Part shown: positions 1 to 64,000 of the stretch, in pieces | How the letters are laid out: each line of letters starts with the position of its first letter | Position numbering within the stretch: the first letter of the stretch is position 1 | Assembly: GCF_031851795.1 (NCBI RefSeq) | Contig: NZ_CP134696.1 | Span: 5,642,001 to 5,706,000, forward strand | Source: Pontibacter sp. G13 | GTDB lineage: Bacteria; Bacteroidota; Bacteroidia; J057 | Direction of reading: 5' to 3' | DNA length: 64,000 nucleotides | The notes under the pieces: generated by a model | The model's input: the letters and a program-made list of their open reading frames with translations, nothing else | Told to the model about the DNA's origin: nothing | The model's database searches: none | Translations under genes and position numbers: made by a program

Positions 1-1491
1 ATTCAGTCCGTACAGCGCCAGCGCAACATCTGAGGTAGCAGGTTGTTGAAAGCGGATGGTGAGGTCAGATCCAGAAACTGGCTGGGGGGAAACTACCATG
101 CCCAAGTCTGAATGCGTACTGGGCCCAAACAAGCCAGAACTGATGTCGGAGAAGATTTCCCAGAGCTGATTGTCATCCAAGTCGTCAGAAATGACGAGCT
201 CGGCGTTGTCGGTCCATTGGTTCTCTGGCGTTCCACTATTTGGCTTGCGATAAAGCGCGTGGGACGGACAATGAACGGGTTTGAGTTGATAGAATCCATC
301 AATCTTGGACACCTGCCATTGTTGGAAGGTCGAATCCGCAGAAAGGGAGGTATGAGCATTTGAGCCATCCACACATCCTGAGTCTGGCACTGCCAGATAG
401 CGGTTGCAACATGCCAACTTGATCTGGTAGACGTTGTTGCCCAAGTGCGTGAAGTCCCATCTTTGATCATTGAAATCGCCCGGCTGGACCAAGATGGCAT
501 CGTGGTTGTTGCCTACATGCGCCCAGAGCGGAGCCCCAAGATTGCGTTCTACAGATTTGTTCTTGATGGTATATCTGCCGTCGCTGATCAACTGAACGGA
601 AGGATCGTAGTCTTCCACCAATCTCCATACCCGGACCCAGTCGTAATAGGTCGTGCGATCCGCCCAGGTTCCAGTCATCCCGCCATCTGCTGGGACCGGA
701 TTCCAATCGTAGGTTTCGGTGACGAGCTTGATATACATGGGAAGGTCAAAATCCGCTTTGGGGGTTACGGTGTAGACATGCTGACCATCGAGGAAGAATT
801 GAACCTCCGTCGGACTTTTCCACCAAGCGCCATAGACATGGTAATCATCATACACCTTGCCGCTCGTGGGAGCATTGCCCCCCTCAGAGCCTTCTGGCTC
901 ATTGCAGGTCACGTTTCGGCTATGGGTGTTGGAGTGAATGGTCTCATCAAAGGATTGTGCCCAGCCGGCGGTAGTATTGATCTGACCCACGCATTCCTGA
1001 ATATCCAACTCAGTGGTTCGGCTGTCGCAACCTGAGAATTCATTTTTGTAGTTGATCAGCCAGAACGTCGAGGACATGAAGGTCTTGTTGGCCTTGAATC
1101 GTGCTTCGAAATAGAAGCCTACCTGCCCACGGTTTTGGGAAATGACATGCCCACAGGAATGGGTGAATTGGGTCCCGTTGACGGTTTCGGGTGCTGGGAG
1201 TTCATCGTTGGTGATGCGCATATCGCCATTGGCCACGGATACTGCGCTTTTTTGGAAGAGGCCCGGAGCACGACCAATCCATTTGGTAGGATCGGTATTT
1301 TTCCATTTCATAGAATCGAGGAAGGTTCCGTTGAATTCATCGGAAAGGCCTTCTACGAGCTTCCAAGTCTTGTCTGAAGGTTTGGGGTCTTGCCCGGTCG
1401 AAAAGGTGGGACTCGTCTGGCCAAATGCCGCCTGCATCGAAACCATGAACAGGAGGTATATCCCCATTGGGAGGAGTAAATGCTTTTTCAC
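1..1491 (-). CDS. GH16 beta-agarase/porphyranase-like enzyme with RICIN domain and T9SS tail (3' end cut by window)
   Basis: Secreted endo-glycosidase, 497 residues visible; the frame stays open to base 1. I chose the GTG at 1491 because a stop lies just upstream in frame and it gives a good signal peptide (VKK start, hydrophobic core, cleavage near AFGQ, residue 25). Residues about 45-292 are a GH16 jelly roll with the active-site motif ELDIQE (161-166; nucleophile E161, acid/base E166) in the ExDxxE form, and YHVYGAWWKSPTEV (217-230), wording typical of agarases and porphyranases. Residues about 303-450 form a RICIN/CBM13-like beta-trefoil with QRW/QQW motifs. Residues from about 462 start a type A Por sorting domain. 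The exact galactan specificity cannot be read from sequence. It is not in a visible SusCD locus. Confidence 0.9.
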   Translation of the reverse strand, partial: MKKHLLLPMGIYLLFMVSMQAAFGQTSPTFSTGQDPKPSDKTWKLVEGLSDEFNGTFLDSMKWKNTDPTKWIGRAPGLFQKSAVSVANGDMRITNDELPAPETVNGTQFTHSCGHVISQNRGQVGFYFEARFKANKTFMSSTFWLINYKNEFSGCDSRTTELDIQECVGQINTTAGWAQSFDETIHSNTHSRNVTCNEPEGSEGGNAPTSGKVYDDYHVYGAWWKSPTEVQFFLDGQHVYTVTPKADFDLPMYIKLVTETYDWNPVPADGGMTGTWADRTTYYDWVRVWRLVEDYDPSVQLISDGRYTIKNKSVERNLGAPLWAHVGNNHDAILVQPGDFNDQRWDFTHLGNNVYQIKLACCNRYLAVPDSGCVDGSNAHTSLSADSTFQQWQVSKIDGFYQLKPVHCPSHALYRKPNSGTPENQWTDNAELVISDDLDDNQLWEIFSDISSGLFGPSTHSDLGMVVSPQPVSGSDLTIRFQQPATSDVALALYGLN

Positions 1492-1826
1492 AGATCGTAA
1501 ATCCTAAGATGTTGAATGAAATCGAATTGCTTTGAGTGGAAATAGTTAGCCATAATTCGCGGAATCGCGGGTGATAGGAATGTACATATCACCATTCTAG
1601 GCATGGAATTGTCGATTTGTGGTAATGGGGAAGGGAGGGAATATATTCGCATAGGCTCCCTATTCGCAGTTCACGTCTAGGAAATGAGCGGCGGAAGTGG
1701 GGGATTGATCGATATGGGTTTGGAGATTAGGGGGGACAGAAAGGATGTCGATCTGTCGGTGTGAATAAAGCTCTCTAGTTGCGAAATTCTGCTTTAAATC
1801 GGGGATATGGGTAAGTGGTGTTGAGG
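1492..1826. other. Intergenic region upstream of the GH16 and RloA genes
   Basis: Divergent intergenic space between the GH16 gene and rloA-like gene. A 100-residue minus-strand reading frame (1660-1962) overlaps the RloA start antisense, is rich in Ser/Thr/His and resembles no family; I treat it as chance. No hairpin or RNA gene was recognised. Confidence 0.5.
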
Positions 1827-1857
1827 TTTGATGAGATTTTTTCACACGATGTTTTTG
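1827..1857 (+). promoter_or_regulatory. Predicted Bacteroidota promoter for the RloA/RloB unit
   Basis: TTTG at 1827-1830, a 19-bp spacer, then TGTTTTTG at 1850-1857 (7 of 8 to TAnnTTTG). Start of transcription would fall near 1864, about 40 nt before the ATG at 1904. An AAGGAG ribosome site lies at 1883-1888, followed by a three-codon ORF (ATG at 1891, TAA at 1900-1902) ending one base before the RloA start. Confidence 0.55.
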
Positions 1858-1903
1858 TGATTCTCCTGTAATCGCATATTTTAAGGAGAAATGATCATCT
1901 AAG

Positions 1904-3268
1904 ATGTTACTTCGACTAGTTGTCAAGAATTTCCTGTCCTTCAGGAGGGAGATGGAGTTCAATACGTTTCCCTACGAGCGCATTTCAAGACATAAGCATC
2001 ATGTGTATGAAGTAGGCGACGGATTGAAGATGTTGAAGACTTCGGCTATTTATGGAGCAAATGGATCGGGTAAAACCAACCTCGTGAAAGCCCTTTCCCT
2101 ATTGCAAAATATTGCCACGGATCGACAACAACAGCTGGGCACGCTGAATGCTCCTTTTTTCAAGTTATCTGAAAAAGGGGCCGAACAACCCATTTCCATC
2201 GAAGCGGAGTTCAAGTCAGGGGATTCCTTTTTTGCCTATGGAGTGGATTTGCTTGATCATAAAATCAGGGAGGAATGGCTGTATCGAACCTATCCTAGAA
2301 CCGGCAAACAGGAGTTGATTTTTGAGCGAAAGCAAGAAGGGGTTGGAACTGTGAGTATTTCAACCGGTGAGGAATTGGTGAATAACCCCAAGGACCGTCT
2401 ATTGATTGAAATATTTCAGGAAGACCGGGATTTATTGCCACATGATCAGTCTCTCCTATTTATTCTCCAAAAGCGCACGCAATTCTCGCGGGTAGCTCAA
2501 GCCTACGAATGGTTCTCTCATAAACTGTTTATCCATTATCCTCAATCCGACCGTGTTGGGCTATTGTCTCAAATTGTCCATAATGAGCGTTTCTTGGAGT
2601 TTGCCAATGACCTGATCTCCAAGCTCGATACAGGGGTTCAACGCCTTGAACTTGAGACCATGGGACTGGATGAATTTTTGGGAGACAATGACGCCAATCA
2701 AAAGACCAAGGTGATTCAGCAATTGGAGAGTGGGGAATCTTGGGTTGAATTGGCTTATCAGAATGGATTAGCGATCGCTAGACTGGATAAAGCGGGAAAA
2801 CCTGTGGTACAGAAACTGATGGCACGACATGCCTCTAGTTTGTCTGATTCCCAGTTGTTTGAGCTAGGGGAAGAATCTGATGGGACCCTTCGGATGATCG
2901 ATTTGTTGCCCATGTTTGAGCTTGTTCAAAATGGGGAATATGTATGTGTGGTAGATGAAATTGGAAGAAGTATTCACCCTGCGGTACTCAAAGAGATGAT
3001 GAACTACTTTGTGAATCGTCCCACTAAGGGGCAATTGGTTTTTACTACTCATGAAGGGCATTTACTTGATTTGGAGGTGTTTAGGCAGGACGAGATCTGG
3101 TTTATGGAAAAAGGCCTAGAAGGAGGAACCAGCATGTATCCCTTGAGCGACTACAAGCCCCGATATGATTTGAATATCAGAAAGGGATACCTCAATGGTC
3201 GATTTGGAGCCATTCCTTATTTGGTGGAATTTTCCAAGCTATCTAAAACCGATGCCAAGAAAGAATAG
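1904..3268 (+). CDS. RloA-like AAA_15/AAA_21 ATPase (AbiLi-type defence ATPase)
   Basis: 454-residue SMC/ABC-like ATPase of the AAA_15 group. Walker A is GANGSGKT (51-58), the ABC-like signature GEESDG is near 322, Walker B VCVVDEIG is near 347-354 and the H-switch TTHEGH is near 380. The N-terminus LRLVVKNFLSF is the usual beta strand of RloA/OLD-type ATPases. It overlaps the next gene (RloB-like) by 17 bp, so the two are translationally coupled. RloA/RloB pairs are known beside type I restriction loci, and the same architecture is called AbiL; related ATPase plus TOPRIM pairs (OLD, PARIS) act in phage defence. No restriction genes lie next to it here. Family call is firm; the defence role is inferred. 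Confidence 0.88.
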   Translation: MLLRLVVKNFLSFRREMEFNTFPYERISRHKHHVYEVGDGLKMLKTSAIYGANGSGKTNLVKALSLLQNIATDRQQQLGTLNAPFFKLSEKGAEQPISIEAEFKSGDSFFAYGVDLLDHKIREEWLYRTYPRTGKQELIFERKQEGVGTVSISTGEELVNNPKDRLLIEIFQEDRDLLPHDQSLLFILQKRTQFSRVAQAYEWFSHKLFIHYPQSDRVGLLSQIVHNERFLEFANDLISKLDTGVQRLELETMGLDEFLGDNDANQKTKVIQQLESGESWVELAYQNGLAIARLDKAGKPVVQKLMARHASSLSDSQLFELGEESDGTLRMIDLLPMFELVQNGEYVCVVDEIGRSIHPAVLKEMMNYFVNRPTKGQLVFTTHEGHLLDLEVFRQDEIWFMEKGLEGGTSMYPLSDYKPRYDLNIRKGYLNGRFGAIPYLVEFSKLSKTDAKKE

Positions 3269-3851
3269 GTCATACAAAAAAGGAGGATACTTCAGAGATT
3301 CCTACTTGTTGGTGATCGCCTGTGAGGGTGCCAAGCGCGAAAAAGAATATTTTGAAAAATTGGTTTGGGGGAGTCAAAGAATCAAGCTCAAGATTTTATC
3401 TCCCGAAGGACCTGAAATTGGCAATTCCTCTCCTAAATGGGTACTGGATCGAGCAGCGAAATTTGATCGGGAATTTGGACTCGGAAAAGATGACCTGCTC
3501 TGGATGGTGATGGATAAAGACCGTTGGGATGAAAAGCTACTAAGAGAGATTTACCAAACTGTTCAGCAATCCAAGGGTTGGAACTTGGCAATAAGCAACC
3601 CCTGTTTCGAGGTTTGGCTTCTGATGCATTATCAGGACCTCGACCCCCAGAATCCACAATCCTGTTCTGCATTGAAAAAGACACTTGGAGCTACGACACC
3701 TGCAGGTTTTGATCTCAACCAGTTATTGGATTTGACCAAGGTGGCCATTGATCGTGCCAAGCAGCTTGATCTCCATCACGCCCATTTCCTCCCTCAACCA
3801 ATGACCACCAATATCTACCTCCTGATCGATCATATCCGCAATCACTTCTGA
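3252..3851 (+). CDS. RloB-like protein (AbiLii-type, TOPRIM-like)
   Basis: 199 residues from the ATG at 3252, which sits inside the end of the RloA gene; a longer upstream frame (from 3195) only adds RloA-overlapping sequence. Residues 19-34 carry an EG motif (LLVIACEGAKREKEYF, E25-G26) and 85-93 a DxD motif (VMDKDRWD, D88 and D90), the layout of a TOPRIM-like metal site. NPCFEVWLLMHY near 115-126 is a hallmark of the RloB family. It should be the effector partner, probably a nuclease, of the upstream ATPase. No terminator is obvious downstream. Confidence 0.85.
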   Translation: MPRKNRSYKKGGYFRDSYLLVIACEGAKREKEYFEKLVWGSQRIKLKILSPEGPEIGNSSPKWVLDRAAKFDREFGLGKDDLLWMVMDKDRWDEKLLREIYQTVQQSKGWNLAISNPCFEVWLLMHYQDLDPQNPQSCSALKKTLGATTPAGFDLNQLLDLTKVAIDRAKQLDLHHAHFLPQPMTTNIYLLIDHIRNHF

Positions 3852-4007
3852 GGGGCAGGCCATCCAAAAGCAGGGTTGATAAATCCCGAATATTCATACT
3901 AATTGCATTCGTAGTCATTTAAAAAGTTCATAACTACCTCGTACGTAGCATATTTCTGTATCCGATACAATATTTCATCTACCACTTTCCATCCGACTTT
4001 ACAACCC

Positions 4008-5531
4008 ATGTATTTCCGCACTCCAATTGCTGTGTGGGCCGTGATGCTCTTATTGGGAGTCTGTCACAACCCCCTATCTGCTCAGTCTGGCGCGCTCCTG
4101 AGATTCGCGCCGGAACTCTACCAAAGCTCCCGATTTCAGCCCGCTTATCAGGCTGATGGAAGGTTCATCATCTCCTTAGGCAATCCCAGTATGTCACTCA
4201 CATCGAGTGGTTTCAGTTATCAAGATATTTTCAGTCGAAACGCCGACAACGAATTCAAGCTGGACCTGGAGCCCGTACTGAATGATCTGCGTGATGAAGA
4301 AGTCATTTTTCTGGAAAATCGCAACGACCTCGCCGGAGTCGCCATTTCTTTGGGGAAGCTCCAAATAGGGGCACATGTCTCCACGGTTATGGTTGGGGAT
4401 TTGACCTATTCTTCCGAACTGGTGGAATTGCTTTGGTACGGTTCTGAATCTGCATTCGATGGTCGAATTCGATCCTTCAATCTGGGCTACGAAACCTATG
4501 GATATGCCGAGGCTGGAGTCACCTTGAGTTTTCCGGTGACGAAAAAACTACGGATCGGGATGAGAGCGTCCCGCTTGAAGGGCATTTTCTACAATACGGT
4601 TCAGGCGGATGAATTCCGAGTTTCCGTCAATCCCAATACGCGCCAAATGTCCTTGGCGACCGATATGATTTATCGGAGGGCTGGATATCGTTTAGAAGAA
4701 TTGGCAGATGATCCCACGGCACCTGTCTATGATATGCCCATTATTTCCCAAGACGGCAATTGGCGAGAAAACGGGGGCTATTCCATCGATCTGGGATTCA
4801 CGCTGCAATTGGGTAAGCGTTGGACCTTGGATGCCTCGGCGATTCGGCTTGGACAGATCAATTGGAACCAAGGATATGTGGAAGCAATCAATCAAATTTC
4901 CGATACCTTGGCAGGAATCCAATTTGTCGAGTTGAGTCAAAATTTGCAGGGTGAAGATCTGGGCGTGCTGATTGGCGATTTGGGAGAGGCTTTCAATTTT
5001 GAACAGGCGATCCCTCAGCCAAGTTTCAAGCAAAATCTCAATCCAGAGTTTTATACAGGACTTCGATACGATGCCGGGAAGGTCCTGAGTTTGGGCGGAA
5101 TGTTGGGCATCCACGATCAACAGCAGCGTTACCTGGTCTCTTCCCATGCCAATGCTACGATTCACATTGGCCGAAATGTGTCCTTGGGTATGAATTATTC
5201 TTTCTTACCTTATCGCGACAACATGGTGGGAACGATGCTCGGGATTAGAACGGGTATGCTGCAATTGGTCGCGACACAATCTCTCAGTTCCCCATTCTCT
5301 CCGACCGATGCGAGGACGTTGCATGCCCAAATCGGCATCAATCTGATCTTCGGACATACCCGAAAGCGCAATGAGCCGAAGGATTTGATTGAGGTGCCAG
5401 AAGCATCTACCGAAGAATCAGAAGAACCTCAAACGAATCCCGATGCTGACATTCCGCTCCCTGAAGGGGAGGGAGAGGAGCAATCGATTCCTTTGCCCGA
5501 GATCAAAAAGGAAAAAGGAGACGGACGATAG
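4008..5531 (+). CDS. DUF5723 family outer-membrane beta-barrel protein
   Basis: 507 residues with a signal peptide ending at LSAQ (about residue 25) and a long run of alternating beta strands typical of DUF5723 proteins, which are predicted outer-membrane barrels in Bacteroidota. Start wording such as GALLRFAPELYQSS and FQPAYQADG matches the family. The last 50 residues are Glu/Pro rich (acidic low complexity), an unusual tail that probably faces the periplasm. Single-gene unit with its own rho-independent terminator. No function is known for the family. Confidence 0.8.
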   Translation: MYFRTPIAVWAVMLLLGVCHNPLSAQSGALLRFAPELYQSSRFQPAYQADGRFIISLGNPSMSLTSSGFSYQDIFSRNADNEFKLDLEPVLNDLRDEEVIFLENRNDLAGVAISLGKLQIGAHVSTVMVGDLTYSSELVELLWYGSESAFDGRIRSFNLGYETYGYAEAGVTLSFPVTKKLRIGMRASRLKGIFYNTVQADEFRVSVNPNTRQMSLATDMIYRRAGYRLEELADDPTAPVYDMPIISQDGNWRENGGYSIDLGFTLQLGKRWTLDASAIRLGQINWNQGYVEAINQISDTLAGIQFVELSQNLQGEDLGVLIGDLGEAFNFEQAIPQPSFKQNLNPEFYTGLRYDAGKVLSLGGMLGIHDQQQRYLVSSHANATIHIGRNVSLGMNYSFLPYRDNMVGTMLGIRTGMLQLVATQSLSSPFSPTDARTLHAQIGINLIFGHTRKRNEPKDLIEVPEASTEESEEPQTNPDADIPLPEGEGEEQSIPLPEIKKEKGDGR

Positions 5532-5569
5532 CCCTTTCTTGAAAGTGTAATAATTGGATCCTGATCATA

Positions 5570-5604
5570 GAGAGCCGCCAAAATAGGTGGCTCTCGCCTT
5601 TTTT
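5570..5604 (+). terminator. Rho-independent terminator after the DUF5723 gene
   Basis: Stem GAGAGCCGCC (5570-5579) pairs with GGTGGCTCTC (5586-5595, one G-U), six-base loop, then T6 at 5599-5604. Confidence 0.9.
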
Positions 5605-5824
5605 ATGCAGCAAGGAATGTGTTTCCCGCTGGGACCCACACTGTATATTTATAATCCAGCCACAAATGTTCGTAATAGGGGTAATCGAGTCCCACGACGT
5701 GCATCCCTCCCAAAATTTGCTTTGATTTCATATAGGCATTCGTCCAAGGAAAATCCAAATTCATCGGTTCAGCCATGCTTATTGGAGGGATCTTGGATAA
5801 GATGCATGCTTTGATACCATACAT
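5603..5824 (-). CDS. Possible small hypothetical protein
   Basis: 73-residue frame opposite the DUF5723 terminator and divergent from the DUF1080 gene. Its composition is protein-like (for example MHVVGLDYPYYEHLWLDYKY near residues 41-60) with normal codon choice, and an AGAGG lies 16-20 nt upstream of the ATG. I recognise no family. It may be a remnant of a longer gene. The opposite-strand frame in the same place looks random. Confidence 0.3.
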   Translation of the reverse strand: MYGIKACILSKIPPISMAEPMNLDFPWTNAYMKSKQILGGMHVVGLDYPYYEHLWLDYKYTVWVPAGNTFLAA

Positions 5825-5886
5825 GTGATTTGGGAATTTCCTCTTTTTCGTATCGGACTATCTCGGCTTTCGCCGGAATTATTTGA

Positions 5887-7278
5887 ATGATTCGTATGAA
5901 AATCAACTACTTGTTCAGGTTGCTATGCCTGATGCTACTACCTGTGTGTTCGCAAGCCCAAGATGCACCTTGGCAGTCTCTCTTCAACGGAGAAAACCTC
6001 AAAGGCTGGAAGCAGCTCAATGGCGAGGCTCCCTACCGTGTGGAGGATGGAATGATCATTGGCACGACTGTCAAAAACACTCCTAATTCATTCCTGTGCA
6101 CCAAGGATACCTATTCGGACTTCATCCTCGAATATGACGTCTGGGTAGATCCTGCCATCAATTCTGGTGTTCAGATTCGCTCCAACAGCATCAAGTCCTA
6201 TCGCAAGGGTCGTGTACACGGCTATCAGGTAGAACTCGATCCCAGCTCACGTGCATGGAGTGGAGGGATTTTCGATGAGGCCCGTCGAGGCTGGTTGTAT
6301 CCCTTGAGCCGAAACCAGAAAGGCTCTGCCGCATTCCGCCCTGGAGCTTGGAATCATGTCAGGGTCGAAGCAATCGGAAATTCGATCAATACTTGGATGA
6401 ATGGTATCCAATGCGCTCGTTTGGTGGATGACATGACTTCCGAGGGATTCATTGGCCTACAGGTTCATGCGATTGGTGGAGACGCTAAAAACAACCGCGA
6501 AATCAAATGGAAGAATCTTCGGATCATGACCGAGGATCTTGAAGCACACCGGACTACGGCAAGTCCCGATGTCCCCGAAATCAGCTACCTGAAAAACGAG
6601 TTGACCGAAACCGAGGTCCGCAATGGCTGGAGGTTGCTTTGGGATGGCGAGACTTCCAATGGCTGGAGAGGCGCAAAACGGGATGATTTCCCTCCCAATG
6701 GATGGACGATGGAAGATGGAGTCCTGACCATTCTGGCGACAGATGGAGAAGAATCTACAGGCCCCGGAGATATCGTGACCGAGGATCAGTTTTCGAACTT
6801 CGAGTTGGTGTTGGAATTCCAGATCACGGAGGGTGCCAATAGTGGAATCAAGTATTTCGTGGACCCATCCCTGAATAAAGGCTCTGGCTCAGCGATTGGC
6901 TGCGAATTTCAGATTCTGGATGACAAGAACCATCCAGATGCCAAAAAGGGAACCAATGGCAATCGGACGGTGGGATCTCTGTACGATTTGATGACGGCGG
7001 AGAGCATCGAATACCCAGAGCGCAAAAAGCCTTTCAAGGGGATCGGTTCTTGGAACCATGCCCGCATCGTCTCTAAGGATGGCAAGGTGGAGCATTGGCT
7101 CAACAATGAGAAAGTCATCGAGTACGACCGTCATTCGCAGATCTTCAGAGCGTTGGTGGCCTACTCCAAATACAAGAATTGGGAGAACTTCGGTCAATGG
7201 CCAGAGGGGCATATCCTCCTGCAAGACCACGGTGATACGGTTCACTTCCGCAGCATCAAGATTCGCGAAATGCGTTAA
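5887..7278 (+). CDS. Tandem DUF1080 (3-keto-disaccharide hydrolase family) protein
   Basis: 463 residues with a signal peptide (cleavage near CSQAQ, about 26-28) and two concanavalin-like DUF1080 domains: about 30-218 (start WQSLFNGENLKGW) and about 240-460 (start WRLLWDGETSNGW). Proteins of this family hydrolyse or eliminate 3-keto glycosides. The second start ATG at 5896 is also possible. It lies 26 bp before a Gfo/Idh/MocA oxidoreductase, a recurrent pairing in which the oxidoreductase makes the 3-keto sugar and DUF1080 cleaves it. The two are closed by a terminator at 8676-8716. Family certain, substrate unknown. Confidence 0.88.
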   Translation: MIRMKINYLFRLLCLMLLPVCSQAQDAPWQSLFNGENLKGWKQLNGEAPYRVEDGMIIGTTVKNTPNSFLCTKDTYSDFILEYDVWVDPAINSGVQIRSNSIKSYRKGRVHGYQVELDPSSRAWSGGIFDEARRGWLYPLSRNQKGSAAFRPGAWNHVRVEAIGNSINTWMNGIQCARLVDDMTSEGFIGLQVHAIGGDAKNNREIKWKNLRIMTEDLEAHRTTASPDVPEISYLKNELTETEVRNGWRLLWDGETSNGWRGAKRDDFPPNGWTMEDGVLTILATDGEESTGPGDIVTEDQFSNFELVLEFQITEGANSGIKYFVDPSLNKGSGSAIGCEFQILDDKNHPDAKKGTNGNRTVGSLYDLMTAESIEYPERKKPFKGIGSWNHARIVSKDGKVEHWLNNEKVIEYDRHSQIFRALVAYSKYKNWENFGQWPEGHILLQDHGDTVHFRSIKIREMR

Positions 7279-7304
7279 TCCCTTTACTTCTAATTACTAC
7301 TCCA

Positions 7305-8645
7305 ATGGAATCAAAAGATACTCGTAGGTCTTTCCTCAAGAAGACCGCATTGGCTGCAGGAGCTGTCACGTATGCGATGACCGCCAAAAGCTACGCCAAC
7401 ATCCTCGGTGCCAATGACCGCATTCGTGTGGCCATGATTGGTTGCAACCGCCGATTCAATGGATTGGCACCCGCTGTAGGCAGAATGAAAAATGCCGAAA
7501 TCTCCTATGTGTGCGATGTAGATGCACGTCGCCAGGAAAAGGCCGTCGGAAAGGTCAAGGAATGGACTGGAACTGCCCCCAAAGCAGAAAAGGATCTCCG
7601 CAAGATCCTAGAAGATCAGCAGGTCGATGCCATCTTCAATGCCACTCCGGACCATTGGCACGCTGCGGGAGCATGGTTGGCGATGCAAGCAGGCAAGCAC
7701 GTTTATCTGGAAAAACCCTCCCATCACAATCCCAAAGAAGGCGAGCTCCTGATGGCGTACCAAGAGAAATTCAATCGATTGGTACAGGTAGGAAACCAAC
7801 AGCGTTCTTCCGCACAATCCCAAGAAGTGATCAAGGCGATTCACGATGGTGAGATCGGCAGAGCGTATCACGCTGTCGCATTTTATAGCAACAAACGTGG
7901 CAGAGTTCCAAACCCGCAAGAGGTGGATGTCCCCGAATGGCTGGACTGGGAACTCTTCCAAGGACCCGCTCCAAGAAGACCTTATCTCGATGTCTTGGGA
8001 GACTACAATTGGCACTGGTTCTGGCACTGGGGAACTGCCGAGACTGGCAACAACGCCCTTCATGAGCTGGATATCGCTCGCTGGGCCCTTCAGGTGGAAT
8101 ATCCCAATGAAGTAAAGGTGTTTGCCGCCAAGCAGCATTTCCAAGACGACGGTTGGACCATGTATGACACGATGGATGCCAATTTCACCTTCGAAGGGGA
8201 AAAGACCATCAAGTGGGATGGCAAGAGCCGAAATGGATTCGGAACCTACAAGGCAGGCCGTGGAACCATCATTTATGGAACCGAGGGAACGGTTTGGATG
8301 GATCGTGGTGGATACAAAATGTACGACCGGTCCGGCAAACTTGTCAATGAAGCCAAGATGAACGGCAATGAAGGAGGTACCAATCTTGGCGGTGGCGGAG
8401 ACCTTACTACGCGCCATGTACGCAATTTCTTTGAATCGATCCGAGGCAAGGAAAAACTGAACTCTCCGATCACGGAGGGAGCTGTCAGCACCCAATTGTG
8501 CCATTACGCGAACATATCGTACCGATTGGGCAATGCCGCCTTGGAAATCGATCCCCAAACAGGACACTTTGCAAAAGGCAAGGTCATGAAACAATACTGG
8601 GGACGAGACTACGAAAAAGGCTGGGAGCCTCCTCGAATCTCCTAG
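7305..8645 (+). CDS. Gfo/Idh/MocA family oxidoreductase with Tat signal
   Basis: 446 residues. The N-terminus has a twin-arginine motif (TRRSFLKKTALAAG, 7-20), so it should be exported folded with its NAD(P) cofactor. The Rossmann strand is IRVAMIGCN (about 39-47), followed by the family motif YLEKPSHHNP near 138-147 containing the catalytic-type EKP. GRGTIIYGTEGTVWMDRGG near 318 fits the C-terminal substrate domain of the Tat-exported sugar dehydrogenases of Bacteroidota and Planctomycetes. Co-transcribed with the DUF1080 gene. Likely acts on a glycoside or sugar in the periplasm; specificity not readable. Confidence 0.9.
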   Translation: MESKDTRRSFLKKTALAAGAVTYAMTAKSYANILGANDRIRVAMIGCNRRFNGLAPAVGRMKNAEISYVCDVDARRQEKAVGKVKEWTGTAPKAEKDLRKILEDQQVDAIFNATPDHWHAAGAWLAMQAGKHVYLEKPSHHNPKEGELLMAYQEKFNRLVQVGNQQRSSAQSQEVIKAIHDGEIGRAYHAVAFYSNKRGRVPNPQEVDVPEWLDWELFQGPAPRRPYLDVLGDYNWHWFWHWGTAETGNNALHELDIARWALQVEYPNEVKVFAAKQHFQDDGWTMYDTMDANFTFEGEKTIKWDGKSRNGFGTYKAGRGTIIYGTEGTVWMDRGGYKMYDRSGKLVNEAKMNGNEGGTNLGGGGDLTTRHVRNFFESIRGKEKLNSPITEGAVSTQLCHYANISYRLGNAALEIDPQTGHFAKGKVMKQYWGRDYEKGWEPPRIS

Positions 8646-8675
8646 CATCCAACCAGACATTTCTTCATAGGGAGA

Positions 8676-8716
8676 CACCGGGTGCGGGTTTTGATCTGTT
8701 CCCGGTGATCTGTTTT
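8676..8716 (+). terminator. Terminator after the DUF1080-oxidoreductase pair
   Basis: CACCGGG (8676-8682) pairs with CCCGGTG (8701-8707), followed by ATCTGTTTTT. The loop is 18 bases. It separates the pair from the cytochrome gene. Confidence 0.65.
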
Positions 8717-8791
8717 TACACAGATTCCCTCATCATTTTCGGGCGAATAATGCGCCCGATTCGAATTCACCAGAACCTATTCGCTGACTAG

Positions 8792-10951
8792 ATGTATCGA
8801 TTTCTGCTGTTTGCCTGTATGACGGGCCTTATGTTGGGAGAGGGTTGCTCCGAAGCTCCGAGACAGGATTATCCTGATGATCAAATTGATTCCGGCTTCC
8901 AGATTCAAGTAGTGGCTCAATCTCCCCAGATCATTGCTCCGGTTGCGATGGATATGGATGAGGAGGGAAGACTTTGGGTCGTGGAGATGCAGAGCTACAT
9001 GACTGACATTGCCGGGAATGAGGAAGAAGCGCCCAATAGCCGGATTGTGATTCTGAGCGATCTGGATGATGATGGAGTATTCGAAGCCCAACAGACGTTT
9101 TTGGATAGTCTCGTCTTGCCGAGGGCGATCTGTCTAGCCTATGGCGGGTTGTTGTATGCCGAAGCGCCCAATCTTTGGTTTGTGGAATTGGAAGGATTGA
9201 AACCCGGAGCACGGACCTTGGTGGACAGTGCCTATGTCCGGGGCGGGAATGTCGAGCATCAACCCAATGCATTGACTTGGCATGTGGACAACTGGATTTA
9301 CAGCGCCAAGTCCAGTGTCCGGTATCGAAGGCTAAATGGACAATGGATCAAGGAGCAGACCGCCTTCCGAGGACAATGGGGCCTCACTGCCGATGCCAAG
9401 GGCCGATTGTTTTACAACAACAACTCGGCGATTCTCCAAGGGGATGCTATGCTTCCCAATGCCGTGGATAGAGAAAGTCCTGCCTACAGACAGTTTTTGG
9501 ACCCTGATCAGATTCACATTTATCCGCTCCATGCCACCAGTGTGAATCGTGGATATGTGGAAGGAACACTCGATGAATTAGGCAGGCTCAAGCGAATGAC
9601 CTCAGCTGCCGGGCCTGTCATCTATCAGGGAAATCATTTCCCTGAGCAGTATCATGGGCATGTATTCACACCAGAACCGGGTGCTAATTTGATCAAACGC
9701 ACACAGTTGGTGGATTCCATGGGGATGCTTATGCTCCAAGAAGTGAATCCCGGCCAAGAGTTCTATGCGACTCGCGACGAGGCTTTTCGCCCGGTGAATC
9801 TCTACAACAGCTTGGATGGAGCCATGTATGTCGTAGATATGCACCGCGGGATCATCCAGCATAGCACCTACATGACGGCATATCTACGAGAGGAAATCCT
9901 GAGAAAGGGTTTGGACGAAATCACGCAGCACGGACAAATCCTCAAGATCACCTATCCGGACAGAAAACTGGATGAGTTCGATTTTTCTTCCCCTGCGGCC
10001 TGCATGGCGGCTTTTTCTCATGATAACGGTCTCGTACGACTCAAAGCCCAACATGTACTGATCAGTGAAAACCAGCAGGCATTGGTACCCCAGCTATGGC
10101 AAATTCTCCTGAATAAGGCGGTCTCTACACATGCTCGTGTGCATGCACTCTGGACTTTGGAAGGGTTGGATGCGCTGGAAACCGATCCCCTTTGGGAGCT
10201 CACCACTTCCGTCCCAGATGAACTATTGGTTCATGTCCTAAGGTGCTTGCAGATTATCCCCGGGAATCCGCCTAGTAATTGGCAGCGCTATTGGGACAGC
10301 ATGATTTCGAGAGGTCAAGTGGACATCGATCGAATGCTCACGGCCGGAGTGGTTTCCTTGCCATTCTCGGAAACTTGGGAGGCGTTGTACAATTCTGAAT
10401 CAGCCCATTTGTCGAATGACAAAATCATCGCCCATACGGTCTTGAGTCGCCAAGGACGACGGGAGCGATTTGCGCAGGATTCGGTATGGCAGGAAACTCA
10501 AGAAGCCATAGCAGAAGCTATCGAGCGGAAGAAGTTGGCCAAGAAGAACCGTGGGAACCACGGATTTCTGGGAAGGGGACTAACGCTATTCCGGACCCAT
10601 TGTGCAACCTGCCACGGGACCGATGGGGGAGGGGTGGAAGGCCTCGCGCCACCGCTTTTGAAGTCAGAATACATTACCGAGTCCAAAGACAGATTGGCGC
10701 TGGTTCTGCTTCATGGTTTGAAGGGACCGATTCATGTGAGAGGTAAGCGATACGAATTTGCTGCGGTGATGCCCGGCTTAGCCACCAATTCGGAGTTCAC
10801 CGATCGCAAAGTGGCAGATCTGGTCGGCTATCTACGAAACACCTTTGGCGATGATCGATCCGGCATGGACCCATCGCGGATCTCTGAACTCCGTGAGGAA
10901 GGGCCTGAATCAGGTGGGATGTTTCGGGAGCATGAGTTGCTGAGTCGCTAA
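8792..10951 (+). CDS. PVC-type membrane-bound dehydrogenase/beta-propeller with C-terminal cytochrome c
   Basis: 719 residues. Short lipoprotein-like leader with Cys at 19 (LMLGEGC, a weak lipobox). Residues about 30-390 match the propeller region of the large DUF7133/PVC-type dehydrogenase proteins (VAMDMDEEGRLWVVEM, then NALTWHVDNWIY), residues about 400-560 are helical repeats (HEAT-like), and residues about 595-700 are a class I cytochrome c with haem motif CATCH (near 606-610) and a likely axial Met in AAVMPGLA. Such proteins often neighbour Gfo/Idh/MocA and DUF1080 genes, so it may take electrons from periplasmic sugar oxidation; that link is inferred. The stop codon abuts a hairpin shared with the opposite strand. 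Confidence 0.82.
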   Translation: MYRFLLFACMTGLMLGEGCSEAPRQDYPDDQIDSGFQIQVVAQSPQIIAPVAMDMDEEGRLWVVEMQSYMTDIAGNEEEAPNSRIVILSDLDDDGVFEAQQTFLDSLVLPRAICLAYGGLLYAEAPNLWFVELEGLKPGARTLVDSAYVRGGNVEHQPNALTWHVDNWIYSAKSSVRYRRLNGQWIKEQTAFRGQWGLTADAKGRLFYNNNSAILQGDAMLPNAVDRESPAYRQFLDPDQIHIYPLHATSVNRGYVEGTLDELGRLKRMTSAAGPVIYQGNHFPEQYHGHVFTPEPGANLIKRTQLVDSMGMLMLQEVNPGQEFYATRDEAFRPVNLYNSLDGAMYVVDMHRGIIQHSTYMTAYLREEILRKGLDEITQHGQILKITYPDRKLDEFDFSSPAACMAAFSHDNGLVRLKAQHVLISENQQALVPQLWQILLNKAVSTHARVHALWTLEGLDALETDPLWELTTSVPDELLVHVLRCLQIIPGNPPSNWQRYWDSMISRGQVDIDRMLTAGVVSLPFSETWEALYNSESAHLSNDKIIAHTVLSRQGRRERFAQDSVWQETQEAIAEAIERKKLAKKNRGNHGFLGRGLTLFRTHCATCHGTDGGGVEGLAPPLLKSEYITESKDRLALVLLHGLKGPIHVRGKRYEFAAVMPGLATNSEFTDRKVADLVGYLRNTFGDDRSGMDPSRISELREEGPESGGMFREHELLSR

Positions 10952-10987
10952 AAAAAATTCCGGAGCGATCCATCTGGAAAGCTCCGG
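10951..10987 (-). terminator. Rho-independent terminator of the minus-strand small-ORF unit
   Basis: Read on the minus strand, CCGGAGC (10987-10981) pairs with GCTCCGG (10966-10960) and is followed by AATTTTTTT. On the plus strand the A-run comes before the hairpin, so orientation is minus; the hairpin may also mark the end of the cytochrome transcript. Confidence 0.75.
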
Positions 10988-11016
10988 GACATTAAGTTAA
11001 ATGCGAATCAAATAAC

Positions 11017-11115
11017 TTATTCCTTATGTTCAGTTTTTCCCAATTCCAACAAGTCTGGATGCTTCTGTAGCAGACTTGGGGGGATGCAGTCGAACAGAAA
11101 TTCTTCGTTTGACAT
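11017..11115 (-). CDS. Small ORF 2 of a cryptic unit (32 residues)
   Basis: ATG at 11115, stop at 11017, product beginning MSNEEFLFDCIPPSLLQKHP and ending in KTEHKE. Amino-acid order (amphipathic, Leu/Glu/Lys rich, single Cys10) and codon use look genuinely coding. A TTG four codons upstream is an alternative start. No clear ribosome site. It lies 71 bp after small ORF 1 and just before a strong minus-strand terminator. No family recognised. Confidence 0.4.
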   Translation of the reverse strand: MSNEEFLFDCIPPSLLQKHPDLLELGKTEHKE

Positions 11116-11186
11116 GAGTGGCGCCAAGCTGGCGGCTTATGCTGGTATGCGCTTTTTCTTGAGTTGGGAAGCTTTGAACATCGGCG

Positions 11187-11342
11187 TCAGTCCAGATTGA
11201 GCCAGCAATTGCACGCACACATTTCAGGTTCCCCTACAAACCCAAATTTCACGTTTGCATGGGCAACATCCAAATCTTTGCCCGGCTCTACCTTTGCATG
11301 GGTCTTGATTTCGAGTGTTGTGTCTGCATGGCTGGAGATCAA
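11187..11342 (-). CDS. Small ORF 1 of a cryptic unit (51 residues, TTG start, Cys-rich end)
   Basis: The frame has no ATG at its start; TTG at 11342 is preceded by AAGAGGAA at a spacing of about ten bases. The product has three His-Ala pairs (HADTTLEIKT, HAKVEPGKDLDVA, HANVKFGFVGEPE) and a terminal Cys cluster MCACNCWLNLD (41-51). Composition is protein-like and codons are normal. A predicted promoter lies 120-150 bp upstream and a terminator downstream of ORF 2. Could be a secreted or modified peptide, or a decayed gene; no modifying enzyme is nearby. No family recognised. Confidence 0.4.
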   Translation of the reverse strand: MISSHADTTLEIKTHAKVEPGKDLDVAHANVKFGFVGEPEMCACNCWLNLD

Positions 11343-11461
11343 AATGGATATTCCTCTTGTTCGAAATGAATCAAGGCCTACCTAGGACCACCTCCTCATT
11401 TTCCAACGGGTCCATCTGATTAGTCTACCGACACTTATCCTACCCCCATACTGGTCTGATA

Positions 11462-11493
11462 CAAAAGTAAAAGGGACTGCCTCGGACTGACAA
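11462..11493 (-). promoter_or_regulatory. Predicted Bacteroidota promoter for the small-ORF unit
   Basis: On the minus strand TTG (11493-11491), a 21-bp spacer, then TACTTTTG (11469-11462), a perfect TAnnTTTG. Transcription would start near 11455, leaving a leader of roughly 110 nt before the TTG start. Confidence 0.55.
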
Positions 11494-11756
11494 TCCCTCT
11501 CCCAAATAGCTAACTTGACACTCAATGAATTTGATGAAATGCTTGAATCAATTTCATTGATGAATACTTGTATTAGATCCTGAATCGTATGGCTAGTGTA
11601 TAGATACTTGCATTCATTCACAGGTGCAGGTTAGCTGATCGACATCTTGGTGAATAATTGATAATCAGGAAAATGAAGGCCTTGAGGGCGTTTTCATGGA
11701 ATTATATCGCCTTGGCTCCTTCCGCTGATATATGTCAAAACTAGGGTCAGTAGGAT
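11494..11756. other. AT-rich intergenic stretch with no recognised gene
   Basis: Between the small-ORF promoter and the LuxR terminator. A 79-residue minus-strand frame (11382-11621) crosses the promoter and has no family features. Nothing else seen. Confidence 0.5.
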
Positions 11757-11786
11757 GAAAAAAAAATACCCCCTGGGGGGTATTTT
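11757..11786 (-). terminator. Terminator of the first PAS-LuxR gene
   Basis: Near-perfect hairpin AAAATACCCCC/GGGGGTATTTT (11763-11773 and 11776-11786); on the minus strand it runs into a T9 tract. It begins about 35 bases after the stop at 11823. Confidence 0.9.
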
Positions 11787-11822
11787 GGCCTGATTGATCA
11801 ACGGGATTTTCGGTAAAAACGA

Positions 11823-12593
11823 TTACAGAAAAAATCCCCGAGACATGATTTTGGCAATTACCTCAGGAAAGTTGTCGCATTGCAGTTTTCTGAGAATGTT
11901 CTTCCTGTGGGTTTTGACGGTCTCTTTGCTGATGAATAATTTCTGTCCGATGGTTTCATTGTCATCTCCCAATGCTACCTGTCGAATGACATCTCGTTCC
12001 CGATTGGTCAAGCCGTCTGTGAGGAGCTTTTGAGAATAGTTCTTGTGAAGCAGGGTCTCGTACTGGCCTGCATCATTCAGTAATCTCACAGTACCTTGAA
12101 TGGGCTGAGGATCGCCTTGACCGTTGAGCATGACATAGCCCATTCCTACGACGGGCTTTCCGTATTGATCCAGATGAATCGGCACTTGATTCTCGATGAT
12201 ATTCACGTACTCACCACTCGCCATACGCATCCGGAAGTTGAAGCGTACATCCACTCGCAAGCGGTTTTCTGGACTCACTTCCTGCATGACGAAGCTGATG
12301 ATATCCGCCAATCCCCCCAACCAAATCTGTACATCGTCTGGATGCACCTGTTGTAGAAAGAAGGGCATTCCCTGTGCCATAAAGTCGGCTCGATCGTGTC
12401 CCGTGAGAATCGTGAAATTCTCGGAGAGATAATCGTACTTCTGCGTGGTCGTGTTGGCGATGGTGAGGAACGTCGAATTGGGAGGCGTCAATTGGTCTGT
12501 CTCCCTGATTCGGTCTAGATGTGTACGGAATGCATCCGTATGCACTTCGAGGTCCGTCTCGAAGATGCGCTGAAATTGAGAGAGAATATCCAT
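11823..12593 (-). CDS. PAS-LuxR transcriptional regulator
   Basis: 256 residues. The N-terminal two thirds (about 40-165) is PAS-like (YDYLSENFTILTGHD, then FFLQQVHPDDV and a GYVML strand). Residues about 193-240 are a LuxR/GerE helix-turn-helix (LTNRERDVIRQVALG, then SKETVKTHRKNILRKL). The DNA-binding end should bind promoters in answer to an unknown ligand or partner sensed by the PAS part. It is a paralogue of the protein at 25057-25872 with the same order of domains. Monocistronic with its own terminator. No receiver domain, so it is not a response regulator. Confidence 0.85.
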   Translation of the reverse strand: MDILSQFQRIFETDLEVHTDAFRTHLDRIRETDQLTPPNSTFLTIANTTTQKYDYLSENFTILTGHDRADFMAQGMPFFLQQVHPDDVQIWLGGLADIISFVMQEVSPENRLRVDVRFNFRMRMASGEYVNIIENQVPIHLDQYGKPVVGMGYVMLNGQGDPQPIQGTVRLLNDAGQYETLLHKNYSQKLLTDGLTNRERDVIRQVALGDDNETIGQKLFISKETVKTHRKNILRKLQCDNFPEVIAKIMSRGFFL

Positions 12594-12713
12594 GAAAATG
12601 TCGATCTATATGTCTGATAGAGGATTTTCTGGGTGTCCCATCATGGTGGCGCATGAAGAAATTGGGTCCATGCTTCTTGCCGGGAAATTGCGGATTTCCA
12701 TAGAAGGGCCTAA

Positions 12714-12745
12714 TTTGTGCCCTGAAAAAAATTTTGTTAAATTTT
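12714..12745 (+). promoter_or_regulatory. Predicted promoter of bcp
   Basis: TTTG (12714-12717), 20-bp spacer, TAAATTTT (12738-12745; 7 of 8 to TAnnTTTG). About 45 bp upstream of the start codon. Confidence 0.5.
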
Positions 12746-12791
12746 TTCTATAAAAAGTTAAACAAAGTAACTTCAAACCTGTTCTATCAGC

Positions 12792-13274
12792 ATGGATATT
12801 CAAACCGGACCAAACTTTTTGCCTGTCGGGTCAGAAGTACCTGATGTAACGGTAGCAGACCAAGCGGGCAACCCTGTGTCTCTCAAGGACTATCGGGGTA
12901 AGAAGATTGTATTGTACTTCTATCCGAAGGACAACACACCTGGCTGTACCAACGAAGCTTGTTCGCTACGCGACGACTATTCGGAGTTGCAGGCGCAGGG
13001 GTTTGAAGTCATCGGTGTGAGTCCCGACAGTGAGACAAAGCACCGCAATTTCATCAACAAATTTTCGCTTCCGTTCACGCTTCTGAGTGATCCTGAGCTC
13101 AAATTGATCAAGGCATTTGGGGCATGGGGGGAAAAGAAAATGTACGGCAAGACTTATGATGGACTACTACGTACGACTTTCCTGATCGATGAAGAAGGAA
13201 AAGTCTCGCACGTCATCAATAAAGTCAAAACCAAGGAGCATGGGCAGCAAATTCTGTCATTGCTCGCTTCTTGA
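12792..13274 (+). CDS. bcp: Thioredoxin-dependent thiol peroxidase (peroxiredoxin Q/Bcp)
   Basis: 160 residues, full length for Bcp. The active-site segment YPKDNTPGCTNEACSLRDDY (45-64, peroxidatic C52) has C57 as resolving cysteine, the C-x4-C layout of atypical 2-Cys Bcp enzymes. The later FTLLSDPE and GLLRTTFLID strands are conserved. It reduces peroxides in the cytoplasm using thioredoxin. Single-gene unit between its own promoter and terminator. Confidence 0.95.
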   Translation: MDIQTGPNFLPVGSEVPDVTVADQAGNPVSLKDYRGKKIVLYFYPKDNTPGCTNEACSLRDDYSELQAQGFEVIGVSPDSETKHRNFINKFSLPFTLLSDPELKLIKAFGAWGEKKMYGKTYDGLLRTTFLIDEEGKVSHVINKVKTKEHGQQILSLLAS

Positions 13275-13313
13275 GTGATAATGAGTTAATCGTAGACGTA
13301 GGTTTTACTGGAA

Positions 13314-13344
13314 CGCAGGATCTTCGGGTCCTGCGTCTTTTTTT
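13314..13344 (+). terminator. Terminator of bcp
   Basis: CGCAGGA (13314-13320) pairs with TCCTGCG (13329-13335), loop TCTTCGGG, then T7 within 13338-13344. Confidence 0.92.
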
Positions 13345-13353
13345 GTGGAATGC

Positions 13354-14061
13354 TTAGAGGAATAGGGGGGAAATACCTTCTGATTGTTGCTTGTGATAGG
13401 TGTCCCAATCAAACTGGAAATAATGCGCTCCCTTCTTGGAGGCGCTTTTATCCTTTTCTTCGAGCTTGATCAATAGCCCCGAATTGATCATGCGTTTGCG
13501 GAAGTTCCATCTATCAAATGGCGTCTGAAATACCGTTTCGTACAAAGCCCTCAATTGCGGAATGGTGAATTTGGGCGGTAGAAGCTGAAATGCCAATGGC
13601 AGGTAACGCGATTTTTGACGAAGTGAATTCAACGCCATGTCCACCATCTCTCGGTGATCGAATACCAGTTCTGGTAGATTATTGAGATCGTGCCAACTCG
13701 CACCATGAGATTCGAGCAGTTCTACATCGTAGTCGTCCTTCCGAATCAGCGCAAAATGAGCAATCGAAATGACTCGCGCTCCTTCATCGCGGTTTACATG
13801 GCCGAAACTGGCCAGTTGCTCCAAGAAAATATCCTTCAGCCCTGTCAATTCGAAAACCACCCGCATGGCAGCGTCCGTCACCCCTTCCTGATGCTGGACA
13901 AATCTCCCCAACAATGACCATTTCCCGGCGCTTGGCTCCACCTTTCGCTTGAACAAGAGGAGCTGGAGGCAGTTGGCTTCATATCCGAAGATGATGCAGT
14001 CTACCGCTACTAAATGTCTGTCTGCCTGCCCGTAATGGGAGTTGGAGAAGGTGGATTCCAT
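13354..14061 (-). CDS. Nudix-related transcriptional regulator (NrtR/AraR type), likely controller of galKT
   Basis: 235 residues from the ATG at 14061; the frame runs on upstream to 14190 but that part crosses the operator and promoter. Residues about 15-145 are a Nudix fold whose box is degenerate (GRFVQHQEG then RVVFELTGL; the usual REUxEE has only one Glu), so hydrolase activity is unlikely. Residues about 155-225 are the winged-helix end of NrtR-like proteins (FTIPQLRALYETVFQTPFDR, then NFRKRMINSG). In Bacteroidota this group includes sugar regulators such as AraR of Bacteroides. Its divergent position to galK-galT over a 48-bp dyad suggests it senses a galactose-derived ligand. Family firm, ligand inferred. 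Confidence 0.87.
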   Translation of the reverse strand: MESTFSNSHYGQADRHLVAVDCIIFGYEANCLQLLLFKRKVEPSAGKWSLLGRFVQHQEGVTDAAMRVVFELTGLKDIFLEQLASFGHVNRDEGARVISIAHFALIRKDDYDVELLESHGASWHDLNNLPELVFDHREMVDMALNSLRQKSRYLPLAFQLLPPKFTIPQLRALYETVFQTPFDRWNFRKRMINSGLLIKLEEKDKSASKKGAHYFQFDWDTYHKQQSEGISPLFL

Positions 14062-14087
14062 ATTCAATCGCTGAGTTTTGGCTAGGA

Positions 14088-14095
14088 CAAAAATA
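14088..14095 (-). promoter_or_regulatory. Predicted -7 element for the Nudix regulator
   Basis: TATTTTTG on the minus strand fits TAnnTTTG exactly; it overlaps the left end of the dyad, which would allow autoregulation. No clear -33 TTG at the usual distance. Confidence 0.4.
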
Positions 14096-14141
14096 AGAGT
14101 AAATTTTGCACTTATTAAAATAAGGCGTAGCTTTACTCTTA
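14094..14141. promoter_or_regulatory. 48-bp dyad operator between the Nudix regulator and galK
   Basis: Two inverted repeats share the same centre (between 14117 and 14118): an outer perfect pair TAAGAGTAAA (14094-14103) / TTTACTCTTA (14132-14141) and an inner pair CTTATT (14111-14116) / AATAAG (14119-14124). Such nested symmetry fits binding of a dimeric or tetrameric regulator. It covers the -7 box of the regulator and both boxes of the predicted galK promoter. Confidence 0.7.
14105..14135 (+). promoter_or_regulatory. Predicted galK-galT promoter inside the dyad
   Basis: TTTG at 14105-14108, 19-bp spacer, TAGCTTTA at 14128-14135 (7 of 8 to TAnnTTTG). Ribosome site AGGAG at 14175-14179, five bases before the galK ATG. 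Confidence 0.5.
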
Positions 14142-14184
14142 ATGATGGATTCTCGAATCCCTCATCCAACAAACAGGAGCTTCT

Positions 14185-15366
14185 ATGCAATCACTCGCCA
14201 CACCTGCTTGGAAATCCAAGGAGGAAGCCTTCCTTGCTCAGTTTGGGACCCATCCCACACATATTACCAGATCCCCCGGCCGAATCAATGTCATCGGGGA
14301 ACACACCGATTACAATTTGGGCTTGTCCCTTCCAGCTGCCATTGACAAGTGTTTTCACTTTCTCGTCAAGCAGACCGGAGATCAGACCACCTTGTATGCC
14401 ATCGACATGAAGGAATCTTGGGAGGTCGGGCAACCGCTTTCTGAGGAATCCGGCCATTGGGCGCATTATTTTCAGGCCATGCATCAATTGGCAGAAGAAG
14501 CCGGATTGAAGCTGGAACCGATCCAATGTGTATTTGGGGGAGATATTCCTGTGGGAGGTGGCCTGAGTTCCTCTGCCGCGCTCTGTTGCGGGTATCTGAT
14601 GACGTTGAACGAACTGTTTGGCTGGAACAAAAGCCGGATGGACATCGCGCTCATGGCTCAGCAGGCAGAGCATCGCGTCGGGATCAAATGCGGACTCTTG
14701 GACCAGATGGCGGTACTCTTCGGCAAAGCGGGAAGAGCGATTGAGCTCAACTTCAAGGACCTTTCCCACCAGAGCTTCAACCTCAATCTGGATGGATACG
14801 CCCTGATGCTGATCGACACCAAAGTGAAGCATTCATTGGTGGACTCTCCCTACAACAAGCGTCGTCAGGCTTGTGAAGACACGGCTGCATTCGTTCGAAA
14901 AACTCATCCATCTGTTGATTCGGTTTCCGATATGACCGTGGAGATGCTCGAAGCTGCCAAGGAGGAAATCACCCCAGAAATGTATCGTTGGTCTCGATTT
15001 ATCCTCAAGGAAAATGCCCGAGTCATAGAAGCCGCAAGTTGCTTTGAACAAGGAGACTTGGTCGGTGCTGGGGCTCGGATGTATGCTACCCATACTGGCT
15101 TGTCCAAAGAATATGAAGTGAGCTGTGAAGAACTGGACATCTTGGTGGATCTCGCCAAGGCGGATGGAAGAGTGTTGGGCGCCCGGATGATGGGTGGAGG
15201 TTTTGGTGGATGTACCATCAACCTCGTGCAGGAAGATGTCAAAGAAGAAGTAGCTCAATTTATCCTCAACGGATACAAGCAAAAAACCGGCGTCGACGGC
15301 GCTGTATATATGATTGCGATCGAGGATGGTGTCACCGTTTCACCCATTGAATCCCTCCCATCATGA
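14185..15366 (+). CDS. galK: Galactokinase
   Basis: 393 residues, usual length. Phosphorylates galactose at C1 with ATP, first step of the Leloir pathway, in the cytoplasm. GHMP kinase landmarks: galactokinase signature GRINVIGEHTDYNLG (32-46), ATP loop PVGGGLSSSAAL (near 122-133) and the C-terminal motif GGGFGGCTINLV (near 337). Its last codon overlaps galT by four bases (ATGA, 15363-15366). Preceded by the dyad operator and a good ribosome site. Induction by a galactose-derived signal is likely. Confidence 0.97.
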   Translation: MQSLATPAWKSKEEAFLAQFGTHPTHITRSPGRINVIGEHTDYNLGLSLPAAIDKCFHFLVKQTGDQTTLYAIDMKESWEVGQPLSEESGHWAHYFQAMHQLAEEAGLKLEPIQCVFGGDIPVGGGLSSSAALCCGYLMTLNELFGWNKSRMDIALMAQQAEHRVGIKCGLLDQMAVLFGKAGRAIELNFKDLSHQSFNLNLDGYALMLIDTKVKHSLVDSPYNKRRQACEDTAAFVRKTHPSVDSVSDMTVEMLEAAKEEITPEMYRWSRFILKENARVIEAASCFEQGDLVGAGARMYATHTGLSKEYEVSCEELDILVDLAKADGRVLGARMMGGGFGGCTINLVQEDVKEEVAQFILNGYKQKTGVDGAVYMIAIEDGVTVSPIESLPS

Positions 15367-16421
15367 ATTTCGACCACCTACAAGATCATCCGCACAAGCG
15401 GCAAAATATTCTGACTGGCGATTGGGTACTCGTATCCCCCCATCGTACCAAAAGACCTTGGCAAGGAAAAGTGGAAAAGCTCGCTGAGGATCAGCGACCC
15501 AGCCATGATCCGAATTGCTATCTCTGCGCTGGTAATACCCGCGCTGGAGGCAAGGTGATGCCGGAGTACACCGGAACCTATGTGTTCACCAATGACTTCT
15601 CCGCATTGCTGAATGACACTCCTGATTTTCAGGGAGACGATGAACTCTTTTCCTTTGAGTCCGAGTCTGGTGAATGCCGTGTCGTGTGCTTTCATCCCAA
15701 CCACGCCTTGACGCTTCCTGAAATGGAAATTTTCAATGTGGAAGAGGTGGTTCGCACTTGGCAAGATCAATATGCCGAACTCGGTGCTAGACCTGAGATC
15801 GGTCATGTGATGATCTTCGAGAACAAAGGTGCCACTATGGGATGTTCCAATCCGCATCCACATGGGCAGATCTGGTCCCAGAAGCGGATGCCACAGGAGG
15901 TTCAGAAAAAGCATGACCGTCAGCAGGCGTACTTCGACAAGCACGGCAGAACGATGTTGTCGGACTATATCTCAAGAGAGTTGGCGGATGGAACTCGGGT
16001 CTTGGAGGAAAATGACCACTTCGTGAGTTTGGTGCCATTTTGGGCACTGTGGCCGTATGAGGTGATGATCATTCCCAAGCGGGCAATGGCTCACATCGGC
16101 ATGATGACCGAGGAGGAAGTCTCTGCCTATGCGGCGATTCTGCATCAGACGACTGTGATTTTGGACAATCTGTTTGAGACCTCCTTTCCATATTCCTCAG
16201 GGATCCACCAAGCTCCTACAGACGGAGCGGAGAACGCGCACTGGCACTGGCACATGAGCTTCTATCCACCGCTCTTGCGCTCCGCTACCGTGAAGAAATT
16301 TATGGTTGGCTATGAAATGTTCGCCAATCCCCAGCGGGATATCACGGCCGAACAGGCTGCCGCCAAATTGAAAAGCCTTCCCAAAGTGCATTACAAGTCC
16401 CTCTCCAAAGTAGGAGAATAG
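15363..16421 (+). CDS. galT: Galactose-1-phosphate uridylyltransferase
   Basis: 352 residues. Transfers UMP between UDP-glucose and galactose 1-phosphate. The active-site HPH lies in GCSNPHPHGQIW (about 160-171), the second His being the uridylylated nucleophile; Cys52 and Cys55 (NCYLCAGN) are the usual zinc pair. Translationally coupled to galK. No galE or galM is adjacent, so epimerase and mutarotase must be elsewhere. A strong terminator follows at 16516. Confidence 0.97.
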   Translation: MNFDHLQDHPHKRQNILTGDWVLVSPHRTKRPWQGKVEKLAEDQRPSHDPNCYLCAGNTRAGGKVMPEYTGTYVFTNDFSALLNDTPDFQGDDELFSFESESGECRVVCFHPNHALTLPEMEIFNVEEVVRTWQDQYAELGARPEIGHVMIFENKGATMGCSNPHPHGQIWSQKRMPQEVQKKHDRQQAYFDKHGRTMLSDYISRELADGTRVLEENDHFVSLVPFWALWPYEVMIIPKRAMAHIGMMTEEEVSAYAAILHQTTVILDNLFETSFPYSSGIHQAPTDGAENAHWHWHMSFYPPLLRSATVKKFMVGYEMFANPQRDITAEQAAAKLKSLPKVHYKSLSKVGE

Positions 16422-16515
16422 GGCATTGCACGGAGGCCTTTTGCTTGATCTATGGTTTCGAAATAATTAAGCAATAGGAACAAGTTTGACCTGTATATAG
16501 ATGATAGCATGTGAG

Positions 16516-16549
16516 CAATGGGCAGCCGAAGGCTGCCCATTGTGTTTTT
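16516..16549 (+). terminator. Terminator of galK-galT
   Basis: Perfect 12-bp stem CAATGGGCAGCC (16516-16527) / GGCTGCCCATTG (16531-16542), loop GAA, then TGTTTTT. Confidence 0.93.
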
Positions 16550-16555
16550 AGGTGG

Positions 16556-16760
16556 ATCTGATCTCGGTGTGCGGATGGTGGGTGCGGCGTGAAGGCTCCG
16601 GAAGGGCCGCCCTTAGGCGGAGTCGCTGATCCGATGGCGGCGATCTATCGCCATCGGATCTGGGACCGAGCGCTAGCGAGCCTGTAGGAGCCTGACCCCC
16701 GGACATTGTTGCTAGGAGGAGGCCCACGATCCCAAACCGGGGGGCACGCCCAAAAAGATC
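16556..16760 (+). repeat. Dispersed GC-rich intergenic repeat, copy 1
   Basis: Non-coding GC-rich block. GGGACCGAGCGCTAGCGAGC (from 16662) recurs almost unchanged at 43526, and GGGGCACGCCCAAA (16741-16754) at 43607-43620. It holds several short palindromes (CCGATGGCGG...CCATCGG at 16631-16657). No ORF on either strand is convincing. The remainder of the 16422-16873 gap holds only the two terminators. Confidence 0.6.
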
Positions 16761-16795
16761 CAAGCGAAATCAGGATTTCCCGCCAGCTATAGCAT

Positions 16796-16832
16796 GAAAA
16801 AGGGACCATTCCTCGAGAAGAGGTCGGTCCCT
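16796..16832 (-). terminator. Terminator of the TIGR01777 gene
   Basis: Minus-strand stem AGGGACC (16832-16826) / GGTCCCT (16807-16801), then TTTTTC. About 40 bases after the stop at 16874. Confidence 0.8.
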
Positions 16833-16873
16833 ACGGATCAAAGGAATTGGCACAGACAGAAACTGTCCAACGG

Positions 16874-17773
16874 CTAAATCAATGTGTTCATGGCTTGCGG
16901 TAGGGTAGGATAGTGGAATCGGTAACCTCGGTCCAGCAGACGTTTGGGCACCACTTTTCGGCTTTTGAGGATGAGTTCTGTTTCGGTACGCATCAGGGCA
17001 GCGCCAATCTCCAGCATCCAGGTGGGTTGGGGAATGGCAATAGGCACTTGGATGTGCTTGCGGAGTAAATCGCTAAAGGTCGAATTCTGAATCGGGTTTG
17101 GGGCAGCAAGGTTAAAGACGCCAGTCGCTCCGAGATTCATGAGATAATCGACAGAACGGCAAAAGTCTTCTTCGTGAATCCAGCTAATCCATTGATCGCC
17201 GCTTCCCTGCGGAGAGCACAGTCCCTTTTCGGCCAGCTGTTTGATGACTGGGAAGGCACCGCCACTCTGGCCGTAGACAATGGCCGTACGCAACAGCAGT
17301 CTTTTGGTGTCTGGGGTTTCGATGCTCTGGAACGTCTCCTCCCAAGTCTTGGCCACATAGACTGAGAAGTCATTGCCTGTGGGGATCACGTCCTCGGTGT
17401 TGGCTGGGAGATCGCCTCGTGTATCATCGTAAATGGTAGCTGTGGAAGATTGAACCCAGTATTTTGGAGGCTTCTCGCAGGCTTGGATGGCTTGGCCGAT
17501 TACGCTGGTGGAGTCAATCCGAGAGGCTAGGATGCGCTGTTTGTTGCGTTCATTGTATCTGCAATTGACAGATTTTCCAGCAAGATTGATGATGGCTTGG
17601 GCGTCCTCCAACAGTTCCCACCAAGGCCCGATGGTCCGGCCATCCCATTTGTGGTGATTGGGATTGCGGGGATTGCGAGTCAGAATCATCACCTCATACC
17701 CCCGCTTCTCGAAAAACGCTTCCAGCGCCTTCCCCAAAAAGCCTGTTCCACCTGCTATTACGATGCGTTCCAT
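16874..17773 (-). CDS. TIGR01777 family NAD(P)-binding epimerase-like protein (YfcH/SDR39U1 type)
   Basis: 299 residues, usual length. Rossmann loop GGTGFLG (8-14); the family-specific stretches INLAGKSVNCRYN (near 62-74), SSTATIYDD (near 108-116) and SWIHEEDFC (near 195-203) are all present; the C-terminal DUF1731 part ends VVPKRLLDRGYRFHYP. Function of this SDR family is not settled. Divergent from a VOC protein across a region with nested inverted repeats (17780-17820), which suggests shared regulation. Confidence 0.92.
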   Translation of the reverse strand: MERIVIAGGTGFLGKALEAFFEKRGYEVMILTRNPRNPNHHKWDGRTIGPWWELLEDAQAIINLAGKSVNCRYNERNKQRILASRIDSTSVIGQAIQACEKPPKYWVQSSTATIYDDTRGDLPANTEDVIPTGNDFSVYVAKTWEETFQSIETPDTKRLLLRTAIVYGQSGGAFPVIKQLAEKGLCSPQGSGDQWISWIHEEDFCRSVDYLMNLGATGVFNLAAPNPIQNSTFSDLLRKHIQVPIAIPQPTWMLEIGAALMRTETELILKSRKVVPKRLLDRGYRFHYPTLPQAMNTLI

Positions 17774-17779
17774 AGCGTA

Positions 17780-17820
17780 GTTACTAAAGTTTCAATAATT
17801 ACTGAAAGTAACGAAACTTT
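17780..17820. promoter_or_regulatory. Nested inverted repeats between the TIGR01777 and VOC genes
   Basis: AAAGTTTC (17786-17793) / GAAACTTT (17813-17820) enclose TTACTGAAAGTAA (17799-17811), and GTTACT (17780-17785) pairs with AGTAAC (17807-17812). Three TTACT half-sites in 32 bp immediately upstream of the TIGR01777 ATG look like a repressor operator; the regulator is unknown. Confidence 0.4.
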
Positions 17821-17887
17821 ATGAAAAGAGTTTGTCCGGACCAGAAATAAAGCGGAATTTTTCTTCCACAGATTCATCCGTTTGTCT

Positions 17888-18262
17888 ATGGCTACTCCCA
17901 GAGAACAGTTTTCACATTTTGCGAGCATCCTGCCTGTGCATGATATGCAGCGCTCGATCGGATTTTATCGGGATCAATTGGGCTTTTCGGTGGAATTTGA
18001 GTGGGAAAATCCTCCCAGCTATGTGGTTTTGAGGCGTGGAGAAGTGAGCATCCATCTGAGCTTGCGGGAAGATTTGGAGGAGATTCCGGGAGCCTTGATC
18101 TACATCTTTGTGCATGATGTGGATGAGGTCTTGAAGGCATATTTGGCCTGTGGGGGAGCGGTGATGGAAGCCATTGGAGATCGGGACTATCAGATGCGGG
18201 ATTTCGATATCCGTGATCCAGACGGCCACCGAATCACCATTGGGATGGGGTTGGAGCAGTAG
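17888..18262 (+). CDS. VOC (glyoxalase/bleomycin-resistance fold) protein
   Basis: 124 residues from the ATG at 17888 (a TTG two codons earlier is less likely). Paired beta-alpha-beta-beta-beta modules: ILPVHDMQRSIGFYRDQLGF (about 15-34) opens the first and the second ends in FDIRDPDGHRITIG, the common end of VOC metal-binding proteins. Similar in layout to bleomycin-binding and lyase members; substrate cannot be told. Divergent from the TIGR01777 gene. Confidence 0.85.
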   Translation: MATPREQFSHFASILPVHDMQRSIGFYRDQLGFSVEFEWENPPSYVVLRRGEVSIHLSLREDLEEIPGALIYIFVHDVDEVLKAYLACGGAVMEAIGDRDYQMRDFDIRDPDGHRITIGMGLEQ

Positions 18263-18297
18263 TGGCGAAGTGCTCGGGTTTTGTCCTGATTGGTCCG

Positions 18298-18336
18298 AAA
18301 AAAAAGCCTCGGAACCTCTCATTCGAAGGCTCCGAG
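18298..18336 (-). terminator. Terminator of the first small lipoprotein gene
   Basis: Minus-strand stem CTCGGAGCC (18336-18328) / GGTTCCGAG (18316-18308), one G-U pair, then GCTTTTTTTT. Confidence 0.85.
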
Positions 18337-18351
18337 ACGGATATTGGGGAC

Positions 18352-18750
18352 CTATTCGAATTTGGTGAATTCCATACTCAGCTGGTCGCCATTGTAGAAC
18401 CATGCTCCCACCAAACTTGTGGAGTCGAGGGATTCTACTTCGAACCGCGCTTCGTAGAGGACTCCTCCATCATTGAACTCCATATCGATTTCGGTATTGG
18501 AGTTGCTCCAGTTGTATTCACCGGCAAAGCAGGCCGTATTTTCGCACCACAGAAAGTCGAAATCAGAGTCAAAGTCCCAGGTGAACAGAGTGGTTGTCGG
18601 GGGCTCTCCATCTAGTAGGGTCAGAATCCAAACGCCTTCGAGTTCATCGGTGTTGATGAATTCATTCTCGACTTCGCAGGCAGACAAGGTCATGAACAGG
18701 GCCAATGCAAAGATTTGGCCGAGTGTTTTTGGACGTACAAAAGCTTTCAT
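18352..18750 (-). CDS. Small lipocalin-like lipoprotein, paralogue 1
   Basis: 132 residues with a lipoprotein signal (lipobox LSAC, Cys25). The mature part is a short beta-rich domain opening with LEGVWILTLLDG, like lipocalin-type proteins of Bacteroidota. A pair of Cys in FLWCENTACFAG (about 66-77) matches the pair in paralogue 2 (FTFCYDNECYLG), so a disulfide is likely. Function unknown. Confidence 0.7.
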   Translation of the reverse strand: MKAFVRPKTLGQIFALALFMTLSACEVENEFINTDELEGVWILTLLDGEPPTTTLFTWDFDSDFDFLWCENTACFAGEYNWSNSNTEIDMEFNDGGVLYEARFEVESLDSTSLVGAWFYNGDQLSMEFTKFE

Positions 18751-19032
18751 GAGGGATGAATATGAAGATGAAAGGAAGTGATGATCTTAAATGCGCGGAA
18801 TAGAGGTGTCCTTTGGTAAAGGGCTGATAGATAGTGGTCTATCCGAATTGATTGCAAGATAAGGGATGCATTTTTAGTGGAAAATATACGTTCGTGAACT
18901 TTTGTAGGGGCGTCTATTTTTTAAGGGGGTTGAATATGAGGGGAATAATCAATAACGGGGAGGAATGTAGGAAGAGGAAGCGATGTGCGGGAAAGGACGG
19001 AGTGTAGGTGCATTCAGCATGACAAAATATCA
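18751..19032. other. Spacer between the two lipoprotein genes
   Basis: No ORF, RNA or repeat recognised. It should contain the minus-strand promoter of paralogue 1, but no good -33/-7 pair was found. Confidence 0.4.
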
Positions 19033-19056
19033 GAAGACTGCCAATTGGCAGTCTTC
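19033..19056 (-). terminator. Hairpin, probable terminator of the second lipoprotein gene
   Basis: Perfect 10-bp stem GAAGACTGCC (19033-19042) / GGCAGTCTTC (19047-19056), loop AATT. On the minus strand the tail is TGATATTTTG, a weak U tract. Confidence 0.6.
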
Positions 19057-19092
19057 TTCATCTAAGTTTTCATATTTCCTAAGGAAACCGGC

Positions 19093-19494
19093 TTACTCTA
19101 CGCGCTCGAATTCCATCTCGTAGGTATAGCCATCGGACTTCCAGTCACCGCTGAGGGTGGTTTTGTCCAAGACGTCGATCTCGAATTCAGTCACATAGTT
19201 GTCACCGAAACCGTCGGTGTATGTGATGTCCAACTCGTCCTCGGCAGCGTTCCACTCCCAAGTACCGAGATAGCACTCGTTGTCGTAGCAGAAGGTGAAG
19301 TCACCATCCTCTTCGAACTCCCAAGTGATGGTTACCAAGTTCTCTACATCAACTCCCTGAAGCATGATCAGCTTCCAGTCTCCTTCCAAGACGCGAGGAG
19401 TCAGGCCACCTTCTGGCGTACAACCTGCCAAGTCCAAGCAGATAGCTACTACTGCTGCACGGATAAACAGTTTTGTGGGTGAAATAACTTTCAT
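19093..19494 (-). CDS. Small lipocalin-like lipoprotein, paralogue 2
   Basis: 133 residues from the ATG at 19494; the longer frame from 19584 lacks a signal at its start. Lipobox LAGC (Cys25). LEGDWKLIMLQG, then the Cys pair in FTFCYDNECYLG and LDKTTLSGDWKSDG follow the same pattern as paralogue 1 (LDSTSLVGAWFYNG), so the two arose by duplication. Very acidic. Exported, lipid-anchored, function unknown. Confidence 0.72.
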   Translation of the reverse strand: MKVISPTKLFIRAAVVAICLDLAGCTPEGGLTPRVLEGDWKLIMLQGVDVENLVTITWEFEEDGDFTFCYDNECYLGTWEWNAAEDELDITYTDGFGDNYVTEFEIDVLDKTTLSGDWKSDGYTYEMEFERVE

Positions 19495-19711
19495 AGTTAC
19501 GGTATAAAGGATTAAGAATTGTTGGGTGCGTGTAATTGTAGGTGACAGATGAAAGGGTATCGTTTTGAGTAGTAGTGTGGACAAGCACGGATTCCCGGCA
19601 TCCGTATGATTTTCGATCGCGGTACTCCATGCTATTCACGAGGATGACCGATATAGGATGTGAGTTTGGATGACTATATGAACATTCCGGCCAGAGGTAC
19701 TGATCCTAGGA

Positions 19712-20788
19712 TTAGGAGTTGGTGACTTCTGCCTTTTCTTCTTGTTTTTGCTCCTTTTTCCAGAAGCACTGCTTGTCGTCCATGACGATGGCGCGATTGA
19801 CCCATTCACCAGATTTATCCAAGATGCCTCCTCGTCTGATGCCTGGCAGGATGGCTAGATCAAACAGTTCCTCAATTTTTTCCCCGTAGACCAATTCCGC
19901 TACTTTGTCCCCATTACTGATCCTGAATACCTCGATGCAGGCATGTTCTGCTCGTTTGGAGATGGGGAGATTCCGAAAGGACTTACTGGTTGGTCGGATC
20001 TTGCTGCTTCCCACAAACAAATAATCCCCCATGTGGGTCATTCCTCTGGCAAATCCAGCAGTCGATTGGAACAAATCCGTCACACCGGTTGACAAATCAT
20101 GCACATAGATTTCCCCAACTGCTGAAAGTAGGAAGTATAGTTTGCCATCTATCACCCGAGGAGAATGGGGCATGGGCAATTGGTCGGCGATGATGGATTC
20201 ATCCTCGATGTCCATGATCACCCCGCTATCTAGGGGTTGTTTGCGCCATCCCTGATGCTCGTTGGTGCGACACATCATCGAGACGTATTTCGGTTGGCCA
20301 TCCAGCATGGCAAGGCCATTGAGGTGGCATCGGTCCTCCGGCATCAATTCATCAATGAAGGAAGGCTGCCAAATGGGCTCGAAGCTGTTTGCATGTGTGA
20401 TTTTACACAGGCATGAGAAAGCCGTATTGACGGCAATCAGATCATCTCCCACCCACTCCATATCATGCAGATCTGTCGGCCCGGTATAGTAGGTCGCTCG
20501 CGGAAAGAAGATGCCGTCGTATTTCTGCGGCTCTTTGGGAAAATTGAGGGACAGTTTGCGGTTGGCAGCCATGACTTCCACGGTCTGCTTGCAGGCAATC
20601 GCCAAAGATCCTTCCGGATGGATGGCCATCCCCATCGGCCTGGGAAATGATTTGGCAAATTGATGTAAATGCGATCCGTTGACAGAACTGGCGAGGACCA
20701 CTTTTCCTCCTTGGTAAGTACTTATTGCTAAAGTAGCTTGAGCCTCAGCTAGAATGGCTGGGAAACTAGGGGAGAAGGAGGTTTTCAT
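19712..20788 (-). CDS. TIGR03032/DUF4915 family protein
   Basis: 358 residues, no signal peptide. Opens with SFPAILAEAQATLAISTYQG and contains RPMGMAIHPEGSLAIA, TDLHDMEWVGDDLIAVNTAF and CHLNGLAM, the characteristic wording of TIGR03032, a propeller-like family first noted beside TPR or sulfotransferase-type genes. The C-terminus is Lys/Glu rich. Function unknown; no obvious operon partner. Confidence 0.85.
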   Translation of the reverse strand: MKTSFSPSFPAILAEAQATLAISTYQGGKVVLASSVNGSHLHQFAKSFPRPMGMAIHPEGSLAIACKQTVEVMAANRKLSLNFPKEPQKYDGIFFPRATYYTGPTDLHDMEWVGDDLIAVNTAFSCLCKITHANSFEPIWQPSFIDELMPEDRCHLNGLAMLDGQPKYVSMMCRTNEHQGWRKQPLDSGVIMDIEDESIIADQLPMPHSPRVIDGKLYFLLSAVGEIYVHDLSTGVTDLFQSTAGFARGMTHMGDYLFVGSSKIRPTSKSFRNLPISKRAEHACIEVFRISNGDKVAELVYGEKIEELFDLAILPGIRRGGILDKSGEWVNRAIVMDDKQCFWKKEQKQEEKAEVTNS

Positions 20789-20926
20789 TGTGCGAGGTAA
20801 AATATAGGGGCTTGGTGATAGACCGAAAAGTCATACTGCAAATATAATAGAATTGAACTGTTTGTCGAATATTTGTTGTTTCGATTTTGTGTGGGAATGT
20901 ACAATTAGTGAATGTTCCAATTATTG

Positions 20927-20957
20927 AAAAAAGCGGACATGATTGCTCATGCCCGCT
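20927..20957 (-). terminator. Terminator of the SNF2 helicase gene
   Basis: Minus-strand stem AGCGGGCATG (20957-20948) / CATGTCCGCT (20941-20932) with one wobble, then T5-6. Confidence 0.85.
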
Positions 20958-20980
20958 GAATGTTATGCCAATGAAACGCG

Positions 20981-23900
20981 CTAGCCGCCCAATGCTACGA
21001 GTTGACGCAATTCGTCATCAGACAATTCGCCAATCCATTTTTCGCCGGCAGACACCGCTAGATCGGCCAGTTCTCGTTTGGCCTGAATCATTTGGTTGAT
21101 TCGCTCTTCGAAACTGTTTTCCGTGATAAATCTGTGGACCATGACATTCTGATCCTGCCCGATCCGATAGGCCCGGTCGGTCGCCTGAGCTTCCACGGCA
21201 GGATTCCACCAAAGATCATAGTGGATGATGTTGCTCGCGGCAGTCAAGTTGAGCCCAGTTCCCCCTGCTTTGAGGGAGAGAATCAGGACGCGATTGGCAC
21301 GGTTGTTCTGGAAGTCCTCGACCATGACATCACGCTGTTTCCTAGTGGTGCCTCCATGCAGGAATTGCACGTCGAATCCGAACTCCTTTTCCATCATATC
21401 GATGATGAGATTGCCCATCTCTCGATATTGGGTGAAAATCAGCGTTTTCTCACCTCGCTCCAAAATACTGTGCATCAACTCCAGCAAGCGTTGACTTTTC
21501 CCAGAATCCGCCGGAATGGCTTTGCCCTCTTTCAGATAATGCACGGGATGATTGCAGACTTGCTTCAAAGCGGTGATCATCTTCAAAACGAGTCCTTTCC
21601 GCTCCATGCCTTCGGAGCCTTGCACCGCCGACATCAGATCCTTCATGACTTGCTTGTACAGACGGGCCTGTTCGACGGTCAATGGACAGTATTGATCCTG
21701 CTCGATCTTTTCAGGCAAATCTTGAATGATGCTCCGGTCCGTCTTGACTCGCCGAAGGATGAATGGGTCCGTGATTTTGCGGAAATGAGCCAACCGTTGG
21801 CGATCGTGAAGGATCTCGATCGGCTTGGCATAGGCATCGGTGAATTTTTTGATTCCGCCCAAATATCCTTTGTTGGTGAAATCAAAAATACTCCAGTACT
21901 CGCTGAGCCTGTTTTCCACCGGGGTACCACTCATGGCAATCCGGATTGGAGCCTTGATCTTCTTGACAGCCTTACTTTGTCCGGTAGTGGGGTTTTTGAT
22001 ATTCTGGGCCTCGTCAATGACCAGACACAACCATTTGAACTTGTTGAGGGTCTTGGTCTCGTTTCGGGCGATCCCATAGGAGGTCAGCAAAATATCCGAG
22101 TCCTTGAGCGGCGTCAAATCCCGCCCCGGACCGTGATAGATCAAGGAACTGAGGCTCGGAGCAAATTTCTTGATCTCCTTTTCCCAGTTGCTCAGGAGCG
22201 TGGTCGGAGCGATGACGATCACCTTCCGATCCCCGAGCGTTCCGGTTTCCTTCATGTGGAGGATCACGGAGATTACCTGCAAGGTTTTTCCAAGTCCCAT
22301 ATCATCGGCAATGATACTGCCGAATCCCAGACGAGCATTTTTGGTGAGCCACTGGAAGCCGCGGAGCTGATAAGGGCGCAATTCTGCGTGCAAACCATTT
22401 GGCGGGGTCAGGTCCTCCGTAGCCATCAAGTCTCGGATCAACTGCCTGACTTTTCCATCCAATTTTACCGTAGCGCCCTTGTATTCTTCTGCGAGTGCTA
22501 CGTGCAGCTTTTCATGAGCCGTAAGACTTGGCGGATCTTCCAGTCTCTTGATGAGATGCTGAACCTCGTCGTCGTCGAAATAGACGTATTGATCCTTGAA
22601 TTTGACGATGCCTGTTTTCTGTTGGGCAAGTTCAAAGAAATGATCGGTTTCCACCACCTGACTTCCCAAGGCGACTCGCCATTCGAAGTCGAGCATCTGA
22701 GATACTCCGACCAGCGATTCCGCTTCCTGCTCATCGGGATTGACCGTGAGCGCCATGGAAAGCTGGGGTTTCATGAGATGTTGGAGCGACTCGGGCAATT
22801 CGACCTGAATGCCAAACATCCGGATCGTAGGCACCACCTCAAACATGATGTCCACCATCTCTTGAGAATTCACCTCGATGAATTCGGCATTGCCATTGGC
22901 GAGATCTTCGATCCCGTGCAAGTACTCGACGAGCAATCCCACATCCCCAAAAGCCTCCATCCGATGATGCGTGTATTCGTCTGAATGGGTCAAATCATCT
23001 ATCGAGATCCGTTGATGCGTTTCATCTCGACGATCTTCGAAGTGTAGGGAAATGGCAAATCCTTCCTGTTCGCCCAGTACCTCAAGCACTGGGACAATGG
23101 ACTTTTCCGAAATGAATAGGCGATTGAGCCACATCAAGATGGCTGTAGGATAGCCCGCTTCTTCGGTAGAATGAAAGCTCTCGGAATGCCCCCCGAAGAA
23201 CAGGCGCAAGATCCTGTGATGCCAAATGAACACCTCTTCACAAGATTCTTTCATGAAACTGCCGAGGAAGAAAGACAGCATACTGGGCACGACATCCTCT
23301 TCGATCGGCATCATGTATTCGCCTTCCACCTGATAGCAGAGAATTCCCTGCGGTAGCCAACGTTTGACCTCATCACACAGTTCGCGGATATCCTGATTCA
23401 TCAAGGTGGGAATCCATCGAACGGCAAAATGTTGGTCTTGAACTTCCAGGATTTGAGGGACAAATGCACTTCTCTCCGCGAGCTTCGCTGCGAATAACAA
23501 GCACATTCGGAGCGCGGCCAACTGAGGGGAGAGCTTGTCCAAGGAAGTAAGCGGAACATTGCCAAGCCATAGCAACAATGCCGCCGGATCATCGAATCGC
23601 TTTACACGGGCTCCTTCTCGATCTCTCAGCGTACAGTTGCGGAGACTGCCATCCGGGTTGAGCAGAATCAGGACTTCTTCCACCAAATCCATCTCAGGGG
23701 TGGGGTCCATCTCGGCTGCGTCAGACAACAGAATGACTTTGGCAAAGTCTGCCGTTAGGCGATAAGCTTTGGTCAGTTCATCCTTGAAATTGCCGGGTGG
23801 GTAGAAGATGGGTCGGTCCTTGAGGATCTTGAGGAGCAGGTCCAAGGTATTGGGGAGGTGACTCACATCCAAGTCGTAGTCTGCATCTTCCGGCGGTGTC

Positions 23901-24493
23901 CAGTCTTCGGGAAGCATTTCCAATTCTTCCCAAAGATCGCGCAACGCAGGAAAGGCAAGAGACTGTTGGTTGGAGACCTCGATGCCCATTTTCTTGAGCT
24001 CCGCCAAAAGATCCATCCCTCTTAGGGTGAAAATCTTGAAAGGACTCTTGTCGATTTCGGTGGCGAGTACATAGCATACCGCCGCAATGTGTTTACAGGG
24101 GATTGCCCAATCGGGACAGGAGCAATTGCTCTGGATATCTTCCCATGATTCAGGGAAAATGTGTATTCCCGCTTCATGGCACATTTCCAGAAATCCGACT
24201 GGCAGCTCTCCATTGAGTAGTTGCGCCAGATACAGCGGATGCTCCTCCAATAACTTGAGCAATGCCTTGCGCTTGGCATCGGAAAAGGGTTTGAGATCCA
24301 GCTCGACCTCATACGGACGATATCCACTATCACGAACACTACCGATCAATTTGCTGCCGCGAAGGTCGAGCCGTTTGACGGCACCATTGTTGGCGTAGCT
24401 TTTTCCGCGAGCCAGGCGATTGGCTTCATCGAATTCTTCGAGGGCTTCCAGCCAGCGTTTTCCCCACCACGTGGTTCCGTAGGACTTTTGCAT
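20981..24493 (-). CDS. SWIM zinc-finger SNF2 family DNA translocase/helicase
   Basis: 1170 residues from the ATG at 24493 (a TTG at 24505 adds four residues). N-terminal SWIM zinc finger CSCPDWAIPCKH (about 123-135), a long middle region, then SNF2 motor: motif I DDMGLGKT (near 728), motif II DEAQ (near 825; DEAQ rather than DEAH), motif V GGTGLNLTAA (near 1076) and motif VI QATDRAYRIGQ (near 1100). SWIM-SNF2 (RapA/HepA-like) proteins move on DNA and remodel protein-DNA or RNA polymerase complexes. Single-gene unit with its own terminator. The opposite strand shows long open frames over this gene; they are shadows. Confidence 0.93.
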   Translation of the reverse strand: MQKSYGTTWWGKRWLEALEEFDEANRLARGKSYANNGAVKRLDLRGSKLIGSVRDSGYRPYEVELDLKPFSDAKRKALLKLLEEHPLYLAQLLNGELPVGFLEMCHEAGIHIFPESWEDIQSNCSCPDWAIPCKHIAAVCYVLATEIDKSPFKIFTLRGMDLLAELKKMGIEVSNQQSLAFPALRDLWEELEMLPEDWTPPEDADYDLDVSHLPNTLDLLLKILKDRPIFYPPGNFKDELTKAYRLTADFAKVILLSDAAEMDPTPEMDLVEEVLILLNPDGSLRNCTLRDREGARVKRFDDPAALLLWLGNVPLTSLDKLSPQLAALRMCLLFAAKLAERSAFVPQILEVQDQHFAVRWIPTLMNQDIRELCDEVKRWLPQGILCYQVEGEYMMPIEEDVVPSMLSFFLGSFMKESCEEVFIWHHRILRLFFGGHSESFHSTEEAGYPTAILMWLNRLFISEKSIVPVLEVLGEQEGFAISLHFEDRRDETHQRISIDDLTHSDEYTHHRMEAFGDVGLLVEYLHGIEDLANGNAEFIEVNSQEMVDIMFEVVPTIRMFGIQVELPESLQHLMKPQLSMALTVNPDEQEAESLVGVSQMLDFEWRVALGSQVVETDHFFELAQQKTGIVKFKDQYVYFDDDEVQHLIKRLEDPPSLTAHEKLHVALAEEYKGATVKLDGKVRQLIRDLMATEDLTPPNGLHAELRPYQLRGFQWLTKNARLGFGSIIADDMGLGKTLQVISVILHMKETGTLGDRKVIVIAPTTLLSNWEKEIKKFAPSLSSLIYHGPGRDLTPLKDSDILLTSYGIARNETKTLNKFKWLCLVIDEAQNIKNPTTGQSKAVKKIKAPIRIAMSGTPVENRLSEYWSIFDFTNKGYLGGIKKFTDAYAKPIEILHDRQRLAHFRKITDPFILRRVKTDRSIIQDLPEKIEQDQYCPLTVEQARLYKQVMKDLMSAVQGSEGMERKGLVLKMITALKQVCNHPVHYLKEGKAIPADSGKSQRLLELMHSILERGEKTLIFTQYREMGNLIIDMMEKEFGFDVQFLHGGTTRKQRDVMVEDFQNNRANRVLILSLKAGGTGLNLTAASNIIHYDLWWNPAVEAQATDRAYRIGQDQNVMVHRFITENSFEERINQMIQAKRELADLAVSAGEKWIGELSDDELRQLVALGG

Positions 24494-24505
24494 GATTTGG
24501 TGCAA

Positions 24506-25056
24506 TAAGCGGGGAATATAAGCATTTAAGCTCGTTCGCGCGTTTTAAGCTTTTATGAACCTTGCATGCGGAAGATGCCATTTCATGAAATGATCGCAGC
24601 AAATAAGTGTCCTGATCTCGCATGGGAATTCAGGCAATGGATTGATTGTCAAAAATGTATGAAGTTGGGTGGGAAAGAGGGTTGGAGGGATTCCAACGAT
24701 TGGATGAAAGGCCAAATAAAGATAAATTTTTTCGGAGGAGGGATCTAACGCAACCCGATAACGAAGGTGATGAGACTGATGGGAGGAAAAGTGGGGTTGG
24801 GACGAATTCTTTCCTCCAAACAAAAAAAGCAACCTCTGGACCGGAGGCTGCGGAAACGACTAAGCTTGTTAGGTTCATCGGATATTGCCATCCGATTGTT
24901 CGCAAACACGCTCTTAATGGTGTTAGATACAATACTCATTTTTGTGTATTCACCTGCTTTCCCGTAAGTTTATATACCTACCAGCCGAATTGGCGGGAGA
25001 CCACTCCCCTGATTAGGTGAAAGGAATGCCAATAATTAGCCAAAACGCGACTAGCC
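24506..25056. other. Gene-poor region upstream of the SNF2 gene and the second LuxR gene
   Basis: 551 bp. Overlapping frames of 60-124 codons occur on both strands but none has family features or a convincing ribosome site. The one clear signal is the minus-strand terminator at 24822-24851. A 64-codon minus-strand frame (ATG at 24939, MSIVSNTIKSVFANNRM) runs through that hairpin. Confidence 0.5.
24822..24851 (-). terminator. Orphan minus-strand terminator
   Basis: Minus-strand stem GCAGCCTC (24851-24844) / GAGGTTGC (24836-24829), one wobble, then T7 (24828-24822). It ends about 330 bp before the SNF2 start, so it closes either a short independent transcript or a leader of the SNF2 message. 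Confidence 0.7.
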
Positions 25057-25872
25057 ATGACTACCGGGGGGATAGAATCTTTTTTGGAAAACTATCGAGA
25101 GGCAACCTACAACGAGTGGGAGCGTGATCAGAAAGCCATAGATTTTCTGGTTCAGTCTCACAGACAATTGGAGCAGGTTCTTCCTAAGGGGGGGATGTTC
25201 TTCTATATCAAGAATTTGCAGTCTCAGCACTTCGAATACATTGGTAAGCAGGTGACCGAAATTACCGGAGTTCCCTATGAAAGATGTCTTGAACACGGGA
25301 TGGCCGCTGCCTTGGAAAAAATCCATCCCTCGGACCGTTCCATCATCATGGGCGAGTTATTGGAGGACATTCTGGATGTGCTGAAGTCGGTTCCCGTGGA
25401 AGAGCAAAAGGAAGTCATTACGACTTTCAACTATCGATTTTTTCATGAGCCGCTCAATACTTGGATTCACCTACAGGACCGCTTCTTCATGGTGGCTTCC
25501 GATCCCATGGGACGCCCGGCCCTGATGCTGGGCTATTGTATGCGGGTCGATACGCCCTTTCAGCATGTGCATGGCTGCATTCGCCACCAACGTGGTACGG
25601 AGCCAGAGCAAATCCTCCATGAGTTCAGCTACTACGCTGATCCCGCCTTCCGGACACTTACCCACCGCGAGATCGAAATCCTCACCCTATTGGCCAAGGG
25701 ACTTTCCAGCAAATTGATCGCTTCCGAATTGGGATTGGTCACCTCTACCGTCGACACACATAGACGAAAACTCCTCCGAAAAACAGGGATGGAGAATGTG
25801 GCACATCTCGTGTCAAAGGCTGTTCAAATGGGGGTAGTCACGGTCGAGGAGCCCGGAGAGCCCGAATCCTGA
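25057..25872 (+). CDS. PAS-LuxR transcriptional regulator, second paralogue
   Basis: 271 residues. PAS-like middle (MFFYIKNLQSQHFEYIGKQV, then KIHPSDRSII and PALMLGYCM) and a C-terminal LuxR helix-turn-helix (LTHREIEILTLLAKGLSSKLIA, split as LTHREIEILTLLAKG and STVDTHRRKLLRKTGM). Same architecture as the protein at 11823-12593; both lack a receiver domain. It stands just before the sulfatase gene on the same strand (126-bp gap) and could regulate it, which is inference. Confidence 0.83.
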   Translation: MTTGGIESFLENYREATYNEWERDQKAIDFLVQSHRQLEQVLPKGGMFFYIKNLQSQHFEYIGKQVTEITGVPYERCLEHGMAAALEKIHPSDRSIIMGELLEDILDVLKSVPVEEQKEVITTFNYRFFHEPLNTWIHLQDRFFMVASDPMGRPALMLGYCMRVDTPFQHVHGCIRHQRGTEPEQILHEFSYYADPAFRTLTHREIEILTLLAKGLSSKLIASELGLVTSTVDTHRRKLLRKTGMENVAHLVSKAVQMGVVTVEEPGEPES

Positions 25873-25998
25873 ATAGAACTTCAACTTTGAAATAGTTTTT
25901 CCTCTGTAATAGTTTGTCCCGAAAAGGGATGCATTCCCCCATACTGCAAGCTATCTTCCGGCATTCTATTCTAGCATCTAGACTAATTGCCGCAGGAT

Positions 25999-27537
25999 AT
26001 GTCTCGGAACGTCCGAACACTGATAACTCTGGCATTCTGTATCGTTTTTTCATTTGATAGCTTTTCGCAGTCCAAGAAGCCCAATATTCTCGTCATTTGG
26101 GGCGATGATATCGGCATCACCAATGTCTCTGCCTATTCTCGTGGATTGATGGGGTATCACACCCCCAACATCGACCGGATCGCCAAGGAAGGCATTTTGT
26201 TTACCGATTATTATGGTGAGCAGAGCTGCACGGCAGGACGCGCTGCATTCATCACGGGCCAAAGTCCTGTCCGTACAGGATTGACCAAAGTGGGAATGCC
26301 CGGCGCAGATCTGGGGATTCAGGCGGGTGATCCAACCATTGCCGAGCTTCTGAAACCATTGGGGTATGCCACCGCACAATTCGGCAAAAACCACCTCGGA
26401 GACAAAGATGAATTCCTGCCCACCAATCACGGCTTCGACCAGTTTTTTGGGAATTTGTACCACTTGAATTCAGAGGAGGAGCCCGAAAACCCCGATTATC
26501 CTGATCCTAAAAAGTATCCTGATTTCCGCAAAAACTTCGGCCCAAGAGGAGTGATCAAATCCTCCGCAGACGGTCCTATCGAAGATACTGGGCCTTTGAC
26601 CAAAAAGCGCATGGAGACCGTGGATCGGGAGTTCCTCGAAGCTGCGAAGGCATTCATCAAGGAACAGGTCAGCTCCGGTAAGCCATTTTTCGTTTGGTTC
26701 AATTCCACCCGAATGCACTTCTACACCCACATTTCCGATGACATCGCAGGGCAATCCGGACAAGGGTTCTACAACGATGCCATGATGGAGCACGACGGAC
26801 ATGTCGGTGAATTGCTGGATCTCTTAGAGGAACTCAAAGTAGTGGACAACACGATTGTCTGCTATTCGACCGACAATGGTCCGCATTACAACGAATGGCC
26901 AGATGGAGGAATATCTCCATTCCGCGGGGAGAAGAACACCAACTGGGAAGGTGGATATCGGGTGCCATCTCTGGTGCGTTGGCCGGGGAAATTTCCGGCT
27001 GGTATGATCTGCAATGAGATCATGAGCCATACGGACTGGTTGCCTACGTTGGTGGCGGCGGCCGGAAATGACAATGTGAAGGACGAACTGATGAGTGGGT
27101 TCAAGGCGGGTTCCAAATCTTTCAAGGTGCATTTGGATGGATACAATTTCCTGCCGCATCTCATGGGGGAAGTGGACAAGGGACCTCGGGAGGAGTTTTT
27201 CTACTTCAATGACGACGGCCAATTGGTGAATATCCGCTACAATGACTGGAAGCTCGTCTTCATGGAACAGCTGTCTCATGGCATGGCGGTCTGGCGCGAT
27301 CCATTTGTCTCGCTTCGTGCTCCCAAGATCTTCAACCTTCGCCGTGATCCTTTTGAGCGCGCCGATACCGATTCCAACAATTACAACCACTGGTGGGTGA
27401 AACATGCCTTCCTCCTCGTGCCTGCACAGGCGTATGTGGGCAAATTCATCGAAACCTTCAAGGATTATCCGCCTAGACAGCGTCCTGCCAAATTCAATCT
27501 GGACGAAGTCATGGAGAGCTTGTACCAAACAAATTGA
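25999..27537 (+). CDS. Secreted arylsulfatase (formylglycine-dependent sulfatase)
   Basis: 512 residues from the ATG at 25999 (an upstream TTG at 25987 is weaker). Signal peptide ends near FDSFSQ. Sulfatase fold: metal site KKPNILVIWGDDIG (D-D), the formylglycine motif CTAGR in EQSCTAGRAAFITG (about 70-83; Ala replaces the usual Pro), KNHLGD and CYSTDNGPH. It removes sulfate esters outside the cytoplasm and needs a formylglycine-generating or anSME enzyme, not found here. Next gene (MoxR) starts 129 bp later after a weak hairpin. The substrate could be a sulfated algal polysaccharide; this is inferred. Confidence 0.92.
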   Translation: MSRNVRTLITLAFCIVFSFDSFSQSKKPNILVIWGDDIGITNVSAYSRGLMGYHTPNIDRIAKEGILFTDYYGEQSCTAGRAAFITGQSPVRTGLTKVGMPGADLGIQAGDPTIAELLKPLGYATAQFGKNHLGDKDEFLPTNHGFDQFFGNLYHLNSEEEPENPDYPDPKKYPDFRKNFGPRGVIKSSADGPIEDTGPLTKKRMETVDREFLEAAKAFIKEQVSSGKPFFVWFNSTRMHFYTHISDDIAGQSGQGFYNDAMMEHDGHVGELLDLLEELKVVDNTIVCYSTDNGPHYNEWPDGGISPFRGEKNTNWEGGYRVPSLVRWPGKFPAGMICNEIMSHTDWLPTLVAAAGNDNVKDELMSGFKAGSKSFKVHLDGYNFLPHLMGEVDKGPREEFFYFNDDGQLVNIRYNDWKLVFMEQLSHGMAVWRDPFVSLRAPKIFNLRRDPFERADTDSNNYNHWWVKHAFLLVPAQAYVGKFIETFKDYPPRQRPAKFNLDEVMESLYQTN

Positions 27538-27554
27538 CAAGGAAATATCACCGC

Positions 27555-27590
27555 GGGATCTGGTCAGCATCAGCGCCAGATCCCCATTTC
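27555..27590 (+). terminator. Weak hairpin between the sulfatase and MoxR genes
   Basis: GGGATCTGG (27555-27563) / CCAGATCCC (27576-27584), then CCATTTCCC. Lacks a good U tract, so it may only attenuate read-through into the MoxR operon. Confidence 0.4.
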
Positions 27591-27666
27591 CCATCTGAGG
27601 GTTTCTATTCTTCCTCCAAAACAAAGGCCACTTACAGAGGCTTACAGAACCATAACCAAGAGGAGC

Positions 27667-28632
27667 ATGTCTACGCTTTCGGATATTCAATCACTCAAGG
27701 ATCGGATGCATCGCTCAATCGTCGGGCAGGAGCATCTGATCGAACGATTGATCATCACGTTGCTGGCGGATGGCAATATGTTGCTTGAAGGTCTTCCTGG
27801 CCTTGCCAAAACACGTGCGATCAAGAGTCTCGCACGGGAATTGGAGGCAGGATTGAGCCGGATTCAGTTCACGCCGGATTTGTTGCCGAGCGATATTACG
27901 GGCACAGAAATCTATCTCCCCGAAGCTGAGAATCCTTTTGAATTTCAGCCCGGTCCGATTTTCAGCAACCTCATTTTGGCAGATGAAATCAACCGTGCGC
28001 CTGCCAAGGTTCAATCAGCTTTGTTGGAAGCGATGGAAGAACGGCAAGTGTCCGTCGCGGGAAAAACCTATCCGATGGCACCGCTTTTTATGGTGTTGGC
28101 CACCCAGAATCCCGTTGAGCAGGAAGGGACCTATCCATTGCCGGAAGCCCAGATGGACCGGTTTCTGATGCACGTAACGATTGATTATCCCAGCGATGAA
28201 GAAGAGTTGGCCATTTTGAGAATGGTCCGGGGGGAAGCGAGTCAGAATGGAACTGAGGCCGCACCGGTGATTCCGCAGGATGTCCTTTTCGCAGCGAGAA
28301 AGGAGATCCTTTCCGTCCATGTATCCGAATCGATGGAGCGATATATGGTGGACCTCGTCGCAGCCACTCGGAGACCTGCTGAACTGAATGATGATCTGGG
28401 GAGTTGGATAGACTTTGGAGCAAGTCCCCGAGGAACCTTGGCCTTGGATAAGGCTTCAAGAGCGCATGCTTGGCTAGCTGGGCAGGATTTTGTCAGCCCC
28501 GAAGATATCCGGGCGATTTTCCACGATGTGTTGAGACATCGCCTGATCATGAGTTATGAAGCACAGGCGGCAGGCGTGAATGCGGACAGGGCCTTGGATG
28601 ATGTGTTGAAATTGGTTGCGGTAAATGGTTGA
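27667..28632 (+). CDS. MoxR family AAA+ ATPase
   Basis: 321 residues. Walker A EGLPGLAKT (about 41-49), Walker B LILADEINRAPAKVQSALL, sensor ATQNPVEQEGTYPLPEAQMDRF: all standard MoxR. MoxR ATPases act as chaperones with VWA proteins, here those encoded downstream. First gene of a six-gene operon; ribosome site AGAGGAG before the ATG. The next start codon (28635) lies 2 bp after its stop. Confidence 0.95.
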   Translation: MSTLSDIQSLKDRMHRSIVGQEHLIERLIITLLADGNMLLEGLPGLAKTRAIKSLARELEAGLSRIQFTPDLLPSDITGTEIYLPEAENPFEFQPGPIFSNLILADEINRAPAKVQSALLEAMEERQVSVAGKTYPMAPLFMVLATQNPVEQEGTYPLPEAQMDRFLMHVTIDYPSDEEELAILRMVRGEASQNGTEAAPVIPQDVLFAARKEILSVHVSESMERYMVDLVAATRRPAELNDDLGSWIDFGASPRGTLALDKASRAHAWLAGQDFVSPEDIRAIFHDVLRHRLIMSYEAQAAGVNADRALDDVLKLVAVNG

Positions 28633-28634
28633 GC

Positions 28635-29579
28635 ATGGAGACGGAAAAACGCGCATATCCGCCCGAAGTGGCCTGTACGTTGGATGATCTCATGCAATTG
28701 GAGTACCAGACCCATGGGTTTTCCTATCTCCCCCAACAACCTGTAAATAGCCTGCTGGCGGGAAAGCATAGCTCGAGATTGAGAGGGCGGGGATTGGATT
28801 TTGAAGAGGTCAGATTGTACGCGAAAGGTGATGATATTCGGAATATCGACTGGAGGGTGACAGCCCGGACGGGGAAAACGCACTCCAAGGTTTTCACTGA
28901 AGAACGTGAGCGACCTGTGTTTGTGGTGGTGGATCAAACCTCTGGGATGTTCTTTGGTAGCAAGCGATTCACCAAGTCAGTCATTGCTGCTCAGGCTGCA
29001 GCACTGGCGGGTTTTCGGGTGATCCGGCAAGGGGATCGGCTAGGGGGAATGGTGTTTTTCGATCAAGGGGCGGAGTATGTTTCTCCCAAAAGGGATCGAC
29101 GTTCCCTGATGCATTTCCTCAAGCTCATCGTCCAGTACAACCAATTGTTGCCTGAGTACCCCGAAGCGGGGGAATTTATTGATCGTGTCAAAACCGGGGT
29201 ATCCAAAATCCGCAAAATAGCCACGCACGATTTTTTGATCATCTTGATCAGCGATTTCAGGCGTCATCACCCCGAGGTGGCCAAGTCATTGGTCGAAATG
29301 TCCCGGCACAACGATATCCTGCTGTTGCATGTCATGGACCCACTAGAGGGAGAGCTGCCCAACCAGACCATGATTCTGGAAAATGATCGTGGACAACTTC
29401 GAATAGATCCGGAGCCCGAGCTCTATCAAAGATATCGAGAGGATTACAAATCGGTCAATCAGCAATTCGCTCGAAAAATGCGCCGATACGGGATACCGGT
29501 CGGTACACTGACTACGGAATTTCCTGCTGCACCTCAGTTGAGAACCCTGCTGGGAGGAGGTCCTCCCCGTAAACGATGA
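28635..29579 (+). CDS. DUF58 protein of the MoxR/Bat operon
   Basis: 314 residues from the ATG at 28635 (a TTG two codons upstream overlaps the MoxR stop). DUF58 core FEEVRLYAKGDDIRNIDWRV (about 59-78) and a VWA-like segment VFVVVDQTSGMFFGS (about 95-109; D-x-S-like site altered to DQTSG). Usual second gene of MoxR operons, probably a client or partner of MoxR. Overlaps the next ORF by 4 bp. Confidence 0.92.
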   Translation: METEKRAYPPEVACTLDDLMQLEYQTHGFSYLPQQPVNSLLAGKHSSRLRGRGLDFEEVRLYAKGDDIRNIDWRVTARTGKTHSKVFTEERERPVFVVVDQTSGMFFGSKRFTKSVIAAQAAALAGFRVIRQGDRLGGMVFFDQGAEYVSPKRDRRSLMHFLKLIVQYNQLLPEYPEAGEFIDRVKTGVSKIRKIATHDFLIILISDFRRHHPEVAKSLVEMSRHNDILLLHVMDPLEGELPNQTMILENDRGQLRIDPEPELYQRYREDYKSVNQQFARKMRRYGIPVGTLTTEFPAAPQLRTLLGGGPPRKR

Positions 29580-30085
29580 TGGTCATGCCTCAACCTGATA
29601 GTTTGCAAGCTTCGAAAGTACCCTTTTCCGGTGAACTCATCGAGCCGGAAGCTGTGGCATTTTCCTTCCACGAACCCGGTTGGTTTTTCCTTGCTGGATG
29701 TATTCTAGCGGGAATATTCGTGTTGATTACCCACAGGATCAAGCGGCGAAAACGCTGGGCTTACCGAAGGCAAGCTCTGGCATTGCTCAAGAAAGTTCCT
29801 CGTCGGTTTTCGGCCCCTGCTACCCAGATTATCGCGATCAATCAGATTCTCAAACGGGTGGCCATGACGACCTACGGGAGAGAACAAGTAGCGGGTCTGT
29901 ATGGAGGAGACTGGCTGGAATTTCTCCGGCGAGAAACCCCCAAGGCCCAGTGGGACGATTCCTTCGAATGGCTCACCAAAGCAGCCTACCTTCCGTCGCA
30001 AAAATTGACGGAGCTCAGTGAGTCCATGGCGGAATCGATCCGGTCATGGGCAAGTGAATGGATCAGACATCATGGAAACGTTTGA
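29576..30085 (+). CDS. DUF4381 membrane protein
   Basis: 169 residues with one membrane helix (about 42-58, FFLAGCILAGIFVLI) followed by a basic stretch (HRIKRRKRWAYRR), then a soluble helical DUF4381 domain containing YGREQVAGLYGGDWLEFL. Sits in the membrane with its C-terminus in the cytoplasm. Regular member of MoxR-Bat operons; overlaps both neighbours (4 bp upstream, 14 bp downstream). Confidence 0.88.
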   Translation: MMVMPQPDSLQASKVPFSGELIEPEAVAFSFHEPGWFFLAGCILAGIFVLITHRIKRRKRWAYRRQALALLKKVPRRFSAPATQIIAINQILKRVAMTTYGREQVAGLYGGDWLEFLRRETPKAQWDDSFEWLTKAAYLPSQKLTELSESMAESIRSWASEWIRHHGNV

Positions 30086-31067
30086 ATGGGGTTATCCTTG
30101 GGCTTTTGCCTGCCTGCCGCTGCCATTGCTGGTTTGGGCGTTCATGCCTCCGGTGTTGCATCGAAGGTCAGCTTTGCGTGCACCAGTCATGGAAAGGCTG
30201 GAAGAATTGACGGGTCGCCAAGCCAAGGATGGGGTTCGGATTGCTCGTAAGGGATGGGTGAGGAGCTTGGCCTTGTGGCTGATTTGGGTTGCTTTGATCA
30301 CAGCTTTGGCCTCTCCACAATTGGTGGGAGAGCCCGAAAAACAGGTCAAGGAAGCCCGGAATTTCCTGATTGCCGCTGATATCTCCTTTTCTATGGATAC
30401 CCGCGATTGGGTCGTCGATGGTAAACGGATGTCCCGCTGGCAAGGGGTGAAATCCGTCTTGGCTGATTTCATACAAAAGCGGGAAGGGGACCGCATGGGG
30501 TTGGTTTTCTTTGGCTCACAAGCCTATATGCAGGCTCCTTTTACCCCAGACTTGGACCTGATCCATTCTCTATTGGACGAAACGGAAGTGGGGATGGCAG
30601 GCCAGCAAACCGTAATCGGAAACGCCATCGGCATGGCCATCCGAATGTTTGAATCCGATACCACTCGGCAACGGGTCGTGGTGTTGCTCACAGATGGTGT
30701 GGACAGTGGTAGCGATGTGACTCCCCTAGATGCGGCCTATTCCGCCAAGCAGGATTCGATTGTCATCTACACCATTGGAATTGGCGACCCTGCTACTCGC
30801 GGTTCTGATTTGGACGAGCGAACGCTTCAATCTATGGCTGAAACCACAGGCGGGAAATATTTCCGGGCCATTGATCAGCAGAAGCTTCAGGAAATCTATG
30901 AGATCCTCGACGAATTGGAACCCATCGAATACGAAGCGGAAGCCTACCAACCCAAGCAGTTACTCTATTCATATCCACTGGCGGTTGCATTGGCACTGGC
31001 GCTAATCGTAACCTTGATCTCGACTGTTTGGAATTTGTTGAAACCCAACCCTCGAACCGATGAATGA
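30072..31067 (+). CDS. BatA-like VWA membrane protein
   Basis: 331 residues from the ATG at 30072. N-terminal membrane helix (about 8-24), second helix (about 62-78), VWA domain with MIDAS motif DISFS (near 104-108) and LLTDGVDSGSD, and a C-terminal helix (about 300-322). Same layout as BatA of the Bacteroides aerotolerance operon. Probably forms a metal-binding complex with the next protein at the inner membrane. Overlaps the next gene by 8 bp. Confidence 0.9.
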   Translation: METFEWGYPWAFACLPLPLLVWAFMPPVLHRRSALRAPVMERLEELTGRQAKDGVRIARKGWVRSLALWLIWVALITALASPQLVGEPEKQVKEARNFLIAADISFSMDTRDWVVDGKRMSRWQGVKSVLADFIQKREGDRMGLVFFGSQAYMQAPFTPDLDLIHSLLDETEVGMAGQQTVIGNAIGMAIRMFESDTTRQRVVVLLTDGVDSGSDVTPLDAAYSAKQDSIVIYTIGIGDPATRGSDLDERTLQSMAETTGGKYFRAIDQQKLQEIYEILDELEPIEYEAEAYQPKQLLYSYPLAVALALALIVTLISTVWNLLKPNPRTDE

Positions 31068-32775
31068 CTGGATTTCCATAGATTGGCAGGCATTTCATTT
31101 CCTGAGGCCCAAAGTGCTTTGGGCATTGATTGGGGTTGCGGGAATCTTCCTCCTGCTCTGGATTCGGCATCGGAGGCAGGAGGCTTGGCAGATGATGATA
31201 TCCCCGGCGTTGAGACCCTTCATGTTTTCATCCCAAGTCGCCAAGCGAAAAGTCGGTCCCAAATGGTGGTGGCTGATCGCGATGATGACCTCCGTGATAG
31301 CGCTCGCGGGTCCAACTTGGCTGCAGGTGGAAAAGCCCGGGCAACAAGTGGAAGCAGTCCTGTTGATTCTGTTGGATGTTTCTCCTTCCATGAATGTGGA
31401 GGATATTCAACCTGCTCGTTTGGAACGGGCGAAATACAAAATCCGAGACTTGTTGGATGCCAATCCCCGAGCCAAGGCTGGATTGGTTGCCTATGCGGGT
31501 ACGGCCCATCTGGTGGTGCCCTTCACTTCGGATTATCCCAATCTCACTTACCAACTCCAAAGTCTCACCCCGCGGATCATGCCGGTTCGGGGGACGAATC
31601 TTGGGCTAGCACTAGAACTGACGGATTCTCTCATGCGGAATGTCGATGCGCCTTCCACCATCCTGATCGTGTCGGATGGGATTTCGGCGGAGGACTTCGA
31701 ATCCCTGAAAGCTTTTCAGGATACCACTTCGGATCGAATTGAATACATGGCCATTGCTACACCTACTGGAGGGCCTGTGCCTTGGGGAAGAAAAGGGCGA
31801 TTCATGGATGATCCTGATGGCGGGCAAGCGATTGCATCGATGGACCCTCAACGGATGATGGCGGTGGATCAATTGGAGCAAGTAAAGGTAACGACCGTAA
31901 CGCTGGACAGTACGGACGTGAATGAGTTGGCGGAACATATCCGGGCGAATCTCACCTTCTCTCAAAAGCTCAAGGATCAAGATTCGCAGTGGGAAGATAT
32001 GGGATTCTACTTGGTCATACCCGTGGTGATCATTTGCCTGTTTTGGTTCCGAAAGGGCTGGGTCGTGCTATCCTCGGTATGTGGATTGATGATCTTGTCG
32101 GGATGCGACGGACGGGTACATGTGAAAGACTTATTTGTCTCCAAAGATTACCAAGGACAAATGCTCGCCAATGAGGGGGAGTTTGAAGGAGCAGCACGCA
32201 CGTATGAAGACCCACTCCGCAAGGGGGTTGCCTATTACAAAGCGGGTCAATACGATCTGGCTATCGAGGCATTTAGTCGGGATACGAGCGCCATGGCCGC
32301 CTACAATCTAGGGTTGGCATATGTGCAAGTGGGGGCTTATCAGCAGGCGATGCTCTCCTTTGGGCAGGCAGCTGCCAAGGATTCTAGTTTGGCACAACAG
32401 GCCAACCAAGCTCAAATCGCCCTGCAGACGACCATGGACTCCAAGAAGGTCAAGCAGCCCCCTGGAGAAGATGGACACGGAGGAGATCCCGATGAAGAAT
32501 TTGGCGTGGACGGTGGAGAATCGTTGAGTGATGATACCCAAGTGGACCAATTGCCTGATTCGAAGGGAAGGGTAACTGAAAATTCCGTGACGGATATTCG
32601 GATGGGAAAAGAGCTGGAATTTCCTGATCAGCAGCAGGAAATGACTGCGGAAGTCGGGAAGAATATCCTCCTGCGAAAGGTCAGCGATGACCCCTCGGAA
32701 TTCATGAGAAAGAAATTTTTGTATCAGGCTCGGAAGCACTATTCCGGCATCAAAACCCCTCGAAAAGCATGGTAG
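31060..32775 (+). CDS. BatB/BatC-like fusion: VWA protein with TPR tail
   Basis: 571 residues. Two N-terminal membrane helices, VWA domain with MIDAS DVSPS (near 107-111), a helix pair near 318-350, then TPR-type repeats (about 375-465, AYYKAGQYDLAIEAFSRD and AAYNLGLAYVQVGAYQQAM) and an acidic linker. In Bacteroides these are separate BatB and BatC; here they are fused. A lipobox-like LSGC at about 345-348 sits after an inner helix, so it is unlikely to be lipidated. Overlaps the next gene by 7 bp. Confidence 0.9.
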   Translation: MNDWISIDWQAFHFLRPKVLWALIGVAGIFLLLWIRHRRQEAWQMMISPALRPFMFSSQVAKRKVGPKWWWLIAMMTSVIALAGPTWLQVEKPGQQVEAVLLILLDVSPSMNVEDIQPARLERAKYKIRDLLDANPRAKAGLVAYAGTAHLVVPFTSDYPNLTYQLQSLTPRIMPVRGTNLGLALELTDSLMRNVDAPSTILIVSDGISAEDFESLKAFQDTTSDRIEYMAIATPTGGPVPWGRKGRFMDDPDGGQAIASMDPQRMMAVDQLEQVKVTTVTLDSTDVNELAEHIRANLTFSQKLKDQDSQWEDMGFYLVIPVVIICLFWFRKGWVVLSSVCGLMILSGCDGRVHVKDLFVSKDYQGQMLANEGEFEGAARTYEDPLRKGVAYYKAGQYDLAIEAFSRDTSAMAAYNLGLAYVQVGAYQQAMLSFGQAAAKDSSLAQQANQAQIALQTTMDSKKVKQPPGEDGHGGDPDEEFGVDGGESLSDDTQVDQLPDSKGRVTENSVTDIRMGKELEFPDQQQEMTAEVGKNILLRKVSDDPSEFMRKKFLYQARKHYSGIKTPRKAW

Positions 32776-34133
32776 CGAATGATTGGTGGAAATACGGCCT
32801 ATTCGGCCTGCTCATCGGATGGATGCTTGGAGGAAATGCCTTGGCCCAGCCGACTCGGTATTTCGCCACGGCCACCGTCTATCCCAAGGAGGTATTTCCC
32901 GGGCAGCCTGCCAAGGTGACGATTCGGGTCTCTACCAATCGGTGGTTTACCGATCCGTTGCAAATTGGCAATCTTCAAGTGGAAAATGCCTTTCTGGTGA
33001 AATTCGACCGACCCTTAAGTACGGACATTCAAAAAGATGGAAGCACTTGGCCAACGCTGGTTTTTTACTACCTGCTTTATCCCTATACTACCGGAACTGT
33101 CACTTTTCCCGAGTTGAACATCACGGCCTTCATTCCCCCAGAAGGCGACTACAAAGGTCGTGCGTACCAAATCAAGACCAGACCGCAGGAAATCTCTGTA
33201 AAGGATTATCCCGAAGGAGCCAACCCTCGCACTTGGCTAGTGGCCTCCAATGTCTCAGTTTCGGAAAAATGGGACCAGCCTTTGAAAGATCTGAAAGTCG
33301 GAGATGTGCGAAAGCGGACGATCACCATTCGGGGGTATGGCACGCTTTCGAGTTTGATTCCGCCCACCGTTCCGCCGAGCTATTCAGGGATGTCCATTTA
33401 TCCTGACAAGCCCAAACTCTCTGATCGTCAGACTTCCAATAATGTCAATGGCGTGAGGATCGAGTCTTATACCTACCTACTGGAACAGGCAGGTCGCTAT
33501 GTGTTGCCGGAAATCGAGATCGCTTATTGGCACCCCACCCGTAATACCATGATCACCAGATCAATTCCCGCCGATACGATGGACGTAGCCGAAAACGACG
33601 ATCTGGCTATGTTGCAGACATTGCGAGATTCATTGAGGCAAATTCACCAAGAAGAGGAACTGGCTGAAAATCCTCCCTTTTCCTTCATGGGAATGAATTT
33701 GACACAATTACTCGGATGGGGGCTTGTACTCTTGGTGGTAGGCTTGGTGTTGGGGAATTGGACACTCAATCTATGGAAGATGTGGAAGGCTAGACAAGCG
33801 GCTTACCAAGACAGTGAGGAAGCATGGTTTGATCGTTTTCGAAGATCCTTGAAAAAAGGAAGCGCGCGAGACACGCAAAATGCCCTGTATAGCTGGTGGG
33901 ATCGGATCAGGGGACATGCGCATGAGCCAGTCATCGCTGATCTCGCGGCTGCTACGCAGACTCCACAGGCAGAGCAGGAAGAAGCTGCATTGGCGGCGTA
34001 TCTGGATGGAAATGGTGCCCAGCCTTGGAGTCCCAAGCTACTTGGACAGGCGGTTTCGCAAGCCCGAAAGCGCTGGAAAAACCGAAGGAAGCGTTTGGGC
34101 CCCGATCTGGAGCAATGGAATTTTTCGGAGTAA
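32769..34133 (+). CDS. BatD family protein
   Basis: 454 residues, signal peptide ending NALAQ (about 27), a large periplasmic BatD part with Ig-like strands (TVYPKEVFPGQPAKVTIRVS; later TIRGYGTLSSLIPPTVPP) and one membrane helix near 313-333 followed by a basic cytoplasmic tail. Last gene of the MoxR-Bat operon, which is linked to stress or envelope quality functions in the families known. It converges on the Rieske gene with only 4 bp between stops and no clear terminator. Confidence 0.9.
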   Translation: MVANDWWKYGLFGLLIGWMLGGNALAQPTRYFATATVYPKEVFPGQPAKVTIRVSTNRWFTDPLQIGNLQVENAFLVKFDRPLSTDIQKDGSTWPTLVFYYLLYPYTTGTVTFPELNITAFIPPEGDYKGRAYQIKTRPQEISVKDYPEGANPRTWLVASNVSVSEKWDQPLKDLKVGDVRKRTITIRGYGTLSSLIPPTVPPSYSGMSIYPDKPKLSDRQTSNNVNGVRIESYTYLLEQAGRYVLPEIEIAYWHPTRNTMITRSIPADTMDVAENDDLAMLQTLRDSLRQIHQEEELAENPPFSFMGMNLTQLLGWGLVLLVVGLVLGNWTLNLWKMWKARQAAYQDSEEAWFDRFRRSLKKGSARDTQNALYSWWDRIRGHAHEPVIADLAAATQTPQAEQEEAALAAYLDGNGAQPWSPKLLGQAVSQARKRWKNRRKRLGPDLEQWNFSE

Positions 34134-34137
34134 TAAG

Positions 34138-34536
34138 CTATAGGAACTCGTTCAGCACCCAGATCTCATCGTTTCGGATTTCATACCGGTAGCGATGAAG
34201 CGGCCCCGGTGGAGGCCCATCAATGACTTGACCTGTGCGGTCGTAGCGGCCATCATGACATGGGCAGACAAACTCCTCATCGCGTTCCTCCCATTCCACG
34301 GTGCATTTTTTATGACGGCAGATCAGGCTGAAGATGGTCAATTCTCCATCAAGGTAGGTGAGGAAAATCTGCTTTCGATTGAATCTAGAGACAAGGAATG
34401 GAACAGCCTCGATATCCGCTACCGCACAGACCTTCATTTCTGGATCATCGAATATCGAGCAGCTTTCGACTGAACCCAGCATACAAGCTCCGGCACCTGC
34501 TGCAAGCGATTTTTTCAGAAACTCGGATCGTTTCAT
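34138..34536 (-). CDS. Rieske [2Fe-2S] protein
   Basis: 132 residues from the ATG at 34536, which overlaps the riboflavin synthase stop as ATGA. Cluster motifs CRH (CxH) and CPCH (CxxH), about 15 residues apart, coordinate a Rieske centre. The N-terminus MKRSEFLKKSLAAGAGACM looks like a weak Tat signal (KR) and has Cys near 26 (SVESC) that could be lipidated. Exported electron-transfer protein; partner unknown. Coupling to riboflavin synthase is a genomic association only. Confidence 0.88.
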   Translation of the reverse strand: MKRSEFLKKSLAAGAGACMLGSVESCSIFDDPEMKVCAVADIEAVPFLVSRFNRKQIFLTYLDGELTIFSLICRHKKCTVEWEERDEEFVCPCHDGRYDRTGQVIDGPPPGPLHRYRYEIRNDEIWVLNEFL

Positions 34537-35138
34537 GATTGAAGAGCCTGATGCTTGAGGATGTATTTGCCGAGAATGTCGAATTCGAGATTGACCCGAT
34601 CCCCAGCTTTGAGTTGATGAAATTGCGTGTGCTCCCAAGTGAATGGAATGATCGTGACTTCGAACCGATTGGCCTCGGTATTGGCTACGGTCAAGGAAAC
34701 ACCATTCACGCAGATGGAACCACGATTGACCATCAGTGATTGGAATTGCAGATCGAATTCGAACCCGATCATCCAAGATCCTTCACGCTCCTCAATGTGG
34801 CTGACTGTGCCGATTCCATCCACATGCCCTTGAACAAAGTGCCCGTCCAGTCTCGCTCCCACTTTTAGGCAGCGCTCGACATTGACCACGTCCCCGACTT
34901 GCCAATCTCCCAATTGAGTTTTGATCAGCGTTTCTTCCACCGCGGTTACAGCATAGGCCACTCCTGCCTCCTGCTCGTCGAAGATTTCGGTGACCGTGAG
35001 ACATACGCCATTGTGCGAGATGGATTGATCCACACGGATGGGTTCGTCAAAGGGGGTACGGATATGGAAGGTGCGATTGGTACCTTCGGTTTGGATGGAT
35101 TCCACCTTTCCGAGGAATTCGATGATGCCTGTAAACAT
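34533..35138 (-). CDS. ribE: Riboflavin synthase alpha chain
   Basis: 201 residues, usual length. Catalyses dismutation of two lumazine molecules to riboflavin. N-terminal MFTGIIEFLG, two repeated barrels with NGVCLTV (about 43-49) and NGVSLTV (about 146-152), the internal repeat of the family. Stop overlaps the Rieske start. No other riboflavin genes are present in the window. Confidence 0.97.
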   Translation of the reverse strand: MFTGIIEFLGKVESIQTEGTNRTFHIRTPFDEPIRVDQSISHNGVCLTVTEIFDEQEAGVAYAVTAVEETLIKTQLGDWQVGDVVNVERCLKVGARLDGHFVQGHVDGIGTVSHIEEREGSWMIGFEFDLQFQSLMVNRGSICVNGVSLTVANTEANRFEVTIIPFTWEHTQFHQLKAGDRVNLEFDILGKYILKHQALQS

Positions 35139-35175
35139 GCCGCAAATGTACGGAATTTCCTTGCAGGAGTTGGGG

Positions 35176-35703
35176 CTACCGGAAGACTACCCGGATGGGA
35201 TCGGCATGCAGGGTGCCGGTCCAGACATCGAACTCTGATGCAAGGGGATCTGCAATATTCTGATAGGTGCCATGAAGAGTCGCTTCGATGGATTCCCCAT
35301 AGAGATCGGGAAACCCCGTCCATTTGGCCGTTCGGAGATCTACTTCTAGAATGACGGATTCACCGGGGGGCAAGGTCCAGAAGTCTGGGAAATCACCATC
35401 CCAATGCTTGAGCGAGACTCGTTCGATGGGATGTTGCTCGCCATCCGCAATCCAGAAGAGTTTGAGGTTGAAGTATCCCCACGTGTTCCAATCCTTCCAG
35501 ACGCGTACAGGCTGGCGGGATTCATTGGTGAGCTTGGCGTGTATACGGGGATATCGGGCCATGGAGATTTCCCGTTCCCCACTGGGATCTGTGATCGGGA
35601 CAATCAACTCAAGAGAAAGGGGAGGACGGTCTGCGGAAATCTCAAGAGGTGCAGTCACCATCCATGACGAAAGGAATAGCAGGCAAGCAGCGAAGGTATT
35701 CAT
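35176..35703 (-). CDS. Secreted hypothetical protein
   Basis: 175 residues from the ATG at 35703 (a TTG three codons upstream is less likely). Signal peptide ends near ISADRPP. The rest is a beta-sandwich-like domain with KLTNESRQPVRVWKDWNTWG (about 58-77) and a LPPGESVILEV strand, a pattern seen in periplasmic Ig-like proteins. No family recognised. Lies 37 bp downstream of the riboflavin synthase start on the same strand. Confidence 0.72.
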   Translation of the reverse strand: MNTFAACLLFLSSWMVTAPLEISADRPPLSLELIVPITDPSGEREISMARYPRIHAKLTNESRQPVRVWKDWNTWGYFNLKLFWIADGEQHPIERVSLKHWDGDFPDFWTLPPGESVILEVDLRTAKWTGFPDLYGESIEATLHGTYQNIADPLASEFDVWTGTLHADPIRVVFR

Positions 35704-35762
35704 GCGAGCCAATCTATGGAATTTCGGACATTCTGACCAAGTGGAAGTGAGGTGAATGGCCG

Positions 35763-36689
35763 CTATTTGAGCGTTCTTCGCTTGACGAGGTAGTCAGCCA
35801 GTACTTTGTCGTAGGGTTGGCGGATGTCTACTTCCACGAAATCAATGCGGTATTCCATGCAGCGTTGCTTGAGTTGGGCTTTGTAAGCCTGCATCATGCG
35901 GGTGTATTCACTGCGAATCTGATTGGGCTGTACTTCCAGTTTTTCGCCTGTTTCGAGGTCTTGTAGAATGACGGGGCGATTGGGAAATTCGAAGTTCTCC
36001 TCGGTCTCTTTGTCAAGGAGATGGAATACCAGCACTTCATGCTTTTCATGGCGGAGGTGCTGAATGGCCTTGACCAGATCGTCCATATTTTCCTGCTGAT
36101 TGAACAGGTCCGTAATGAGGACGACGAATGAGCGCCGATGGAACTTCATGGCGACTTGATGCAGGACTTTGGCCGTTGCGGTCTTGTGGGTAAATAATTC
36201 GGTGGTGGCAACTACGGATTCCAGCTTTTTGAAGATGGGAACCAGCCAGGAATATTTGGATTTGGCGGGTGCGTAAAATTGAATTTCCTCATCAAACAAG
36301 GTCATCCCTGCTGCATCCCGTTGGCCGATCATGAGATATTGAAGGGCGGCAGCGAGATAAGCCCCGTATTCCAGCTTGGTCATGCCCTGCTGAGGGTATC
36401 GCATGGAGTCAGAAATGTCCAACACGACTTGGCATCGCAGGTTGGTTTCTTCTTCAAAGCGCTTGGAGAAAAGCTTGTCGGTTTTGGCGTATACCTTCCA
36501 GTCTATGCTTTTGAGTGATTCACCGACATTGTATGGGCGGTGTTCAGCAAATTCTACCGAGAATCCGTGGTATGGGCTTCGGTGCATACCAGTGATGAAA
36601 CCTTCGACGATCAGCTTGGCCTTGATCTCAATGTTCTTGAGTTTTCGGACGACTACTGGGTCTAGGTATTTGATTTCAGTGCGGGCCAT
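35763..36689 (-). CDS. DUF58 protein (stand-alone)
   Basis: 308 residues. VEFAEHRPYNVGESLKSIDW (about 45-64) is the DUF58 core; VVLDISDSM (about 89-97) is a VWA-type MIDAS with intact DxSxS, unlike the one in the MoxR operon. No membrane helix. A MoxR gene usually sits beside such genes but none is adjacent here. Separate transcription unit between the secreted protein and an ArsR regulator. Confidence 0.9.
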   Translation of the reverse strand: MARTEIKYLDPVVVRKLKNIEIKAKLIVEGFITGMHRSPYHGFSVEFAEHRPYNVGESLKSIDWKVYAKTDKLFSKRFEEETNLRCQVVLDISDSMRYPQQGMTKLEYGAYLAAALQYLMIGQRDAAGMTLFDEEIQFYAPAKSKYSWLVPIFKKLESVVATTELFTHKTATAKVLHQVAMKFHRRSFVVLITDLFNQQENMDDLVKAIQHLRHEKHEVLVFHLLDKETEENFEFPNRPVILQDLETGEKLEVQPNQIRSEYTRMMQAYKAQLKQRCMEYRIDFVEVDIRQPYDKVLADYLVKRRTLK

Positions 36690-36800
36690 AATGAGGAAGG
36701 GGCAATGAGGAATGACATATCCGGCATGGATATATTCCTCATATTACGGTAAAAACACGAGAATGGAAACCTCAACCGTAGTGGGACATTACGGGGAGGG

Positions 36801-37091
36801 TTATATAATCCGCTCCATGGCGGAGACGATATGGGCAAAATCGGGGGTGCGGAGGGAGTAGAACGTATTCTTGCCTTCCCGCTGAGCCATCACGATCTGC
36901 TTGTCCTTGAGAATCCGGAGATGATGAGACGTCACCGCCTGCTCGATATCCAATCTTTGATGGATTTCGGTTACCGACAGTTTGTTTTCCTTCTTGAGCA
37001 AATCCACAATGGCAATGCGCACTGGGTGGGCAAGGGCTCGGAGGACATCCGCCGTCGTTTCCAAGAAGCCGATGTCAAACCTGCTTTTCAC
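36801..37091 (-). CDS. ArsR family winged-helix regulator
   Basis: 96 residues; GTG start at 37091, the only plausible start, since no ATG is in frame upstream. DVLRALAHPVRIAIVDLL opens the domain and the recognition helix is TSHHLRILKDKQIV. No Cys is present, so it is not a classical metal-sensing ArsR. Stands alone, so targets are unknown. Confidence 0.9.
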   Translation of the reverse strand: MKSRFDIGFLETTADVLRALAHPVRIAIVDLLKKENKLSVTEIHQRLDIEQAVTSHHLRILKDKQIVMAQREGKNTFYSLRTPDFAHIVSAMERII

Positions 37092-37361
37092 GAACGTATC
37101 TAAATATGTATATGTGTCAATGAAGGGCTAAAAGTAGGAGGATTTATCCGATAATCAAACTTAGAAATGGTTTCTTAACATCCAATCGCGAAAGATTTCG
37201 GGGGTTGGGACAAATATCCTGCACGTTTGGCGCATTTGACACCCTCAAAGCAGTAGAATGGATAATGAAAAATGTGGATTGTCGTGCTGGGCATTTGCTT
37301 GAGTTAGGGAAATAGTCCGTAACTTGCTAATTAACGTTTTGAGACCTTTTATTCATCTATC

Positions 37362-37985
37362 ATGAAAGCCCCTTACCTGTTTCTGCCATTGTTGGTGATC
37401 CTTTTGACCGGATGTTGCGAAAATTGCGACCGCGCCTATCTGGGAGATTATACCTTGGAAATGGAAACTGCTGAATGGTTGTCATTCTCCAATACCACAA
37501 CCGTAGTATTCAAAAATTCCTCAGGTCAGCTTTCCACCTTTTCTTATGCTGATCCACAGTATGGAGTGATCCCTTATTCAGAGAATTGTGTGGATCAAGG
37601 AAGTAATTGCGGACTGTGTTGCGATCAGTTTTCAGGAGAAGAATGGACCTACCAATTGGTCTCCGACAACAACAATGTGAATTTTACGATTCAGGCGAAA
37701 AAGGATTTTCTGAACTATCTCCCCGAGTCTGATTCAGATGATATTCCGGACATGATCAGTGTGAAGTTCAAATCACAATTGTATCAAGAGGTATTCGATG
37801 TACCTGCCAAGGGATTTGTTGAACATGTGGACCTCAATTTGATCCGCTATGAAACCGTGAAAATCTTGAAACCGCAGAACCCAGAACGCTTCGCGGAGGA
37901 TTCAGACCCGGCAGAAATCTATTTCCATCAGACGGATGGAATTATTGGCTACAAGCAAAACGATGGCGTTGTCTGGGGAATCTGA
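37362..37985 (+). CDS. Cys-rich lipoprotein of unknown function
   Basis: 207 residues with lipobox LLTGC (Cys18), then a Cys-rich start CCENCD and a second cluster near 79-90 (ENCVDQGSNCGLCCDQ). Eight or so cysteines suggest disulfides outside the cytoplasm. No family recognised. Same strand as the M43 protease gene, which starts 169 bp later. Confidence 0.75.
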   Translation: MKAPYLFLPLLVILLTGCCENCDRAYLGDYTLEMETAEWLSFSNTTTVVFKNSSGQLSTFSYADPQYGVIPYSENCVDQGSNCGLCCDQFSGEEWTYQLVSDNNNVNFTIQAKKDFLNYLPESDSDDIPDMISVKFKSQLYQEVFDVPAKGFVEHVDLNLIRYETVKILKPQNPERFAEDSDPAEIYFHQTDGIIGYKQNDGVVWGI

Positions 37986-38153
37986 TTTCGTTCAACGCAC
38001 CACCGATGAAATATCATTTGACTTGAGCGGGTTCACACAAATGTCCCAATCGTCCTCAAGGAGAATCAAGCAAACTGTAGGTGGGCTCTGGCCCAATCTT
38101 GAAGATAATCGGCGTTAGTGTCTCGTGCACTACCCGTGCAATTTGCCGTTATC

Positions 38154-40295
38154 ATGAATCGCTGTGCTTATTTCTTTTTTGGCCTGCTGTTCTCCGCAGG
38201 CTGGTCGCTGGGATATGCCCAATCCGCACCTGGACGGACTTGTGGCTTTTCTCATATCCAAGGGACCCTATCACTTGTTGAGCCCGCTGTCAGAAAGGCT
38301 CATTTGCAAGAGCAAGTTTATCGCAATCGATTAGAATCTGGGCAATTAGCTCAAATTTCTGGTCGTAGTGCCTGTGACCTGTATGTGATCCCAGTGGTCG
38401 TACATGTCGTTTTTCAAGATCCCCAGTACGATATTTCGTTGGCCCAAATTCAAAGCCAACTAGACATTCTCAATGAGGATTATCGGCGGATTCCCGGAAC
38501 TGCCGGAGACGGTTTTGGTGCAGATGCACGCATTCAATTTTGCCTAGCGACCATCGATCCAGACGGCAATCCCACTACCGGCATTACGCGCACACAATCC
38601 TTTCTTTCGAATCACCTGATCGCTCAGGAGGGCGTTCTCAAAAACTTGATTGGCTGGAATGACAGCAGCTATCTCAATATCTGGGTAGTCCAGCAAATCC
38701 TCGATGCGTCGGGCGAACCTATTTTGGGCTATGCCACTCCACCGTGGTCAACCTCCAATTATCTTTCTGGCCTTGTGATCGCCGCCGACAATTTCGGCAA
38801 TACTGGAGTGGTGCTTCCTCCTTATGATCAGGGGCGTACTGCCACCCATGAGGTCGGGCATTTTCTCGGATTGTACCATACGTTTGAAGGAGGAAATGTC
38901 TGTGCAGGTTCCCATGTGGATAATTGCCTCCAAGAAGGAGACCGTGTGTGCGATACGCCTGCTGAAAGTCAACCTAAATTCGGTTGTCCGGCTTCTCCTG
39001 GAAATTCTTGCCTAGAGTCTCCTTGTGACCAAGTTGACCCTTTCCGAAATTTTATGAATTATGTGGATGACGTTTGCATGAATGAGTTCACGCAAGGTCA
39101 GGTGGATCGAATGCACTTTTTTCTGAGTGATGCAAGTTCGCCTAGGTCTATGCTGTCCACGCCTCAAAATCTCTCTGCCACTGGATGTGTGCAGGCTTCC
39201 CTGACAGAACATCCTCCGATCGCAGGATTTGGTGCTGACCGCATCGCCTTAAAAGTTGGGGAGTCTCTTCAACTTTCGGATGAATCCACGGGATGTATCA
39301 CGCAATGGCAATGGTCTTTCCCAGGGGCGAATATTTCCCAAAGTACCTCTTCGGCGCCAGTGGTATCCTATTTTCAGGCGGGGCTATATCCGATCACCCA
39401 AGTGGTATCGAATGCCGCAGGAGCTGATACCTTGGAGCGGCATCAATTCGTGGTCGTATCGGATACCTTTCGAGGGTTCCCTTGGTATCAGAGCTTTGAA
39501 ACAGCAGGCCCAGTGCCCGATTGGGTAGCGGGAGGCCTTTCTGACAGTCTCAATTGGCAGCAGACAGATTTGGCAGCTATCGACGGTCTACATTCCATGT
39601 ACATCCGAGGATTCGAAGCTGACCTCTGCGGCGCCCGGGCAGATTTGATCAGTGAACCCATTAGCCTGCCTGTGGGTGAGGCAGTAGGGCTCTCTTTTCG
39701 ATATGCCTATCAAATCCGGACTGTCCATGCGGCAGATGCGGATGAGCTTTTGGTGCAAATAGAGGATACTATGACTGGAGCCTTCATCGATACGCTCTGG
39801 TGGGAGTCTGGCTTTGATTTGGCTACGGTTCCTGGAGCCTTGGAAACGGGGGAATTCATTCCTCAGAATGCTGCCGATTGGCGTCAGATCGCGTTGGATT
39901 TGGGGGATTACACGGCTTCCACCCCGTTGCGCATCCGATTTCGATTTTTGGGAAAAGGGGGACAGAACCTCTATCTGGATGAATTTAAGACGTTGGGGGT
40001 GAATCCTGTGGATCCGACCCACCCGAGTCAATGGAATCTCAAGGTAGCCCCGAATCCTATGAAGTCTGAGGGACGGATATTCATTCAAGCTCCGTCCGCC
40101 CAAGTTGTCCATGTTCAGCTTTTCGATCTTTCAGGCAAGTCCGTGGACGTATCCAGGTCCTATCAAACGGAGCCCGGAACCATCGAAATTCCTTTCCCCG
40201 ACCATTGGAATTCCCTTTCGCCCGGCATGTATGTATTGCACATGCAATCGGGTACAGAACATCGGGTAGCACAGGTATACAAACTCCCCAATTAA
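38154..40295 (+). CDS. Secreted M43 (pappalysin-type) zinc metalloprotease with PKD and T9SS sorting domain
   Basis: 713 residues from the ATG at 38154, which begins the signal peptide (MNRCAYFFFGLLFSAG, cleavage near GYAQ). Zinc motif HEVGHFLGLYH (232-242, HExxHxxGxxH), with the CxC-rich loop and FMNYVDDVCMNEFT Met-turn near 298-311. A PKD domain follows (about 365-435), then a jelly-roll, and a type A Por sorting domain at the end (VAPNPMKSEGRIFI to MYVLHMQSG). Extracellular protein digestion, exported by T9SS. Confidence 0.93.
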   Translation: MNRCAYFFFGLLFSAGWSLGYAQSAPGRTCGFSHIQGTLSLVEPAVRKAHLQEQVYRNRLESGQLAQISGRSACDLYVIPVVVHVVFQDPQYDISLAQIQSQLDILNEDYRRIPGTAGDGFGADARIQFCLATIDPDGNPTTGITRTQSFLSNHLIAQEGVLKNLIGWNDSSYLNIWVVQQILDASGEPILGYATPPWSTSNYLSGLVIAADNFGNTGVVLPPYDQGRTATHEVGHFLGLYHTFEGGNVCAGSHVDNCLQEGDRVCDTPAESQPKFGCPASPGNSCLESPCDQVDPFRNFMNYVDDVCMNEFTQGQVDRMHFFLSDASSPRSMLSTPQNLSATGCVQASLTEHPPIAGFGADRIALKVGESLQLSDESTGCITQWQWSFPGANISQSTSSAPVVSYFQAGLYPITQVVSNAAGADTLERHQFVVVSDTFRGFPWYQSFETAGPVPDWVAGGLSDSLNWQQTDLAAIDGLHSMYIRGFEADLCGARADLISEPISLPVGEAVGLSFRYAYQIRTVHAADADELLVQIEDTMTGAFIDTLWWESGFDLATVPGALETGEFIPQNAADWRQIALDLGDYTASTPLRIRFRFLGKGGQNLYLDEFKTLGVNPVDPTHPSQWNLKVAPNPMKSEGRIFIQAPSAQVVHVQLFDLSGKSVDVSRSYQTEPGTIEIPFPDHWNSLSPGMYVLHMQSGTEHRVAQVYKLPN

Positions 40296-40302
40296 CACAG
40301 AA

Positions 40303-40323
40303 CCGGTCGCTTAAAGCGACCGG
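40303..40323 (+). terminator. Hairpin after the M43 protease gene
   Basis: CCGGTCGCT (40303-40311) / AGCGACCGG (40315-40323), loop TAA. The tail CCTTCCATAC is not U-rich, so termination is only probable. Confidence 0.5.
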
Positions 40324-40376
40324 CCTTCCATACACAACTAACTAATCGAATGTGTCTCAGGGTGTTTTCGGAGGTG

Positions 40377-41003
40377 CTAATATCGATAGGGAAAATTGGC
40401 TGCGAATTTTCGGGTGACATGCCTGACTACTTCGTCTATGGGAACTTCCGGCATCAGCTCTTGCTTGCGTTTCATGGACCAAAGGGGTTCGCCTGAATCA
40501 CCATTGATGAGATAGCATAAGCCTGTGAGATGGACATTCCGAAATGTGCCGGGATGCATCGCATTGGGGCTTTTTTCCAATGAAGTATGCTGAGCGATGG
40601 GTTGATACTTGGATTTTCCGCTGAGTTTCCATTCCAACGATATCAGGGCATCCACCCCCAACTCTTTGGCTATCTGAGCATTGGATAAGGGGTGTTCCGG
40701 ATCGTACTTTCTGGTGATATCGGCGAGTTTTTGAGCTGTGACTGCGGGAGACTGGATCGAAACCTGTGGGTATCTATGACTCTGTGCTACCAACGCTTCA
40801 TACAATTCCCCTTGTCCATCTATCGGCCTGAAGCTTCCCAGGGACCATCCGTTGGCCACATCCCAAGGAAGTTCGGATGGAAGAATCGCAATCCGCTGAT
40901 GGGTAAGCATTTCTACTTCCAAATCACCTACTGCATATCTGCTGATCCCGCAAGATTGAGCGAGTAGGCATACCAAGATCCAACCATAGATTCGGAGATT
41001 CAT
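40377..41003 (-). CDS. Lipoprotein of unknown function
   Basis: 208 residues, lipobox LAQSC (Cys18). LEVEMLTHQRIAILPSELPW, then AQIAKELGVDALISLEWKLSG, are typical of lipoproteins that resemble CsgG/TolB-N-like alpha-beta domains. No family assigned with confidence. Divergent from the AraC gene. Exported and lipid-anchored. Confidence 0.72.
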   Translation of the reverse strand: MNLRIYGWILVCLLAQSCGISRYAVGDLEVEMLTHQRIAILPSELPWDVANGWSLGSFRPIDGQGELYEALVAQSHRYPQVSIQSPAVTAQKLADITRKYDPEHPLSNAQIAKELGVDALISLEWKLSGKSKYQPIAQHTSLEKSPNAMHPGTFRNVHLTGLCYLINGDSGEPLWSMKRKQELMPEVPIDEVVRHVTRKFAANFPYRY

Positions 41004-41347
41004 AACCCTTGAATGAAGCGGTGTTACATGAAGTTTCGATCAGTCAGTTGCTTCAAGTACTGGGTGACTGGTTGCTGGGATGCTTTTCGAGGGCGGGGAA
41101 AGAATGAACCTGAATAATCTGGGAGTGAATGAGTTCTGGAAAATAAATGATAAGAATCCTCGATGACTTGATAAGAATAAAGTGACCCAAAGCCTTTTTT
41201 TCCGTATCAATGTCACCTGACACCCCAAAATGTTAATGGCATCTGGGGTATGTCCCATCTCCAATCCGATCGGAATATGCTGTGAATTGATCTACACACG
41301 TTGATTCTTCTCGCTGAGTATTATTTTTTTATATTAAGAATTGGGGA
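41004..41347. other. Divergent intergenic region between a lipoprotein gene and araC-type regulator
   Basis: 344 bp, AT-rich towards the AraC start. Contains an imperfect hairpin (ACCCCAAAATG/CATCTGGGGT, about 41221-41250). A 74-codon minus-strand frame at 41040-41264 looks random. Nothing else recognised. Confidence 0.45.
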
Positions 41348-42202
41348 ATGAGAGGAAAATTTGAAAAGATCGAGCCGGTAGTTGCTCCCAATGAAGTGAA
41401 GAATCTGGAATATCTCCGATTTTCACCCAACGAAGCCGTAGCACCCACCCGGGAAGCTCGCCGCTTCTTGACATATTCTGTTCTGCACATCACTGAGGGA
41501 ACAGGAAATTTTGTGTTGGATGAGGAAGAATATGAAGTGAAGCCCAACACAGTATATTTCGCGTACCCAGGGCAGATATTGAATAACCGTCATTTTTACA
41601 ATGTGCGCGGCGTGCACATGTTCGCCAACCCTGATTTCTTTCTGGGTTGCAACGATGCATTCCCTGGGCTTACTGTCATGAATGCCCCTGAGCTGCGTCA
41701 TGAAATCCCGTTGTCCGTGGCTGAATCCAATTACCTGACGGATATTGGAACCCGGATTATGATTGAGCTAGAGAACGAGCGCCCCGTCAAATGGGACATC
41801 GTGAAGGCTTACATTTCTGTGTTCATGTTTTCTATGGAGCGGAAATTTGTCATGACGTACCAAGATGTTGCAGACAACAAATATCCTGAACTGGTTCGTA
41901 GGTTCTTCGCATTGCTGCGAATGAGCAACAACTACAACCAAAGCGTGGCTGAGATTGCGGAGAACCTGTATGTGTCTCCCAACTACCTGAATTCTGTGGT
42001 GAAAAAGCACACCAATAAAACGGTCAAGCAACACCTACAGGAACACATGCTACAGCAGGCAAGAAGCTTGTTGCTCAATACAGATCTTGGGATCAAGGAG
42101 TTGTCCTACATGCTTGGATTCAACTATCCACAGTACTTCAACCGCGCATTCAAAAAACTTACTGGCTATACGCCTCAAGGCTATCGTATGGCGATGGCAT
42201 AG
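41348..42202 (+). CDS. AraC family transcriptional regulator
   Basis: 284 residues. N-terminal cupin-like sensor (about 35-150: LTYSVLHITEGTGNFVLDEE, then EVKPNTVYFAYPGQ) and C-terminal double helix-turn-helix (about 190-284: IAENLYVSPNYLNSVVKKHT, then LSYMLGFNYPQYFNRAFKK). Stand-alone, with strong terminator 42222-42261. Regulon unknown; neighbours on the left are lipoproteins, on the right the repeat island. Confidence 0.93.
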   Translation: MRGKFEKIEPVVAPNEVKNLEYLRFSPNEAVAPTREARRFLTYSVLHITEGTGNFVLDEEEYEVKPNTVYFAYPGQILNNRHFYNVRGVHMFANPDFFLGCNDAFPGLTVMNAPELRHEIPLSVAESNYLTDIGTRIMIELENERPVKWDIVKAYISVFMFSMERKFVMTYQDVADNKYPELVRRFFALLRMSNNYNQSVAEIAENLYVSPNYLNSVVKKHTNKTVKQHLQEHMLQQARSLLLNTDLGIKELSYMLGFNYPQYFNRAFKKLTGYTPQGYRMAMA

Positions 42203-42221
42203 GGGTAATGCTACCCGAATG

Positions 42222-42261
42222 AGCCCCCGGCCCTGCATGAGTAGGGTCGGGGGCTTTCTTT
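42222..42261 (+). terminator. Terminator of the AraC gene
   Basis: 13-bp stem AGCCCCCGGCCCT (42222-42234) / AGGGTCGGGGGCT (42243-42255), one G-U, then TTCTTTG. Confidence 0.9.
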
Positions 42262-42377
42262 GAAATTCGAAATGTTAAAGATCTGTTATCGGTAGGGATA
42301 TTTCCATCTTCATACATTTAAAGTCGTATAATATGATGAACAAGAAATAGTAGCGTGTTTACCTCATGCGTAGATAC

Positions 42378-42431
42378 ATTTCATAGCGAGTTGAGAGGTT
42401 TGGGAAGGGAGTCATTTGACTCCCTTTTTTT
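42378..42431 (+). repeat. Promoter-abutted terminator-like element, copy 1
   Basis: TACATTTC (-7-like, 7 of 8, 42374-42381) lies directly before CATAGCGAG TTGAGAGGTTTGGGAAG, followed by hairpin GGGAGTC (42407-42413) / GACTCCC (42418-42424), loop ATTT, and T7. If transcribed it gives an RNA of only about 45 nt. Same unit recurs at 42551, 43391 (diverged) and 44648 (identical over 30 bases). Confidence 0.6.
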
Positions 42432-42550
42432 GTGTTGCGATTTTAATTTCGTAATGATGAATTATTTTTTTGATAGAAAGTATGCATTTGATTATTTGTA
42501 TTTACTATATTTGAGACACGATAGGGATGTAAGCATCCATGTCAAAGAAT

Positions 42551-42605
42551 TTTTTTTGCGAGTTGAGAGGTTTGGGAAGGGAGTCATACGACTCCCTTGT
42601 TTTTT
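42551..42605 (+). repeat. Promoter-abutted terminator-like element, copy 2
   Basis: GCGAGTTGAGAGGTTTGGGA shared with copies 1 and 4, then GGGAGTC (42579-42585) / GACTCCC (42590-42596), loop ATAC, T-rich tail. Upstream TTTTTTTG could act as the -7 box. Followed directly by the composite tail 42606-42668. Confidence 0.55.
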
Positions 42606-42668
42606 AGGAAGCTGTTTGGGCGGGCTTCTTTCTGCTGCAATCGCATATCTCCGGAACCTCAATTGGCC
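42606..42668 (+). repeat. Composite repeat tail, copy 1
   Basis: From GAAGCTGTTTGGGCGGGCTT to CTCAATTGGCC; matches 44701-44763 with about three differences, and follows a terminator-like element in both places. Its last 31 bases (CAATCGCATATCTCC to GGCC) are also the core of the tandem array 42827-43203. A reverse-oriented piece (AAGCTGCCCACCCAAGCAGC) lies near 42746-42772. Confidence 0.6.
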
Positions 42669-42826
42669 ATTTTTTCGGCCATAGCCCCACTATGCCCTGC
42701 AAAAATGGCTGCTTGAGAACCCGGATCTCTGCAATTTCGCGACGAAAGCTGCCCACCCAAGCAGCTTCTAATCTCCCTCCGCACGTCCTCTTGGTTTTGC
42801 TGGTACCAGGTTTCTTCTTTCTGCTA

Positions 42827-43203
42827 CAATCGCATATCTCCGGAACCTCAATTGGCCTCGGCGCCCACGAGGGGCTCCGCTACGGTATGTGTTTTCGCCA
42901 AATGGCTTTGTGGCTGCCCCGGTCCTAGGCATTCCACCTCATCCCACCGCAATCGCATATCTCCGGAACCTCAATTGGCCTCGGCGCCCGCGAGGGGCTC
43001 CGATACGGTATATGTTTTCCCCGAATGGCTTTGTAGGGGCATGGCTTTGTTGCTGCCCCGGTCCTAGGCATTCCACCTCATCCCACCGCAATCGCATATC
43101 TCCGGAACCTCAATTGGCCTCGGCGCCCACGAGGGCCCCGCTACGGTATGTGTTTTCGCCGAATGGCTTTGTAGGGGCATGGCCTTGTTGCTGCCCCGGT
43201 ATT
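42827..43203 (+). repeat. Three-unit tandem array, 124-138 bp period
   Basis: Core CAATCGCATATCTCCGGAAC at 42827, 42951 and 43089; each core is followed by CTCGGCGCCC(A/G)CGAGGG, a CTACGGTAT(G/A)TG stretch and TGCTGCCCCGGT. The second and third units carry an extra TAGGGGCATGGC segment. Open frames through the array (both strands) differ by unit and encode no family. Confidence 0.65.
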
Positions 43204-43390
43204 GACTGTCTCTCCTTCTGCTCAATGCCCCAAACCTAGGCCCCATTCCAGCTCCGAAGACATATATTCACATCCTCAGAAATGGCTTGGTAGAAATGTG
43301 CACCATCTGAGCGAATATGGGAACCAACCTTTTGGCGGATTGAGGGGATATTTGCAGGACATAGGAGAAAAGCACTCGATATTTGTAGCA

Positions 43391-43436
43391 AATTGAGAGG
43401 TTAGGGAAGGGGCTGTCGGCAGGCAACCCCTTTTTC
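43391..43436 (+). repeat. Promoter-abutted terminator-like element, copy 3 (diverged)
   Basis: AAATTGAGAGGTTAGGGAAG then a GGGG/CCCC hairpin with inner CTG-TCGG-CAG and T5. Upstream GATATTTG (43378-43385) fits the -7 box at 7 of 8. Stem sequence differs from copies 1, 2 and 4 but the position and lead sequence are the same. Confidence 0.5.
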
Positions 43437-43440
43437 CATG

Positions 43441-43625
43441 GGCATCCCCCGCTCTGGTGCGGTTGGCCCGCGGGGCGTGAAGTGGCTGGAGGGTGAGGCG
43501 TTGCCGAAGTCCCGGAGCTTGCGGAGGGACCGAGCGACTAGCGAGCCTGGAAGACGCTGACCCGGCGACCAACATGCCCCGAAAGCGATGGAATCTCCAG
43601 CACGCCGGGGCACGCCCAAATGCTC
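43441..43625 (+). repeat. Dispersed GC-rich intergenic repeat, copy 2
   Basis: GGGACCGAGCGACTAGCGAG (from 43526) and GGGGCACGCCCAAA (43607-43620) match copy 1; CAGCACGCCGGGG then GCCCAAATGC (43599-43623) matches 53481-53505. Lies upstream of xth and inside a false N-terminal extension of that ORF. Confidence 0.6.
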
Positions 43626-43774
43626 CGCTCCAAACTGAAGCTAGGGGTCCTCGCCTCCCAAGACTGAAATCTCCCCATTCAGATACCCTCAAGCGGCACA
43701 GAATGTGTATTTTGGCCGAAACCGAGTCGCTGTATCGGTGGACTCGCCTACATAATCTGTCAAACATACCATCA

Positions 43775-44536
43775 ATGAATATCACCTCTTGGAATGTCAA
43801 TGGGATTCGTGCGGTCGCGAAAAAGGGTTTTGCCGAATCCGTGGAATCGCTCGCGCCTGATGTGCTGTGCCTACAGGAATCCAAAGCGCAGGATGATCAG
43901 GTAAAAGAGGTCCTCGAAGGCTGGGACTACCATGTATATGCCAATTCTGCCGTTAGAAAGGGGTATTCCGGCACGGTCATTTTGTCCAAGTCCGAACCCA
44001 TAGCGGTGGAACTCGATCTGGGGATCGAAGAGCATGATCAAGAAGGTCGATTGATTGCGGCCGAATACGACGACTTCTTTCTGGTGAATACCTATGTGCC
44101 CAATTCGGGCCAAGGATTGAAGCGCCTCGATTATCGCAAGACGTGGGATGATGCGCTTCGTGCCTACTTGGAGAATCTCCGGAAGTCCAAACCTGTAATT
44201 CTTTGCGGTGATTTGAATGTTGCTCACCAAGCCATCGACCTAGCTCGTCCCAAACCCAATTACAACAAAACGGCCGGCTACACACAGACGGAAATCGATG
44301 GAATGGATGCCCTGCAATCTGCAGGATGGGTGGACAGTTTCCGCGCTAAATACCCCGAGGAGGTCAAATACTCTTGGTGGAGCTATCGTGGTGGCGCTCG
44401 GGAAAAGAATATCGGCTGGCGTCTAGACTATTTCATGGTAGATGAGGCATTGATGCCGAAAGTATCGGACTCCCTGATTCACAATGAGGTTTTGGGCTCA
44501 GACCACTGTCCCGTGGAGCTGATTTTGGAAGGATGA
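43775..44536 (+). CDS. xth: Exodeoxyribonuclease III
   Basis: 253 residues from the ATG at 43775, the normal Xth start MNITSWNVNGIRAV; the open frame upstream to 43493 is repeat DNA and gives no family sequence. Mg2+/catalytic motifs LCLQESK (E near 33), CGDLNVAHQ (D/N near 150-152), the NIGWRLDYF segment and the final GSDHCPV (D-H pair). AP endonuclease and 3'-5' exonuclease for base-excision repair. Flanked on both sides by repeats. Confidence 0.96.
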   Translation: MNITSWNVNGIRAVAKKGFAESVESLAPDVLCLQESKAQDDQVKEVLEGWDYHVYANSAVRKGYSGTVILSKSEPIAVELDLGIEEHDQEGRLIAAEYDDFFLVNTYVPNSGQGLKRLDYRKTWDDALRAYLENLRKSKPVILCGDLNVAHQAIDLARPKPNYNKTAGYTQTEIDGMDALQSAGWVDSFRAKYPEEVKYSWWSYRGGAREKNIGWRLDYFMVDEALMPKVSDSLIHNEVLGSDHCPVELILEG

Positions 44537-44647
44537 TCCGCTGATTTGGCATGTTCATCTCTTTGTATGCCTGTTTCGTGGGAAATTTACTCGCTGAATC
44601 TCAGGCACTACCGTAATACTAGAACCACTGAGAATAGTAGTAATACA

Positions 44648-44700
44648 TTTCATAGCGAGTTGAGAGGTTTGGGAAGGGAGTCTACGGACTCCCTTTTTTT
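44648..44700 (+). repeat. Promoter-abutted terminator-like element, copy 4
   Basis: TACATTTC (44645-44652) and 30 following bases are identical to copy 1; stem GGGAGTC (44676-44682) / GACTCCC (44687-44693), loop TACG, T7. About 110 bp after the xth stop, so it might also end the xth transcript. Confidence 0.6.
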
Positions 44701-44880
44701 ATGAAGCTGCTTGGGTGGGCTTCTTTCTGCTGCAATCGCATATCTCCGGAACCTCAATTGGCCAAAGAATGCCTGAGGCGCCCACGAGGGGCTCCGCTAC
44801 GGTATGTGGCTTCGTCGAATGGCTTTGTTGGGGCATGCCCTCGTGGCTGGCCCGATCCTAGGCGATACCTATCCTCCTGC
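44701..44880 (+). repeat. Composite repeat tail, copy 2, plus one array unit
   Basis: 44701-44763 repeats 42606-42668; 44764-44880 continues with a diverged array unit (GCGCCCACGAGGGGCTCCGC, then CTACGGTATGTGG). With copy 4 it accounts for the gap 44537-44907. Confidence 0.6.
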
Positions 44881-44907
44881 TACTCTGATCCCACACCTTG
44901 CACTTCT

Positions 44908-45531
44908 TTATGCTCCTTTTCGGATATTCCATTTTCGATTGAGGACCCACACGATGACTGGCCTCAGAAATTTGGGTGGGTAGCTATATCCCCACTTTGC
45001 GAGCATTTCGCCCATCCGATTGAAGGCGTGCTGGTCATTGAGCTTCTCTGCTCCCAATCCATCTACATACCGGTTGATCATGCAGAAGGCAGAAGCGATC
45101 AGGACGGTGTCATGAATCTCCTCTTCGGATGCTCCTGCGAATTGGGCTTGCTGGATATCAGTTTGGGATACATAATTGCCCCCTTGCTGCACAAGTCCAG
45201 CCAGATCCAGGAGGGCCTTCATTTTGGGCGAAAGTTGTTCCTTAGGTGCTGCGGGAGCGGTTTTACCGTTGGGAATCGCAGCTTTCTCTGGAGCGGGCTC
45301 GATTGGATTGGGATATTGGCAAGCAACGGCCGTATGCACGCGGTCGCAGAATTCGCACTCATTAAGGGCGGAAACATGTGCGGCGATCAATTCACGCTCC
45401 CGTTTGGAGAGCGGTGAAGGACCCTTCATCAGGGTTTGCATCAATTGGGAAATCGCCTTGCCGGAAGATCCTTTGTAGAACAACAACTCCACGATGCCGG
45501 GTTGTCGAACGCCCGTCTCGATATATGCCAT
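44908..45531 (-). CDS. AhpD-like peroxidase-related protein with an insertion
   Basis: 207 residues. CMD/AhpD fold with the CxxC-x3-H motif in ECEFCDRVH (about 59-67), as in peroxidase-related enzymes. A Pro/Ala-rich loop (about 74-96) is inserted between the two helical halves, which is unusual. Closest families act in peroxide defence or alkyl hydroperoxide reduction; this one stands alone. Start chosen at the ATG 45531. Confidence 0.85.
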   Translation of the reverse strand: MAYIETGVRQPGIVELLFYKGSSGKAISQLMQTLMKGPSPLSKRERELIAAHVSALNECEFCDRVHTAVACQYPNPIEPAPEKAAIPNGKTAPAAPKEQLSPKMKALLDLAGLVQQGGNYVSQTDIQQAQFAGASEEEIHDTVLIASAFCMINRYVDGLGAEKLNDQHAFNRMGEMLAKWGYSYPPKFLRPVIVWVLNRKWNIRKGA

Positions 45532-45660
45532 ATCCGAAGAAAATAGAATATTGATGGTTCAGTACCTGTGGGTGCTACTCACCGAGAAATGGTAAACCCC
45601 GTTGGTCTGAAAATATGCGTATTTTCTTCAAGTGGAAAATCCAAATATGGATATTCCCAA

Positions 45661-46116
45661 CTATCGTTTTATGTGGGATTCATATAGCTCCACCCAATCG
45701 TCCACGGTCATTCTTCCGACCAAATCCCCGATCAAATCGTATGGGACCTGATCCATCTTCTTGAATCGGATGCAGCTTTTGCCCATATCGAGCTTTCGGG
45801 AACTGTATTTGGGGTATTCTTGCACGAACCACTCCATCAATTCAGGGTTGGCATAGATGCCCATGTGGTAGACTCCGATATGACTTTTTTGTGAAGCGAT
45901 GCTCAAAAATGGCAATGGGAGTTTGGGATCACAATGATAGCCATCGGGATAGCGCTCATGCGGAACTACATATCCGATCATGCCGTAGCTGATCGTCTCG
46001 TGAAAGCCGTCTGGAAGCCGTTCTAGGATGACGGCTCTGAGCTTCTCCATGACCGCTTTGCGATCTTCAGGCAATTGGGCGAGGTATTGTTCGGGCGTGT
46101 CAATGGTGCTTGCCAT
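45661..46116 (-). CDS. DUF1801 (YdhG-like) protein
   Basis: 151 residues. TPEQYLAQLPEDRKAVMEKLRA opens the domain, then ETISYGMIGYVVP and KSHIGVYHMG, then GKSCIRFKKMDQVPYD, all family-specific. Members resemble frataxin-like/iron-chaperone folds; function is not proven. Cytosolic, next to the NIDO gene on the same strand (26-bp gap). Confidence 0.9.
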   Translation of the reverse strand: MASTIDTPEQYLAQLPEDRKAVMEKLRAVILERLPDGFHETISYGMIGYVVPHERYPDGYHCDPKLPLPFLSIASQKSHIGVYHMGIYANPELMEWFVQEYPKYSSRKLDMGKSCIRFKKMDQVPYDLIGDLVGRMTVDDWVELYESHIKR

Positions 46117-46142
46117 ACGGGTAGGATCCTAAGGGTGGATGG

Positions 46143-48140
46143 TCAGTCCCCATCTGGCTGTCGAATCAATTTGCGGGTGATCCGCTTGCCATGATAGGAT
46201 AGGGAAATTACATAACTTCCCGGTGGCAATGGAGGGAGTTTGAGGGAAAATTCATTGTGGCCCTGATTCGCCGACCAAGTCCCCTGTACCATGATCTGTC
46301 CATTGATATTGGACAATTGGAACGCCACAAGGCCCTCTGCATCATTTCGGGTCTGGATATTGAGTCGATCTTCAAATGGATTAGGACCGATCGCCTCCAA
46401 TAGGAATCCCGGTGTGGCTTGTCGGCCACGATTGAACGTGACTTCGATGACCTCGGATTCAAATGTATTTCCCGATTGATCCTCGAACCGAATTTGATAG
46501 AAACTACTTCCTTCAATGGGCCCAGCATCAAAGTATTCGAAGCCTCCGGAAGGCGTCGTATCACTGAAACTGAGTTCTTCGAGATACCTCAGTGAATCTC
46601 TAGATGAGCCTCGAATAATTTGGATGGGTTGCTGCGAAGGAGGTCGAATCTGCCATGAAATGAGGACGCCTTGCGATTGGGTGGCGGCCTGGATTTGGAT
46701 CATGTGATCTTGCCGAAGGGAGTCGGTGGTCAGGTCAGGGAGGGTATCTGTGCTGAGTGATTGCCCCATCTCGTTGAGGAAGATGCTCCTGAAATCCAAA
46801 TGGTCAACTCCATTGGGGGGGCACATTCGATCCTGATAATTTCCCAAATAGGTCGGCCCCTCATGGTCGAATGTCCCATAATCTTGGCAAGTAAATCCAT
46901 CTCCAGCATTGGCACCGACGGTTGCTGCATGCCCCCCAAATCCATTTTTTCCACCGGAGGAAGTGCCTGTAGTCCATTGCATGTCTCCGTAGGAAAAGAC
47001 CATGTTGGTATTGGGTGGCAATGGAGTGTCGCCGATTTGATCGACGCTGCCGTTTGTTATGACTACCTGAAAGGTATTTCTTCGTGGGCAATCTTGAATG
47101 CATCCATAATAGCCTGTTTCCGACCAGGTCACGATCAGATACCGATGGGCGGGATCTAGGTGATAGCGAATTTCTCCACCCGATAGGAGGTCCACATCTG
47201 CAAAAAATGGCGCAATCATGTTTGGGCCATTCAGACAAAATGGCGCAGGGGTGAATGCCAAAAACTGATCATCGAGGGTGAGATTGCCGTTGGAATTCAT
47301 CCAAACCGACTGATAGGTCTGCCCGAAAAAGCGGAAATCGAAGCCTAGGTCGATCTTTTGGGTGCAATCATCGCATCGGGTATTCCCCTGGAAATATTTG
47401 TACGAAACAGTATGGCCTTCCAAATCCTGTCCAATGGGAACCCAAGCAGGTGCCGGGTCAGTCAAAGATTCACAGTCATCCGGACAAGTTTCGGAGGATT
47501 CTCCTGCTGCACAGAAACCATCTCCGCAGTATCCACCAGATGCCACGAGGTATACATTGTCGATTCCCATTCCCCAGCCCCACGCGCCTTCGTCGTCATA
47601 GATGATTCGCACAGAAAGCGCTTTCCCCCGCCATTCGCTCAAATCCAGCGTGAGGGTTCCGTTGAAATCTTCACGGCTGGTCCACGCAGGTTTCCAGTTC
47701 ATATCATCCCACACCATGATTTGGCATGACCCCGAATCCGCAAAGGATTGGAACAGCAGATCCATTTGTAGGAGGATTCGCCCTCGGTAAGCGGCTAGAT
47801 CGATCGTGGGCAAATCGAGATGAGCCTTTCCGATGTCATTGTTTGCCTCATCGTTTAGATACAGCCACTTCCCTGATCCTGGATTTTCAAACACTCCAAT
47901 GGCGCCATCATTTTGGGTCCAACTGCCCCCATCTGATGGCGCAGAGGTACGCCAATCTGAGTTGATGGTCCGTTCAAATTGCGCCGAGATCAGGGTATCT
48001 CCTGAGAGGGTCGGGCATTGGGCAAAACCGGTCAAAGGGCCTACCAACAGACTTCCGACCCATAGGATCGCCCACCCTAAGCGACTTGGGTGCTTGTAGG
48101 GAGATATGGTGGAGCTTTTGTCGTTCCTTGGTTGTGCCAT
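46143..48140 (-). CDS. Secreted T9SS protein with NIDO-like domain
   Basis: 665 residues. Long N-terminal leader, signal core near 22-40 (cleavage GFAQ). Beta-sandwich (about 55-200), a Cys-rich CGDGFCAAGESSETCPDDC knot (about 204-222), a nidogen-like (NIDO) domain (about 270-420: IAPFFADVDL, then YLIVTWSETGYY), and a type A Por sorting domain at the end. Adhesion or surface attachment is likely. No enzyme motif seen. Confidence 0.85.
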   Translation of the reverse strand: MAQPRNDKSSTISPYKHPSRLGWAILWVGSLLVGPLTGFAQCPTLSGDTLISAQFERTINSDWRTSAPSDGGSWTQNDGAIGVFENPGSGKWLYLNDEANNDIGKAHLDLPTIDLAAYRGRILLQMDLLFQSFADSGSCQIMVWDDMNWKPAWTSREDFNGTLTLDLSEWRGKALSVRIIYDDEGAWGWGMGIDNVYLVASGGYCGDGFCAAGESSETCPDDCESLTDPAPAWVPIGQDLEGHTVSYKYFQGNTRCDDCTQKIDLGFDFRFFGQTYQSVWMNSNGNLTLDDQFLAFTPAPFCLNGPNMIAPFFADVDLLSGGEIRYHLDPAHRYLIVTWSETGYYGCIQDCPRRNTFQVVITNGSVDQIGDTPLPPNTNMVFSYGDMQWTTGTSSGGKNGFGGHAATVGANAGDGFTCQDYGTFDHEGPTYLGNYQDRMCPPNGVDHLDFRSIFLNEMGQSLSTDTLPDLTTDSLRQDHMIQIQAATQSQGVLISWQIRPPSQQPIQIIRGSSRDSLRYLEELSFSDTTPSGGFEYFDAGPIEGSSFYQIRFEDQSGNTFESEVIEVTFNRGRQATPGFLLEAIGPNPFEDRLNIQTRNDAEGLVAFQLSNINGQIMVQGTWSANQGHNEFSLKLPPLPPGSYVISLSYHGKRITRKLIRQPDGD

Positions 48141-48160
48141 GGGATGTTGCTGGATCGTAA

Positions 48161-48622
48161 TCAGTCTATGGGAATCTGCTCGTAGGATCGTTGGATTTGG
48201 GCGATTTTGGCTTGATAGGCAATGGTATCCAATCTACCATCATGCTTATGTAGCTTCAATTTGAGTTCGAGATCCTCCATCTGCTTGAGGAGCGAGATAC
48301 GTTGCTGGATGCGGTCAAATCTGCCTGCATTCCGAGAGGAGGGCTTTTCATGGGTTTGGAGAGATTCCCATTGCGCTTGAAGATCCGGAAGGTAGCGTCC
48401 AGCGTTGGTTTGGGCTGAAATCTCAAACTGACGCGCTACGTCTTGTTTTTCGTAGGAAAGCGCAGTCCCCGGAGTTTTGCCCCGTTGGATATCCGAACCC
48501 TCATCTACTGTCAATATCCAAAGCATAGCAGCCATCCCGGCAAGCATGACGGTGCCGCCCACATAGGACAACCACTTGATTTCCAATCTCTGGGTAGGCT
48601 TTCCCTGCTGTCGCATTTTCAT
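48161..48622 (-). CDS. Small membrane protein with coiled coil
   Basis: 153 residues from the ATG at 48622 (a TTG at 48652 is less likely). One membrane helix (about 17-36, WLSYVGGTVMLAGMAAMLWI) then a periplasmic or cytoplasmic heptad-rich part (about 85-140, QRISLLKQMEDLELKLKLH). It precedes the NIDO gene by 20 bp and may be in its operon. No family recognised. Confidence 0.6.
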   Translation of the reverse strand: MKMRQQGKPTQRLEIKWLSYVGGTVMLAGMAAMLWILTVDEGSDIQRGKTPGTALSYEKQDVARQFEISAQTNAGRYLPDLQAQWESLQTHEKPSSRNAGRFDRIQQRISLLKQMEDLELKLKLHKHDGRLDTIAYQAKIAQIQRSYEQIPID

Positions 48623-48727
48623 GAATGGTTGAGTTGATGCAATCGCGCTCAATCAACCCAACATACAAATCTCCCCTCCATCTATGGAATCAAATGGAGG
48701 GGAGATATTACGAATCCAGAAGGGGTG

Positions 48728-49828
48728 TTACGCTGGGCGGTATTTTGACGATTTGAAGATCTGGTCGTAGTTCTGATCTGCCGTGAGCTCAGACAGTGTG
48801 ACCTCAGGGTGGCGATTCATATAGGCGTTCACAATCTTCCAACCCAGATATTCTCCAATCCGTGGGGCAGACTCGCTAGACAATTGGGTCGTGTAGGGCT
48901 TGTCTGATAGATAGTCCCGAAAGTTCAGGAAATTGGTATCATAAAACGATCCCATCAATTCTTTATAAATCCTGCTTTCATAGGTATTGGCCCAATCCAT
49001 CTGCGAATCTGTGTAGAGGAGGCGCATGGAATCTGGCGTGTAGGGCAGCATCTCCTGGAGGAAATACTGCTTGATGCCTGCACGGATCATCTGATCTAGG
49101 AAGGTGGGCTGCTTGCCACCGGGCATGGGGGCGATGATTCCTTCCCCTTCAGCCATATCACGCATCACCAATACTGGCAAGTAATCAAGTTGAAACCGTC
49201 TGCGAAGGAAGCCCGGAATATTGGGAGAATAATACGCCAAGTCCGGCCCAAGGAAATAATGGATGCCTAAGGTGAGATAATGATCCGTGAAAACCACCTG
49301 ATCTACCATCTGGGGATGCCCGCTCGGATCATAGCCATTGATGTGGGTCCGGATCATGGGAATCATCAGATTTGGGTAGGCTTCGGAGAGGCGCTTGAGG
49401 GGAGGAATTAGCGACGTCTCGATGAAGGCCGTGCCTGAAGGAATGGTTTTTTGAATCGAATCGTACAGCGGGATCAAGTTCGGATCGGCGAGAAATTCGA
49501 CTAATTCACCAGCCATCAATGAATCTGCGGCAGAATCTGACAGGCGTTTCTCCGGATCACGAAGGTCCATACTGAGCCATTCATAGTAATAATCACGGTC
49601 CTCGGCGAGGTACTCATCCCAGATTTCCAATGGTTGGAGGGTGCTATCGGTATGAAGCGCTTTGGAGGCTGCTTCCATCTGGAGGTCCGTCCGTTGGATA
49701 TTCACAGGTAAGTGAATGTCTGCTACGTCCGAATCTTTCGCTTCTTCACAGGATAAAATGAAGCCAAATATTACGCCAGCTCCAATTAGCCTAAATGCGT
49801 TTTTTCCTGCGCTCGAAAAACTTATCAT
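48728..49828 (-). CDS. gldB: Gliding motility lipoprotein GldB-like
   Basis: 366 residues, lipobox LSC (Cys27). Family wording in the C-terminus: PRIGEYLGWKIVNAYMNRHP (about 324-343) and DQIFKSSKYRPA-like end (about 355-366). GldB is a lipoprotein needed for gliding in Flavobacterium and is tied to T9SS. Other gld genes are not in the window. The N-terminal acidic part is diverged. Confidence 0.87.
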   Translation of the reverse strand: MISFSSAGKNAFRLIGAGVIFGFILSCEEAKDSDVADIHLPVNIQRTDLQMEAASKALHTDSTLQPLEIWDEYLAEDRDYYYEWLSMDLRDPEKRLSDSAADSLMAGELVEFLADPNLIPLYDSIQKTIPSGTAFIETSLIPPLKRLSEAYPNLMIPMIRTHINGYDPSGHPQMVDQVVFTDHYLTLGIHYFLGPDLAYYSPNIPGFLRRRFQLDYLPVLVMRDMAEGEGIIAPMPGGKQPTFLDQMIRAGIKQYFLQEMLPYTPDSMRLLYTDSQMDWANTYESRIYKELMGSFYDTNFLNFRDYLSDKPYTTQLSSESAPRIGEYLGWKIVNAYMNRHPEVTLSELTADQNYDQIFKSSKYRPA

Positions 49829-49974
49829 ATCGTCATCATGTTATGACCCCGTAGGCCAAAATCTCTCTGAATGCTAGACAACCAGCTTGCCGGATTCCCT
49901 TCCGCTACGCAAAAATAGCGGCTAATTCCTGTCCGTGGCAAGTATGACTTCCGGAAATCAACAGATTCGCCAAT

Positions 49975-50664
49975 ATGCAAAAACTGTTTATCTGTCTGCT
50001 TGGAATGACCTTGCTCGGTTCCTCGCTGCATGCTCAGGATAAATTTCGGGTAGGAATTCTCCTGAGTCCGATCATCTCGACCATTCGGGTGTCCGATTCG
50101 GTCGGCAATGACTTTGATGGAGATTCCAACGGAAAATTTGGTTTTGCCTATGGATTGATGCTCAACTGGGATGCAGGGGAGAATTTTGGGTTCCATAGCG
50201 GTGCTCGGATTGTTCATAAGCATTTCAAGGTCGAGCAAGACATCCAAATCAATGGGTCAGCGCCAAGGTCCGAGCAAAAAGTCAGGATCAATACGCTTGA
50301 GATTCCAGCAGCCATCTTCGGGCGATCCAATGAAATAGGCGATGGCTATCGGATCATCGGCCAGTTTGGGGTCTCATTCAACTTCACCATCGGCTACAAA
50401 AATGAATGGGACAACGTAAATCCGGTTACCTTGGAAACAGGCGGTTCCGGTACCTTGAGGGATTCTGATCGTGTAGACTCGTTTGTGATGGATTTTGTAT
50501 TCGGGGTGGGCGGTGAAAAGACGTTTGTGGATGTGGGTACCGTGAGTGCTGGGATATTTTACCACCAAGCGCTCAACGACATCAACAACGACAACAATCC
50601 GGGGATCAACAATGAATTGCGGCTAAGCTACTTCTCGTTTGACTTGAGTTACTATTTCAATTAA
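49975..50664 (+). CDS. Outer-membrane beta-barrel protein (PorT-like)
   Basis: 229 residues, signal peptide ending SLHAQ (about 21). Strands alternate hydrophobic residues from FRVGILLSPIISTI on, and the last strand ends SYFSFDLSYYFN, the C-terminal pattern of barrel proteins (Phe/Tyr at the end). PorT-type proteins belong to T9SS loci; here it is divergent from gldB. Function inferred only. Confidence 0.78.
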   Translation: MQKLFICLLGMTLLGSSLHAQDKFRVGILLSPIISTIRVSDSVGNDFDGDSNGKFGFAYGLMLNWDAGENFGFHSGARIVHKHFKVEQDIQINGSAPRSEQKVRINTLEIPAAIFGRSNEIGDGYRIIGQFGVSFNFTIGYKNEWDNVNPVTLETGGSGTLRDSDRVDSFVMDFVFGVGGEKTFVDVGTVSAGIFYHQALNDINNDNNPGINNELRLSYFSFDLSYYFN

Positions 50665-50854
50665 TCGACTTATCCATTATTGGGATATTGATCAGTCAGA
50701 TCGATCCATTTTTCGCAGAGAAAAAACGGGAAAATGGGTTGATCTGGCTGTTTGATTATTCCTGAATATTTAACCATCCGCGTAAGGGGATTTGCCGTTC
50801 ATGCCTGTTTTTTATACTGGTCAGGGGGATTGTCAGTAAAATGGGACGGCCCTG

Positions 50855-50886
50855 TTTGGCTAAATGGACACCGTGTGTTATTATTG
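50855..50886 (+). promoter_or_regulatory. Predicted promoter of the NtrC-type activator
   Basis: TTTG (50855-50858), 20-bp spacer, TATTATTG (50879-50886; 7 of 8 to TAnnTTTG). It lies downstream of an apparent upstream start at 50864, supporting the ATG at 50912. Confidence 0.5.
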
Positions 50887-50911
50887 TCCTATAAACAACA
50901 CACTTTTCCCT

Positions 50912-52267
50912 ATGGCAAAGATCCTCATCATCGACGACGAAGAAGGAATCCGCATGACCTTGCAGGATATCCTCGAGTACGAAGAGTACGAGGTTGAAAG
51001 TGCCGCAGATGGCCAAGAAGGGTTGGACATGATCCTCAAAAATACCTACGATGCCATCATCTGCGACATTAAGATGCCCAAACTCAATGGGATGGAGGTT
51101 TTGGAAAAAGCCATGGAGGCCAAACCCGACAACCCCATCATCATGATCTCCGGTCACGGAGATATCGAAACCGCGGTCGAGGCCACCAAAAAAGGTGCCT
51201 ACGACTTCTTGGAGAAGCCACCAGACCTAAACCGGTTGTTGCTCACCGTTCGCAACGCCATCGAAAAGAAGGACCTCGTGGTGGAAACCAAAAAGCTCAA
51301 GCGGAAAATCTCCAAAGTCCGCGAAATCATCGGTACCTCCCCGGTCATGGTGAAAGTCAAGGAAACCATCGAACGGGTGGCTCCTACAGATGCTCGGGTG
51401 CTTATCACGGGTTCCAATGGTACAGGTAAGGAGTTGGTCGCTCGCTGGATTCACGAAAAGAGTCCTCGTGCCAATGGACCACTCGTTGAGGTCAACTGTG
51501 CTGCGATCCCTTCCGAATTGATCGAAAGTGAACTCTTTGGCCACGAAAAAGGATCTTTCACCGGCGCTCACAAGCAGCGTATCGGTAAGTTTGAACAGGC
51601 GCATGAAGGAACCCTGTTCCTCGATGAGATCGGCGACATGAGCATGGCCGCCCAAGCCAAAGTGCTCCGTGCCCTTCAGGAAAACAAGATCTCCAGAATC
51701 GGTTCCGACAAACAGATCAATGTCAATGTCCGCATCATCGCGGCGACCAACAAAGATCTACAGGCCGAGATTGAAAACGGCAACTTCCGTGAGGACTTGT
51801 ACCACCGCCTGAGTGTCATCCTCATTCATGTGCCGCCATTGGCTGAGCGCCGCGACGATATTCCATTCATCGCCAACCAGTTTATCCGTGAGATTGGCGC
51901 CGACTACGGCATGTCCGATCTGGGAATCACGGCCGACGGGATGACCGAGCTGCAAAAGCTCCCTTGGACTGGGAATGTCCGTGAATTGCACAACGTCATG
52001 GAGCGTCTGGCGATTCTGTCCAACGGAACCATTACCGCACAGGACGTCATGGACTACGCTGCCCCTCAGCGTCGCAAAAACCAGCACGGATCTGTCTTTG
52101 AGGAATTCTCCAAGTTCCAGGCTTTCAAGGACCACATGGAGAAAAACTTTATCCTCAAGAAGCTCGAAGCCAACAATTGGAATATCTCCAAGACGGCCGA
52201 GCAGATGGATATCCAACGAAGCCATCTCTATAACAAAATGGAGAAATACGGCATCAAGCGCGAATAG
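50912..52267 (+). CDS. Sigma-54-dependent response regulator (NtrC family)
   Basis: 451 residues from the ATG at 50912. Receiver (1-120) with D52 as phosphorylation site (CDIKMP), D8/D9 acidic pair and the conserved Lys in LEKPP; AAA+ sigma-54 interaction domain (about 145-370) with Walker A GSNGTGKE, the sigma-54 loop GSFTGA (usual GAFTGA) and Walker B LFLDEIGD; Fis-type HTH near 420-451. Activates RNA polymerase with sigma-54. No sensor kinase is adjacent. Confidence 0.95.
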   Translation: MAKILIIDDEEGIRMTLQDILEYEEYEVESAADGQEGLDMILKNTYDAIICDIKMPKLNGMEVLEKAMEAKPDNPIIMISGHGDIETAVEATKKGAYDFLEKPPDLNRLLLTVRNAIEKKDLVVETKKLKRKISKVREIIGTSPVMVKVKETIERVAPTDARVLITGSNGTGKELVARWIHEKSPRANGPLVEVNCAAIPSELIESELFGHEKGSFTGAHKQRIGKFEQAHEGTLFLDEIGDMSMAAQAKVLRALQENKISRIGSDKQINVNVRIIAATNKDLQAEIENGNFREDLYHRLSVILIHVPPLAERRDDIPFIANQFIREIGADYGMSDLGITADGMTELQKLPWTGNVRELHNVMERLAILSNGTITAQDVMDYAAPQRRKNQHGSVFEEFSKFQAFKDHMEKNFILKKLEANNWNISKTAEQMDIQRSHLYNKMEKYGIKRE

Positions 52268-52290
52268 CTTTAGGTACAAGCATATACTCA

Positions 52291-52328
52291 AAGGGCGATC
52301 TCTCGACAAGGAGGTCGCCCTTGTTTTT
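52291..52328 (+). terminator. Terminator of the NtrC-type gene
   Basis: AAGGGCGA (52291-52298) / TCGCCCTT (52315-52322), loop of 16 bases, then GTTTTTT. Confidence 0.88.
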
Positions 52329-52441
52329 TGGAATAATATCCAGCAGATCAAGGGTTGAAACCCTCGTTTTCGATATTTCGCGCCTACAGCGCATTCATGT
52401 TGTCAAGACTTAGAAAAACGATTGCCGATACCCAAGATTCG

Positions 52442-52499
52442 CTCGTCATTCCCGACGGCCATGGCCTCGGCCCCGGTGCTGGCGCCGATCGGGAATCTC
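52442..52499. repeat. REP-like palindrome
   Basis: CGTCATTCCCGACGGC (from 52444) pairs with GCCGATCGGGAATC around a GC-rich inner hairpin (GGCCTCGGCC). Resembles REP elements known in many bacteria (CGTCATTCCCG/CGGGAATC). Lies just before the direct units. Confidence 0.5.
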
Positions 52500-52516
52500 C
52501 TGAGCGCGTGCATGAA

Positions 52517-52787
52517 TGCCACGCGAAAAAAAACGCGTCATCCCGCAAAATTTCGAAGCGGTGGCGCCTGTGCGGCGGGGAAATTTATGCGGGATCTCAC
52601 GCCTCGTGCGTGCTAGGGCTTGTTTTTTGTCGGGAGAGGAATAGTTCCCAAGCCCACCCTGCAAGCCTCCTCGGCGATCTCCCTTGGATGCCATGCAGGC
52701 TCGGGGAGATCCCGGATAGGGCCCCGGCGCACCGGCCTTGGCGTAAGCCCTTCCGGGATGATGCAAAAAGGGGGACGCGAAACCTCA
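52517..52787. repeat. 271-bp direct repeat, unit 1 (TIR element)
   Basis: Repeats as unit 2 with few differences, offset 271 bp. Contains GCGTCATCCCG (52535-52545) and, at the other end, CGGGATGATGC (52754-52764; imperfect inverse), with inner hairpins TCATCCCGCAAAATTT / AAATTTATGCGGGAT. Long minus-strand frames through it are byproducts of GC content. Confidence 0.7.
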
Positions 52788-53041
52788 TGCCACGCGAAAA
52801 AAACCGCGTCATCCCGCAAAATTTCGCAGCGATGGCGCCTGTGCGGCGGGGAAATTTATGCGGGATCTCACGCCTCGTGCGTGCTAGGGCTTGTTTTTTG
52901 TCGGGAGAGGAATAGTTCCCAAGCCCACCCTGCAAGCCCCCTCGGCGATTTCCCTTGGATGCCATGATGGCTCGGGGAGATCCCGGATAGGGCCCCGGCA
53001 CACCGGCCTTGGCGAAAGCCCTTCCGGGATGACGCAAAAAG
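52788..53041. repeat. 271-bp direct repeat, unit 2 with perfect 11-bp terminal inverted repeats
   Basis: GCGTCATCCCG (52806-52816) and CGGGATGACGC (53025-53035) are exact reverse complements bounding a 230-bp non-coding body. Same body as unit 1. Looks like a MITE or REP-doublet; no transposase nearby and no obvious target-site duplication. Confidence 0.7.
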
Positions 53042-53079
53042 GATTGGGATATTTTGGGCGGGAGCCGGATTACCCACGG

Positions 53080-53205
53080 GCCGGCACACCTGCCGAAATC
53101 CGGCTCAGCACAAGAGGTCATGGGCCAGTCCACTTGCCGAAATCCGGCTCAGCAAAAGAGGCCACGAGCCGGTGCACCTGCCGAAATCCGGCTCGGCCAA
53201 GTTCC
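53080..53205. repeat. 44-bp tandem repeat, nearly three units
   Basis: TGCCGAAATCCGGCTC starts at 53091, 53135 and 53179, exact 44-bp period. The rest of each unit differs in a few bases (CAAGAGGTCATGGG vs AAAAGAGGCCACGAG). Not a CRISPR: the spacing sequence is also repeated. Confidence 0.7.
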
Positions 53206-53214
53206 TTGTTGATA

Positions 53215-53405
53215 CGTGCGGATGGCCTGCGGCGGCGATAGGGATGGGAAGGGCGAGCGCCAGCGAGGTCCGGAGCCTTCAGCGGAGGACGGGAGCCCCC
53301 GATCGGAGTCGAGGGCAGGCTTCGCGGACCCCTGGAACAGCCCGGCCCGGCGACTCCCAACCCGAGAGTGGAATATCTGCCAAGCACGCCGGGATTGCCT
53401 AAAAC
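53215..53405. repeat. Dispersed GC-rich intergenic repeat, copy 3 (diverged)
   Basis: GGGCGAGCGCCAGCGAGG (53251-53268) and CACGCCGGGATTGCCTAAAA (53386-53405) correspond to the marker segments of copies 1 and 2. A further short piece CAGCACGCCGGGATCGCCCA lies at 53481-53500. No coding frame supported. Confidence 0.45.
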
Positions 53406-53524
53406 TGCCATCATCGCATGCAATCCATCATCTTCTTCTTCCAAAAAATAGGGGAATCTCCTTGTGGGTTCCCCGGTACTCAGCACGCCGGGATCGCCCA
53501 AATGCATCTATTTCTGAGGATGCT

Positions 53525-54124
53525 TTATCCCAGATCGGAAGCCGATTTTCTTGGAGGTTCCTCATAGGTATGGGACCGCTTTTCGCGCAACCACCGAATG
53601 CTGTTGATCATCACCAAAATCATCAAGAGGATAAATGAAACCGTAGAGGCTGCGCTCTTTCCAATCGAAGCGTATTGGGTCCAAGTGACTGTGTCGGAGG
53701 AGAGATCTGGAAATTGATCCAAAAGCCTCAGAATGCCGAAATTCTCTACATAGTCGCAGATACCAGCGATGATGGGAAAGAGGATCAGCAGTCGCCAAGC
53801 GCCTTTCAGGAGGTTGAGGCCTTGTAGGAGGAACGCCATCAGTGCCGCGTAGCAGATCGCAAAAAGTCCCGGGTAGATCATGTCTACCGGAATTTGCTTG
53901 GTTCGGTATTGGGACCGTCCCTCTTCGCCCAGCTTGGTGAAAAGCTCGATCACATAGGCCTGATCGTATCCCTTGGGTTTCATATCGAGCAGCGGCATCT
54001 GATCCGCGAAGGCTTGTACTTCAGGGATCGTCTTGATGAGCATGTAGAGATATACTGAATTGGTCAATATGACCAACAAGACAATCACTGGGCTCTTGAG
54101 CAAGGTGTTGAGAATCTGCTTCAT
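53525..54124 (-). CDS. Hypothetical membrane protein with four helices
   Basis: 199 residues, helices near 13-30 (VIVLLVILTNSVYLYML), 84-105, 110-128 and 158-176. C-terminus polar. No family recognised. It borders the repeat island, and its stop lies 24 bases from a repeat piece. Confidence 0.68.
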   Translation of the reverse strand: MKQILNTLLKSPVIVLLVILTNSVYLYMLIKTIPEVQAFADQMPLLDMKPKGYDQAYVIELFTKLGEEGRSQYRTKQIPVDMIYPGLFAICYAALMAFLLQGLNLLKGAWRLLILFPIIAGICDYVENFGILRLLDQFPDLSSDTVTWTQYASIGKSAASTVSFILLMILVMINSIRWLREKRSHTYEEPPRKSASDLG

Positions 54125-54198
54125 CTTATGGTGTTTAACCCATAGATGGGTCTTTTGTCTAGATTGACCAAAATGGATAGTAGGGATTCTTGCGAAAC

Positions 54199-54654
54199 TC
54201 AGCCGAGTCTTTTCTGCTCATCGGAGGGCTTGTCTGTGGGGGGAGGGGGAATTTCACCTCCTACCACCAAGCCTGACTTTCGAGACAGAGATGGATCAGT
54301 AGAAAGGACATCTGTTAACAGGACAATCTCGCATTTCAGGCAATCTGTAATATCCGTACAGATCCATTCCAACATCACATCTGGCCCCAGCGAAGTCTGC
54401 TCATATTCAATGGAAATTTTGATGGGGAGCCCATAGAAATTGGGTTTGGGACGCTCACCGGGTCTAAGCTTATTTCTTCGGGAGATATGCATTCGCCCCT
54501 TGAAATTTACAGTGTCTCCAATGAAGTACTCGTATAGTCCCTCGTCACCGACTTGGAAATTCGAGATGACCTTTCCTTCTTTGAGCGCTTCCACCACGGA
54601 CAATAGACTTCCTATCCAATGAAAATTGGCGGTGTATTCCTTGCGAATATACAT
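54199..54654 (-). CDS. Hypothetical soluble protein
   Basis: 151 residues. No signal or helix. Start MYIRKEYTANFHWIGSLLSV, C-terminus proline-rich (GGEIPPPPTDKPS). No family recognised. Its start is 24 bp after the ThpR stop, so it may be co-transcribed. Confidence 0.6.
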   Translation of the reverse strand: MYIRKEYTANFHWIGSLLSVVEALKEGKVISNFQVGDEGLYEYFIGDTVNFKGRMHISRRNKLRPGERPKPNFYGLPIKISIEYEQTSLGPDVMLEWICTDITDCLKCEIVLLTDVLSTDPSLSRKSGLVVGGEIPPPPTDKPSDEQKRLG

Positions 54655-54678
54655 GAGAGGAGAGATTAATGGGCCTGA

Positions 54679-55248
54679 CTATGAGAGCGAAAATCGCCTT
54701 TCCTCAAAATACACGCTACCCGACGAATCTTCCAAATTTTTAGACGACCAAAATATTAATTCTTTCACATGAATTGTGCGCATCTCAAGTATGGGGAGAG
54801 GTTGGTCTTGTGGGGGAAGGGTTTTTTGTCCGGTTTTGGGATCTCGATATCGGGCCAGCGTGATATGCGGGATCGGCTTCTCGTGATGCTGGTGATCAGG
54901 CTGGATCTGTTTGAACCACCTCGAAGTGTCCGCAACTAGATTCATGAAGGCTGGTTCCTTTTGGTATTGGGCCCAGATCATCCGAGGACGTTTGGGTTTG
55001 GGGGCCCATTTCAAGCTCAAATAGGGCAGGGTGAAAGGGCTATGATTTTTCAGTCCGACTCGGATCACTTCCTCAAGGTTGGGCTGCATGTCCGTTGCCA
55101 CTGATCCGAAAAAATAAACGGTAATGTGAAATTTCTCAGGCCGTTGCCAGCGGATTCCCTCGATCGGACCGAAGTGCTCTTGGAATTCCACAAGTTTTCG
55201 GGTTTCCTCCTCCGGAATGGGAATTCCAATGAATAGGCGTTTTCGCAT
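54679..55248 (-). CDS. thpR: RNA 2',3'-cyclic phosphodiesterase
   Basis: 189 residues. The two catalytic HxT motifs are HITVYF (about 41-46) and HITLAR (about 128-133); RKRLFIGIPIPEE start is typical of ThpR/LigT. Opens cyclic 2',3'-phosphates on RNA to 2'-phosphates. Standard length. Confidence 0.93.
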   Translation of the reverse strand: MRKRLFIGIPIPEEETRKLVEFQEHFGPIEGIRWQRPEKFHITVYFFGSVATDMQPNLEEVIRVGLKNHSPFTLPYLSLKWAPKPKRPRMIWAQYQKEPAFMNLVADTSRWFKQIQPDHQHHEKPIPHITLARYRDPKTGQKTLPPQDQPLPILEMRTIHVKELIFWSSKNLEDSSGSVYFEERRFSLS

Positions 55249-55445
55249 GGTGGCAATTTAGGGGAATGGAAGAGAATCATGCTCAGCTAGTTTCTATTTT
55301 GTTCCATTTCTTCTTCAAAACGCTCGAATCTGGCTTGTGAAGGAAATCCATTCAACACAATGGGATCTTGTGTTCAATACACTATATTTATAAATATGAG
55401 GTGCTCAGTATCATATTCTGGGCCATCTATCTAAAACCTACGATA

Positions 55446-56159
55446 ATGCTACAAAAAAAATTCGCGGAAACCGTCAAGGAGCACTACCCCAATGCTATGG
55501 ATGCGAAGGACACTTCCATCCATTATCTGGGGAAAATGCAGCATGAGCATGCGATCAACATCTCCCACGTATTGATGGCGACCTCCGTATGCTCTGACGA
55601 CATCAACGTACCATCCACGACCTTCTTCAATGTCCTCTTTGGTCCCTTTATCATGGGCGGACTCGGAGGAATCCCATTTGTTGGGCAGACCGGAATGACC
55701 GCTTTTGCCCATCATATTCCGGACAATGGTAGTGCGTTTATTTTTTATGGACCACACATTGGTATTACTCTGGATGGTGAATTGGGTAAAATGTACCGAC
55801 CACGCCAAGATAAACCCGGAAACTCTTGCGGTGCCTTGATGCTGGCATTGAGTCGATTGGAAGATGCCGATTATCGTCCTATCATGCATGATGACGATTA
55901 CCAACAGATGAAGCTGGAAGAAAGCTTGCTTCCCTACCGCGATAAAATCATGGCTAGTGATAATCCTCAAAAGGCCATCACAGATGCCACGTATGAAGTG
56001 ATCGACCAAAAGATCCACGAGTACGTGAAAACCTGCAAGGACGAATTCCACGGTGATAAAGTCACATTGCTCGGAGGCGTCATCATCAATACAGAATATG
56101 GGGTGGATGACTTCTTTGATGCTAGAAACTTCGAAGTAATCGATTTGAAGAGCATTTAA
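55446..56159 (+). CDS. LCIB/C-type beta-carbonic anhydrase family protein
   Basis: 237 residues from the ATG at 55446 (an upstream ATG gives an unusual extension). The hallmark segment GGLGGIPFVGQTGMTAFAHH (71-90), PHIGI (103-107) and SCGAL (127-131) match the limiting-CO2-inducible (LCIB) fold. Likely zinc ligands are C49 (SVCSDD), one of H89/H90 and C128. Would interconvert CO2 and bicarbonate in the cytoplasm; some LCIB homologues lack activity. Stand-alone gene. Confidence 0.85.
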   Translation: MLQKKFAETVKEHYPNAMDAKDTSIHYLGKMQHEHAINISHVLMATSVCSDDINVPSTTFFNVLFGPFIMGGLGGIPFVGQTGMTAFAHHIPDNGSAFIFYGPHIGITLDGELGKMYRPRQDKPGNSCGALMLALSRLEDADYRPIMHDDDYQQMKLEESLLPYRDKIMASDNPQKAITDATYEVIDQKIHEYVKTCKDEFHGDKVTLLGGVIINTEYGVDDFFDARNFEVIDLKSI

Positions 56160-56445
56160 TAAAGTTTCTGTGTGGGCCTTTACCGCCATACAGAACGTAT
56201 GAAGCAACTTCATCAAAAGACGAACGAATGATGCGTGCACGCTCAATTCGTTTGTCTTTATTTTTGGGGGAAGGAAAAACTCGACCCGCTAGGTAGCGCC
56301 TCTTTCCATGCTGTCCCAAATAGTTACCGGAAGAAGCTGTACAGATTTGGTAACTATAGAGATTGCCCAGACGTATGGCTTCATTCCTCACGCTTTTCCG
56401 AAAGCTTGGGGATTGATGCTGCACCAACCATCTAACGCAACTCAA

Positions 56446-57507
56446 ATGAACGAAAACGTAATCGATCCATACGGAGATTTTATAGAGGAAAAGTATTTCT
56501 TTGATCAATTTAATGCTATCCCCAGCGAATTGGTTTTGGCAGTTCCTGTGAAGGGGAATCAAAAAAACTTCGAGAAAGTAGTCAGTCACATTGCCGAGTT
56601 CATCGAGCTTGAAACCGTGCTGGAGAGCTGGGAGATTTCCAAATACAAGGATGATGAAGCGAATGACTATGTGAGTATGTCCTTTGCGGTGAACCATGCC
56701 GAACAAATTTGCATCAAAGTCCGCCTGGATGGTGACGATTTATACCTCAGCTTTTGGTACAGCAAAACCCATGAAAAAGCTTTTGAGCTAGTTCAAGCTA
56801 TTTACAAAAATATCAGACTGGTCTTCGGGGCGAGCCTTTCTCCAGCATTCAAGATCCTGTCTCATGACGGAAGGAGTTTTGACACGGAGAAAATCAGTAT
56901 TTCCAAGGTAGAGGCGAATATCAGCAAAAACTACAATGATGATTTTGCCGAGGTCAATGAGTTGATTCAGGATTCTCTGCAGGAAAATAAATCAGGGCTG
57001 ATTCTTCTGCATGGCAAACCGGGCACGGGCAAGACTACCTACATCAAGCATCTGGTGGGTGAACACGTCCAGCGGAATTTCATCTTCATCCCGAATGATT
57101 TTGTCCATCAACTCCTCAAGCCGGAGTTTGTCTCGTTTTTGCTGACCCAGAAAGATTCGATCCTAGTCATTGAGGATGCCGAGAAGGTCATCAGATCCCG
57201 TGAGCAAGCGACCCGCGATTCTGTCGTCTCGACCATCCTACAGCTCACAGACGGATTGTTTAGCGACTATTTGAATATCAAGATCATCTGCACGTTCAAT
57301 ACGGATCTGAGCAACATCGACGATGCGCTCCTCCGCAAAGGGCGAATGCTGGCGTTTTACGAGTTCAAGGAATTGACTCTCGCCAAAACCAACGGATTGC
57401 TCGAGTCCCTCAATCAAGCGCCCTCAGATACAGAAATGACCCTAGCGGACATCTTCTACAAGAGCGCCAAGAATTTCCAATCGGAGACAAAAATCATCGG
57501 GTTTTAG
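56446..57507 (+). CDS. AAA family ATPase with unknown N-terminal domain
   Basis: 353 residues from the ATG at 56446; the open frame upstream to 56308 shows no family sequence. N-terminal domain (1-150) unrecognised. AAA core: Walker A GKPGTGKTT (near 190-198), Walker B SILVIEDAEK (near 240-249), arginine-finger region LLRKGRMLAFYEF. Resembles soluble ATPases of the BCS1/proteasome-type AAA group. No partner gene recognised. Confidence 0.82.
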   Translation: MNENVIDPYGDFIEEKYFFDQFNAIPSELVLAVPVKGNQKNFEKVVSHIAEFIELETVLESWEISKYKDDEANDYVSMSFAVNHAEQICIKVRLDGDDLYLSFWYSKTHEKAFELVQAIYKNIRLVFGASLSPAFKILSHDGRSFDTEKISISKVEANISKNYNDDFAEVNELIQDSLQENKSGLILLHGKPGTGKTTYIKHLVGEHVQRNFIFIPNDFVHQLLKPEFVSFLLTQKDSILVIEDAEKVIRSREQATRDSVVSTILQLTDGLFSDYLNIKIICTFNTDLSNIDDALLRKGRMLAFYEFKELTLAKTNGLLESLNQAPSDTEMTLADIFYKSAKNFQSETKIIGF

Positions 57508-57531
57508 GAGCCTTTTGACAAGCTGATCAGG

Positions 57532-57578
57532 GCAGGAGGATCTTCCAGAGAAATGGGAAGGTTCTCCTGCTCTTTTTT
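57532..57578 (+). terminator. Terminator of the AAA ATPase gene
   Basis: GCAGGAGGATCTTCC (57532-57546) / GGAAGGTTCTCCTGC (57556-57570), two wobbles, then TCTTTTTT. Confidence 0.9.
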
Positions 57579-57617
57579 CATGGAAAGTGGAAGTATCGCT
57601 AAAACAGGTTTCCCCCT

Positions 57618-57649
57618 AAAAAAAACGCCACCCCCGTCTGGGAGTGGCG
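57618..57649 (-). terminator. Terminator of the phosphohexomutase gene
   Basis: Minus-strand stem CGCCACTCCC (57649-57640) / GGGGGTGGCG (57635-57626), one mismatch, then T8. It begins about 30 bases after the stop at 57680. Confidence 0.88.
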
Positions 57650-57679
57650 CACTGTGGTGAGTAACATGGAAAGGAGATG

Positions 57680-59422
57680 CTAGGCCATCACTTGTTCAAG
57701 TGAAGCCATGAACGCATCAACTGTTTCATTCAGCAACTGGGATACAGCTGCTTGAGTGTCGGCTTTGACACCGAAATAAAATTTGATCTTGGGTTCGGTT
57801 CCGGAAGGTCTCATCGTGATGTGAGCGCCATTTTCGGTCACGAACTGAAGTACGTTGGAAGACGGAAGATCCAGCTTCGTGGTAGTACCCGCTACGAGAT
57901 CGGTTTCCTCGCCTTTGAGGAAATCTCGGCGGATGATCACTTTACTGCCATTGATTTCGGAAGGAGAATCGTCGCGGAAGGAAGCCATGATGGCCTTGAT
58001 CTTCTCAGCGCCGGCCTTTCCAGACAGGCTGAAGGACTTCAGGGTCTCCTGATAGTAGCCGTACTTGGCGTAGAGTTTGTCCAGCTCCTTGAGGATATCG
58101 CTACCCTGTGCATGGAAGTAGGCCGCCATATCTGCAATCAGCATGGTGGATACGACCGCATCCTTGTCTCGGGAATGTGTCCCTTTGAGGTAGCCATAGC
58201 TTTCCTCAAATCCGAACACGTAGGTAGCATCATACGTGCCTTCCTCGAACTGGCGAATCTTCTCGCCGATATATTTGAATCCGGTCAATGTCCGGAATTG
58301 CTTCACATTGTGTGCCTCGGTCACTTTGTCCAACATGGGCGTGGATACGACCGTGGAGATTACCGCTGCATTGGCAGGCACTTCCTCGCGATCGAGGATG
58401 TATTCGGTCAGCAACAAGCCGATCTGGTTGCCATTTGGATAGTGCCAAGTTCCGTCTTCGGCTCTGACAGCGACACCGATACGGTCCGCATCTGGGTCAT
58501 TGGCCATGACGATGGTAGATCCTTTTTCCTCAGCGAGTTTGATTCCAAGCTCGAATACGGCTGGTTCTTCAGGATTCGGATAGGCTACCGTCGGGAAGTT
58601 ACCATCTGGGGCTTCCTGCTCAGGCACAACGAATACTTGGGTGAATCCCGCAGCTTTGAGCGCCGCTTGAACAGGCAGATTGCCAGTACCGTGAAGTGGG
58701 GTGTAGACGATTGGGAATTCCTCCGCAACTTGAGCGATCGCATCGGCTGATACTACCTGCTCCTTGACTGCGGCGGTGTATTTGTCGTCCATATCGGCTC
58801 CAAGCACGACGATCAGACCCGCAGCTTTGGCTTCGGCTTCGTCCATGACCTTCACCTCAGCGAAATCCTCGATGGCATTCACTTCGGAGATGATCCCGGT
58901 ATCGTGTGGAGGAACGATCTGAGCGCCATCTTCCCAATATACTTTGTAGCCGTTGTATGCAGGTGGGTTGTGGCTTGCGGTTACGACGATTCCGGAAAGT
59001 GCGCCCAACTCGCGTACTGCGAATGACAGTTCCGGCGTAGGGCGGAGGCTATCAAACAAATATGCCTTGATCCCATTTCCAGCCAACACCATGGCAGCTT
59101 CCACGGAAAATTCGGGGGACATGATGCGGGAATCATGCGCGATCACTACGCCTTTGGACTGGGCTTCCGGATCGGATTTGAGCATGTAGTTGGCCAAGCC
59201 TTGGGTCGCTTTGCGCACTACATACTTGTTCAGGCGATTGGTTCCCATGCCGCGAATCCCTCTCAGACCGCCGGTTCCGAACGCCATGTCCTGGTAAAAC
59301 CGCTCGACAATTTCGTCAGGTTGCTCGGCGATATCACGCAATTCAACCTTGTCGGCGTCGTCGATATATGGAGAATTGAGCCAGGAGTCGTATTTCTGCT
59401 TGATTTCTGGTGTAATAGCCAT
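57680..59422 (-). CDS. Phospho-sugar mutase (phosphoglucomutase/phosphomannomutase family)
   Basis: 580 residues. Phosphoserine loop in TASHNPPAYNGYK (near 152-164), metal loop NDPDADR (near 315-321), sugar loop GFEESYGYLKG (near 410-420), C-terminal phosphate loop RPSGTEPKIKFY. Interconverts hexose 1- and 6-phosphates; it would take the glucose 1-phosphate made by the Leloir genes into glycolysis. Longer than classical Pgm, typical of the Bacteroidota form. Confidence 0.95.
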   Translation of the reverse strand: MAITPEIKQKYDSWLNSPYIDDADKVELRDIAEQPDEIVERFYQDMAFGTGGLRGIRGMGTNRLNKYVVRKATQGLANYMLKSDPEAQSKGVVIAHDSRIMSPEFSVEAAMVLAGNGIKAYLFDSLRPTPELSFAVRELGALSGIVVTASHNPPAYNGYKVYWEDGAQIVPPHDTGIISEVNAIEDFAEVKVMDEAEAKAAGLIVVLGADMDDKYTAAVKEQVVSADAIAQVAEEFPIVYTPLHGTGNLPVQAALKAAGFTQVFVVPEQEAPDGNFPTVAYPNPEEPAVFELGIKLAEEKGSTIVMANDPDADRIGVAVRAEDGTWHYPNGNQIGLLLTEYILDREEVPANAAVISTVVSTPMLDKVTEAHNVKQFRTLTGFKYIGEKIRQFEEGTYDATYVFGFEESYGYLKGTHSRDKDAVVSTMLIADMAAYFHAQGSDILKELDKLYAKYGYYQETLKSFSLSGKAGAEKIKAIMASFRDDSPSEINGSKVIIRRDFLKGEETDLVAGTTTKLDLPSSNVLQFVTENGAHITMRPSGTEPKIKFYFGVKADTQAAVSQLLNETVDAFMASLEQVMA

Positions 59423-59751
59423 GAATCAGATAGAGAATTGAAGGTTATGGGTGTCTGTCGGATGGGCGGACCTAGACCGATGACTAGACAGATCCACCAG
59501 GTGAACTGCAAATTGGTTCACGAACAAAGATAAGGTAATTCTCTACTTTCCGGCGATTTTTTCGGGGTGGTCTGACAGGATCTCATGGGGAATGGGGCAG
59601 ATTGAATGGACAGTAGTATTTTCCTTCAATCTGTCAAAAAATTTAATCTGCAAATTTCGAATTGACCTGCCTTCCGAACGTTTGGGTATTCTCCCAAATG
59701 AGCAGAATAGACCTGTTTGAGCAGGGGATTCTTTTCCCCATTCAAGCACCG
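59423..59751. other. Intergenic region between the mutase and HAD genes
   Basis: 329 bp, no gene. Only signal: TATCTTTG on the minus strand (59532-59525), an exact -7 box for the mutase gene, without a clear -33 TTG. Confidence 0.45.
59525..59532 (-). promoter_or_regulatory. Predicted -7 element of the phosphohexomutase gene
   Basis: TATCTTTG fits TAnnTTTG exactly, 103 bp upstream of the start codon. Confidence 0.35.
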
Positions 59752-60384
59752 TTAGGCAGTAGCTCCACGACTTCCCTGTAGGGATTCTGCAAGACCCACT
59801 AACTGATTGAGTGTCTGGATTCCCCGGTCGTTGAGGGTGCCTCCGCGATTCAGCCAAAGACCTTTCATGCCTGCGACTTGTGCTCCCTTGACATCGGAAA
59901 TGAAGCTATCGCCCACCATGAGTACATCATCGGGTTCCAATTCCAAGGTGTTCAGTACGTGTTCAAAGGCAGCTGGTGCGGGTTTTCGGAGGCCCATCTC
60001 GCAGGAGAAGAAGGCCTGCTTGATCCAGCGATCCAGTCCTAGTTGGTAAAATGGCGAGACGAATGGAGCCGCGACATTGGACAGGAGATACAGGGGAAAC
60101 ATCCCTGACAATTGCGTCAGTGATTCTTCCACATCCTCATACAGCGTAATGGATTTCAGTTCGGACAGAATGGTCATTTCCCACGTCCTGAGGGCACAAT
60201 GATCTACGCCCAGCTCTTCCAGCCATTCACGGATATCAGGTCCGGATTGTGTCATGACCCGCTGCCGAAAATCTCGAATGGAAATTTTGCCCTGCGTCAG
60301 GGAGTGATAGAGATTCCTGTATGCGGAGGTCGGCGACTCAATGCGCGCCAAGGTTCCGTACATGTCGAATAGAATAGCCTTCAT
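59752..60384 (-). CDS. HAD family hydrolase (HAD-IA, DxYGT type)
   Basis: 210 residues. Motif I DMYGTL (D7; Tyr replaces the second Asp), as in haloacid dehalogenase-like and some IA phosphatase members; motif II LLSNVAAP; motif III K in LRKPAP; motif IV VGDSFISD. Substrate unknown. Separate unit, divergent from the Tyr/Gly-rich gene. Confidence 0.9.
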   Translation of the reverse strand: MKAILFDMYGTLARIESPTSAYRNLYHSLTQGKISIRDFRQRVMTQSGPDIREWLEELGVDHCALRTWEMTILSELKSITLYEDVEESLTQLSGMFPLYLLSNVAAPFVSPFYQLGLDRWIKQAFFSCEMGLRKPAPAAFEHVLNTLELEPDDVLMVGDSFISDVKGAQVAGMKGLWLNRGGTLNDRGIQTLNQLVGLAESLQGSRGATA

Positions 60385-60678
60385 TGCGTGTGAATTAAAT
60401 GTGCCCGCTTATGGGAACTACTCCCAACAACTCCGATAGAATATAAGTGTTTCGGGTGCATTTGTAGGGAAGATTATCCGGAAATTAACGCTCGATGGTG
60501 GCCATCCCCTCTACGTGTTTCCCCAAATCCTGACCTTGGCAATCAAAACCACCTCTTTATCAGTTAATATGGTTCAATTCCACCCTCAAGCAATCAAAGC
60601 TATTTCGCCTAGATGCCCTTACCAAGATCCTCCGAAAGACATCCACATGATTGTTGGACCCTCTCCCATGTTTTCACT

Positions 60679-63021
60679 ATGAGAAACCTTATTTGTCTGG
60701 TGGTCTGGCTGTTGGCCTGCTATGGATCAGTTCTGGCGCAGGAGCAGCAAGACATCAACGCACTCGAATGGCCGATCGATTTCACGCAAAATGGTCGGAC
60801 CTACACCCTCTATCAGCCCCAGGTGGATGCGATGGAGCAAATCCTCATTGCCGGTAGAATGGCGATTCAGATCAAGACAGATCCAGATAGCGCGCCTATT
60901 TTCGGCGCCATTTTCTTTGATGCGAAGCTGTCAACCAATGTCGATGATCGCGTAGCTGTCCTTCGGAAGTTTGATGTGACCAAGGAAAAATTCCCCGATA
61001 TACCGGATTCGCAGGTTTCCTCATTCACCAAAGATATCACGACCTTCATCGAAGGACAGAATCTTGTCATGTCGATGGATGATCTGATGGGTTCCATCGA
61101 ACTCCGGCAAAAACAAGGCGATGATCCCAAATTCGACAATTCACCTCCGCATATCTATGTCCGGCAAACTTCGGCCATGCTCATTTCTATCGACGGTGAT
61201 CCCATCTTGAAAAATAGTGATGACAAGAACATCCAATATGTGGTGAATACGCCGTTCTTCATCGTCAAGTACAAAAGCGAATTCTATCTCAAGGGCGGGA
61301 AGTTCTGGTATGAATCCGGCTCCATCACCAGCGGCTGGAATTCTACGGAAAAGGTGCCCGGCAAAGTGGAGAAATTTGCCAAGAAGAATCAGACACAGGA
61401 AACGGTAAGTGATTCTCTGACGGAGAAATTGACCGAACCGCCCGAAATCATCGTAACGACCGAGCCTGCGGAATTGATCGTGACAGATGGGGAGCCTGAT
61501 TTCCAATCGGTGGAAGGAACCAATCTGCTATACCTCGCCAACTCTGGGTCGGATGTCATCATGGACATCAATGCGCAGCAATATTTCATCCTGCTTGCGG
61601 GCCGCTGGTATACTTCCAAAAAGCTGGCAGAGGGTGATTGGGCTTTTGTCAATCCCAAGGAACTCCCGGAGGATTTTGCCAAGATCCCCACGGAATCGGA
61701 CATCAATGACGTACGGCCAAGTGTCCCGGGTACTCCGGAGGCTGAAGATGCGCTTTTACAGCAAAGTATTCCGCAGACTGCTTCTGTGAATCGAAAGGAC
61801 ACCAAGACCGATGTCAATTATGATGGTCAGCCCAAATTTGATCAGGTCGAGGGAACGTCCATGCAATATGCGCTGAATTCCGACCAGCAGGTGCTCCGCG
61901 ACGGCAACAAGTACTACACCGTCGATGAGGGGGTTTGGTTTGTCTCCAATTCTCCCAATGGTCCTTGGGAAGTCGCCACCACCCGACCACAGGAAGTCGA
62001 CGACATTCCGCCAGACAATCCCAACTACAACACCAAATACGTCTACATCTATGACAGCACGCCAGAGGTGGTCTATGTGGGGTATTTGCCGGGATACAAT
62101 TATTCATATATCTATGGCGGGACCGTCGTGTACGGAACGGGGTATTACTACCGGCCTTGGTATGGTTCTGTGTACTATCCTCGCCCATTTACTTGGGGAT
62201 TCAATGTGCACTACAATCCATGGACGGGTTGGGGCTTCAGCTTTGGATTCTCGATGGGTTGGATCGGTTGGGGATATCACTCCTATCCCGGATGGGGATG
62301 GTGGGGACCGTGCGGGTATCGCCCGGGGTATCGTCATGGATATTATCATGGCTATCGACATGGCTACAACCGAGGTTATGCACGTGGCTATGCCAATGGC
62401 TACTACAATTCCCGCAATCGCGCCTATCGCAACAATGTCTACAACAACAATCGCCGAGGCGTACGTACGGTCAACAACAATGTCTACCGCAGCCGAGATG
62501 TAGCTTCCAGTACCCGAACATCGCGACCGGGTACCACAGGGAGGCCTTCGACGGGAAGTAGAAATAATTCTAGCACACGTCAGCCAAGTACGCGGCAAAA
62601 TTCCAGCACGAGAAATAGCACCTCTCGCAACAACCGATACACGGACCGAGACGGCAACGTCTATCAACGTGGAAATTCAGGCAATTGGGAGCGCCTCAAC
62701 AATTCCAACCGGAGTTCCAGTGGTTCTACCCGCCCGAATACAGGCAGCTCTACCCGACCTTCAAATTCGGGAACCACACGCCCCAATACCACCAGACCAA
62801 GTACTACGCGGCCCAATACCACGCGACCAAGTACCACCAGTCCTAGCACTCGTCCTTCGAATCGCAATTTGGAACGATCCTACCAGAACCGATCTCGGGG
62901 AAGTCAGAATCGGAGCCATTATCAGCGAAACTACAGCCGCCCCAACACAGGCAGCATGAATCGATCTCGGAGCATGCCTAGCCGAAGCGGTGGCCGTACA
63001 GGAGGCGGACGCAGGCCATAA
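60679..63021 (+). CDS. Secreted Tyr/Gly-rich low-complexity protein
   Basis: 780 residues from the ATG at 60679, which begins a signal peptide (cleavage near SVLAQ). Residues about 25-460 form a folded, repeated beta domain (two similar blocks carrying PDFQSVEGTNLLYLANS and PKFDQVEGTSMQYALNS). Then Tyr/Gly/Trp/His-rich region (about 475-600: GYRHGYYHGYRHGYNRGYAR) and a Ser/Thr/Asn/Arg-rich tail (TRPNTTRPSTTRPNTTRPST). Such proteins are common in Bacteroidota and annotated as carbohydrate-binding V/XII-like; role unknown, possibly surface matrix. Terminator follows. Confidence 0.78.
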   Translation: MRNLICLVVWLLACYGSVLAQEQQDINALEWPIDFTQNGRTYTLYQPQVDAMEQILIAGRMAIQIKTDPDSAPIFGAIFFDAKLSTNVDDRVAVLRKFDVTKEKFPDIPDSQVSSFTKDITTFIEGQNLVMSMDDLMGSIELRQKQGDDPKFDNSPPHIYVRQTSAMLISIDGDPILKNSDDKNIQYVVNTPFFIVKYKSEFYLKGGKFWYESGSITSGWNSTEKVPGKVEKFAKKNQTQETVSDSLTEKLTEPPEIIVTTEPAELIVTDGEPDFQSVEGTNLLYLANSGSDVIMDINAQQYFILLAGRWYTSKKLAEGDWAFVNPKELPEDFAKIPTESDINDVRPSVPGTPEAEDALLQQSIPQTASVNRKDTKTDVNYDGQPKFDQVEGTSMQYALNSDQQVLRDGNKYYTVDEGVWFVSNSPNGPWEVATTRPQEVDDIPPDNPNYNTKYVYIYDSTPEVVYVGYLPGYNYSYIYGGTVVYGTGYYYRPWYGSVYYPRPFTWGFNVHYNPWTGWGFSFGFSMGWIGWGYHSYPGWGWWGPCGYRPGYRHGYYHGYRHGYNRGYARGYANGYYNSRNRAYRNNVYNNNRRGVRTVNNNVYRSRDVASSTRTSRPGTTGRPSTGSRNNSSTRQPSTRQNSSTRNSTSRNNRYTDRDGNVYQRGNSGNWERLNNSNRSSSGSTRPNTGSSTRPSNSGTTRPNTTRPSTTRPNTTRPSTTSPSTRPSNRNLERSYQNRSRGSQNRSHYQRNYSRPNTGSMNRSRSMPSRSGGRTGGGRRP

Positions 63022-63042
63022 TCTGAGTTTTTACAAAGAAAT

Positions 63043-63084
63043 CCCGGCGATTCAGTGTATGCACTGGGTCGCCGGGAATGTTTT
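63043..63084 (+). terminator. Terminator of the Tyr/Gly-rich gene
   Basis: 15-bp stem CCCGGCGATTCAGTG (63043-63057) / CACTGGGTCGCCGGG (63062-63076) with two wobbles, then AATGTTTT. The minus strand has a T-rich tail too, so it may serve both converging genes. Confidence 0.85.
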
Positions 63085-63105
63085 GGGGAAATGGCTCGGG
63101 CCGAG

Positions 63106-63996
63106 TTAAGGAGTTGGCTTTTCGTCCAATAGGAGGATTTCGGAAATGACGCGATCGTATTGCGTCCAGGGCAGAAAATGGCTCTCCTCGGGCAACCTGA
63201 TCGCCTTCACGGAGGCTGCATGCACCAAATGATGCTCGGCAAATGCCACATGTTCCTTTAGGGCCAGAAAATCCCGATCTCCCTGCATCATGGTTACATG
63301 TGCCGTGATACGGTCCCACAGCGGCACCATGAGCCGCAGTTCATCCTTGAGGGGCACAATCTCCCGATTGGACATGTCCAACATGGGGGGGAGCAACCAC
63401 CTGAGGTACGGACTCCGGAATGTCGATTGAATGCCCAATCTGCGCTCGTATTGCGGGTCCATGATGCTTGCCAGCAGCAATACGGCACGTATCTGGCTGG
63501 GTGCGTCCATCGCCAATCTTGCCGCTACAGGTCCTCCATAGGAATGTCCAACAAGGATGGCTCCTGATTCTCCAGCGTATTGATCTAGGAGCGGTTGAAA
63601 TACACGCGCTTGAATCTCCAGCTTGGATTCGGGAAGGCCGGGATCAGACTCTCCATAGCCCAACCTATTGACGCCGATCAGGTGAAATTGTGCCAGCAGT
63701 TGTTCGTCGCGGAAATACTTCGCCCATGCGTCCCAAGATCCCGGAGACCCGTGGATAAACATCAAGAGCGGTCGGGAAGAATCTCCTGCCGAGACATATT
63801 CTACCTGATGTCCTTCATATTGATAGGTGTGGAATTGGGGCTGCTCAGGTGCGTCGGCAAAGGATTCGGCGATCTGCGCTCGACTCTTGGGGCCCATAGG
63901 CACGAGAAAACGCAGGATCAAATAGGTCAGGACGAGAAATCCCAACAGGCTCAGACCAACCATTTTCAGGAATTTGCGGATGGAGAATTTGGGCAT
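63106..63996 (-). CDS. Alpha/beta hydrolase, membrane-anchored
   Basis: 296 residues, complete in the window. Membrane anchor near 13-32, then alpha/beta hydrolase fold: oxyanion region FIHGSPGSWDAW (near 79-90), nucleophile elbow GHSYGG (near 149-154), Asp near 243 and His near 272 (EESHFLPW). Could be an esterase or lipase; substrate unknown. Converges on the Tyr/Gly-rich gene. Confidence 0.9.
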   Translation of the reverse strand: MPKFSIRKFLKMVGLSLLGFLVLTYLILRFLVPMGPKSRAQIAESFADAPEQPQFHTYQYEGHQVEYVSAGDSSRPLLMFIHGSPGSWDAWAKYFRDEQLLAQFHLIGVNRLGYGESDPGLPESKLEIQARVFQPLLDQYAGESGAILVGHSYGGPVAARLAMDAPSQIRAVLLLASIMDPQYERRLGIQSTFRSPYLRWLLPPMLDMSNREIVPLKDELRLMVPLWDRITAHVTMMQGDRDFLALKEHVAFAEHHLVHAASVKAIRLPEESHFLPWTQYDRVISEILLLDEKPTP

Positions 63997-64000
63997 GATG

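Follow-up and report, generated by a model that had tools for sequence, protein, structure and literature searches.

A sixteen-copy family of predicted short RNA elements in the genome of Pontibacter sp. G13

The window analyzed here, a stretch of 64,000 nucleotides of the Pontibacter sp. G13 genome (contig NZ_CP134696.1, positions 5,642,001 to 5,706,000), carries four copies of an element in which a lead sequence is followed by a hairpin and a T tract, raising the question of whether these are duplicated terminators or genes for small RNAs. The lead GAGTTGAGAGGTTTGGGAAG occurs exactly at 42388, 42560, and 44657 on the plus strand and with three mismatches at 43390, in copy 3. Four matches in the window, against none in 100 dinucleotide shuffles, indicate that the four copies reported in an earlier note on this DNA are real. 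In window positions, they are the following.

Copy 1, 42382..42431, plus strand: lead CATAGCGAGTTGAGAGGTTTGGGAAG, hairpin at 42405-42426, loop ATTT, T tract.
Copy 2, 42558..42605, plus strand: lead GCGAGTTGAGAGGTTTGGGAAG, hairpin at 42577-42598, loop ATAC, T tract.
Copy 3, 43386..43435, plus strand: lead TAGCAAATTGAGAGGTTAGGGAAG, a different stem at 43407-43432, T tract.
Copy 4, 44651..44700, plus strand: lead CATAGCGAGTTGAGAGGTTTGGGAAG, hairpin at 44674-44695, loop TACG, T tract.

Stems and loops were as the earlier note had described them: copies 1, 2, and 4 have AAGGGAGTC-NNNN-GACTCCCTT with the loops listed above, and the stem of copy 3 differs yet still pairs, AAGGGGCTGTCGGCAGGCAACCCCTT at 43407-43432 folding as a hairpin with one mismatch. 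The start positions given there were up to ∼10 bases off, because counting had begun at the upstream box. Neighboring genes encode an AraC-type regulator (41348-42202), an Exo_endo_phos-family protein (43775-44536), and, on the minus strand, a carboxymuconolactone decarboxylase-family protein (44908-45531).

A covariance model was built from 12 copies and then run on the whole 7.67-Mb genome. It returned 16 strong matches, followed by a gap in E value from 2e-11 to 0.002; the window copies scored E values of 2.3e-21 (copy 1, C1:5684381-5684432), 1.5e-19 (copy 2), 2.8e-12 (copy 3), and 7.7e-21 (copy 4). Simple string searches agreed, with a 17-mer core found exactly at 13 places in the genome and the 22-mer lead AGCGAGTTGAGAGGTTTGGGAA, at up to three mismatches, giving 16 matches against none for the reversed control. 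Besides the four in the window, the copies are located as follows.

C1:1749910-1751361, minus strand: array of eight copies.
C1:5604762, plus strand: dispersed copy (unit A).
C1:5737633, plus strand: dispersed copy.
C1:6218136, minus strand: dispersed copy.
C3:60692, minus strand: copy on a 92,894-base contig.

Judged from the match positions, seven array copies are spaced 203 bp apart and the last lies at 182 bp; Tandem Repeats Finder described the array as 6.5 copies of 203 bp with 94% matches. The C3 contig carries a gene for a ParA-type ATPase and is therefore probably a plasmid. The elements are thus not restricted to one recently duplicated block, which the earlier note had named as grounds for dropping the RNA interpretation: 12 further copies lie elsewhere, one of them on another contig. 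Sibling RNA families are recognized by several homologous stand-alone units per genome, and here 16 were found. Rfam release 15, searched at the gathering threshold, gave no match at the copies, either in the window or in loci L031, L110, L111, L113, and L114. These comparisons point to a real multicopy RNA-like family, absent from Rfam and of a kind already known from gut Bacteroides. It most likely encodes short regulatory RNAs with one recognition stretch before the terminator, and we lean, with a little more than even confidence, toward the elements being genes of a lineage-specific multicopy sRNA family whose lead pairs with mRNA starts.

In an alignment of 12 representative copies, the lead, (A)GCGAGTTGAGAGGTTTGGGAAG, is the part that is kept, its columns being invariant or nearly so. 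The stem has been replaced in copy 3 and in the C3 copy, with the lead retained, and the loops constantly have 4 nt, including UACG and UUCG. Standard pairs account for 90.7% of the alignment cells, a value reached by 5 of 500 shuffles. Two pairs are altered on both sides, a count equaled in 41 of 500 shuffles; the compensatory change that the earlier note had proposed to look for thus has weak support. The hairpin and T tract of the aligned copies constitute a predicted intrinsic terminator at the end of each unit.

We surveyed terminator-like hairpins in 1,369,806 bases of the genome (60 sampled stretches, the window, and six neighborhoods, partly overlapping) and found 217 outside genes, 209 of them distinct. 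The core 8-mer lay upstream of 17, which are the 16 copies with one seen twice. Among the other 200, a single one had a loosely similar string, and this did not adjoin the hairpin. The lead is a family feature and not a general habit of terminators in this genome. The RNA-like element of the earlier note, a lead joined to a terminator hairpin and present several times, holds up. A separate terminator scan of the region (two found, against 2.9 in shuffles) listed only copies 1 and 2.

These results bear on the alternative that no regulatory RNA is made and that the elements are a REP/MITE-like terminator cassette, duplicated or mobile, which segmental duplication has spread and which is kept for ending transcription. 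In its favor, array units of 203 bp indicate active duplication, ∼65 nt of 3′ flank (alignment score, 118) is common to copies 2 and 4 and belongs to a local repeat, and copy 4, ∼115 nt after the gene at 43775-44536, could terminate its transcript. A terminator, however, requires no fixed 20-nt lead, and here the lead stays while stems change and is missing from all other 200 surveyed terminators. Several copies, inspected by eye, do not directly follow a gene on the same strand. We consider the cassette alternative unlikely. Mobile elements of the REP/MITE type would have sharp ends and terminal inverted repeats and be copied as a single unit; in the flanks, as inspected, the copies had no sharp 5′ end in common.

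Part of the history of the window copies can nevertheless be read from their flanks. The local repeat (window 42600-43207 and 44695-44863) contains a 30-nt exact core, AATCGCATATCTCCGGAACCTCAATTGGCC, five times; with up to three mismatches allowed, the rest of the genome had no further occurrence of this core, and the GC-rich units of the repeat share a CGAGGGGCTCCGCTACGGTATGTG string. Copies 1 and 4 have ATACATTTCATAGCGAG in common, and the alignment of their degenerate 5′ flanks was matched by 18 of 500 shuffles or, after the trimming of ten further bases, by 7 of 500. Copy 4 resembles a mosaic of copies 1 and 2, which recombination within the core would produce. The suggestion of a mobile terminator or larger repeat applies in part locally, to the repeat flank of copies 2 and 4, and fails for the family as a whole, in which the lead is kept while flanks and stems change; likewise, descent from one duplicated block holds in part for copies 1, 2, and 4 but not for the family.

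The working strand could in principle be the opposite one, where the hairpin, CTTCCCAAACCTCTCAACTCGCT, and an ATG would form the 5′ untranslated region of short peptides. On that strand, four of the 16 copies (copies 1 and 4 of the window, L013, and L019) read CTCGCTATGAAA. The ATG is missing from the other 12, however; the frames after it, read by eye, are short in all but one of the four cases and mutually unlike beyond the first residues; and the T tract comes after the hairpin on the lead strand. We regard this arrangement as very improbable.

If the elements are transcribed, the position of the promoter would set the length of the RNA. The earlier note had placed −7-like boxes within a few bases of each copy, and further candidates lie farther upstream.

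42375..42382, plus strand: TACATTTC, possible proximal box just upstream of copy 1.
42506..42513, plus strand: TATATTTG, candidate −7 box of copy 2, ending 49 nt before TTGAG.
Within 42550-42558, plus strand: TTTTTTTG, just upstream of copy 2.
43347..43354, plus strand: GATATTTG, distal candidate for the −7 box of copy 3, ending 38 nt before TTGAG.
43378-43385, plus strand: GATATTTG, possible proximal box of copy 3.
44644-44651, plus strand: TACATTTC, just upstream of copy 4.

Enrichment was assessed in 681 regions (669 distinct) upstream of called genes (946, 930 of them distinct). TAnnTTTG was seen 144 times against 55.2 expected (2.6-fold) and TAnnTTTC 80 times against 62.8, and TTG occurred at spacings of 19, 20, and 21 six, eight, and five times, respectively, against 2.9 expected each. 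This excess of TAnnTTTG and of the spaced TTG suggests that the genome employs the usual Bacteroidota promoter. A sigma-70 scan of the region showed no excess (3 against 2.4 expected), as is expected for this phylum. Among the individual boxes, TATATTTG was strongly enriched (22 against 3.2 expected); CATCTTTG (3 against 5.8) and CAnCTTTG (16 against 14.4), the octamer types of the distal boxes that ten copies share (see below), were not.

The proposal of ∼45-nt mini-RNAs that start at the lead from the proximal box fits two of these observations, in that TACATTTC (9 against 3.2 expected) and GATATTTG (10 against 4.0) are enriched upstream of genes and strong conservation starts just 5′ of the lead. 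The octamers are indeed present just upstream of the window copies, and proximal boxes are possible promoters, but they are not family-wide: a proximal box ending in TTTG is found only in copies 2 and 3 and is missing from 14 of 16. A TTTG box ends 38 to 42 nt before TTGAG in ten of the 16 copies (the array, L012, and copy 3), and an A-rich 5′ segment is common to the array copies and L012 and, loosely, L013. The distal boxes of these ten copies and of copy 2 would predict RNAs of ∼75 to 86 nt. We accordingly find the ∼45-nt form doubtful, still less probable than the cassette, and favor an RNA of ∼75 to 85 nt for the ten copies with a distal box.

The evidence for these promoters is mixed, above all in the case of copies 1 and 4 of the window. 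Since the ten copies share ancestry, their TTTG boxes are not ten independent events. A promoter matrix fitted by expectation-maximization gave uncorrected P values of 0.001 (L001), 0.024 to 0.085 (L002 to L007), 0.024 (L012), and 0.95 (L008), and for copy 3, 0.045 at the distal and 0.364 at the proximal box; during fitting the matrix moved away from a clean TAnnTTTG and its mixing weight stood at the cap, so these values are a guide only. It found no site with a P value below 0.18 in the six other copies and did not rank the TATATTTG site of copy 2.

How such RNAs would work can be proposed from their arrangement; what we infer concerns transcription, length, pairing, targets, and a protein partner. 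Transcription of each copy would begin at a promoter upstream, which in ten copies probably lies ∼40 nt before the conserved core, and would give an RNA of ∼75 to 85 nt with an A-rich, weakly structured 5′ part, a middle formed by the conserved single-stranded lead (AU)AGCGAGUUGAGAGGUUUGGGAAG, and a 3′ end in which a 4-nt-loop hairpin and U tract would stop transcription. The lead would be the working part, most likely base-pairing with mRNA start regions and reducing translation, as with GibS and FopS in Bacteroides, and copy number would set the dose. The partner may be the RRM_1 protein (C1:6456458), the only one of its kind in this genome, in which no match to Hfq was found.

Pairing was evaluated against 903 start regions from the ∼1.37 Mb of overlapping stretches (about 17 to 18% of the genome). 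The mean duplex energy was lower for the lead than for any of 120 shuffled leads. Over the 50 best duplexes, the mean was matched by 1 of 120 shuffles, and over the ten best by 13 of 120; the best single duplex was unremarkable (75 of 120 shuffles as low). In sets of 330 genes, 1, 2, and 1 of 90 shuffles were as low in upstream, coding, and post-stop control regions, respectively, and the excess of start regions over these controls was matched by 3, 1, and 1 of 90. Natural intergenic 24-mers of like composition reached the start-region excess in 143 (6-mers), 878 (7-mers), and 821 (8-mers) of 3,021 cases. A fixed start-codon register showed nothing (887 of 2,000 shuffles as high), and among the 6-mers before ATG the counts were only 2 for CTCGCT (0.32 expected), 3 for TCGCT (1.31 expected), and 8 for CGCT (4.44 expected). 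The lead thus pairs with starts better than shuffled leads do and not clearly better than natural controls, which lends slight support to a pairing drawn by analogy.

A more specific version of the sRNA reading is a dosage-amplified anti-start RNA, in which the lead would complement the start context CUUCCCAAACCUCUCAACUCGCUAUG and damp mRNAs with CUCGCU-AUG-like starts. In 12 of the 16 copies, the next triplet (CAU in four and UAU in eight) could form pairs with an in-register AUG. This version is a long shot; were it true, a whole set of mRNAs would be damped by an RNA amplified 16-fold in one lineage and present also on a likely plasmid.

The search for homologues by covariance model, as the earlier note had suggested, recovered the 16 copies in the genome itself and no convincing homologue in the sampled Bacteroidota. 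Among 12 other genomes of the same family (none of the same genus), 394 others of the class, and 394 others of the phylum, no convincing homologue was found, in sets from which the records closest to this genome may be absent; none of the 12 had the 20-mer at up to one mismatch. Model matches were obtained in 48 of 59 other genomes of a 60-genome search (E ≤ 0.1) and in 48 of 394 other genomes of the class sample (E ≤ 3e-4), and these were mostly to the hairpin only. Ten full-length class matches (model positions 1 to 52) were listed and all were read (G342, G390, G109, G296, G052, G276, G222, G346, G264, and G378); none has the lead directly followed by a hairpin, and on visual reading they are terminators of genes or chance matches. 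In the phylum sample, five other genomes had one three-mismatch match each, against 11 matches of the reversed control (hand count). Exact scans found one site in genome contigs, before an rplQ-like start in a Proteobacteria record, and two coding-looking sites in viral contigs, all unrelated by eye; phage and plasmid records had none. As far as could be tested, the family appears confined to this one genome.

A general rule that GGTTTGGGAAG precedes terminators was considered and rejected for want of overall enrichment. The string AGGTTTGGGAAG occurred 67 times in 59 other genomes, against 77 for the reversed control (hand count), and 36 against 20 in the 12 same-family genomes alone; of 30 loci, 7 were positive in a crude hairpin test, including some that are not terminators. 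The string directly precedes a terminator-like hairpin in three other members of the class (L145 in G047, L137 in G027, and L140 in G022), which, given the lack of overall enrichment, is probably chance.

Within the open-licence literature searched, multicopy sRNA families in Bacteroidota are described only for Bacteroides, and the nearest known family there is FopS. According to the available text, FopS of Bacteroides thetaiotaomicron is a paralogous family of 14 mostly intergenic members, with RNAs of ∼65 and ∼70 nt that share a seed (R1′) at the 5′ end and have a 3′ terminator, recognized by binding of the RRM protein RbpB and repression of SusC-type mRNAs (PMC11697453); FopS and GibS both pair with start regions (PMC11697453 and PMC7366714). 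As described there, FopS resembles the present family in being multicopy, mostly intergenic, and short (here predicted), with a shared stretch and a 3′ terminator (here predicted), and in its setting, a Bacteroidota genome with an RRM protein; here there is no match to Hfq. Unlike the FopS RNAs, which share their 5′ end, the elements share the stretch adjoining the terminator and vary in the 5′ part, and they include a tandem array; another difference is that the lead was not found in the class sample. The likeness is one of description; if transcribed, the present family may work like FopS-type families.

GibS (PMC7366714) has in common with the elements a long single-stranded seed and an intrinsic terminator (both predicted here); by contrast, its description is of one RNA, ∼145 nt in length, whose seed is at the 5′ end. 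LhrC1-5 of Listeria and other sibling sRNAs also have several homologous genes per genome, as far as their published descriptions go (PMC4132741 and PMC4211561). These belong to other phyla and are likewise compared by description. Some LhrC genes lie side by side in the genome, and LhrC and other sibling sRNAs are known from fewer copies than the family reported here. What the sequence itself shows is the number of copies, a lead that is kept while stems are exchanged, loops constant at 4 nt, and absence from the other genomes sampled. With its eight-copy array, dispersed copies with exchanged stems, and likely plasmid copy, in a single genome that has one RRM protein and in which Hfq has no match, the family would suit the study of how sRNA families arise and amplify.

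Other RNA-like and repeated sequences were observed in this genome. An Rfam match to RF01687 (Acido-Lenti-1) lies at L114:1952-1997 (C1:6211951-6211996) and scores 40.4 bits, the gathering score being 37. Between genes, a GC-rich repeat whose core reads (T)CCGGAGC..GCGGAGG lies at window 43450-43620 and near L012, L147, L228, L231, and L232; it was seen by eye near copy 3 and L012, and a strict pattern gave three copies in 1.37 Mb, none of them inside a called gene. At C1:5604600-5605400 (L110:9600-10400), three RNA-like units stand in a row before a tocopherol-cyclase-family gene. Unit A, the family copy at 5604762, is the only strong model match among them (unit C, E value of 0.002), and its lead makes up the 3′ arm of a further hairpin. 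Units B and C (C1:5605000-5605400), each consisting of a hairpin, a linker, and a terminator, look like related RNAs.
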